Shown here: piece by piece, positions 1-32,010 of the stretch
Position numbering within the stretch: position 1 is the stretch's first letter
How the letters are laid out: the number at the start of each line of letters is the position of its first letter
Source of the DNA: a virus
DNA length: 32,010 nt
Virus record (IMG/VR): IMGVR_UViG_3300042691_007754
Span: 1 to 32,010 of that record
Reading direction: 5' to 3' (one strand)
The notes under the pieces: model-generated
What the model saw: only the letters and a program-made list of their open reading frames with translations
Databases searched by the model: none
What the model was told of the DNA's origin: nothing
Position numbers and translations under genes: made by a program

Positions 1-1
1 A

Positions 2-880
2 CTCACCACCACCTATGCAGGTGAATTAGCTGGTGAAATCGTAGCAAAGGCACTCTTGTCAAACGTATCTGCACAGTACGTGACAATGAAGCCTAACGTA
101 CCTTACAAATCAGTAGTACGTAAAATTGATGACACTGTAACATTTGCCGCAGGCACTTGTGATTTCACGCCAACAGGCACAATCACTTTGACTGAGCGCA
201 TTTTGACTCTTGAAGAGTTCCAAGTTCAACGCCAAATCTGCAAGAAGGACTTCTTCATTGACTGGACAACTGCCGATGTAATGAGCGGTCGTGTAAACAC
301 CCAAATCCAAGACGCTATCATTGGTCGCTTGGTTGGTGGTATTGCTGCTGCTAACGAGACCATCATGTGGTCAGGTGTTAACGCAACTGCAGGTCAATAC
401 GATGGTTTCGAAACTTTGATTAAGGCAGGTGGTTCAGGTGCTGTATCTGCAGGTTCAGGCGCATTGAGCGATACTAACATCATCGCGACCATTTGGGATG
501 TAATCAACACTGCTCCTGCCGCTGTAAAAGGTGCTGCTGAAAAGCCTGCAATTTACATGGGACAGGCTGCATGGGAAGCTTACATGCAAGCGCAAATTGC
601 TGCCGGCAATGGATGGTATTTGACAGGTGGACCAGAGGTTAGCCGTCGTTTCGTAGGAATGTACGAAATCTACGTTTGCCCGGGTATGACTGCAAACAAC
701 ATCATCTTCGCACAGCCAAGCAACTTGATGCTCGGTACATGGCAAGAGAACCAAATGAACGAAGTGTTCATCTTGGACATGCAGAACTTGGATGGTTCAC
801 AGAACGTTCGTTACGGTGCTCGTTTCTACATCGGAGCGCAGATTGCAGTTGCTGAAGACATCACCTACTGGGGAGCATAA
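2..880 (+). CDS. Major capsid protein (5'-truncated by window edge)
   Basis: Forms the icosahedral shell of the virion. The frame is open from the first bases of the window, so the gene is cut at its 5' end. A TTG at 56 is only an internal Leu codon, because the reading TTTYAGELAGEIVAKALLS upstream of it is typical of the start of the mature capsid protein in Bacteroidota siphophages. Other recognisable segments are KPNVPYKSVVRKI, a Cys-containing CDFTPTGTITLTERIL, FQVQRQICKKDF and NATAGQYDGFETL, all in the order I know from this capsid family. About 292 codons are visible. A terminator follows, as expected for a very highly expressed gene. The scaffold gene at the right end of the window should lie just upstream in the intact genome. 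Family assignment comes from recalled sequence resemblance, not from a search. Confidence 0.85.
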   Translation, partial: LTTTYAGELAGEIVAKALLSNVSAQYVTMKPNVPYKSVVRKIDDTVTFAAGTCDFTPTGTITLTERILTLEEFQVQRQICKKDFFIDWTTADVMSGRVNTQIQDAIIGRLVGGIAAANETIMWSGVNATAGQYDGFETLIKAGGSGAVSAGSGALSDTNIIATIWDVINTAPAAVKGAAEKPAIYMGQAAWEAYMQAQIAAGNGWYLTGGPEVSRRFVGMYEIYVCPGMTANNIIFAQPSNLMLGTWQENQMNEVFILDMQNLDGSQNVRYGARFYIGAQIAVAEDITYWGA

Positions 881-895
881 TCTTTAAAAAATAAC

Positions 896-917
896 GGGGG
901 TGTAAAAGCCCCCTTTT
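896..917 (+). terminator. Rho-independent terminator after capsid gene
   Basis: GGGGG at 896-900 pairs with CCCCC at 909-913 (plus a T-G wobble), followed by TTTT at 914-917. It lies 15 bases after the capsid stop codon and probably limits read-through, so that capsid mRNA exceeds downstream mRNA. Confidence 0.75.
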
Positions 918-942
918 ATATAACTAATTAAAAATCAACACT

Positions 943-1500
943 ATGGCTTGTGAGTTGACTACGGGCTTCACATTAGGGTGCCTCGAAGGTATCGGTGGGG
1001 TCAAAGAGGTTCTTATTGCTAACTACGCAGACTTTGAAACAGGTATTACCTATGGTGGTACTGATGGCGAAGTGGATGGATTGCCAGGCACTGCCCTTGC
1101 GCCTGTAATAATCTATCGTTACGTTCCATTCCGCAATAGCGGTTCTTACATTGAGACAGTAAACAAAAACTTGGAAACAGGTACTTTGTTTTTCTCTCAA
1201 GAAGTTGGATGGACTTTCGGTAAATTGAACCAAGAAATGCGCAACGAATTTTTGAACGTAGCAAAGGCAAAGATGATTGTGTTTGTTCGTACCAATGATG
1301 ACCAAATCTTGTTGGTTGGTGCAGGCGAAGGCTCGCAGCTGACCGCAGGTACTGTTCAATCGGGTGCGCAAAAGGCAGATTTGATGGGTTACCAAGTGAC
1401 TACGATTGCAGAAGAACTTTCTCCTGCTGTACACCTTGAGCCATTCACTACTGTGCCTTTCGATAACTTTCCTGGCATTCAGGTAAGCCCTGCTTACTAA
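943..1500 (+). CDS. Putative tail tube / virion structural protein
   Basis: A 185-residue protein directly after the capsid gene and bounded by terminators on both sides, as expected for an abundantly made virion subunit. It starts MACELTTGFTLGCLEGIGG, followed by GGVKEVLIANYADF. A segment reading ETGTLFFSQEVGWTF lies in the middle and a beta-rich half ends in DLMGYQVTTIAEELSPA. This layout (a short Cys-rich MAC start, an IGG(V/L)K motif, TGTLFF..., then GAG...LTAGT...GA...L.GY..T) matches proteins annotated as tail tube in some Bacteroidota phages, and the tube is the next most abundant virion protein after capsid. There is no catalytic motif. The function is inferred from this resemblance and position; a capsid decoration protein is the main alternative. 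Confidence 0.5.
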   Translation: MACELTTGFTLGCLEGIGGVKEVLIANYADFETGITYGGTDGEVDGLPGTALAPVIIYRYVPFRNSGSYIETVNKNLETGTLFFSQEVGWTFGKLNQEMRNEFLNVAKAKMIVFVRTNDDQILLVGAGEGSQLTAGTVQSGAQKADLMGYQVTTIAEELSPAVHLEPFTTVPFDNFPGIQVSPAY

Positions 1501-1532
1501 GAATTGTTTTCCGTTGTGTTCTTGTTGTATTA

Positions 1533-1563
1533 AAGGGGGCAGGTTTACACTTGCCCCTTTTTA
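1533..1563 (+). terminator. Rho-independent terminator after putative tail tube gene
   Basis: An AAAGGGGGCA arm at 1533-1542 pairs with TGCCCCTTTTT at 1552-1562, with a loop of about ten bases and a T tract. Together with the stem at 896-917 it isolates the 943-1500 gene between two terminators. Confidence 0.7.
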
Positions 1564-1573
1564 AATAAAGTCA

Positions 1574-1963
1574 ATGATCTATCTTCAAACAAATACACCA
1601 GACCAACAAGTGTTCTTATCACTTGACGAAGCACGGCAATACTTTGCTACAGCCTTCACGAACTATCTTATAATCTTAACGCACGAAGAGAACAGCACTA
1701 CGGGCAATGACCTTGCACAGGTTGCGGTCATCGTTAATGAAAACGTGCGCATAACGGAACTTGAAATTACAACGGTTGGCCTTACATTAGCAGGGCGTTA
1801 CAGGTATGAAGTATATGGACAAAATTCTAATAGCAATACTGACCCGACAAGCGGTCTTGTTATTGGTTTGTGCCAGCGTGGATATGCTGTATTAAATCAG
1901 AATACAACGTGGTTTGATGTGCCTGTAGTAACCATACCAAATGACATCATCTATGAACCATAA
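1574..1963 (+). CDS. Unknown small virion-associated protein
   Basis: A 129-residue protein of unknown function between the putative tail tube and portal genes. The sequence alternates short hydrophobic and polar stretches typical of a beta-sandwich (VAVIVNENVRITELEI, GRYRYEVYGQNS) and has no signal peptide, membrane segment or catalytic motif. The ATG at 1574 follows a terminator by about ten bases. The 3' end overlaps the portal start by 23 bases, which suggests translational coupling with the portal gene. It is likely a minor head or tail component by position only. Confidence 0.7.
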   Translation: MIYLQTNTPDQQVFLSLDEARQYFATAFTNYLIILTHEENSTTGNDLAQVAVIVNENVRITELEITTVGLTLAGRYRYEVYGQNSNSNTDPTSGLVIGLCQRGYAVLNQNTTWFDVPVVTIPNDIIYEP

Positions 1964-3881
1964 TGAATCGAATATAGTATCATTGAAGCTTAGCGAGTAT
2001 GTTGCTAAGTCAGATGCGGAAAAAGTAGACCGCAAAGGTTGGGTAAACTACGGAGATGCAAATGACTTTCCACAATACCTGCGCGACCTTGCGCATGAAT
2101 CACCCGTACATGGTAGCTTAGTTGTTGCCATTGGTGACATGATAGCTGGAAAGGGAATTCAATCGGAGCAATACCAAGCAGAACTCGATGCACTTAAAAT
2201 TGATAGCCTAACCTATGCCTGTGCGCATGACTTGAAGTTGTTTGGTGGTTTTTATATCGAAGTAATTTGGAGCAATGACCGCACGATGATATCAAAGCTA
2301 AACGCAATACCATTTGAAGAATGCCGCATTGCGGTGAATCAGGATGACGATAGCGAGATAGGAATCTTCCATAGCTACGATTGGAGCAACACACGAAAGA
2401 AACGCAACACGCCTGAGTTCATTCCCAAGTATAACTACTTGACACGCGAACAAGAGCCACGCCAAATTTATTGGTGCTTCACTTACACCGGTTCGGATGT
2501 GTACCCACGCCCCGACTACTGGAGTGCGATCAACTACATTGAGTTAGACAAGCAGATTTCAATCTTCCATATCAACCAAATTTCGAACGGTCTTTTCCCA
2601 TCGACCATCATTAACTTCTACAATGGGCAGGCAACGCCAGAGCAGAAGCAGCAGATGATGATGGATTGGGAAAACAAGATGAGTGGCGCACGTAACGCAG
2701 GTAAGGTGGTCATGTTCTTCAATGAGCGCGATCAACCTAAGACTGAGGTTACACCATTCCCTGTAAACGATGCGGACAAGCAGTATCAATTAATGAACGA
2801 TACGGCAACGCAGAAGATTATTACTGCGCATCGCGTTACTACGCCACTTCTTTTTGGTATTCGTGAAAACACAGGATTTGGTAGCAATAAGGATGAGATG
2901 GCTACAGGTCTTGAGATATTCAACAACCAAGTGATTGAGCCATATCAGGCAAAGATTAATTATAGCCTTGAGGAACTACTAAGCAATCAAATGCCGGGTG
3001 TGACCTTTGAGATTATACCAAACACACCACTTGCAGTTCAGCAGGCAGAAGTGATTGCGGATACAACAGGTGGAACAACAGCCGATGTCGCTGCAACAGC
3101 CCTGAATGGTGCGCAGATTACATCGCTCGTTGACATCGTGATGCAAAGTGCTGCAGGTGCTGTGCCTGTGTCGAGCGCAAAAGCAATCGTGCAAGCTGCA
3201 TTCCCAACGCTACCTGCTGCAACGGTTGACGCAATCTTTGCTGATGTGGTTAGCGGTTCGCTGCAACCACAGGAAGTCATCATGAATGACGAAAAAAAAA
3301 AAGATGATAGCACGGTAGGTGATGCCCTTATAGCATTAGGCGAAGACTGGAAAGAAGAGTGGTTGCTTATTGATGCCTACAACGCAGATGAAGAAATCGA
3401 ACATGAATTTGCAGTGCGCACAGGAGCGGCACGACCTGCGGCAAAGAGCGAACAAGACGCGATTATCGATGGCAAATACTTTATTACACGTTATGTGTAC
3501 GCAGGTAGTTTTACCCATGATAATATGCGCCCATTCTGCAAAAAGATGGTGGAAGCAGGTAAGCTTTACCGCAAAGAAGATATTGTAGCTATGGAAAACG
3601 TAGCTGTCAATCCCGGATGGGGCCCTAATGGTGCGAACACATACGACATTTGGTTCTACAAAGGCGGTGGTAACTGCCGACACTTTTGGGAAAAGCGTGT
3701 GTATGTAGATGCAAAAGGCGCAAAGATTAATCCTAACGACCCCGATGCAAAGAGAATAGCTGTTGCACTTGCTGAACGTATGGGCTATAAGGTGCGAAAC
3801 AATTCACTTGTTGCAAAGCTTCCTGAGGACATGCCCTATAACGGCTTTCTACCAACCAATCCTATTTACGGCAATCAATAA
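1941..3881 (+). CDS. Portal protein fused to MuF/SPP1-gp7-like C-terminal domain
   Basis: The portal is the dodecameric ring at the head vertex through which DNA enters and leaves. Residues about 1-450 are the portal domain, with recognisable stretches GWVNYGDANDFPQYLRDL, AIGDMIAGKGI, KQISIFHINQISNGLFPS and TPLLFGIRENTGFGSNKDEM (the last is a conserved portal segment). A linker with three Lys codons on an A11 run (3292-3302) leads to a second domain at about residues 470-640. This contains MRPFCKKMVEAGKLYRKEDI and a GGGNCRHFW motif, resembling the Cys/His ends of minor head (MuF, SPP1 gp7) proteins. The ATG at 1953 is an alternative start, and an in-frame ATG at 3282 could initiate the C-terminal domain alone. 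Portal assignment is firm; the second domain's role is inferred. Confidence 0.8.
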   Translation: MTSSMNHNESNIVSLKLSEYVAKSDAEKVDRKGWVNYGDANDFPQYLRDLAHESPVHGSLVVAIGDMIAGKGIQSEQYQAELDALKIDSLTYACAHDLKLFGGFYIEVIWSNDRTMISKLNAIPFEECRIAVNQDDDSEIGIFHSYDWSNTRKKRNTPEFIPKYNYLTREQEPRQIYWCFTYTGSDVYPRPDYWSAINYIELDKQISIFHINQISNGLFPSTIINFYNGQATPEQKQQMMMDWENKMSGARNAGKVVMFFNERDQPKTEVTPFPVNDADKQYQLMNDTATQKIITAHRVTTPLLFGIRENTGFGSNKDEMATGLEIFNNQVIEPYQAKINYSLEELLSNQMPGVTFEIIPNTPLAVQQAEVIADTTGGTTADVAATALNGAQITSLVDIVMQSAAGAVPVSSAKAIVQAAFPTLPAATVDAIFADVVSGSLQPQEVIMNDEKKKDDSTVGDALIALGEDWKEEWLLIDAYNADEEIEHEFAVRTGAARPAAKSEQDAIIDGKYFITRYVYAGSFTHDNMRPFCKKMVEAGKLYRKEDIVAMENVAVNPGWGPNGANTYDIWFYKGGGNCRHFWEKRVYVDAKGAKINPNDPDAKRIAVALAERMGYKVRNNSLVAKLPEDMPYNGFLPTNPIYGNQ

Positions 3882-3889
3882 TTACAACT

Positions 3890-4459
3890 ATGGCAGAGGT
3901 ACTACTAATATCAGAGAACTATATCAAGAAATACACCACCGTGAATGGTAGTGTTGACCCTAACTTGCTATATCCTTCCGTGTATTTGGCGCAGGATAAA
4001 TGGCTGCTTCCCTTTTTGGGAACTAATCTGCTGAACAAGATTAAGGATGATGTAGCCAACAACACGATTGCTGGCAACTATCAAGTATTACTTGAGGATT
4101 ACATTCAAAAGTGTTTGCTATGGTGGGTGATGGTGGATGTAACGCCTAACCTGTGCTATCGCATGGACAACGGCACGCTCGTGCAACGCCAAAGCGAAGA
4201 CACTATACCGGTTTCGGATGTGGTGATGAAGGACATGATAGATCGCGCAAGGCAGAATGCAGAACACTACACCACATTGCTTGTCGATTACCTGTGCGCT
4301 AACTCAAGTTTGTTCCCTGAATACTCCACAAGCACTTGGCCTGAGCGTTCACCACGCACGGATGTAACCAACACGCTAAACTACCAGTTCAGCACCGGCA
4401 ACACGGCAACATCTTTTCGTCCGACCTACTCTCGTAACATCATTAATCGTATACCATGA
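3890..4459 (+). CDS. Putative head-tail adaptor (DUF6712-like)
   Basis: A 189-residue protein placed directly after the portal. In tailed phages this slot normally encodes the adaptor that docks on the portal after packaging. The sequence is largely helical: it begins MAEVLLISENYIKKYTTVNG, continues NLLYPSVYLAQDKWLLPFLG and LLEDYIQKCLLWWVMVDVTP, and ends in a disordered Ser/Thr/Arg-rich tail. The N-terminal LISE..IKKYT / ILG..L pattern resembles the DUF6712 family of Bacteroidota phages; that match is from memory. The stop overlaps the next start as ATGA. Confidence 0.55.
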   Translation: MAEVLLISENYIKKYTTVNGSVDPNLLYPSVYLAQDKWLLPFLGTNLLNKIKDDVANNTIAGNYQVLLEDYIQKCLLWWVMVDVTPNLCYRMDNGTLVQRQSEDTIPVSDVVMKDMIDRARQNAEHYTTLLVDYLCANSSLFPEYSTSTWPERSPRTDVTNTLNYQFSTGNTATSFRPTYSRNIINRIP

Positions 4460-4578
4460 GTGATAAGAAGACCTTGAAACAAGATTACACTGAACGTTTG
4501 CGCAAATATGAGCGCGAGCTTCAACTAAAACTAAGAGCCAATGGCAAACAAGAAGGAACAACCACAGCAAAAAAGTAA
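4456..4578 (+). CDS. Small charged protein, 40 aa
   Basis: A short ORF of 40 residues, rich in Lys, Arg, Glu and Gln (MSDKKTLKQDYTERLRKYER...), that probably forms one helix. Its start overlaps the previous stop as ATGA and its 3' end overlaps the next gene by 38 bases, a spacing typical of coupled genes in this cluster. The function is unknown. Confidence 0.5.
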   Translation: MSDKKTLKQDYTERLRKYERELQLKLRANGKQEGTTTAKK

Positions 4579-4951
4579 CAAGTTAAAGTCACTGCGCTAT
4601 AAGTTGCAGCTGCTCGATGGCTTGTGGTCAATACCACTTGCCTTCTTAGTGTTTGCACTATCAGGCACTGTGTCCGTTGCCTATTTCAATGACGCAATCA
4701 TTAGCACCGAATACATCCAGTATATCGTGCTTGCTGCACTCGTCATGGTCTTTGCCAACTTCGTGGTTTTTTTGGGCATCAGGTTCAATTTTCGGGCATT
4801 GCAACGCACGATATACGACAAAGAAGTTAAGTATGAAATAAACACCTATCTAACGACATGGCAAAAGGTTGTCTTATACCTGCTCTTATATGCTTTCTAC
4901 TTTGCTGCATACCTTTATATTCTGCACTTGCTGATGACGGTTACTGCGTAA
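4541..4951 (+). CDS. Putative holin-like membrane protein
   Basis: A 136-residue integral membrane protein with a basic N-terminus (MANKKEQPQQKSNKLKSLRYK) and three hydrophobic segments, around residues 29-48, 60-82 and 107-133, with short charged loops. It lies immediately upstream of, and overlaps by 94 bases, the secreted peptidoglycan hydrolase gene, the position usually taken by a holin. Three membrane helices fit a class I-like topology. No holin family motif is recognised, so the role is inferred from topology and context. Confidence 0.55.
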   Translation: MANKKEQPQQKSNKLKSLRYKLQLLDGLWSIPLAFLVFALSGTVSVAYFNDAIISTEYIQYIVLAALVMVFANFVVFLGIRFNFRALQRTIYDKEVKYEINTYLTTWQKVVLYLLLYAFYFAAYLYILHLLMTVTA

Positions 4952-5433
4952 GGGCAACAGCAGCGTCATTCGTAGGCGTAAGGGAAAAGGGTGGCAACAA
5001 CATGGGCTTTAATGACAAGGCTCTTCTTGTGCTTATGAAGCAGCAAGGTTGGAAGCCCGGCTATGCATGGTGCAGCTTTTTCGTTATGGCTATGCTTGAC
5101 GAGTGCGGCATACCTCACACCATCACAGGTTGGTCACCGACCGCATACAACCGCAATGATGTCATTTACACGGATGGTAAATTCGTGAAGTCGTTTAGCG
5201 ATGGTGATGCACTGGTGATGACATTAAGTTACAATTCATTTAAGGGAAAGAGATACAAGGGTATTGGTCACACCGGCATCGTGGACAAGGTGGCTAAGTA
5301 TTCAGTGCGCACCATTGAGGGCAACACTAATGACCAGGGGATGCGCGATAGCCGCACACGCGATGGAGTGTATTACAAGATTCGTCCACTATCTAAAAAC
5401 TTACACATAACACGATGGAAGAAAACAAGCTAA
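4858..5433 (+). CDS. Secreted CHAP-like endolysin (cysteine peptidase/amidase)
   Basis: Cuts peptidoglycan in the periplasm during lysis. Residues 1-25 form a signal peptide with a long hydrophobic core, ending near SALA-DDG. The catalytic domain shows AWCSFFV with the candidate nucleophile Cys72, IGHTGIVDKV with His138, and TIEGNTND at about 152-158 supplying the third acidic or amide residue; this is the CHAP/NlpC-like arrangement. At 191 residues it is a single-domain enzyme without a separate wall-binding module. It overlaps the holin-like gene upstream and the spanin-like gene downstream (19 bases), completing a lysis cassette. The signal peptide suggests host Sec export rather than holin-dependent release, in which case the membrane protein may act as a pinholin or timer. 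Confidence 0.75.
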   Translation: MAKGCLIPALICFLLCCIPLYSALADDGYCVRATAASFVGVREKGGNNMGFNDKALLVLMKQQGWKPGYAWCSFFVMAMLDECGIPHTITGWSPTAYNRNDVIYTDGKFVKSFSDGDALVMTLSYNSFKGKRYKGIGHTGIVDKVAKYSVRTIEGNTNDQGMRDSRTRDGVYYKIRPLSKNLHITRWKKTS

Positions 5434-5831
5434 GAAACACTGTGCTAATCGCAGCGGTTGCAGCGGTTGTGCTAATCATGATTATTGTTGGTGTTAAATC
5501 CTGCAACGAGAACGAAGACCCTGCGGTTGACAGGCTCAGGTCTATCAATGATTCACTCTATGATGTGATTGAGCAGAACAATCAAAAGACCGATTCACTT
5601 TTCATCAAGATTGATTCACTCAATATCCATCAAGACACCATCATCCAGAATCAGCAAATAACAAATGAAATTTACCGCAATGAAACTTACAACATTCTTT
5701 CTTCTACTCCTTCTAATGCCAACGCTCAGTTTCGGGCAACGCTCAAAAAGTCGGATAGCCTACTCAAAGCAGGATTTTACACCAGAACTTACAACCTACG
5801 ATCTGCAACTTTTCAATCTCAATTACAATAG
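5415..5831 (+). CDS. Putative inner-membrane spanin-like protein
   Basis: A 138-residue protein with a single N-terminal membrane helix (residues 9-27) followed by a charged, coiled-coil-like stretch (RLRSINDSLYDVIEQNNQKT) repeating SLxxxIDSLN motifs. This is the layout of an i-spanin (Rz-like), which links inner and outer membranes at the last step of lysis. Its 3' end overlaps the next gene by 167 bases in another frame, recalling Rz/Rz1 nesting. A Cys at residue 30 just after the membrane helix could also make it a lipoprotein-like anchor. The function is inferred from topology and position after the endolysin. Confidence 0.5.
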   Translation: MEENKLRNTVLIAAVAAVVLIMIIVGVKSCNENEDPAVDRLRSINDSLYDVIEQNNQKTDSLFIKIDSLNIHQDTIIQNQQITNEIYRNETYNILSSTPSNANAQFRATLKKSDSLLKAGFYTRTYNLRSATFQSQLQ

Positions 5832-6120
5832 CATGATGTATTGGTACGGCACGGCTATGGAAATCGATAGCTTGTACCAACTTGAGCGGTTAAAAACCAC
5901 ATACTACGCTAAAATAACAGGCATTCAGGCGCAGAGTTATGAAACACTTGCTGAAATCTACGCTAACAAGCAGGCTATTGAAAAGGCTATTGCGACTGAG
6001 AAGGACAACGAAATAAAGGAATTGAAAAAGAAAAATAGGCGGTTAATAATTACTAACACAGCACTCACTTTAGGTATCACAGCGGTAGCAGTTTCTACTA
6101 TATATTTTACAATCTTTTAG
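5665..6120 (+). CDS. Exported coiled-coil protein with C-terminal membrane helix, spanin-like partner
   Basis: The start at 5665 or, more likely, the ATG at 5680 gives a clear signal peptide (MKLTTFFLLLLLMPTLSFG). There is no lipobox Cys after it. The middle is helical and charged (TAMEIDSLYQLERLKTTYYAK, then EIYANKQAIEKAIATEKD), and residues about 126-151 form a hydrophobic C-terminal helix (LIITNTALTLGITAVAVSTI). The overall order of signal peptide, periplasmic coiled coil and C-terminal membrane anchor resembles a one-component spanin without the lipid attachment. It overlaps the preceding spanin-like gene in a different frame. The assignment to lysis is inferred. Confidence 0.45.
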   Translation: MKFTAMKLTTFFLLLLLMPTLSFGQRSKSRIAYSKQDFTPELTTYDLQLFNLNYNSMMYWYGTAMEIDSLYQLERLKTTYYAKITGIQAQSYETLAEIYANKQAIEKAIATEKDNEIKELKKKNRRLIITNTALTLGITAVAVSTIYFTIF

Positions 6121-6122
6121 TC

Positions 6123-6449
6123 ATGGATTTTCAACCGAGGGATTTAATCACAATTATTGGTGGAGCGGTGTCACTCACTGGCTTGTACTACGCACTTAAG
6201 CGAGATGTGGTCAAAGTATCAAGTGCATTAGGCAAAGTCGAATCATATCACAAAAGAGAAGTTACTATGCTATCCGATTCAATCAAAGACACAAAGGATG
6301 AGTTTAACACCAAACTCAACACCATGAAAGAAGAACAAAACAAAGCCATTGATAAGCTTGAAAAAAAGATTGATGTGATTGCGTCACAAAACTTGACCAT
6401 TAGCACCAATCTTGCGGAGTTAGCCGGGTATATCCGTGGCAATAAATAA
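6123..6449 (+). CDS. XhlA/haemolysin-like membrane coiled-coil protein
   Basis: A 108-residue protein with one N-terminal hydrophobic segment (residues 8-25, LITIIGGAVSLTGLYYAL) followed by an amphipathic coiled coil (LSDSIKDTKDEFNTKLNTMK and beyond). The architecture resembles XhlA-type phage proteins that act with holins, although the membrane segment is N-terminal here. It lies two bases after the previous stop, inside the lysis block, with an A/C-rich leader and no Shine-Dalgarno sequence. Confidence 0.45.
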   Translation: MDFQPRDLITIIGGAVSLTGLYYALKRDVVKVSSALGKVESYHKREVTMLSDSIKDTKDEFNTKLNTMKEEQNKAIDKLEKKIDVIASQNLTISTNLAELAGYIRGNK

Positions 6450-6455
6450 CACAAC

Positions 6456-7496
6456 ATGCAAGGTCAACATGCGGAAATCTACAAAGAGATACATGCAGGA
6501 ACAGGAACAATAGCAGAGCGCATCCGTGCGGCTATGGTGAAGCATGGCATCACAATGCAATACAGGTCATTTGAGCGATTGTATTATAGTTGGCGCAAGT
6601 ATCATAAACTAAAGGCAGAACAGCCTGTTAAAACGCAGCCTAAAGGCAATCTATCCAAGCTATCTGCTGACCTTAATCAGTTCAATAGTCTTCTCGCAGA
6701 GTTAGCACCTGAAACGAGCAACCCACTCGACCTTCCACCATCACAGGAAAGCGACTACAAACCATTCAAACTACCGACCAACCACAATGACATTCTGCTC
6801 TTGTCGGATATTCACGTGCCGTACCATAACATTCAGGCACTAACACTTGCGCTGAAGTATGGATTGGAGCATGAGGTGAATACCATTCTGCTCAATGGTG
6901 ACATCATAGACTTCTATGCTATCAGCAGATTTGAAAAAGACCCACGCAAAAGAAATTTCGGGCATGAGGTACTAATGACAAGGCAGTTTCTTGCAACCCT
7001 GCGCAAGCTATTCCCTAATGCCGCGATCTATTACAAGTGTGGCAATCACGATGTGCGCTATGACCACTACATCATGCGCAATGCGCCCGACCTGTTAGGT
7101 ATGGATGAGTTCAACTTTGAATCATTGATGAAGCTTGACGAGTTAAACATCACATTCATTCCCGACAAGCAGATAATCCATGCCGGCAACTTAACCATTT
7201 TGCACGGGCATGAACTGGGCGCATCCGTATTCAGTCCTGTCAACATCGCACGAGGTTTGTTCTTGCGTGCAAAATCGGATGCATTGTGCGGTCACCATCA
7301 CCAGGCGAGCGAACACAGCGAACCGAACATCAAAGGAAAGCTTACAACTTGTTGGAGTGTGGCGTGCCTGTGCGAATTGCATCCTGACTACATGCCCATC
7401 AACAAGCATCACCACGGGTTTGCGCACGTGCGTGTGATGGATAGTGGCGAGTTTGAAGTAAGCAACTACCGCATAGTAAACGGGAAGATTCGTTAA
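6456..7496 (+). CDS. Calcineurin-like metallophosphoesterase with N-terminal helical domain
   Basis: A two-metal phosphohydrolase. The catalytic set is complete and in order: DIH at 118-120, GDIID at 148-152, GNHD at 196-199, HGHE at 250-253 and GHHH at 279-282. The N-terminal 50 residues (EIYKEIHAGTGTIAERIRAA...) look like a helix-turn-helix or adaptor domain, followed by a Gln/Pro/Ser-rich linker to residue 110. The substrate cannot be told from sequence; phage members of this superfamily act on nucleotides, nucleic-acid ends or phosphoproteins. It is the last gene of this rightward operon and is followed by a two-way terminator. Confidence 0.8.
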   Translation: MQGQHAEIYKEIHAGTGTIAERIRAAMVKHGITMQYRSFERLYYSWRKYHKLKAEQPVKTQPKGNLSKLSADLNQFNSLLAELAPETSNPLDLPPSQESDYKPFKLPTNHNDILLLSDIHVPYHNIQALTLALKYGLEHEVNTILLNGDIIDFYAISRFEKDPRKRNFGHEVLMTRQFLATLRKLFPNAAIYYKCGNHDVRYDHYIMRNAPDLLGMDEFNFESLMKLDELNITFIPDKQIIHAGNLTILHGHELGASVFSPVNIARGLFLRAKSDALCGHHHQASEHSEPNIKGKLTTCWSVACLCELHPDYMPINKHHHGFAHVRVMDSGEFEVSNYRIVNGKIR

Positions 7497-7502
7497 AGAA
7501 AA

Positions 7503-7524
7503 AGCCCCCAACGTTTTGAGGGCT
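7503..7524. terminator. Bidirectional terminator between convergent operons
   Basis: AGCCC at 7503-7507 pairs with GGGCT at 7520-7524, and CAA at 7509-7511 pairs with TTG at 7516-7518, around a CGTT loop with one internal mismatch. On the minus strand the stem is followed by TTTTTCTTT, so it is strongest for leftward transcripts; it also sits just after the stop of the rightward phosphoesterase gene. Confidence 0.65.
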
Positions 7525-7575
7525 TGTTCAATCAATAACGAAAAACAACGAATGTGTTTAATCACATAACCGTTG

Positions 7576-7583
7576 CAAATATA
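7576..7583 (-). promoter_or_regulatory. Isolated leftward TATATTTG (-7 box) near operon junction
   Basis: The minus strand reads TATATTTG, a perfect match to the Bacteroidota -7 element TAnnTTTG, just beyond the last early gene. No TTTG lies at the expected distance upstream. A transcript from here would reach the terminator at 7503-7524 after about 70 bases. Confidence 0.25.
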
Positions 7584-7586
7584 GAA

Positions 7587-7799
7587 CTATTCATCAAGCA
7601 AGTCGTAGACTATTTTTCCAAATTGCTCATATAGGACGTCTAATGCATCTTGTGTTGGCTCATCGTGATTACCATACTTCACTTCATTACGCATCATATT
7701 CATAATGTCTTTGAGCGCATCTTTGTACCGAGCAGCGTTCAGCGTGTAGCTGTATTCTACTTCGTCTTCGGGTAGATTAAAGGTTAGTGTTGCTTTCAT
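7587..7799 (-). CDS. Small early protein, 70 aa
   Basis: Last gene of the leftward early operon. The start chosen is the ATG at 7799, giving MKATLTFNLPEDEVEYSYTL, a beginning I have seen in a small conserved protein of Bacteroidota phages and prophages; upstream in-frame ATGs add an unconvincing 17 residues. The sequence is acidic and predicted mostly helical after a short beta strand. The 5' end overlaps the preceding gene by 23 bases. The function is unknown. Confidence 0.65.
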   Translation of the reverse strand: MKATLTFNLPEDEVEYSYTLNAARYKDALKDIMNMMRNEVKYGNHDEPTQDALDVLYEQFGKIVYDLLDE

Positions 7800-8007
7800 C
7801 TTGTTGGGTTTTATTTGGTTGTCCAGTTTCGCCATCCCTGTACCCATCATTGTATGAGTTGTGGATGTGGTTCATCTCAATCGTCTGCACTGCGTTCAAT
7901 AGCCCTTCCATCTCTGCCCATGTCATTTTGATGGCTTGACCTTTGAACCTGCGCTTTAGCGTTAGGTGCAGTCTGCGAATGGCGGTTTCTTTTTTCTCTT
8001 GTGTCAT
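7777..8007 (-). CDS. Small early protein, 76 aa, unknown function
   Basis: A highly basic N-terminal third (MTQEKKETAIRRLHLTLKRR) is followed by a helical segment (ALLNAVQ-like, MTWAEMEGLLNAVQTIEMNH) and a polar Asn/Asp/Gln-rich tail. It could bind nucleic acid, but no fold is recognised. A leader of about 47 bases separates it from the upstream gene. The tail overlaps the next gene by 23 bases. Confidence 0.6.
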   Translation of the reverse strand: MTQEKKETAIRRLHLTLKRRFKGQAIKMTWAEMEGLLNAVQTIEMNHIHNSYNDGYRDGETGQPNKTQQDESNTNL

Positions 8008-8054
8008 TGTGTTTGGTTTTAATTGTTTCGGTTATCCGTGAGTTATGCGTAATG

Positions 8055-8255
8055 TTAGTCCTCTTCTGGTACATCACGCCATTCTTTTTCACCCATATCA
8101 CCCTGCCAAAGTTGTTGTAGAACTTTTTCATATCGTAGTTTATCAATTTCAACCCTTTTCCATCTAACTAACGGTGAGGGTTTCCAAACAACACTACGCA
8201 TAACAGCACCTAAACAAGATGCGGTGTTCTGCTCTTCGTTTGATTTTTGTGTCAT
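8055..8255 (-). CDS. Small early protein with EWRDVPEE tail, 66 aa
   Basis: A 66-residue protein ending in VLQQLWQGDMGEKEWRDVPE. The pattern RYEKVLQQ.W....G..EWRDVPEE is a short motif I recognise from many Bacteroidota phage early proteins of unknown role. The start overlaps the upstream stop as ATGA, so it is translationally coupled. A longer overlapping reading frame (7877-8152) has no such resemblance and was not called. Confidence 0.65.
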   Translation of the reverse strand: MTQKSNEEQNTASCLGAVMRSVVWKPSPLVRWKRVEIDKLRYEKVLQQLWQGDMGEKEWRDVPEED

Positions 8256-8410
8256 TGTACTTGTCGGATAAATAGTTCTTGTTTGATTCTGATTAATGTC
8301 TTGTGAATAGCGTCCTTCTCTGCTGTGGTTTTACCAACCATGCCGAGGTACTTGTGGCGAAGCAGCCGCAACTCGTCATTGGTTAGGCTCATCATTTCTT
8401 TTCGCTTCAT
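8252..8410 (-). CDS. Small basic early protein, 52 aa
   Basis: A 52-residue ORF (MKRKEMMSLTNDELRLLRHK...) rich in Lys, Arg and Leu and probably helical. It overlaps its upstream neighbour by 35 bases and shares an ATGA with the downstream one, fitting the compact early operon exactly. No family recognised. Confidence 0.6.
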   Translation of the reverse strand: MKRKEMMSLTNDELRLLRHKYLGMVGKTTAEKDAIHKTLIRIKQELFIRQVQ

Positions 8411-8657
8411 ACTTAGTCAATTTTAGTAGTTCGTTCTTAACGTGCATGTAGTAAGCTTTGACGCTATAGTATTCACCCGTGCCTTCAAAGTCTTGCATAA
8501 TCTCATCAGGTGCGTTGCTTATTGCCTCATCGACACAATAGAGCGCAGCGTTCACTGCTTTGATATGCACCACCGCCAGTTGCCCTAACTGCTCACCGCC
8601 TTCGACTATATCAAAATAGTTGGAGTACAGTTGCCATGCCTTTTCCTTTGCCTTCAT
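8376..8657 (-). CDS. Conserved early protein of unknown function, 93 aa
   Basis: MKAKEKAWQLYSNYFDIVEG is followed by a helical segment containing VVHIKAVNAALYCVDEAISN and EYYSVKAYYMHVKNELLKL. I recognise this arrangement (AKEKA.ELY.K..., A..C+DE, ...YW..VK.EL) as a widespread small protein of Bacteroidota phages and conjugative elements without assigned function. The sequence predicts an all-helical fold. It overlaps both neighbours (46 or 47 bases upstream, 35 downstream). Confidence 0.65.
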   Translation of the reverse strand: MKAKEKAWQLYSNYFDIVEGGEQLGQLAVVHIKAVNAALYCVDEAISNAPDEIMQDFEGTGEYYSVKAYYMHVKNELLKLTKYEAKRNDEPNQ

Positions 8658-8751
8658 TGTTTAGCTTATTGATTAATTCGATTACTTGTTCTTTGTTGTA
8701 GTAGTGCTGCATTGAATTGCGCACGTGGTCTTTAAGTTGGTCGGTGGTCAT
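8611..8751 (-). CDS. Small early protein, 46 aa
   Basis: A 46-residue ORF (MTTDQLKDHVRNSMQHYYNK...) with a start that overlaps the stop of the exonuclease gene as ATGA. Its last 47 bases overlap the next gene in a different frame. Probably one or two helices. The function is unknown; the overlap with its neighbours makes translational coupling likely. Confidence 0.5.
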   Translation of the reverse strand: MTTDQLKDHVRNSMQHYYNKEQVIELINKLNNEGKGKGMATVLQLF

Positions 8752-9515
8752 GCATCCAAAGTATTAAGGTATTCACGCCACATCGGTACACGCTCCTGAA
8801 GCTTTGCGATTGCTGCCTCATCAAACTCAACAACCTTTTCGTGTATGCGCTCCTGCACTGGTATGTCGTACACCCATTCGGTGCGGTGCGATTCCAAATC
8901 TGCATCCGGGTAATCGCGCATGAACTGCTCCATGTCGTATATCATGTTGCGTTCAATGCTCTGCGCTTTCTTAATGAAGGTAGGGTCACCCTGTGGATCA
9001 ATAAGATTGAGCCTGCGTGCAAGGCGGTACTTCTCATCGTTAATCATTTCAATCGGTGCGTTCACAAGCACAAAGCAGAAGGTTGCAGTTGGTGCGCCCG
9101 TTAGCCACATGTAGGCTTGACCTTGCCAATAGTAATCTTTGCTCAAGTCATCCTGCTTTGCATCCATAAACGTGTGAATGCTCCAACTGCTTTTGATGTC
9201 AGGCACGTTCAAGCACTTGTCGTTGTCATCAATGATGAGCAAGTCGGGCGTGCCTTTGACAAATTGGTTTTGAAACATCTGCTCGTTCTTGAACACAATC
9301 TGCTTTCGCTCCCTGCGCCACATATCAATGGCATCGTTCTCAACCGCCAAACCTTTTTCAATGTACTTGTTGCTGATTTCTTTGTAGCGTTTGTACTTAT
9401 GCTGCACATAGACTTCCAGTAGTGCGCTCTTTGTGGTTTCGCTAAGACCTGTTTTAGTCCTCGCATCAGTCATCAACTTACCAAGTTGTGACGCTCTGAA
9501 TAATACGTTTTCCAT
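8748..9515 (-). CDS. YqaJ/lambda-exonuclease-like PD-(D/E)XK nuclease
   Basis: Degrades DNA ends to expose single strands for phage recombination. The YqaJ-type motifs are in order: RASQLGKLM at 8-15, KGLAVENDAIDMW with the early Glu at about 59, KGTPDLL at 87-93, DIKSS at 106-110 (catalytic Asp and Lys) and YYWQGQAYMWL at 128-138. At 255 residues it is of normal length for the family. The gene directly upstream in the operon encodes a Rad52-like annealing protein, the usual partner in an exonuclease/annealase pair. It starts after an A/C-rich leader containing a TATATTTG box. Confidence 0.8.
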   Translation of the reverse strand: MENVLFRASQLGKLMTDARTKTGLSETTKSALLEVYVQHKYKRYKEISNKYIEKGLAVENDAIDMWRRERKQIVFKNEQMFQNQFVKGTPDLLIIDDNDKCLNVPDIKSSWSIHTFMDAKQDDLSKDYYWQGQAYMWLTGAPTATFCFVLVNAPIEMINDEKYRLARRLNLIDPQGDPTFIKKAQSIERNMIYDMEQFMRDYPDADLESHRTEWVYDIPVQERIHEKVVEFDEAAIAKLQERVPMWREYLNTLDA

Positions 9516-9535
9516 TTGTTGTTGTTATTGATGGT

Positions 9536-9543
9536 CAAATATA
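9536..9543 (-). promoter_or_regulatory. Candidate internal leftward promoter (-7 box TATATTTG)
   Basis: The minus strand has TATATTTG about 20 bases before the exonuclease ATG, a perfect match to the Bacteroidota -7 consensus. An upstream TTTG exists but at 23 rather than 19 bases, so strength is uncertain. Confidence 0.35.
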
Positions 9544-9546
9544 CAA

Positions 9547-10215
9547 TTATTCAATTCCGTATGAAGCAAACTTAGTTCTAAGTTCTTCACTTACGGCTGC
9601 AAGAATTTCGGAACTGCAAGCCTTCATAATTTTATTGAGCGTATTTGCATCAGGTGCAACCTCAATAAGGTCACGCACATACGCCACATCTTGCTCATGC
9701 CCACGACCAAGCGCACCCTTCAACTTGAATGGCTTGTATGTGTCTTTGTTCTTTCGATTCAAGTCACGACCGAACACTTTGCCTAATGACAATGCTGCGT
9801 TTTTAAGGCACTCTGTTTTGAGTTTACCAAACGCCAAGTCCATAGCGTTAGCTTTTTTATTATCGGGGTTTAATGCCCATCTATTGCGATCGCTACCGAA
9901 CACGTTGTCGGGTACTTTGTCAACCATGATGATTACCGATGCGGCACCAGTGCGCTTCAACTCGTAGCCGCTAATGGGGTGTATCACCACTAACTCCAGT
10001 GATGCCTGCACTTCGTTGGCAAGTACCGCCCATTTAAAGTTCTCAGTGCGCCAATGACCAAAGAAGAGTTCGTCTAAGGTAGTTTCAACGTGGCTAATGA
10101 CTAAGGTTTGCGCCTTCTTGTCGGGGGTTGATTCCACGCCAAGTGGGTCTGGTTCTGCATTGAGCATCTGCTGAAACTTCTGCAATGCTTCAAGATTGTC
10201 TTTGTGAAAATTCAT
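9547..10215 (-). CDS. Rad52-like single-strand annealing protein
   Basis: Anneals complementary single strands in phage recombination. The 222-residue sequence contains ETTLDELFFGHWRTENFKW, GYELKRTGAASVIIMVDKV and KTECLKNAALSLGKVFGRDL; the last matches the AxKxAA..LG..FG..L helix of Rad52/Sak-type annealases. It lies directly upstream of the YqaJ-like exonuclease. The C-terminal 60 residues are helical and variable. Distinguishing Rad52, Sak3 and Erf subtypes would need profile searches. Confidence 0.7.
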   Translation of the reverse strand: MNFHKDNLEALQKFQQMLNAEPDPLGVESTPDKKAQTLVISHVETTLDELFFGHWRTENFKWAVLANEVQASLELVVIHPISGYELKRTGAASVIIMVDKVPDNVFGSDRNRWALNPDNKKANAMDLAFGKLKTECLKNAALSLGKVFGRDLNRKNKDTYKPFKLKGALGRGHEQDVAYVRDLIEVAPDANTLNKIMKACSSEILAAVSEELRTKFASYGIE

Positions 10216-10239
10216 GTTATTGATTATTGATTGGTTTGC

Positions 10240-10344
10240 TTAGTGATTCATTAGGCAGTCGTTCAGTTCTTGGCAGTAGCTTAAAACTGCGAAGATGATA
10301 ATTGCGCCAATGATGTAACGGAGAATGGTAGATGCTGTTTTCAT
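10240..10344 (-). CDS. Small single-pass membrane protein, 34 aa
   Basis: MKTASTILRYIIGAIIIFAV begins this ORF, with a hydrophobic helix at residues 8-23 and a short polar tail ending in two Cys. It sits between the terminase and the annealase gene with an A-rich leader. The function is unknown. Short length makes it uncertain, but the start context matches other genes in the operon. Confidence 0.4.
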   Translation of the reverse strand: MKTASTILRYIIGAIIIFAVLSYCQELNDCLMNH

Positions 10345-10372
10345 GTGATAAGATTTATTGTTATTGATAGGG

Positions 10373-10428
10373 CGAAGATAGTGCAACTACTTACACTCAC
10401 CCTGTTAAAAATTGTTAAAATTGAGGGG
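10373..10428 (-). promoter_or_regulatory. Candidate leftward promoter/operator after terminase
   Basis: The minus strand carries TATCTTCG (one mismatch to TAnnTTTG) at 10373-10380. Next to it is GTAAGTAGTTGCAC (10381-10394), which is nearly identical to a motif in the main early control region (16809-16822), and further out are two TTTTAACA-like direct repeats. It probably drives the small membrane protein and the recombination genes. Confidence 0.4.
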
Positions 10429-11730
10429 TCACGCCCAACTATAGCTGCCGTAGTTTGGGAAAAGTTCAAAGTACATGCGCATCATTATGGCATCCGCATA
10501 GTCAGGACTCTTACCATGCATACGTGCTATCTCGTCTTTGCCTATCACGGCTAACTTGCCATCGGCTTCGGGTTGCCTTCTGCGTATCATGTCCAGTTCC
10601 TGCACGATGACATCACGAAACTGATTCACTTTGAAGATTACTTTGTTCTGCTCAATCAATTCTGCAAGCTTGAAATAGCACTCAGCCTTTTGATTGGTGA
10701 ACTTATCCGATTGCTTGGCTCTGCCACCATTAAGGAAGCCTCGGCACTTCAAGCTATCAACCACGCCACCACCAACTCCATCTTCATCGCAAATCACATT
10801 GCTAAGTTTAACCGCATGCCTGTCGCATAACTGGCGAATGGTAGCGACAACAGTTGTTATTGGTTGCTTGCGCAGCTCGTGAATCTCAATCAACTGCAAA
10901 CCATGCCACACGCAGATGACGCTTCTATCTTTTCCCAGTCGTGCGATGTCGGCACTAATGAACTTTTCACCTTTAGCATCCTCTTCCCGGAAGCAGCGCA
11001 ATAAATCTTCGTACTGATATATCCAGTCCACACTTTCATCATAGTCCCAATCGCCTTCAAGCAATCGTTTGCGGTCGGCTTCAGGTAGTCGCATCATCTT
11101 GGCTTCATAGACTGCATCAGGACTTATCGTGTTATCCTTCAGCAATGCCTCAACAAATGCTTTGTGTGGTGGCAATAAATCCTTTTTCCATGGATACCAA
11201 ATATCATTGTATAACCAACCTTTTGATGGGTTACAACTCATCAATCCTTTTGGTATTCCACCGACCAAATTGTAACGCACACGTGTGTCAATGATATCTA
11301 CTGCCTTCTTTGTCATTTCAGCAACCTCATCAAGAAAGTAATCAGTAATTTCAAGTGATCCAAATCGGTGAAAGTCGGGGTCACTGGGTGTAGCTGCCAT
11401 ATCCATAAGGATTGTTTCGCTACCATTGAACCAACGAATCATGTTTAGTTGTCCGTTGTAGGTGTAGTGTTCACCTGCCTTCAATCCCATTTGCGTGCAT
11501 ATCTCCCAAAAGCGAAGCATAGTAGATAGTTGAAGCTTCTTTAATTCAGCACGACCTATCAAACCTCTTGTGTGTGGATGCTTTAACCTACGCACGATTT
11601 GCCAATAACATCCAAGCCATGTTTTACCTCCATATACACCACCGCCATACAGCACCTGTTCTACATTGCTTGATGTAGAAAGGTGTCGTAAGGCTTGCTC
11701 TTGTTTACTATTGAATCGTGCTTCGTACAT
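10429..11730 (-). CDS. terL: Terminase large subunit (ATPase-nuclease)
   Basis: The motor that packages DNA into the prohead and cuts it. Residues 29-38 read GGGVYGGKTW (a deviant Walker A), 131-136 YFLDEV (Walker B) and 165-169 SCNPS (coupling motif). The nuclease domain shows SADIARLGKDRS with Asp261, CDEDGVGGG at 314-322 and a final GKSPDYADAIMM. At 433 residues it is normal in length and intact. Unusually it lies on the leftward early strand, between an SSB-tail-like gene and the recombination genes, rather than beside the portal. Its start overlaps the preceding stop as TAATG. Confidence 0.92.
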   Translation of the reverse strand: MYEARFNSKQEQALRHLSTSSNVEQVLYGGGVYGGKTWLGCYWQIVRRLKHPHTRGLIGRAELKKLQLSTMLRFWEICTQMGLKAGEHYTYNGQLNMIRWFNGSETILMDMAATPSDPDFHRFGSLEITDYFLDEVAEMTKKAVDIIDTRVRYNLVGGIPKGLMSCNPSKGWLYNDIWYPWKKDLLPPHKAFVEALLKDNTISPDAVYEAKMMRLPEADRKRLLEGDWDYDESVDWIYQYEDLLRCFREEDAKGEKFISADIARLGKDRSVICVWHGLQLIEIHELRKQPITTVVATIRQLCDRHAVKLSNVICDEDGVGGGVVDSLKCRGFLNGGRAKQSDKFTNQKAECYFKLAELIEQNKVIFKVNQFRDVIVQELDMIRRRQPEADGKLAVIGKDEIARMHGKSPDYADAIMMRMYFELFPNYGSYSWA

Positions 11731-11963
11731 TAAAAAGGCAAATCACCTGTCCCTTGTGAATCGTCTTCTTGTGGGCGTTGTTGCATTGGCTCGGACATCT
11801 TGCCGCTAAAGAACTTGCCGCTCTTGCCTTCTTTAACCCATGCAGCCAGTCGCATCTTCTTGCCATTCACCATAATCTCACCCGTGTATTCAGGTGCGTT
11901 GTTGGTTGTCTTGTTGTTCTTGAATAGGGTGAACTGCCCCTCTTGCATTTGATAGTTACTCAT
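11730..11963 (-). CDS. Small protein with SSB-like acidic DLPF tail, 77 aa
   Basis: The sequence has a central beta-rich part (EYTGEIMVNGKKMRLAAWVK) and ends in QEDDSQGTGDLPF. The acidic tail finished by a Pro-Phe dipeptide is the hallmark of single-stranded DNA binding proteins, where it recruits replication and repair partners. I recognise the pattern YTGxxxVNGKxxRxxAWVKxG from small early proteins of other Bacteroidota phages. A ssDNA-binding or replisome-adaptor role is inferred; the length is much shorter than a typical SSB OB fold, so it may be a minimal version. Confidence 0.55.
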   Translation of the reverse strand: MSNYQMQEGQFTLFKNNKTTNNAPEYTGEIMVNGKKMRLAAWVKEGKSGKFFSGKMSEPMQQRPQEDDSQGTGDLPF

Positions 11964-11967
11964 TGTA

Positions 11968-12150
11968 TTAATTGTTAATTATTGCGATGTCATCGGACAT
12001 GAGTGCGATTGTTTTATGTCCGTTCAAATCCGTTGTTTCAATTATTTCGAACTGTTCAAGGTGGATGCTGTGGATGTCGATGAAGCCTATAAAGATTTCC
12101 ATCTCATCAGGATAATCAGCCAACCTATCAAACAATTCGCCTATTGTCAT
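11968..12150 (-). CDS. Small acidic early protein, 60 aa
   Basis: MTIGELFDRLADYPDEMEIF followed by two beta strands ending in MSDDIAIINN. The TIGELxDxLxxYPxExEV start is a common motif in tiny phage early proteins of unknown role. The start overlaps the previous stop by four bases (ATGA). Confidence 0.6.
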   Translation of the reverse strand: MTIGELFDRLADYPDEMEIFIGFIDIHSIHLEQFEIIETTDLNGHKTIALMSDDIAIINN

Positions 12151-12317
12151 AGCCTGTATTCATCTTTGTCCGTGAGTAGTAAAAGCTCCTCAAAGATAAG
12201 ACGCATTGCCATATTATCACTCATTGCAGGACGCATGCTGCGTTTAGCTGTTAACACAAACAACTTGCGTAGTAGTTCGGTTTCGCGCTGTTTGTCGTAC
12301 TGCATGTTAGTATTCAT
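12147..12317 (-). CDS. Small early protein, 56 aa
   Basis: The ATG at 12317 is preferred because it begins just inside the 3' end of the upstream gene; the upstream in-frame extension is only its shadow. MNTNMQYDKQRETELLRKLF... is helical and charged. ATGA overlap with the next gene. The function is unknown. Confidence 0.55.
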   Translation of the reverse strand: MNTNMQYDKQRETELLRKLFVLTAKRSMRPAMSDNMAMRLIFEELLLLTDKDEYRL

Positions 12318-12996
12318 TTTGCTTGTTAATCTCTTCCATGTAACGCTCTTTGCGGTACTCATTGAACTGGTAAGGTGTGTTCTTGTACACACGAAAGCGC
12401 ATGTCGTTATTCCATTGCGGCAGCGCATCGTATTCAGCCATTAGCTTTTGCTCAAATGCGCTAACCTCGCTGCGTTTTATTTCGCGTGCCGGTGCTTCTT
12501 CAATCTTCAACTTGTCCGCAGTTTGGTGAATAGCCTCAAGTACCTGTGGGTGTTGGAACATTTCGTAGATGTTGTTGGCTTGCTCTTCTGCTTGTCGCTT
12601 TGCAGTTACATACGGCTGTCTTTGTTGGTCATAAAGCGGAAACCATGCAAGGATTGTAGCAGGGTCAATGCGGTTGTAGATTGTGCCAAATGCACCAATT
12701 GCACCGCGATCTAAACATAACTGGATATCTTCAAGCGAGTAAAAGTATTTGTCGAGCATAATCTGTTCTGCACAAAACTCAATCTGCATAGCGTTCATAT
12801 TATTTTGCACGTTCATCAGTTGAGTGCATCGCGTCAGCAACTGAATGATTTTGTCTTTAGTTGTTTGTGGGTCAAGCTTCTTGAGAAGACCTATCTGGTC
12901 TTGTGTTATCGCGTGCTCGACTGATAGCGACTGCTTCGGCATAAAGCTGATTAGCTTTTGCAACGCTGTCTGCTGTTGAATTTGATTGTTTGCCAT
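12307..12996 (-). CDS. Replication-associated helical protein, unknown function, 229 aa
   Basis: A conserved type of Bacteroidota phage protein that follows the replication initiator. The recognisable core is MQIEFCAEQIMLDKYFYSLE, IQLCLDRGAIGAFGTIYNRID and ILAWFPLYDQQRQ. It resembles the (E)C...I...YY.L...D+..F..R...G.YG.+Y.R+D......W...Y pattern of proteins (DUF6633-like, from memory) whose position suggests a helicase-loader or replisome-organiser role. The first about 41 codons overlap the replication gene upstream by 125 bases in another frame. The next in-frame Met codons (12942, 12813) would shorten or remove the overlap. Confidence 0.6.
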   Translation of the reverse strand: MANNQIQQQTALQKLISFMPKQSLSVEHAITQDQIGLLKKLDPQTTKDKIIQLLTRCTQLMNVQNNMNAMQIEFCAEQIMLDKYFYSLEDIQLCLDRGAIGAFGTIYNRIDPATILAWFPLYDQQRQPYVTAKRQAEEQANNIYEMFQHPQVLEAIHQTADKLKIEEAPAREIKRSEVSAFEQKLMAEYDALPQWNNDMRFRVYKNTPYQFNEYRKERYMEEINKQNEY

Positions 12997-13657
12997 ATGA
13001 TTTTTGATTTTTAATTTTATCCCATTCCTTGCGCATCCAGTTGCGCACTGTGCTTTGCCAATCCTTCATTGGTGTTTTACCTACCACCCATCCATTCGAT
13101 TCGTAGTAATCCATAAATACGCGTGCGAAATTAACCAACTTATCCTCGCTCATAAAGTTCTTGCCTTGCATGTTCAGTTCACCCATCAGGTTGTACACAT
13201 CATTCTCGTGTGGCTTCACAAACTTTTTCCGCGTAGTCTTTTTTTCATTTGCATCTTCAACTATAATTTCATTTTCATTTTCATTTCTATTTTCTAAAGG
13301 CATTGCCGTGGCATATGCCGTGGTAGATGCCGTGGCATCCGTATCAGAGTTTTGATTTTTTCTTTTTTTCCATCCATCAATAGCGCGAATACGTTGCTTT
13401 TCAGCATGTGCTTTACGCTTACCAACTTCAATTTCAAGACGCTGATTAAAAAAAAGACCGTTCTCATCCTGCTGGAACTTTGCCAACACATCTGCCGTGG
13501 CATTGCCGCAGCATAGCCGTATCATCTTTTCGGTAAGATGACCTTTTTGATGTTGCAGGCATAGCAGAGTGATGTACTGACCACGCTCTTCCATGGTCAA
13601 GTCCTGAACACCCGACAAGAAATCGGATGAGTAAAAAAGAAATGCCGGGTCTTTCAT
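12872..13657 (-). CDS. DUF1376-like replication initiation protein
   Basis: Begins KDPAFLFYSSDFLSGVQDLT, then MEERGQYITLLCLQHQKGHL, the signature of the DUF1376/YdaU-like winged-helix domain found in phage replication initiators. A Lys/Arg/Asn-rich linker (residues about 80-125) leads to a C-terminal domain with EDKLVNFARVFMDYYESNGW and KTPMKDWQSTVRNWMRK, like the DnaD/helicase-recruiting ends of such proteins. It is preceded by a structured leader with a strong promoter. Its 3' end overlaps the next gene by 125 bases. Confidence 0.7.
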   Translation of the reverse strand: MKDPAFLFYSSDFLSGVQDLTMEERGQYITLLCLQHQKGHLTEKMIRLCCGNATADVLAKFQQDENGLFFNQRLEIEVGKRKAHAEKQRIRAIDGWKKRKNQNSDTDATASTTAYATAMPLENRNENENEIIVEDANEKKTTRKKFVKPHENDVYNLMGELNMQGKNFMSEDKLVNFARVFMDYYESNGWVVGKTPMKDWQSTVRNWMRKEWDKIKNQKSYGKQSNSTADSVAKANQLYAEAVAISRARDNTRPDRSSQEA

Positions 13658-13662
13658 AAACT

Positions 13663-13732
13663 AAAAACCCATCACTACACACAAAGGCTACCCAGCGCAC
13701 GGTTGTGCTAATGGCAATGCGGTAATGATGGG
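13663..13732 (-). terminator. Attenuator-like hairpin in leader of replication gene
   Basis: On the minus strand CCCATCATTAC (13722-13732) pairs with GTAGTGATGGG (13668-13678), 10 of 11 bases, followed at once by TTTTTAG; the replication ATG is ten bases later. The 43-base loop contains an inner hairpin (AGCAC-AACC-GTGCGCT). It looks like a terminator placed between promoter and coding region. Confidence 0.5.
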
Positions 13733-13750
13733 ATTTAAAAATGTTTTCAT
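13688..13750 (-). CDS. Possible 20-codon leader peptide
   Basis: On the minus strand an ATG at 13750, a few bases after the predicted transcription start, opens a 20-codon frame (MKTFLNPIITALPLAQPCAG) that ends in TAG inside the loop of the attenuator-like hairpin. Ribosomes translating it would cover the 5' arm of that hairpin. It may be a regulatory leader peptide or chance. Confidence 0.25.
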   Translation of the reverse strand: MKTFLNPIITALPLAQPCAG

Positions 13751-13764
13751 ACTGAGTAGCTTTG

Positions 13765-13795
13765 CAAAGATAGTCAAACTATCTCTACTTCCAAA
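13765..13795 (-). promoter_or_regulatory. Strong Bacteroidota-type promoter of replication genes
   Basis: The minus strand shows TTTG (13792-13795), exactly 19 bases, then TATCTTTG (13765-13772), a perfect match to the TTTG-N19-TAnnTTTG consensus. It overlaps the stop codon of the upstream gene and precedes the DUF1376-like gene by about 110 bases. Confidence 0.65.
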
Positions 13796-14207
13796 TAATT
13801 GTCGCAATCATAAACCCGATGAGCAATCCTGCGCCAAGTATCAACAGCATCTTGCTGTTGGTAGTGTCGCATTCAGGTTCTGCGTTTACGGACATTGGCG
13901 CAGGTGCCGGTGCTTTGCGAAGAGGTTTGAGCTTTAGCTGTGGTGATGGCTTTGCTTTTAGTCGATGCGTCTGCGTATAAGACCGTACACGCACCTGAAT
14001 ATCCTGCACATCACTCATCATAGGTTGACGCGACAAGTTCCATTTGTATTCGCTTTGGCCTACCTTCTTGAACAAACCAAGCTCTTTGCCTGCCGTAAGG
14101 AAGTTGTTGCTAAGCTTGAAAAGTCGCATGGTAATTTTTGAATGAAAAGTTGGTTGTGCGCAGATATACTGAAGCGCACTCATGTATTTGTTTTTCGTGT
14201 TGCTCAT
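13785..14207 (-). CDS. Winged-helix-like protein with C-terminal membrane anchor
   Basis: A 140-residue protein. Residues about 8-56 (SALQYICAQPTFHSKITMRL, then FLTAGKELGLFKKVGQSEYK) look like a winged helix-turn-helix DNA-binding domain. A basic, Pro/Lys-rich linker follows (LKAKPSPQLKLKPLRKAPAP), and residues 119-139 form one membrane helix (MLLILGAGLLIGFMIATIIW). The arrangement predicts a DNA-binding domain tethered to the inner membrane from the cytoplasmic side. It sits between the nuclease gene and the replication gene, so attaching phage DNA or the replisome to the membrane is an attractive inference. ATGA overlap with the upstream gene. Confidence 0.6.
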   Translation of the reverse strand: MSNTKNKYMSALQYICAQPTFHSKITMRLFKLSNNFLTAGKELGLFKKVGQSEYKWNLSRQPMMSDVQDIQVRVRSYTQTHRLKAKPSPQLKLKPLRKAPAPAPMSVNAEPECDTTNSKMLLILGAGLLIGFMIATIIWK

Positions 14208-14566
14208 TGCTCTAAGTATTTTTTAATGGTTTGCGTGAATTCTTCAAATGACCTGCACACTTTCACGCAGTATCCTGCGTTTATCAGTTGTGCGTGAACG
14301 ATTTTCTGCGTATCCGAAAGCTTTCCCTTTTCGGTCTTCATCTCGATGAACAGTGCATGATGTCCTGCCGATGCCATGCATATCATCAGGTCGGGCATGC
14401 CTGGCATTGCACCTTCTGCTTTAAGTATGTTCCATCGTTTGGCTCTTTGCACTGTTGTACCGCCAATGAATACTCCGTTAGGAAAAGAAGCGATCAATGT
14501 GCGTGGGAAGGAATACCTGAACCACTCAACACATCGCTGCTGCATTTTGCTTTCGTCATGCTTCAT
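14204..14566 (-). CDS. VRR-NUC domain nuclease
   Basis: A 120-residue single-domain member of the VRR-NUC branch of the PD-(D/E)XK nucleases, which cut branched or structured DNA. Key residues are visible in order: NGVF at 30-33, MPDL with Asp59, IEMKTEKGKLSDTQ with Glu75 and Lys77 and the family-typical GKLSDTQ at 81-87. Stand-alone VRR-NUC proteins are common in phages and may resolve recombination or replication intermediates. It overlaps the methyltransferase upstream by 11 bases and the membrane winged-helix gene by four. Confidence 0.82.
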   Translation of the reverse strand: MKHDESKMQQRCVEWFRYSFPRTLIASFPNGVFIGGTTVQRAKRWNILKAEGAMPGMPDLMICMASAGHHALFIEMKTEKGKLSDTQKIVHAQLINAGYCVKVCRSFEEFTQTIKKYLEQ

Positions 14567-15512
14567 ATGCTTCTATTGCTTTAAAGATTTGATAAACTAC
14601 TTGTGGAACGATTGCGTTGCCATATGCCTTTATGGATTCATTTCGCCATTTTGGAAAGGTAATTCCGTCCAGTTCGGTGGGAAGCCCATCATCTCCGCCA
14701 CAAATCGGGGATTCAGTTGGGAAGATTTCCCAATTTGTTCGATTGAATCCATTTTTGTTGCATGTGGCAACATTCCCATGGCCGCCATTTGTTTCAATGG
14801 ATTTTGCAAATTCACACCCTTTTGTTCGTGGCGTTGTTGCGCTTTCTTGAATGTTTCGGGTTTCCTCGGGGTGTTCCAGTCGAATGCGTTCGGCGTTGGT
14901 AGCATCCCCATCGATGCCATTCGCCCGATGTTCAAAGTATAGTGTCCCTCTTTGCTCTTTAGCTTCCTCCTTCCGTACTTGTCCAAATCGCATGGCGTTT
15001 CTACTTCTTGCGTTAACGGCGTAGGCAACAAACCAAACTCGTTCACGTTGGTGCGGGGCATTGACCGCGCTCGCAGGTATAATAAAGGGCGCGACTTGAT
15101 ACCCAAGAGCTTCCAAGTCAGCACACACCTCGTTGAATACCAACCCTCCATTCCAATTAGTAAGCCCGCGAACGTTTTCGCCCACAACGAAACGCGGGGC
15201 AATCTCTCTAATTGCGCGACACATCTCTGGCCATAGATGGCGTGCGTCTTCTTTTCCAAGTCGCTTTCCTGCGCTTGAGTATGGTTGGCATGGGAAGCCT
15301 CCTGTGAGAATATCAATTTGGTTTGCATACTTTGTAAAATCACTTTTAGTTATATCGGTAAATAATTCTGCTTGCGGCCAGTAATGTTTTAGCACACGTT
15401 GCCCAAACTCATTCCATTCGCAATGAAACATGTTTTCCCAACCCATCCATTCGGCTGCAAGGTCAAAGCCTCCTATGCCGCTAAATAACGAACCATGCTT
15501 CATTCGTGCCAT
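14556..15512 (-). CDS. DNA cytosine-5 methyltransferase (Dcm-like)
   Basis: Transfers a methyl group from S-adenosylmethionine to cytosine C5, probably to protect phage DNA from host restriction. The motifs are complete: I (LFSGIGGFD, 9-17), IV (GGFPCQPYS with catalytic Cys75), VI (GENV, 111-114), VIII (QRERVWFVA, 155-163) and X (YGNAIVPQ, 297-304). The target recognition region (about 165-290) is short and polar. No restriction endonuclease gene is next to it, so it looks like an orphan enzyme. Oddly, a second long reading frame with family-like motifs lies within it (14630-15343). Confidence 0.9.
   Translation of the reverse strand: MARMKHGSLFSGIGGFDLAAEWMGWENMFHCEWNEFGQRVLKHYWPQAELFTDITKSDFTKYANQIDILTGGFPCQPYSSAGKRLGKEDARHLWPEMCRAIREIAPRFVVGENVRGLTNWNGGLVFNEVCADLEALGYQVAPFIIPASAVNAPHQRERVWFVAYAVNARSRNAMRFGQVRKEEAKEQRGTLYFEHRANGIDGDATNAERIRLEHPEETRNIQESATTPRTKGCEFAKSIETNGGHGNVATCNKNGFNRTNWEIFPTESPICGGDDGLPTELDGITFPKWRNESIKAYGNAIVPQVVYQIFKAIEAYEA
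14630..15343 (-). CDS. Overprinted ORF with phage-methylase C-terminal motifs
   Basis: A 237-codon frame entirely inside the methyltransferase gene, same strand, shifted frame. It contains CVLTWKLLG at 73-81, FGLLPTP at 103-109, MLPTPNAFDW at 147-156 and, near its end, LNPRFVAEMMGFPPNW at 210-225 followed by TELPF. These are the motifs of the C-terminal halves of many phage cytosine methylases and their associated proteins (CxxTWK, LLPTP, NPxFVExMMGFPxxW). Here they do not belong to the Dcm frame, whose own motif VIII and motif X occupy the same bases. It might be translated from its own ATG, by frameshift, or be a relic. Expression is not shown by sequence. Confidence 0.5.
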   Translation of the reverse strand: MILQSMQTKLIFSQEASHANHTQAQESDLEKKTHAIYGQRCVAQLERLPRVSLWAKTFAGLLIGMEGWYSTRCVLTWKLLGIKSRPLLYLRARSMPRTNVNEFGLLPTPLTQEVETPCDLDKYGRRKLKSKEGHYTLNIGRMASMGMLPTPNAFDWNTPRKPETFKKAQQRHEQKGVNLQNPLKQMAAMGMLPHATKMDSIEQIGKSSQLNPRFVAEMMGFPPNWTELPFQNGEMNP

Positions 15513-15919
15513 AGTTTAGTGGTTGCCCAAAAGTTAGCCACATAGTTAGCATCGGTCTTGATGTTAATGGTGGGTATGTTGTTGCGCAGATGATTATATT
15601 CCCAATAGCCTAACTTGCTAACCTCATAATCAAAACCAATGCGATGACCGCAATACTGGATGGTTGGGTATTCAACCGCAACGCTAAAGTTGACAATGTA
15701 GTTAAAGCCGTTTAGCGTAACCAAATAGGCATTGTGCAACTCTTGCCCATCCTCGTCCACGATGACCTGCCTATCGGGCTGATATACGTTTTTTACCCAT
15801 TCGTACATCACGCCTACACTTACCCGTAGTTGGTTGCGCATAACGTGGAATGGCTTTTTGTTGATGTTGCGCCTGATATAGGCTACCTGCTTTGCTGTGG
15901 GGTGTTTGATATCACTCAT
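15500..15919 (-). CDS. HTH-like early protein, 139 aa
   Basis: The first 45 residues (PTAKQVAYIRRNINKKPFHV then MRNQLRVSVGVMYEWVKNVY) form a probable helix-turn-helix with a recognition helix around SVGVMYEWVKN. The rest is beta-rich with several aromatic residues (GYWEYNHLRNNIP) and has no recognised fold. A DNA-binding regulatory or replication role is possible. The start overlaps the upstream stop by eight bases; the end overlaps the methyltransferase by 13. Confidence 0.6.
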   Translation of the reverse strand: MSDIKHPTAKQVAYIRRNINKKPFHVMRNQLRVSVGVMYEWVKNVYQPDRQVIVDEDGQELHNAYLVTLNGFNYIVNFSVAVEYPTIQYCGHRIGFDYEVSKLGYWEYNHLRNNIPTINIKTDANYVANFWATTKLWHE

Positions 15920-16148
15920 CGCCTTCGTTTTTAATTGTTATTGAATTAATGACTTCGCACAGGGGCAACTCAAGCACTTGGCTGAGATTCATCAGCTGTC
16001 GTAACTTGATACTGCCCGGGTCAACACACCAGTTGTGCAAAGTCTTTTTGACTATGGGTGTGTTGCTTCGTTGCATCGCACGAAGGAGAGCAGCTTTGCT
16101 CCCCACCGTGCGTGCAATCAATCCGTTTAATTGATTGGTTTGTCTCAT
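15912..16148 (-). CDS. Small Xre/Cro-like helix-turn-helix regulator
   Basis: A 78-residue protein, all helical, with the sequence SKAALLRAMQRSNTPIVKKT followed by LHNWCVDPGSIKLRQLMNLS and VLELPLCEVINSI. The order (AL..A+..., V...TLxxW..DP..+.L..L..L...L.+P+.E+) is that of an Xre/Cro-type HTH domain with an unusually long turn. It lies near the start of the early operon, a common site for a phage transcriptional regulator. ATGA overlap with the upstream gene. Confidence 0.6.
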   Translation of the reverse strand: MRQTNQLNGLIARTVGSKAALLRAMQRSNTPIVKKTLHNWCVDPGSIKLRQLMNLSQVLELPLCEVINSITIKNEGDE

Positions 16149-16474
16149 AGTTTAGGTTTTAAATCAGGGTTAACAGCGTAAAACACTTCGCGGTGGGCTT
16201 CGCTAAACATGTGCATGAATACACTTTCATCAATAGCCCTATAACGCTTATCGCGCATATCGATTTCAAGTCGTGCTTGCACCTGTATTGAATCATCGTA
16301 TTTACGAGTTTCAATCTGCTTGTTGGTGCTGTAACTTAAAACGGTAGTTAATACCATGTCTGCAGACATGCAGCAGTAGATATCGCCAAAATTTCCGCAA
16401 GTGTAGAAAAAAGGCAATGTGATTTGGGTTGTTTCGTTTACCACAGGGTGGTAGTTGTTTACTTCGATTGTCAT
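16145..16474 (-). CDS. Early protein of unknown function, 109 aa
   Basis: A beta-rich protein (QITLPFFYTCGNFGDIYCCM, then SIQVQARLEIDMRDKRYRAI) with three Cys in its first half and a helical end (ESVFMHMFSEAHREVFYAVN). No family is recognised. It is the second gene of the early operon and is coupled to the HTH gene by an ATGA overlap. Confidence 0.6.
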   Translation of the reverse strand: MTIEVNNYHPVVNETTQITLPFFYTCGNFGDIYCCMSADMVLTTVLSYSTNKQIETRKYDDSIQVQARLEIDMRDKRYRAIDESVFMHMFSEAHREVFYAVNPDLKPKL

Positions 16475-16486
16475 CTTAGTTGGTTT

Positions 16487-16741
16487 TTATTGTTGATTAA
16501 AAAAGTGTTCAGTGATTGCTTCGCGCATAGCGGTTTCAAGTTCGTCTTGCAACTTGACAAAATTGCTCAACCCAATGCATTCGGTTAAGTTCAAATTACC
16601 GCAGTACAATTCGTAATTGTAGCGGTAATCAAACTCAGATGGGTTTTCGTAGTCCGCTTCGCGGTAGTAAGGCACATACTCAACGCGAATGGTGAGCGTG
16701 ATTGGGATGATACTTGCTTCGTGTTCAAAAGTGAAATACAT
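16487..16741 (-). CDS. First early-operon protein, unknown function, 84 aa
   Basis: The first gene after the main early promoter. MYFTFEHEASIIPITLTIRV and a Tyr/Glu/Asp-rich centre (YYREADYENPSEFDYRYNYE) are followed by a helical end. Very acidic. Being the first gene transcribed, it could be an anti-host protein, but nothing in the sequence shows this. The leader is A/T-rich with repeated AATCAATAA-like words and lacks a Shine-Dalgarno sequence. Confidence 0.6.
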   Translation of the reverse strand: MYFTFEHEASIIPITLTIRVEYVPYYREADYENPSEFDYRYNYELYCGNLNLTECIGLSNFVKLQDELETAMREAITEHFFNQQ

Positions 16742-16783
16742 GGGTTATTGATTTAAATGGTTATTGATTACCTTTGTTGGGTA

Positions 16784-16814
16784 CAAATCTACACTAAAGT
16801 TTGAATGGTGCAAC
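16784..16814 (-). promoter_or_regulatory. Main leftward early promoter
   Basis: The minus strand has GTTG (16811-16814), 19 bases, then TAGATTTG (16784-16791), matching TTTG-N19-TAnnTTTG with one mismatch. Around it lie the motif shared with 10381-10394 and TTTAAC-like repeats (16830-16848). It is 40-50 bases from the first early ATG. The region 16742-16967 is otherwise noncoding except for the possible 5' extension of the next rightward gene. Confidence 0.6.
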
Positions 16815-16967
16815 TATTTACCCGTAAAATTTAACAACCTTTAACAAATCGACTGCGTTAGTTATAACATACAAAAGCACTATAACGCATGGCTAGACAA
16901 GGCTACAAGGCTTGCTCACGATAAAACAAAGGGAAGTGATCTACTGCATGAGGTATTAGCCAGGCTG

Positions 16968-17393
16968 ATGGATAGACCAGAGCAGGATGTGCAAGATATC
17001 GTGTGCCGTGGCAAGGTGGAGCAATATGTAAACCGTGCATTGTGGTTAAGTTGGCACAGCAACCGCAGCGACTACGCGATAAAGTACCGCAAGTATTACG
17101 AGCTGCACACGGAGAAGGGCGCAGAAGATTCGAAACAGGATGAAACATGGATAGGAGCGTTTATCGATGGTGAGTATTTGTACAGCGCAATAGGACGCAT
17201 GCATGAGTTTGATGCAATCTTGCTACGATTATACAGCAAGCCTGACTTTAATTACAAGGAACTGAGCGCGACTACCGGTATACCATACCCATATCTGCGC
17301 ACAGCCATACACAGAGCATTAAAAAAGATTAGAACATATGTTGAACTTCAACGTGCCGCTGCACATTCAAAGAGAGAGGCTGGCGATTTGTAA
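16968..17393 (+). CDS. Sigma-factor-like HTH protein (start uncertain)
   Basis: The first gene of the rightward late cluster. The C-terminal half (FDAILLRLYSKPDFNYKELS, then TGIPYPYLRTAIHRALKKIR) has the shape of a sigma-70 region 4 or similar HTH. The frame continues in a protein-like way upstream of the first ATG, back to a stop at 16842, reading AWLDKATRLAHDKTKGSDLL and HEVLARLMDRP; this matches the start of related proteins (WL..A..LA.DK....DLLHEVL). No ATG, GTG or TTG is available there, so the real start may be unusual (ATA at 16869) or lost. It is a candidate late-gene transcription regulator. Confidence 0.6.
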   Translation: MDRPEQDVQDIVCRGKVEQYVNRALWLSWHSNRSDYAIKYRKYYELHTEKGAEDSKQDETWIGAFIDGEYLYSAIGRMHEFDAILLRLYSKPDFNYKELSATTGIPYPYLRTAIHRALKKIRTYVELQRAAAHSKREAGDL

Positions 17394-17784
17394 AAAGTGC
17401 AAGTTTTTTAAGCCACTAACGCAGTCATGCGGCACACTTATCGTGGGTAACACTGTCGAACCTGAAGAGAATAACGTTACGCATTACAAAGAGAAGATAA
17501 AGCTGTGCGGTTGCATCATGCCAATTAAGACCATGTTCAGGTTTGCATCATGCCCGGCGCATAAATGGTTTGCACTTGACTGGAAGCAGGAAGAGATAGC
17601 GGAGTTAAACGAGTTTATTCACCGCATCCATAAGGCGAATAAGATTGAACCGCAAGACCTGCAACAGTTGTATAAGTGGGCAACTAAAATGACAGGTGTG
17701 CATCAGCAACCATCGGGGTGTCCATCGTGCATACGCGACCTTATTAACGAATTCCGCAGGCAGCTAAACAAAATCGAACAATGA
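17338..17784 (+). CDS. Cys-rich putative zinc-binding protein
   Basis: A 148-residue protein with a CKKCKFF cluster at residues 18-24, further Cys at about 31, 57, 59 and 72 (KLCGCIMPIKTMFRFASCPA) and a late GCPSCIRDLI pair. The first cluster resembles a treble-clef or rubredoxin-like zinc site. I recognise the RxxICKxCxxF...C...CGC.+..K......CP..KW pattern from Bacteroidota phages, where it lacks an assigned function. It overlaps the sigma-like gene by 56 bases and the HAD-like gene by four. Confidence 0.6.
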   Translation: MLNFNVPLHIQRERLAICKKCKFFKPLTQSCGTLIVGNTVEPEENNVTHYKEKIKLCGCIMPIKTMFRFASCPAHKWFALDWKQEEIAELNEFIHRIHKANKIEPQDLQQLYKWATKMTGVHQQPSGCPSCIRDLINEFRRQLNKIEQ

Positions 17785-18110
17785 AGATAGAACTGGCAAA
17801 AACTAAGATATCGTTTGACTACGATGGCACGCTATCAACTACCAAAGGCAAAGAGCTTGCAGCGGAAAAGATAGCAACAGGGCATGATGTATGGATAATC
17901 ACCGCACGGCAGCGCGAAGACAATAACGATGCAGTCTATACCACAGCCGAAAGGTTAGGCATACCACGCTCACGCATCAAATACACCAACGGCAAAGACA
18001 AATACCCGTACATGGTGCGCTATGACATAGACATACACTATGACAACAACCAAGACCAAGTTGATTTGATCAACGAGAAAACACTAACACGTGCAATCCT
18101 ATTTAAATAA
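17781..18110 (+). CDS. Minimal HAD-superfamily phosphatase
   Basis: The four HAD motifs are visible in 109 residues: FDYDGTLS (Asp13, Asp15), IITAR with Thr41, Lys73 in GKDKYPY, and a final HYDNN with Asp88. The cap domain is essentially absent, which usually means a protein or polynucleotide substrate or a small nucleotide pool enzyme (for example a 5'(3')-nucleotidase-like activity). The substrate cannot be assigned from sequence. It is tightly coupled to the Cys-rich gene (ATGA). Confidence 0.72.
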   Translation: MKIELAKTKISFDYDGTLSTTKGKELAAEKIATGHDVWIITARQREDNNDAVYTTAERLGIPRSRIKYTNGKDKYPYMVRYDIDIHYDNNQDQVDLINEKTLTRAILFK

Positions 18111-18118
18111 ACAATACC

Positions 18119-18259
18119 ATGCCCCTGCCAACACCTAACTCAGACGAATCAAAGAATGAATTTGTAGCACGCTGCATGAGCGATGCTAAAACGCAAAGCG
18201 AATACCCAGATGCACAACAGCGCATAGCTGTATGCATTGTGCAGTATGAAGCTAAATAA
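18119..18259 (+). CDS. Small conserved protein, 46 aa
   Basis: Reads MPLPTPNSDESKNEFVARCM and ends with YPDAQQRIAVCIVQYEAK. The sequence LPxPxxxExxxxFxxRCMxD....+.PD..QR.AVC...+ is a short motif I have seen alone or at the N-terminus of phage head proteins. The two Cys are conserved in that motif. The function is unknown, probably a virion or assembly component. It starts nine bases after the HAD-like gene. Confidence 0.6.
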   Translation: MPLPTPNSDESKNEFVARCMSDAKTQSEYPDAQQRIAVCIVQYEAK

Positions 18260-18278
18260 CAATATCTTATCGAGGCTT

Positions 18279-18563
18279 ATGGAAAAAAAACGCAACGACA
18301 AAGGTCACCTGCTTCCTGGGCATGGTGGTCTAAAACCGAAAGGAGCGGTTAGTGAAAAGACAAAGATGTGGAATGAATTAGGCGAGTGGTTCACCCAACA
18401 GGGTGCAGCCAAGTGCATGCGCATTATGAATGACATGGAAGATGAAGAGTACATCAAACACTACACTGCGCTTCTTGAATACTTTAAACCAAAACAGGCA
18501 CGTGTTACGCACGCAGGTGACGAAAAAGCACCCGTAATTATTCAGGTGCATTCAGACCTGTAA
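18279..18563 (+). CDS. Candidate small terminase subunit
   Basis: The ATG at 18279 (MEKKRNDKGHLLPGHGGLKP) gives the usual start of small terminase or DUF5681-like proteins, a basic tail with G.xxPKG, followed by a helical region and an end that reads HYTALLEYFKPKQARVTHAG. The L..LLEYxxPKxxR motif is typical of small terminase-like proteins in Bacteroidota phages. The ATG at 18246 or a TTG at 18237 would add 11-14 residues and overlap the previous gene. It would recognise packaging sites and recruit the large terminase, which is encoded 7 kb away on the other strand. The assignment is moderate. Confidence 0.5.
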   Translation: MEKKRNDKGHLLPGHGGLKPKGAVSEKTKMWNELGEWFTQQGAAKCMRIMNDMEDEEYIKHYTALLEYFKPKQARVTHAGDEKAPVIIQVHSDL

Positions 18564-18597
18564 CAAAAAGGAATCAAAAACTACAATAACACACAAC

Positions 18598-19197
18598 ATG
18601 AAGTTAAAGCTAAACATAGCAGCCAATGCCAAAGGTGTATCACTTGCCAAGTACATCGACTACCAAAACGCAGTCGATAAGGTTGAGCAGGTGCATATCA
18701 TCACGGGCAAAAGCAGCGAGAGCATACGACTACTACAGGCGAGCATCATTGACGAAATCATTATGCAGTTTGAGGCAGCCATTAAGTTAGGAAGCAATGA
18801 CTTTGAACGAAAGGTGCGAGCCAACGCGATTGAGTTAGGTTTTATCCCTAACCTGCAAGAGATGACCTTTGGCGAGTACGTTGACCTTGATAGCGCATGC
18901 ACCAACCTGTACCAAAATGGTAAGGTGAATGGAGAAGCTGCGTTAAAGATGATGTGCATCCTATACCGCCCCATTAAGGCGAAATTCGGCAACTACTACG
19001 ACATTGAGCCATACAAGACTGAAGCAAAGCGCAAGTATGCAGATGCGGTGAAGGAACTAACCTTAGACCATGTACTGAATGTACTGCTTTTTTTTTCGAG
19101 TTTAGAAATCGAGCTGTACAACAGTTCCCTCGAATATTTGGCAAAGGAAATAACGGAGATAGTGAAGGAGATGACAGCGGAACACCAGACGGCTTAG
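18598..19197 (+). CDS. Tail assembly chaperone, short form (G-like)
   Basis: A 199-residue helical protein. The conserved part reads EMTFGEYVDLDSACTNLYQN and LKMMCILYRPIKAKFGNYYD, the (F)GE..DL.......+...LYRPI pattern of tail chaperones in Bacteroidota phages. It prevents premature polymerisation of the tail tube and recruits it to the tape measure. Near its 3' end a T9 run (19088-19096) can shift ribosomes into the -1 frame, giving the longer GT form. The gene stands directly before the tail genes, where such a pair is expected. Confidence 0.65.
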   Translation: MKLKLNIAANAKGVSLAKYIDYQNAVDKVEQVHIITGKSSESIRLLQASIIDEIIMQFEAAIKLGSNDFERKVRANAIELGFIPNLQEMTFGEYVDLDSACTNLYQNGKVNGEAALKMMCILYRPIKAKFGNYYDIEPYKTEAKRKYADAVKELTLDHVLNVLLFFSSLEIELYNSSLEYLAKEITEIVKEMTAEHQTA

Positions 19198-19361
19198 AGG
19201 TGTATGGATGGTTTCACATCATCGAATCACTTGCCGATAGGGACATAACGAAGTTTGATGCGGTAACCGAGCGCAACGCATTTGAAGTATTTACGCACTT
19301 GACATACTTAGCAGATTACGTGTATGTTCAAAAAGTAGAAATGAGAAAAAGACAACACTGA
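18598..19361 (+). CDS. Tail assembly chaperone, frameshifted long form (GT-like)
   Basis: Reading the G-like gene, then slipping -1 on the T9 run at 19088-19096, continues in an open frame to TGA at 19359-19361, a predicted 254-residue protein. The frameshifted part reads RNRAVQQFPRIFGKGNNGD, VYGWFHIIESLADRDITKFD and TERNAFEVFTHLTYLADYVY, which matches the C-terminal T part of such chaperones (GxNGxxE.D...... W.....LA..D+TK...V......L...+Y..). The frame has no start of its own. The stop overlaps the next ATG (TGATG). This is the classic arrangement of tailed phages, found here by direct translation. Confidence 0.7.
19088..19096 (+). other. T9 slippery site for -1 frameshift
   Basis: Nine T residues read as CTT TTT TTT TCG in the short frame. 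A -1 slip keeps near-perfect pairing of the two tRNAs and moves ribosomes to the frame ending at 19361. Strong downstream structure was not sought. Confidence 0.6.
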
Positions 19362-21949
19362 TGAAAAGTTACAACTATAGCTACAACGTACTTATCAATC
19401 GACTTGAAGCATTTGCAGCAGGTCACTTCTTGATACGCAGGTTCACGCACGGGCAAATCGATATGAGCGACCAACTTCAGGACGATCAATATCCGTTCAT
19501 GCACGTTACGCCTGACACGATTGAACCTGTGCCGGGTGCAATGAACTTTGGCTTTCACATCATGTTTGCGGACATACCACGCGACAAGGAATACAAGGCA
19601 GAATACCAACGCGAAGTGATTAGTGATTGCATCCGCTTGGGGCAGGATTTGATAGCTGAAGTGAAGAATGGACTTGAATTGTTTGGCTTCGATGTGCAGC
19701 TTCTTGAAACGCCCACCTTTGAGCCATTCATGGAAGAGCAAAAGAACACGGTCACGGGTGTTGCCTTTACCTTGAAGCTTTCCGTTCCGTGGGACTGGAG
19801 TGCTTGCGACATACCTGCGATATGGGCAGTAGGTGGTGCAAGTGGCACAGGTGGTGAAGGCACAGGCTACGGCATAACGCTTCGCACGAATGGTGTTGAC
19901 AACGTGGTGCAAACCCTGCTTGATTTAGTTGAAGGCACGAACATAACCATAACCGATTTAGGCAATGGGCAAGTGCAAATTGATTCAACAGGTGGCGGTG
20001 GTGGCGGTGGTGAGTTTGTAAGCACTGAATACAACGCTAACCACACAACGGCAACAGGCAACCAATATGTAGTTGGTGATAGGGTATGGTACAACGGCAA
20101 CGTGTATCGATGCATTGCAAATAATGATGCATTACTGCCAACCAACACAACTTATTGGACACTTGTTGCGGTAGGCTATAGGTTGCGTCAAACGCCTGTT
20201 GATTGGAATGCATCGAGCGGTGACTATCAAATACTAAACAAGCCAACCATTCCTGCGGCACAAGTCAATAGTGATTGGAATGCGGTTAGTGGTTTGGCTC
20301 AGATTCTCAACAAACCATTTATCCCCGTTAACATTGACGATTTAGCAGATGTCAGCGCAGCAGCTCCTGCAAATTATAATTCGTTGTATTATTTGAATGG
20401 CGTTTGGAAAAATGGTTTTATAGCCCTTGACTGGCTTGGAGATGTTACTGTACCCACACCATCAAACGGGCAGGTCTTAACCTTTGATAGTGCGACAGGT
20501 GTATGGATTGCTGCCACGCCTTCGGGCGGTGGTGGTGGCACGGTGCAAAGCGTTGCACTTTCAATGCCTGCGCCTGCAAATCCTGCATTCAGCGTGGCAG
20601 GTTCACCCGTTACCAATACAGGCACGCTTGCGGTTTCGGCAAATGGTACTATAGATCAATATGTAGATGGAACAGGCGCACTTCGCACAATGCCTTCAAC
20701 AGGTGGTGGTGGTGGGCAAATCTTCTACTTCAATGGTAACACTTCACAAGGCACGATTGCAGGTAACCCATATTACCAATTAGGCACGGCAGCAGGCACA
20801 GGAGCAGCAGCTAACTTCACCCGTGCAACAACAGGTGCTATTGCGCGATTCATTACAGATGTGGGCAGCCCTAACCATCTTTTGTTACCTTCAGGTGTGT
20901 GGACTATCGATGTGTACTTAAGTGAAACAGGTGGTGGTTCAAACAATGCAGAGATAGTTGCCAAGCTATACACATACAACGGCACAACCTTCACGCTTAT
21001 TGGTACTTCACCAGTTGAGCAAATCACCAATGGCAACGTGATAGACCTTTACACGTTTGGCATTTCAGTACCTAACACGGTCACACTTGCAACCGACCGC
21101 ATACACATTGAGTTCGACATTCAAAATACCAATGGTAAAACTGTCACGCTGTATACGGAAGATGGGCGCATTGGTGAAGTGCATACGACTTACGCAATTG
21201 GAATCAGTTCATTGAATGGCTTAACCGACAACACGCAAAACTTTGCCGTTGGCACAGCAGGAACTGACTTCAATATCAATAGCACAGCAGGTACGCACAC
21301 GTTTAACCTACCAACTGCAAGTGCTGCAAATCGTGGCTTGCTTTCAACAACGGATTGGGCTGCGTTTAACGGCAAGCAAAACAACATCGGACTTACCACG
21401 GTGGGTAATGCACTTGCAACGCTTCCCAATCCTTCGGCTACGAGTTATTTGCGTGTGAATGCAGACAATTCAGTGTCTGCGTTATCGCTTGCGCAATTAA
21501 AAGCAGAACTTGGTTTGTCAAGGACTGTATTGACAAGTAATGTTTCAACAAGTGCGCTCAGCACTGCATTGGTTGATGTGACTGGTTTGACATTTCCAAT
21601 TGTTGCCGGCAACACATACAAATTCACCGCCTATTTAATACACACTACCACAGCTGCAAACACTGGTCTTAAATGGGCAGTAAATGCAGATGTTGCAATT
21701 GCAAGCATTGCATATCGAACCTTGCAAAATAGTGGTCTTGTAAACGGTTTTTTTATTCACCATGCAAATACATTAAACAGCGCAAGTTCAAATACTGGCG
21801 CAACACAGACAAATCAAATAAACTCTATTGAAGGAATTCTTGTTGCAAACAATACTGGTACGGCAATAATTCGTTTTGGAAAATCCGTAGCGAACGCTGG
21901 TACATTGACAGTGATAAGCGGTTCATTTGTTGAATATTCAATTCTATAA
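19361..21949 (+). CDS. Tail completion-like domain fused to receptor-binding fiber
   Basis: An 862-residue protein. The first about 150 residues (INRLEAFAAGHFLIRRFTHG, then DQYPFMHVTPDTIEPVPGAM) form a compact alpha/beta domain of the type found in tail completion or minor tail proteins. A run of Gly (STGGGGGGGEF) leads to fiber modules: a carbohydrate-binding-like module (YVVGDRVWYNGNVYRCIANN), two DWNA-SG-QILNKP repeats at about 280 and 305, and further beta-rich segments separated by GGGGG linkers. The C-terminal about 140 residues end in VVSGSFVEYSIL-like strands and probably contact the receptor. Fiber assignment is firm; the N-terminal function is inferred. Confidence 0.7.
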   Translation: MKSYNYSYNVLINRLEAFAAGHFLIRRFTHGQIDMSDQLQDDQYPFMHVTPDTIEPVPGAMNFGFHIMFADIPRDKEYKAEYQREVISDCIRLGQDLIAEVKNGLELFGFDVQLLETPTFEPFMEEQKNTVTGVAFTLKLSVPWDWSACDIPAIWAVGGASGTGGEGTGYGITLRTNGVDNVVQTLLDLVEGTNITITDLGNGQVQIDSTGGGGGGGEFVSTEYNANHTTATGNQYVVGDRVWYNGNVYRCIANNDALLPTNTTYWTLVAVGYRLRQTPVDWNASSGDYQILNKPTIPAAQVNSDWNAVSGLAQILNKPFIPVNIDDLADVSAAAPANYNSLYYLNGVWKNGFIALDWLGDVTVPTPSNGQVLTFDSATGVWIAATPSGGGGGTVQSVALSMPAPANPAFSVAGSPVTNTGTLAVSANGTIDQYVDGTGALRTMPSTGGGGGQIFYFNGNTSQGTIAGNPYYQLGTAAGTGAAANFTRATTGAIARFITDVGSPNHLLLPSGVWTIDVYLSETGGGSNNAEIVAKLYTYNGTTFTLIGTSPVEQITNGNVIDLYTFGISVPNTVTLATDRIHIEFDIQNTNGKTVTLYTEDGRIGEVHTTYAIGISSLNGLTDNTQNFAVGTAGTDFNINSTAGTHTFNLPTASAANRGLLSTTDWAAFNGKQNNIGLTTVGNALATLPNPSATSYLRVNADNSVSALSLAQLKAELGLSRTVLTSNVSTSALSTALVDVTGLTFPIVAGNTYKFTAYLIHTTTAANTGLKWAVNADVAIASIAYRTLQNSGLVNGFFIHHANTLNSASSNTGATQTNQINSIEGILVANNTGTAIIRFGKSVANAGTLTVISGSFVEYSIL

Positions 21950-21951
21950 AC

Positions 21952-22212
21952 ATGAAAGCAATACAACCATTAGAAATTTGGAGCAATGGCGATACAAAGA
22001 CAGCCATTGCATTGTCACTTTATATTAGCTACGACGACCTTGCTACACAGGCTGCGTTAGTCTATAAGCTGCATGATAGCATGGGTACAATCATTTACGA
22101 AGGTCAGATATTTTTTATTGACCAAGAGTACATTAATTGGGGTAGTAGTGGTAATTCAAATGAAGAAGCCTACACCTTAGCTGCATCACACTTAAACATC
22201 ACGCTTGCATAA
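21952..22212 (+). CDS. Small tail-fiber-associated protein, 86 aa
   Basis: Begins MKAIQPLEIWSNGDTKTAIA two bases after the fiber stop. Beta-rich middle (TIIYEGQIFFIDQEYINWG) and a helical end (AYTLAASHLNITLA). Proteins of this kind follow fiber genes in other Bacteroidota phages; it could be a fiber chaperone or a small baseplate piece. The end is coupled to the next gene (TAATG). Confidence 0.6.
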   Translation: MKAIQPLEIWSNGDTKTAIALSLYISYDDLATQAALVYKLHDSMGTIIYEGQIFFIDQEYINWGSSGNSNEEAYTLAASHLNITLA

Positions 22213-22742
22213 TGGCAGATGCGTTTGAAGACATACTAAACGAATACGCAGTCGCAGTCATAGAACGTGCGCAATCGAACTTACGCATCAAACGAAGGGT
22301 GCGTGGTAAGGTTGTCAATCGCGTTGCTTCAGGAACGTTGTCAAAGTCGCTCTACTACAATCTCAAGTTTCGTTACAACAAGCCAACACTTGACTTTACA
22401 GTAAGCAATGACCAAGCAGGCAAGTATGCAGATGTGATTGAATATGGGCGCAGACCTTATCCGGGGCAACCAAACAAACGCCCACCTGTTAAGGCGATTG
22501 AAGACTGGATACGCATTAAGCCATTGAAGCTGCGCAATAATCAAGGGCAGTTCATCAAGGCTACGGATGAAGCTATAAAAGCGGCAGCATTACGCATCGC
22601 AATCAATATTGGTGAGCGAGGCATTGAAGGAATCAACTACTACCAAGAAGCAATCAATGACACTTGGGATGAATATAAGGACAAGTTGATTGAAGGTTAT
22701 GTAAAAGGAATAGAAACACGATTACTATTAAATAAACGATAA
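22212..22742 (+). CDS. Putative tail completion / neck protein (gp10-like)
   Basis: A 176-residue basic protein with helices at the start (DILNEYAVAVIERAQSNLRI) and the segment YADVIEYGRRPYPGQPNKRP plus PPVKAIEDWIRIKPLKL. The (Y)A.+IEYGR.P....N...PP...+..WI motif is characteristic of HK97 gp10-like neck or tail-completion proteins. It would join the head connector to the tail tube. Coupled to both neighbours by one-base overlaps. Confidence 0.7.
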   Translation: MADAFEDILNEYAVAVIERAQSNLRIKRRVRGKVVNRVASGTLSKSLYYNLKFRYNKPTLDFTVSNDQAGKYADVIEYGRRPYPGQPNKRPPVKAIEDWIRIKPLKLRNNQGQFIKATDEAIKAAALRIAINIGERGIEGINYYQEAINDTWDEYKDKLIEGYVKGIETRLLLNKR

Positions 22743-24028
22743 TGGCAATAACAATAGAAGACCAGCCATACACATGGGCGGTGCGAGGGCAGAAGTTAAT
22801 GATAGTTGCAACGAGTGATGAAACTGCACAGGTTGGTTTTAAATATGGCGTAGAGGTAGACATAGATGGTGTATTGTACAACTTCTATTTGAGTGCTGCT
22901 CCTGATGATAGGCTATACTTTGACATGCAACCGCTGCTCGATACGATGCGTAATACTGAGCCGCAGAATTTTCACTTTGCTACTGATGACACGCAAGATG
23001 ATTTGAGCAAATTAAGTTTAACCTTTACACTTAGCGAATGGTGGCTGGTAGATGGTGTGTTCACGCTCAATGCAGGTAGCGAGGTAAGCGGAGATGAAGC
23101 TTTGGCAATAAACGGATACTTTCAAGTCATAGATGGCTACAAGCCAAACGTGCTAACAGGTAGCCAAAAAGTGAAACAATCGCTCACAAGTACATCATCG
23201 TACATGATGAGTGACCGCAACAACAATACTTCACCTTTTTTTCTTAGCGAAACATGGAGTTTGGGTGTTGCTACCAATAGCATTTGGATTCCTGTACTTG
23301 AAAAGGACTATGGTGTGTTGTCGATACCCGGCAATGACACTTATCTAACCAACAACGTAGCAACTCAATTCCGTATTACGATATTCAGTTCAGCAGGCGT
23401 ACCAACAAGCCAAACCATTACGCTCAATGGATACGATATTGAGAACCTGCCTGTGTACCCTGCCAACCTTAATGACTGGACAGGACTAACGGTAAAGCCT
23501 TCGCTATTCCCTAACTGGAGATGTTACACTATTGGCGTACTTAATGCATCCAATGGTGGCGTGAGTGAAACCTACATCTTTTACAACGCACACGACTACG
23601 GGCAGAGCGATTGTAATTGGGACAACATCAGACTTGGATGGGTAAACTCGCGTGGCGGTTGGGACTATTTCAACTTCACAAAGAAGTCTGAGATAACAAA
23701 TGAGATTGAGCGCAAGACATACCGCAAGGTTTTGTTCAATGGCACACCGCAGATATTTACTGCAAACGATAGGTCGCTACTACAACGCCAAAACTTAGCG
23801 CAACAAGTGCTAACTATTACATCGGACTACATCACCGAAGGCGAGTTTCAGCTATTACGATCGTTGCTCGTGAGCAATCAAGTCACATGGTTAACCGAAG
23901 ACGCAGGCAAGCCTGTTGAAGTACCTGTGAACGTAGAAGACACAAGCTTTGTCGAAAAGAAAAACCGCGATGGAAAGCAGTACAACGTAACTTTGAGAGT
24001 GCGCCTATCTAACCCATACTGGACATAA
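22742..24028 (+). CDS. Distal tail / baseplate protein
   Basis: A 428-residue beta-rich protein (AITIEDQPYTWAVRGQKLMI, then LYFDMQPLLDTMRN). Central and late segments (TETYIFYNAHDYGQ-like, GWVNSRGGWDYFNF; ITSDYITEGEFQLLRSLLVS) match a family of minor tail proteins found between the neck and the tail-tip genes in Bacteroidota siphophages. The end (VNVEDTSFVEKKNRDGKQYN then VTLRVRLSNPYWT) is especially typical. A distal-tail (Dit-like) role is inferred from position. Confidence 0.6.
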   Translation: MAITIEDQPYTWAVRGQKLMIVATSDETAQVGFKYGVEVDIDGVLYNFYLSAAPDDRLYFDMQPLLDTMRNTEPQNFHFATDDTQDDLSKLSLTFTLSEWWLVDGVFTLNAGSEVSGDEALAINGYFQVIDGYKPNVLTGSQKVKQSLTSTSSYMMSDRNNNTSPFFLSETWSLGVATNSIWIPVLEKDYGVLSIPGNDTYLTNNVATQFRITIFSSAGVPTSQTITLNGYDIENLPVYPANLNDWTGLTVKPSLFPNWRCYTIGVLNASNGGVSETYIFYNAHDYGQSDCNWDNIRLGWVNSRGGWDYFNFTKKSEITNEIERKTYRKVLFNGTPQIFTANDRSLLQRQNLAQQVLTITSDYITEGEFQLLRSLLVSNQVTWLTEDAGKPVEVPVNVEDTSFVEKKNRDGKQYNVTLRVRLSNPYWT

Positions 24029-24029
24029 C

Positions 24030-27000
24030 ATGAACGGAGAAGTACAATTAATAATCAGCACAGGCAGTTCAGTAACCTATACTACGGGAGCGGGGGCGTT
24101 GGGTTTAGAGGGGGGTGTATCAAATGATTCAACTTTTCCTCCAGTATTAACTAACGACATACTCAATGCTTTTCTTGCTCAGGCATTATATGGAGGAAAT
24201 GGTACTATAAATGCTTACGATAGTTCAGATGTTTTACTTGGCACATATCAACTTGACGCAGTGCGTGCAACTGTGGGTGGTGCTGAGGGACAATTTTATT
24301 TTCCATATCTTGGCGAGGGTTCGCCTATCAATCCCACTACGGCTTATATCACTTTTCAAGTAAACACAACGCAGCAGTCCTATCTTGATTTATTTGAGAA
24401 CGAAAGCATATCGCAAAACTGGAAGTTTCAAGACCTTAACAGCTTCACTGCGCAAGGTTCATTCACTCGCGAGTTTAGAGTGCCATATAGTGCAACCAAT
24501 CAACTTGCACTTGGTGCGTTGTTCGATGTTAACGTAGATGCAGGTTCAGCAAATTATTTTCACTACAAGTTACCTGCTGAGATTCGTGTTGACACGCTAC
24601 CCATCGCGACAGGTTATGTCCGTGTGCGCAAGATATACAAGCAGCAGAACCGCATCAATGAGGTTGAGTTAGCCTTTTACGCTGAAACGCCCGACCTTGT
24701 GCGCAACATTGGTGAAAAGAAGCTGAGTGATTTAGATGCGCTCAGTGCGCTAAATGAAACGGTTGGATATGATAACGTAACCAATGCAAGTGCCGACCGA
24801 ATATGGACGATTTTAGATCGCGGTCAAAGATGGAGTGAAAATGGTGAAACAAATACGCGACCATTAACTAATGCATCAACGCCTGTATTCGCAAGTGATT
24901 TAACGCCTGCAATTTGTTGGCAGTATCTATTTGACAACATTATAAAAGAGGCAGGCTTTGAATTGGTAGGAGGTACACTGCAAAGCATACTAAGTCAATA
25001 TTGGATGCCGTGGTGCAATAGCCAAACGCTAATTACATCCAGTTCATTCAACACATATAATTTCCAAGCATACCCAAGTACGGCTGTTGGTTTAAATAAT
25101 TTCATGACTACTATTCCAATCAACACGGAAGTGTTTGATAACAATAGTAATTTTGACACGGGTACAAATACCTACACTGCTCCCGGAGGAGGATTTTTCA
25201 CATTTAGAGTTACTGCTGAATTTACCAATTCTACAGCCAATCCTATTGATGTAGTAGTTGCACTTGCCGTTAATGGAGTGACTGCATTCAATGAAGTATT
25301 TATTGGCACAATTGATAATGGTAGTGTAATAGATGCAAGTATCACAGTTGGACTTGAAACGGGTGATACGGTGCAACTAAAAGCATTGCAAACATTTGCC
25401 GCAGGCACAGGCTTTGTTTCAATAATTAGTGGAACAGCCACAACATTCTCGCTGACTTCCGTGAATTTATACTACGGACAAACAATTACCTATAGTTTAA
25501 ACGCACCCGACATGAAGCAAATCGACTTCGTGACGGATGTGATTAAGATGCACAACTGCGCGATTGTAGCAGACAGGGCAGTGCCAAGTAAGATATACAT
25601 CGTGCCGCAAAATAGCTACTTGGGAAGTGGTAATGTCTTGGACTGGACAAGCAAGCTTGACATTTCAAAGGATGTCACCATAGGCAGCACGACTGATTTG
25701 CAAAAGGCAAAGTTTCAATTTACCTATACGGCAGGTGAAGACATACTAAGCAAGCAATACAGGAATGTGGAACGTATTTATGGTGACTACGAAGCAATAG
25801 GCTACACCATTAATCCCGACACAGCACCAAGTGACTTCGCTATAGGTGACCAAAAGATTAGCCTTGTCACACGCAGCACACCATCGGGCGTTGTTAATGG
25901 CAATGGCTATGTGATGCCGATGTTCTTAAATGAATCCGTGCAGTTCGTTGCCCCTGGTCCTCGTTGTTTGTACGAGGCAGGTGAAGTAGCTGTGCAGTTG
26001 TACGATGATAGCACCACAACGGTTGTCAATACCAATGTGCCTGTGCTTAATAACTACAGCGAAGTGTATCCATCGATTGACAACTTCGATTTGAACTGGG
26101 CACCTGAAGTACCACCGCATCCTATCAACGGCAATCCGTACAACAACCTGTTCAACCTGTATTGGCGCACGTACATGAATGCGCTCTATAGTCCTGAGGC
26201 ACGCATGATGGAAGCATCATTCGCGTTATCACTTAAAGACATTCTCACGTTTCAGTTCAGCGACAAGATTTGGATTCAAGATAGTTATTGGCGCATCATT
26301 GAGGTGAGTGATTACAAGGTGGGTGATGTGGAAAGCACAAAGGTAAAATTACTTAAGTTCTTGGAAGATACAGAGGATTGCTCAGCTACACCTTCAACCA
26401 TCTCAACCAATGGTGAAGTGAACTTTGTTGATGCCAATGATGAGCCTGTTGATCCATCACAAGACTGTTGCACTCGTTATGGCTACACATGGGATGAAGC
26501 TAACGCTGTGTGTTGGGCGTTTGTGCCAACGGGTGATAGACCTAACTCACCCACATCAGGCAGTTCGACCAATCCTGCACCACGCCAAAACAAGGCGCAG
26601 ACACGCAATGCGGCTATCATCAATTCGGTTATTGCAGGTGACAACGTGACAATTGAGAATGGCAACCAAAATATGTTAGCGGTTGGTGAGCGTTTGGAGT
26701 TGACAAAGAATGTCAATGGTAGCAATTTACTTGGTAAAAATGTTACGACCAATCTACCCGGCATGCACTTGGGTGGTGGTTATCGCGATGGTAGTAGTTT
26801 TGTGGAGAAGGGATGGGCGCAATCAGGCACTATTATACTGCATAGAAAAGATGCATACGCTGCGGCAGGCAATGCCTTTTATTATGTTGAAGGTATAACA
26901 AATGAGTTTATTGACTTACCTAATGACACATTATGGTCATGTCTATTGAATGTGACAATACGAGATACCAATGCAGGTACTTACGCCACAGGTCAGTATT

Positions 27001-27215
27001 CATTTGCCATCTCAAAGACTGGCGGTGTTGCAGCGACAAGCGCAGTCACAGCACTTAATACGATAAACACAACTGCGTTTACTTTTACAATAGGTGTGAA
27101 CGTGGCAGTACCTGCGAATCACAGGTTATTTTTGAACGTAGGTGGCGGTGGTACATTCCCCGTAAACATCATTACAACAGCATCACTTCAATATCAACAA
27201 AGCAAAATAACATAA
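24030..27215 (+). CDS. Large tail-tip / baseplate protein
   Basis: At 1061 residues it is the longest tail gene. Recognisable segments include FENESISQNWKFQDLNSF then TREFRVPYSATNQLALGALF, a start seen in tail-tip proteins of many Bacteroidota phages (the FRxPxSxxNxxALG pattern), and KMHNCAIVADRAVPSKIYIV. A Cys pair (DCCTRYGYTWDEANAVCWAF) lies near residue 815 and a Pro/Ser/Gly-rich stretch follows. The C-terminal about 200 residues are beta-rich and repeat-like, resembling receptor-binding or collar material. It probably forms the tail tip hub and contacts host surface sugars. Confidence 0.65.
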   Translation: MNGEVQLIISTGSSVTYTTGAGALGLEGGVSNDSTFPPVLTNDILNAFLAQALYGGNGTINAYDSSDVLLGTYQLDAVRATVGGAEGQFYFPYLGEGSPINPTTAYITFQVNTTQQSYLDLFENESISQNWKFQDLNSFTAQGSFTREFRVPYSATNQLALGALFDVNVDAGSANYFHYKLPAEIRVDTLPIATGYVRVRKIYKQQNRINEVELAFYAETPDLVRNIGEKKLSDLDALSALNETVGYDNVTNASADRIWTILDRGQRWSENGETNTRPLTNASTPVFASDLTPAICWQYLFDNIIKEAGFELVGGTLQSILSQYWMPWCNSQTLITSSSFNTYNFQAYPSTAVGLNNFMTTIPINTEVFDNNSNFDTGTNTYTAPGGGFFTFRVTAEFTNSTANPIDVVVALAVNGVTAFNEVFIGTIDNGSVIDASITVGLETGDTVQLKALQTFAAGTGFVSIISGTATTFSLTSVNLYYGQTITYSLNAPDMKQIDFVTDVIKMHNCAIVADRAVPSKIYIVPQNSYLGSGNVLDWTSKLDISKDVTIGSTTDLQKAKFQFTYTAGEDILSKQYRNVERIYGDYEAIGYTINPDTAPSDFAIGDQKISLVTRSTPSGVVNGNGYVMPMFLNESVQFVAPGPRCLYEAGEVAVQLYDDSTTTVVNTNVPVLNNYSEVYPSIDNFDLNWAPEVPPHPINGNPYNNLFNLYWRTYMNALYSPEARMMEASFALSLKDILTFQFSDKIWIQDSYWRIIEVSDYKVGDVESTKVKLLKFLEDTEDCSATPSTISTNGEVNFVDANDEPVDPSQDCCTRYGYTWDEANAVCWAFVPTGDRPNSPTSGSSTNPAPRQNKAQTRNAAIINSVIAGDNVTIENGNQNMLAVGERLELTKNVNGSNLLGKNVTTNLPGMHLGGGYRDGSSFVEKGWAQSGTIILHRKDAYAAAGNAFYYVEGITNEFIDLPNDTLWSCLLNVTIRDTNAGTYATGQYSFAISKTGGVAATSAVTALNTINTTAFTFTIGVNVAVPANHRLFLNVGGGGTFPVNIITTASLQYQQSKIT

Positions 27216-27388
27216 TGGACTCAATCAAAAACACAATGCGCTATCTTCAGTTAGGCATCAAAGCAAATCAAACACACAACCATTCGCTGCGCAAGTGGCA
27301 ACGTGTGCTATGGTATGCAACGCTGTACGTGTGGCGCACCTTCTTGTTTTTCGGACTGATTTATTTACTATCTAAACTTATCTACTAA
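27215..27388 (+). CDS. Small membrane protein before tape measure, 57 aa
   Basis: MDSIKNTMRYLQLGIKANQT is followed by a basic stretch and a C-terminal hydrophobic helix (RTFLFFGLIYLLSKLIY). One-base overlaps with both neighbours (TAATG twice) show tight coupling. Small single-pass proteins in this position are not well characterised; a virion or DNA-entry role is only a guess. Confidence 0.55.
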   Translation: MDSIKNTMRYLQLGIKANQTHNHSLRKWQRVLWYATLYVWRTFLFFGLIYLLSKLIY

Positions 27389-29436
27389 TGGCAGAGCCTA
27401 TTGTTCGGAGTTTCATAATCGACACCAGTGAGAGCGAGCAGAATCTAAAGGAATTAGGAAATCAGCTGAAGGCTATTCCTAATGAAATACCCAATAATAA
27501 AATTCCTGCGGATATTGTTCCACCTGAGGTAATAGCTAACACCAAGTCTTTACGCGCTCAGTTAAAGGATTTACAATTAGAGTTAGCTAAAACAGAACCT
27601 GATTCCGCAAAATACCGTGAGCTTGCAGCAGCAGCAGGGGAACTGAAAGATAGAATTGGTGATGCAGCTGAAGCCGTAGGCACACAGGCAGGTGGCGCAT
27701 TTGAAAAGGTTAGCGGTTCACTTGGACTTGTTACATCAAGAATTAGTAATCTTGACTTTGAAGGTGCGGCAGAAGGTGCAAAGCTACTTGCAAAGAACAT
27801 TACCGAAATTAAGCCGGGTGATATAGCCAATGGAATTAAGGGTATTGGTAGTGCATTTGCATCCATTGGTAAGGCTTTACTTACTAACCCTATATTTTTG
27901 ATAGGTGCAGCCATTGCCGCTGCTGTAGTATATGCAGATGAATTATTATCACTCGTAGATGGTGTAACGGATGCAGAAACTAAGGCATTGGATGTGCAGA
28001 AGGAACGTGCTGCTACAGCTAAAGAGCAAGCAGATTTTATTGCATCTCAAGAAGAGCAATTAAAACTACAAGGCAAAACCGAAAAAGAAATTACAGCATT
28101 GAAAGTGCAAGCACTGGATGCGGCAATTCTTGAACAACAAGCAGTAGTTGAAACCACACGCATACAGGCAGAGGGTCAAATTAAAGCAGCCGAGCGCAAT
28201 GCGGAATATCTCAAGACCTTTCTTGATTTTGTCACGTTTCCTCAGCGCAAGCTTGCTGAGTTCTTTGAAGGCTTTGTCAATGGATCAATAGACATTCTGA
28301 ACAAGTTAGGACTGGGCATTGAAAAGATTAATGTATCAGGTGTATTTGAAGATGTAAACAACTTTATTGTAAAGCAGGTATTCGACCCTGAAGCGGAGCG
28401 CAAGAATCAGGAACAAATAGTGAAGGATGCGGAGAAGTCGTTGAATCAATTAAACGAGCAACGTGCTAAAATAATCAATGACCAAAATGAAGAAGATGCA
28501 AAAGCAGCTGCCGATGCAGCGGAACAAAAAGCAAAGGCGGCAAAGGATGCAGCAGATGCACAGCTGAAGGCTGAACAAGAAGTGAGCGACCTGCTGAATC
28601 AGTTGTACGCAGAAAATCTTAAAGAGTTTGAAGATGCTGAAAAGCAAAAGACCGCAGCGGCAGAAGCCGAAGCAGAAAAGCGCAAGAAGGCAGAAGAAGA
28701 ATACGATGCAGCCATAACCGCACTGCGTGCCGAGCAGGATGCAGCGAACCTAACACAAGACCAAAAGGACATCATTGCCATTGACAACAAGTATTTAGAC
28801 TTGCGTGAAAAGGCAATTGCCGCAGGTCAAAGCACACTTGAAGTTGATGCCGCATACCAAGCAGCATTAGAATCACAAGAGCAACAATCGGCAGAAAGAA
28901 GAAAAGCAAATGAACAAGCGGTACAAGATGCAAAGTTGCAATCAACATCTGATGCATTAGGCGCAATAAATGGACTGGTTGCTGCATTTGCCAAAGGTGA
29001 TGAGAAGCGTGCAAAGGCTGCGTTTAAAATACAAAAAGCAGTAAGCATAGCGCAGGCAACAGTTGACACTTACAAAGGTGCTAACGCAATCTTTGCCAAT
29101 GCTGCTGCTAACCCATCCACAATCCTTTTCCCTGCGCAACCATTCATCGCAGCAGGTGTAGCCATTGCTTCAGGTCTTGCCAACGTAGCGACAATTGCAC
29201 AACAGCAGTTTCAAGGTGGTTCAGCAAGTGGTGGTGGTGGCAATGAAAACCCACCAAGCTTGCCGGGTGGTGGTGGGGATACAGGCTCACAACCTGCGCA
29301 GTTCAACCCACTTGCCTCATCATTCCTACAGGATAGACCAGAGCAGTTAACGCCCCGTGCCTATGTCTTAGCAGGTGATGTGGCAAGCCAACAAGAAGTG
29401 CGGACAAAGGTTGAAGACCTATCAAGAATCGGATAA
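27388..29436 (+). CDS. Tape measure protein
   Basis: Determines tail length and helps DNA enter the cell. The 682-residue sequence is helical throughout, with an N-terminal coiled coil (SEQNLKELGNQLKAIPNEIP), hydrophobic segments near residues 165-190 (IFLIGAAIAAAVVYADELL) and 585-610 (FIAAGVAIASGLANVATIAQ), and a long Ala/Glu/Lys-rich coiled coil (EEDAKAAADAAEQKAKAAKD). A GGGG linker follows at the end. By the rule of about 0.15 nm per residue the tail would be near 100 nm, short for a siphovirus. It lies after the tail-tip genes, an order opposite to that of lambda. Confidence 0.75.
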   Translation: MAEPIVRSFIIDTSESEQNLKELGNQLKAIPNEIPNNKIPADIVPPEVIANTKSLRAQLKDLQLELAKTEPDSAKYRELAAAAGELKDRIGDAAEAVGTQAGGAFEKVSGSLGLVTSRISNLDFEGAAEGAKLLAKNITEIKPGDIANGIKGIGSAFASIGKALLTNPIFLIGAAIAAAVVYADELLSLVDGVTDAETKALDVQKERAATAKEQADFIASQEEQLKLQGKTEKEITALKVQALDAAILEQQAVVETTRIQAEGQIKAAERNAEYLKTFLDFVTFPQRKLAEFFEGFVNGSIDILNKLGLGIEKINVSGVFEDVNNFIVKQVFDPEAERKNQEQIVKDAEKSLNQLNEQRAKIINDQNEEDAKAAADAAEQKAKAAKDAADAQLKAEQEVSDLLNQLYAENLKEFEDAEKQKTAAAEAEAEKRKKAEEEYDAAITALRAEQDAANLTQDQKDIIAIDNKYLDLREKAIAAGQSTLEVDAAYQAALESQEQQSAERRKANEQAVQDAKLQSTSDALGAINGLVAAFAKGDEKRAKAAFKIQKAVSIAQATVDTYKGANAIFANAAANPSTILFPAQPFIAAGVAIASGLANVATIAQQQFQGGSASGGGGNENPPSLPGGGGDTGSQPAQFNPLASSFLQDRPEQLTPRAYVLAGDVASQQEVRTKVEDLSRIG

Positions 29437-29455
29437 TTAAAACTAAATTTGTAAC

Positions 29456-30052
29456 ATGGAAAAGAGAAAAGTAGTTAAGTGTGTGATAGACGAAGAAGGT
29501 CGTTTAGGCATTACGGCAATGGGCTTAGTAGATAGCCCTGCAATCGAAGAGAACTGGATTGCATTAAGCAAAATGCAACTTGCTAAAGTGGATGAGGAAC
29601 GTAGGATGCTATATGGTCCAGCACTCATACCCGACAAAGAGATACTGCGTTATGACGAGAAGGGCGAGCCTTACTATGTCTACTTTGAAAAGGCAACAGT
29701 TAGCGCAATCGCACATCAGTTCTTCAAAAAGAATCTGCAACACACCACCAATCTGCAACACGAAATACCTGTAACCGGTGTGACCGTGGTTGAGTCGTGG
29801 GTGAAAGAGGGCAAGATGGACAAATCATTGCAGCTCGGATTGCCTGACCTGCCCGATGGTACCTGGTTCATTGGCACAAAGGTGGACGAAGACCATGTGT
29901 GGGAAGATGTCAAAGAAGGCAAGGTGCGTGGCTATAGCATTGAAGGATTCTTCAACGAGGTAGGCGTGTCGATGAGTGGAGTTAAGAATTACGAGGCTGA
30001 GTTGGTGCTTGAACTTGACCAGTTATTGAGTAACGTAAAACCAAACACATGA
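29456..30052 (+). CDS. XkdF-like prohead protease
   Basis: A 198-residue serine protease of the XkdF (Peptidase S78-like) family, which trims the capsid and scaffold during maturation. The family landmarks are AIAHQFFKKNLQHTTNLQHE with the likely catalytic His, VTGVTVVESWVKEGK, DGTWFIGTKV and VRGYSIEGFF with the likely catalytic Ser (GxSxEG). The next gene's start overlaps its stop (ATGA). It lies upstream of the scaffold and, in the circular order, of the capsid gene. Confidence 0.8.
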   Translation: MEKRKVVKCVIDEEGRLGITAMGLVDSPAIEENWIALSKMQLAKVDEERRMLYGPALIPDKEILRYDEKGEPYYVYFEKATVSAIAHQFFKKNLQHTTNLQHEIPVTGVTVVESWVKEGKMDKSLQLGLPDLPDGTWFIGTKVDEDHVWEDVKEGKVRGYSIEGFFNEVGVSMSGVKNYEAELVLELDQLLSNVKPNT

Positions 30053-31113
30053 TAAACATCGACAAGGCACTTGAGGTACTTGGCTTACCTCCCGAATTTG
30101 AAGCCTACAATGGGCAGATACAGCAGCGTATCAACCGAGGCTACACCATATTTGAAAACAATGATTTTTCAAGTGGCAAAAACGTAGTTACCTATTCAGT
30201 CGAAAGACGCGAAAACAAGGAGATGTTTGGATTGTATCCGCTTAACTTTGCCGCTATGATGCTTTATACAAGTGGTTACACACTTGAGGGCATGACCGAC
30301 AAAGGCTATCACCTATATCAAGAAAGAAAGGCTGTGCTACATGAAGCACCAAGCGGTCTTGCCGGGCAATTGATACGCTATGTTGAAAGCAATATCTACT
30401 TCAATGTAGATCGCATTGAATACACGTATGAGCCATACGAGACTGTTGTTAATGGTGTTGCCGATGACATGGTGAATCCAATTGTGCGTGTGCAGTACAG
30501 GTCGCGTGTACTTGGCAAAGATTCAACAGGCAAGACTGTTGTGAAGTGGACAAGCCGTGGTGCGATAACGCCAAAGAAAAGATTTAGGCGCGATGAGTTC
30601 TTGCAACTGGCAGGTATAACGGAGCAGGAGTTTGTGTGGAATTGCCGCATCACGTATCCTATCGTGCCTGTGAAAGGTGAAACGCACATTACATCGATTG
30701 CAATGGACATCGAACAGCCAACACCTACAAGTGTAAAAAGCACGGTGTACATTAACGGCATTGATGCAAATAAGTTTGACTACAAGAAGCTGATTAATTC
30801 ATTCGGTCAAACCTATAGCGGCTACATGCAGCAGTACAGGTTGCACAATGGTCTACGCGAAAACCCTACGGCAATGAATGTCTACGGCAGCACGCTTGAC
30901 ATCGGGCAAAATTCAACACAAGATTCAACCATCAATCTACAGGTGGGTGGTACAAATGCATGGAATAGCAACACTCGCACGCTAACGTACAACGCCAGTC
31001 TTCTTGATGATGCTCATCTACTTGCATACATGGAATTCTTACCTGCACAAGGCAAGAATGAAAATTGCGGAAAATGGTTGAGTCTTGAAACAGGAATAGA
31101 AAGTTTGTATTAA
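30049..31113 (+). CDS. Unknown virion-associated protein, 354 aa
   Basis: A beta-rich protein (RGYTIFENNDFSSGKNVVTY; EYTYEPYETVVNGVADDM; TSVKSTVYINGIDANKFDYK) with no catalytic or membrane signals. It sits between the prohead protease and the scaffold/capsid genes, coupled to the protease by an ATGA overlap and followed by a terminator. Position suggests a minor capsid or vertex protein. No family recognised; this is one of the larger unassigned genes of the late cluster. Confidence 0.65.
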   Translation: MINIDKALEVLGLPPEFEAYNGQIQQRINRGYTIFENNDFSSGKNVVTYSVERRENKEMFGLYPLNFAAMMLYTSGYTLEGMTDKGYHLYQERKAVLHEAPSGLAGQLIRYVESNIYFNVDRIEYTYEPYETVVNGVADDMVNPIVRVQYRSRVLGKDSTGKTVVKWTSRGAITPKKRFRRDEFLQLAGITEQEFVWNCRITYPIVPVKGETHITSIAMDIEQPTPTSVKSTVYINGIDANKFDYKKLINSFGQTYSGYMQQYRLHNGLRENPTAMNVYGSTLDIGQNSTQDSTINLQVGGTNAWNSNTRTLTYNASLLDDAHLLAYMEFLPAQGKNENCGKWLSLETGIESLY

Positions 31114-31164
31114 CTTTGGCAACTGGTGATACATAGAATAGTATTTAGGTTAAAGTGTTAAAAA

Positions 31165-31193
31165 GAAAGCCCCAAACGAGGGGCTTCTTTTTT
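31165..31193 (+). terminator. Rho-independent terminator before scaffold gene
   Basis: AAGCCCC (31167-31173), loop AAACGA, GGGGCTT (31180-31186), then CTTTTTT. The stem also has an A run on the other side and so may work in both directions. It separates the protease/354-residue gene block from the scaffold/capsid unit. Confidence 0.75.
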
Positions 31194-31211
31194 AACCAAA
31201 ACAATAAACAA

Positions 31212-31343
31212 TCACAAAATACAAGCACGAACGTAATCGGCTATATTCATCTTAGATGCTTTTGCACTTTTAACCACAGCTTTGTATTGCTTCTCGGTCA
31301 ATCGTGCTGATACTTTTTTCGCAAGTGTGTCTGCTGCTTTCAT
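31212..31343 (-). CDS. Ribbon-helix-helix (Arc/CopG-like) regulator, 43 aa
   Basis: A 43-residue ORF on the opposite strand to every late gene around it. It reads SARLTEKQYKAVVKSAKASK and MNIADYVRACIL: a beta strand (VSARLT) followed by two helices with the turn S-K-M-N, the classic RHH fold that binds DNA as a dimer. It has its own promoter of the TTTG-N19-TAnnTTTG type just upstream, and the region between it and the scaffold gene carries an inverted repeat. It likely represses the scaffold/capsid transcription unit or itself. Confidence 0.65.
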   Translation of the reverse strand: MKAADTLAKKVSARLTEKQYKAVVKSAKASKMNIADYVRACIL

Positions 31344-31367
31344 AAATAAAGGTATTTAATTACCCTG

Positions 31368-31398
31368 CTAAGATAAAACAAATGTTGGATGTAACAAA
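31368..31398 (-). promoter_or_regulatory. Leftward promoter of the RHH gene
   Basis: The minus strand has TTTG (31395-31398), exactly 19 bases, then TATCTTAG (31368-31375), one mismatch to TAnnTTTG. It is followed by a leader of about 25 bases to the RHH ATG. Confidence 0.6.
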
Positions 31399-31433
31399 AC
31401 AGGCTGATTTCTACAATAGCCAAATATCCAACA
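31383..31433. repeat. Inverted repeat abutting the scaffold start codon
   Basis: TGTTGGAT (31383-31390) and ATCCAACA (31426-31433) are perfect inverted repeats; an inner GGCT/AGCC pair (31402-31405, 31418-31421) would extend a hairpin. The right arm touches the ATG at 31434 and the left arm lies within the leftward RHH promoter, so it could be an operator or an RNA hairpin. Confidence 0.55.
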
Positions 31434-32010
31434 ATGTCAAACATCAAAGAACAAATCAAATCCGTATTCAACAAGTACGGCATTGACCCTTCAAGTGTTG
31501 GTATCAAGTTCGAAGAAGAAGCACCTGCGGCAGAGCCGGCAACTGAGTTGCAGTTCGCAGTAGAAGGCACTTTGAGCGATGGTACTAAAATCTATTCTAC
31601 CGCAAACGAATGGACAGTGGGCGTAGACATCTACACTCAGGACGCTGAAGGCAATCCAGTACCTGTGCCTGCAGGTGAATACATCCTTGAGGATGGTGTC
31701 ACCAAAGTAGTAGTAGGCGAAGATGGTCTAATTGCTGAAATCGAGCGCGAAGAGCAATCAACCGAAATGAGCAGCGAAGACCTCGTTGCCGTAATTGGTC
31801 AATTGTCTGAGCGTATCGCAGCACTTGAAACCGAAAAGACTGAGCTTGCCGCTGCGGTTGAAACCGCAAAGAGCGAAGCACAGGCTGCTAAGACTGAACT
31901 TGCTTCAGTTAAGAAAGCACCTGCTGTGCCTTCAGTTAAATCACAAGAATTTAAAAAGAATGCCGCACCTGTGGTTGCATCGAATGGTAACTCATTCAGC
32001 GACTTCATGG
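31434..32010 (+). CDS. Scaffold protein, or capsid with scaffold N-terminus (3'-truncated)
   Basis: Open to the window end; 192 codons visible. Residues 1-100 form a compact beta-rich domain (LQFAVEGTLSDGTKIYSTAN; GEYILEDGVTKVVVGEDG). A coiled coil at about 108-155 follows (VAVIGQLSERIAALETEKTE) and then a Lys/Ala/Val-rich linker ending in NSFSDFM. A beta domain followed by an acidic coiled coil is the usual layout of scaffold proteins that guide prohead assembly and are removed by the protease. It probably lies next to the capsid gene at the left end of the window, either as a separate gene or as a fused delta domain. Confidence 0.7.
   Translation, partial: MSNIKEQIKSVFNKYGIDPSSVGIKFEEEAPAAEPATELQFAVEGTLSDGTKIYSTANEWTVGVDIYTQDAEGNPVPVPAGEYILEDGVTKVVVGEDGLIAEIEREEQSTEMSSEDLVAVIGQLSERIAALETEKTELAAAVETAKSEAQAAKTELASVKKAPAVPSVKSQEFKKNAAPVVASNGNSFSDFM

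Follow-up and report, generated by a model that had tools for sequence, protein, structure and literature searches.

A methyltransferase locus on a 32,010-base virus record, hereafter the window (the whole stretch of DNA that was analyzed), very probably encodes a two-subunit m5C methyltransferase, in which the gene for a small-domain subunit (beta) is nested within the gene for the large-domain subunit (alpha). Four observations form the basis for this reading: selection on both frames, complementary motifs, a conserved internal start, and homology of beta to the C-terminal halves of single-chain and split enzymes.

Organization of the locus

The window carries phage head, packaging, and recombination genes as well as a Dcm-type gene on the minus strand. 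As described in the initial annotation, an open +1-frame ORF of 237 codons (14630-15343, minus strand) lies within dcm and contains CVLTWKL, GLLPTP, MLPTPNAFDW, and LNPRFVAEMMGFPPNW. The likely alpha start is ATG 15503-15501, which overlaps the stop of the upstream gene, with ATG 15512 as a possible alternative. The features of the two frames are as follows (evidence in parentheses).

14556..15512, minus strand: alpha, Dcm-type catalytic large domain with motifs I-VIII and X, 318 aa (PF00145)
14630..15328, minus strand: beta, nested gene in the +1 frame, 232 aa, ATG 15328-15326, stop TAA 14632-14630 (PHROG 1008, selection profile, conserved start)
15326..15328, minus strand: proposed initiation codon for beta, MQTKLIF... 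(homologue ATG positions)
15276..15302, minus strand: alpha motif IV, GGFPCQPYS, with the catalytic Cys (sequence; invariant alignment columns)
15171..15179, minus strand: alpha motif VI, ENV (sequence; homologue alignment)
15110..15121, minus strand: beta LTWK (Leu-codon restriction in dcm D-L-E)
15033..15053, minus strand: alpha motif VIII, HQRERVW (sequence; homologue alignment)
15017..15034, minus strand: beta LPTP module 1, GLLPTP (near-invariant alignment columns)
14885..14902, minus strand: beta LPTP module 2, LPTPNA (near-invariant alignment columns)
14691..14996, minus strand: alpha residues 173-274, linker with predicted disorder that joins motif VIII to motif X, opposite the putative recognition modules (pLDDT <50 throughout)
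14666..14716, minus strand: beta motif IX, LNPRFVAEMMGFPPNWT (dcm position rates 0.19/0.04/0.03; E. coli Dcm match with a weak score)
14604..14621, minus strand: alpha motif X, GNAIVP, directly past the beta stop codon (hhalign to actinophage C-terminal halves)

The gene upstream of dcm (15500-15919, minus strand) encodes a 139-aa protein of unassigned family with no Pfam match; its stop TGA overlaps the likely dcm ATG 15503, which suggests translational coupling. Directly 3' of dcm, a VRR-NUC domain nuclease gene (PF08774; 14204-14566, minus strand) has a start that overlaps the dcm end, and its product has a Holliday-junction-resolvase-like PHROG match. Farther away, a gene adjoining that of a RecE/YqaJ-like exonuclease (9547-10215, minus strand) encodes a 222-aa protein without a PHROG or Pfam match, whose gene position suggests an annealing protein.

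The nested frame is open in all 241 loci first examined

Chance openness of the nested frame was ruled out by synonymous-codon shuffling of dcm. In 20,000 shuffles the nested span acquired a mean of 6.8 stops and was never free of them, and a +1 run of at least 237 codons had a P value of 0.0001. A tblastn search with the nested protein returned 25 phage records, and in each of the 8 that were inspected the match was the +1 frame of a dcm gene. We assembled a set of 241 loci from viral-contig searches (with nested-frame and with dcm-frame-only queries), earlier loci, and the window; a further contig search with an actinobacterial query gave two loci. The two frames overlap in the +1 relation in 241/241 of the loci first examined, no stop interrupts the nested span across these 241 loci, and in none of them does the nested gene occur apart from a dcm core. 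The nested frame is also found in all 80 loci recovered by the dcm-frame-only query; as these had not been picked for the nested frame, finding it in every one involves no circularity. Together with the PHROG 1008 match given below, the shuffles and the 241 loci bear out the earlier view that the second frame is not random. One marine phage locus (KM23-C739, L003, 1294-2219) has an annotated N-terminal Dcm piece that shares the frame of the nested gene, with the remaining core in another frame; the core there is thus frameshifted or misassembled.

Both frames are under selection

The rate of change at dcm codon positions 1, 2, and 3 was profiled along the gene in 55 independent homologue pairs. 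Ahead of the overlap, the rates (~0.05/0.02/0.30) follow the normal pattern. The third-position rate drops from about codon 49 to 60 and is 0.10 to 0.16 across motifs VI to VIII. In the recognition segment, the first position of dcm, which is the wobble position of the nested frame, becomes the fastest (~0.35 vs. ~0.15 at positions 2 and 3), and over LNPRFVAEMMGFPPNW, the motif IX region, the rates are 0.19/0.04/0.03. Past the nested stop they revert to 0.06/0.04/0.33. A region-based count of substitution classes agrees with this profile, giving a nested-frame NN/NS of 0.20 over LNP..WT. The canonical-Dcm control comprised just two independent pairs, and its codon-position rates were left unused.

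A single codon illustrates the constraint. The Leu codon of dcm D-L-E opposite the nested LTWK is TTG, CTG, or ATG in 115/115 homologues, because the Trp of LTWK forces NTG; by comparison, farther upstream in dcm, TTG and CTG together account for 20% of Leu codons. The nested frame is under purifying selection, and the patterns are those that its translation and selection would give rise to, no other explanation being apparent; the dcm frame is likewise under selection. The initial annotation had offered true overprinting as one possible reading and a comparison of rates in both frames as a check; the comparison found codon-level constraint on the nested frame, in favor of that reading.

The dcm frame encodes a catalytic domain without motif IX

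The dcm frame matches PF00145 with an E value of 1.2e-47, although over profile positions 1-227 of 324 only. With this match and motifs I, IV, VI, and VIII, its product belongs to the C5 family of m5C methyltransferases. It is not a single-chain C5 enzyme, as motif IX lies in the +1 frame, apart from the catalytic core; neither a motif scan nor profile comparison found motif IX in the VIII-to-X interval of the dcm frame, which retains motif X (GNAIVPQ). The initial description of a complete methyltransferase with all motifs therefore holds for motifs I-VIII and X, but not for motif IX or for the part of PF00145 past position 227 of 324.

AlphaFold2 predicted a confident catalytic domain for the dcm frame, with pLDDT mostly about 90 in the core, while residues 173-274, opposite the LPTP modules of beta, fell below 50, with about 30 in the tail. 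A Foldseek comparison matched the alpha model to M.HhaI over 163 of 327 M.HhaI residues. The models thus suggest that alpha folds as the large domain alone and, with motif IX missing and pLDDT about 30, that the dcm-frame tail is unlikely to be a second recognition domain.

The nested frame supplies putative recognition modules and motif IX

Residues 8-231 of the nested protein match positions 36-284 of 329 of PHROG 1008, annotated as DNA methyltransferase (E value, 1.5e-15). Pfam and NCBIfam gave no match or model for the nested protein, and PDB sequence searches with nested profiles returned nothing relevant. The AlphaFold2 model of beta alone was poor (pLDDT 63, pTM 0.35), and this weak model had no fold match in the PDB.

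The nested frame contains tandem LPTP modules in the position of the target-recognition region, followed by motif IX. The LPTP modules may read the DNA target, as their position, their varying number, and their rapid change suggest. LNPRFVAEMMGFPPNWT of the nested frame sits where motif IX belongs, and the nested stop lies immediately ahead of motif X of the dcm frame. An hhalign comparison of the nested profile with full-length E. coli Dcm selects RRLTPRECARLMGFEA, at the exact position but in a statistically weak match (probability, 1.6%). LNPRFVAEMMGFPPNWT also aligns to the motif IX position of actinophage C-terminal halves.

The distribution of motif IX separates the architectures. Relatives of E. 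coli Dcm carry it in the core frame (27/27) and not in the +1 frame (0/27), and their +1 frame also lacks LPTP modules. Conversely, BcepC6B-type loci carry motif IX in the +1 frame (43/43) and never in the core frame (0/43); a strict pattern placed it in the +1 frame in 18/29 Bloom-type loci and in the core frame in 2/29. A broader architecture scan scored 72/77, 73/80, and 50/80 loci of three core-query sets as nested and 25/27 of the E. coli Dcm set as single-chain, counts that are approximate because the pattern was composed after examples had been seen and misses true cases. It still undercounts, as in locus L006, where the nested LNPDWVECLMGFP is visible by eye. No motif IX was found in the +2 frame in the broader scan.

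A conserved internal start codon

Start positions were analyzed in 126 homologues with a recognizable PCQ anchor. All 126 have an in-frame ATG shortly upstream of the PCQ codons: 63 at the position seen in the window (-12, ATG 15328), 53 at -21 to -24 codons, and 10 elsewhere nearby. In ~35% of loci a stop at -20 excludes longer nested proteins, so GTG 15343, the start implied by the open frame as initially described, is unlikely, and the nested gene most likely starts at ATG 15328.

Shine-Dalgarno (SD)-like sites precede the nested ATGs in 108/230 cases of the BcepC6B type (vs. 11% of control positions) and in 41/96 of the Bloom type (vs. 18%). For example, GGGAGGTG precedes a Paenibacillus nested start, and AGAGG precedes an actinophage GTG start. 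The window group displayed no such enrichment (29/506 vs. 11% of control positions), which is expected if the host is a Bacteroidota and gives no positive support for the start. In Acinetobacter ABMM1 and Salmonella S9-5, the nested start comes four bases after the core start (ATGAATG and GTGAATG, respectively), and nearly the whole core gene there is double-coding.

Split and single-chain relatives in actinophages

In phages Hoot and Euratis, the core ORF stops just past motif VIII, and an overlapping +1 ORF has the LPTP modules and motifs IX and X; the architecture of Abidatro is similar. In prophi91-1 and Nocardia altamirensis, the core frame includes the modules and motifs IX and X, giving one chain, and Gordonia phage Gudmit has modules in both frames. 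The methyltransferase pieces of Gordonia phage McKinley (L258, 1104-2352) are spread over three frames; its deposited annotation names two pieces methyltransferase and misses the catalytic core ORF. The single-chain enzyme of Mycobacterium phage prophi91-1 (L259, 1082-1588) retains an uninterrupted +1 ORF that contains two LPTP modules, also keeps a conserved N-terminal QWNPARMIWET..PTSGTTRNG and is either a relic or translated.

By hhalign, the window-type nested profile matches the actinophage halves that comprise the target-recognition domain (TRD) and motifs IX and X (96.7%; E value, 4.6e-10; 110 columns), whereas the dcm-frame profile aligns to these C-terminal halves at motif X only. PHROG 1008 covers beta of the window and of Paenibacillus, Burkholderia, Acinetobacter, and Lacticaseibacillus phages, and it also covers the second ORFs of the split actinophages and residues 264-486 of the single chain of prophi91-1. 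These matches indicate that the nested protein is the counterpart of the methyltransferase small domain, that is, the recognition region and motif IX. The motif chain had been likened initially to the C-terminal halves of known methylases, and it does recur there, both within the core frame of single-chain enzymes and in second genes that overlap the core ORF. The LPTP and NPxFVExMMGFP motifs, which the initial annotation expected to be confined to the shadows of Dcm genes if the second frame were spurious, are conserved under nested-frame selection and also occur outside such shadows.

Occurrence and annotation in phages

Many unrelated phages share the nested layout, which is present in phage or phage-like records of Bacteroidota, Paenibacillus, Lacticaseibacillus, Salmonella, Klebsiella, Burkholderia, Pseudomonas, Xanthomonas, Erwinia, and Acinetobacter, as well as in one cyanophage. 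Its annotation varies. Bloom and PhiXhv-28 are annotated with two overlapping methyltransferases; the nested frame of Lily is a “g62 internal gene,” and K1ind3 has a nested “Mte8-like protein” within a “C-specific methylase.” In PMG1 and Xanthomonas phage FoX4 the nested frame alone is annotated; FoX4 was considered as a case of a stand-alone nested gene and ruled out, the core frame having been checked and found intact. In other records the core is annotated alone and the nested gene is missing, and elsewhere the nested gene is filed as “hypothetical.” Thus, hundreds of phage genes annotated as a single “DNA cytosine methyltransferase” are probably alpha genes with a nested beta, of which the second subunit has usually been missed.

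Comparison with known systems

The small-subunit gene of the window is nested in the large-subunit gene in another frame, as is the beta gene of EcoHK31I, which likewise lies inside alpha. In the account given in PMC3404938, which credits the motif partition to Lee, Kam and Shaw (1995), M.EcoHK31I (YGGCCR) is a heterodimeric m5C methyltransferase with motifs I-VIII and X in the large subunit and motif IX in the small subunit only. The window shares this division, its large subunit having motifs I-VIII and X without IX and its small subunit carrying IX. Unlike the window locus, EcoHK31I is part of a restriction-modification system. The same account assigns the TRD of M.EcoHK31I to the large subunit, itself a prediction, whereas in the window it is the nested subunit that carries the recognition-like modules, opposite an alpha segment with predicted disorder; the likeness to M.EcoHK31I is one of motif description.

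M.AquI (CYCGRG), another two-subunit m5C enzyme outlined in PMC3404938, has catalytic motifs I-VIII in one polypeptide, while a second one contains the distal recognition region along with motif IX. The split actinophages Hoot and Euratis have the AquI partition, with motif X also in the second ORF. The window differs in that motif X, found in the small subunit of M.AquI, is in the large one, and its second gene is fully nested. The single-chain enzymes E. coli Dcm and M.HhaI have the large-domain fold and motif order of the window, but their TRD and motif IX share the frame of the core. A second protein from another frame inside a phage methylase gene has been reported as the out-of-frame HNH endonuclease of the ShiLan domain, an inserted homing element (PMC11855218); by contrast, the nested frame of the window represents the very domain that the enzyme is missing, and it is widespread. 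The motif partition is that already reported for M.EcoHK31I, and it is its breadth in phages that is surprising: the arrangement is unexpectedly common. We found no literature description of it in phages, or of its being general there, in a search that left most subscription journals and REBASE outside its range; the nearest accounts were the summary of EcoHK31I and AquI and the HNH endonuclease paper.

Alternative explanations

The initial annotation also raised a frameshift switch by which one catalytic half would be joined to two tails. Programmed +1 frameshifting could join the core to the nested-frame tail, either as a single chain or as one of two alternative products; the nested frame is always +1, and in the actinophages, where the core ORF ends after motif VIII and the TRD and motifs IX and X follow in a +1 ORF, a frameshift would join both. 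A window-type fusion, however, would be without motif X. Moreover, the nested constraint begins near the nested ATG and is strong over motifs VI to VIII, upstream of any useful shift site, and the nested genes have conserved start codons of their own, with SD-like sites in SD-using hosts. We consider frameshifting unlikely on these grounds, and a switch between two tails also disagrees with a dcm tail that does not appear to be a recognition domain; rather than alternative tails, the frames seem to specify two complementary subunits of a single enzyme.

A genuine overprinted gene acting separately from the methyltransferase would equally have its own start and its own selection, and the interaction of alpha with beta is one that we infer. 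Such a gene would, however, happen to carry exactly the motif that the core is without and to be homologous to the C-terminal half of single-chain enzymes. None of the loci first examined had it without a dcm core, and FoX4, annotated with the nested frame alone, has an intact core; separate action is improbable. Another early suggestion was a relic, in which the dcm frame works alone and the nested frame is left over from a recognition domain that was frameshifted; changes of frame in the recognition region do occur among the relatives (Gudmit, prophi91-1, and McKinley). The selection signal contradicts this reading: third-position change collapses over motif IX and the nested wobble position is the fastest, across many viral contigs. 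The nested span is also without stops across loci, and the dcm frame has neither motif IX nor a folded recognition domain, which leaves a relic with almost no probability.

Proposed model

In the two-subunit reading that we favor, the dcm frame would be translated into alpha, the catalytic large domain with SAM binding, PCQ, ENV, QRxR, and motif X. We infer that ribosomes on the same mRNA also start internally in vivo, at ATG 15328, to make beta, whose 232 residues would contribute motif IX together with the target-recognition modules. The two proteins would then assemble into an active methylating enzyme, in which the alpha segment opposite the recognition modules may serve only as a flexible linker from motif VIII to motif X. 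In the phage, such an orphan methyltransferase would probably protect the phage genome from host restriction.

We give even chances to a broader proposal, that large and small domains encoded in two frames extend across phages of several bacterial phyla and that the nested, split, and single-chain forms interconvert by frame changes inside the recognition region. If this is true, few same-strand overlapping gene pairs of DNA viruses would be as old or as widespread, and the linker of the catalytic gene would be coding space for the specificity subunit.

Codon-optimized cloning of such a gene would eliminate beta and, should the model hold, activity as well. The two-subunit requirement reported for M.EcoHK31I is directly testable in laboratory phage relatives, such as K1ind3, in which both frames are annotated. 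The family is a large natural data set of two reading frames dividing one folded enzyme, and it also informs on how specificity evolves where the recognition modules share their DNA with another gene.
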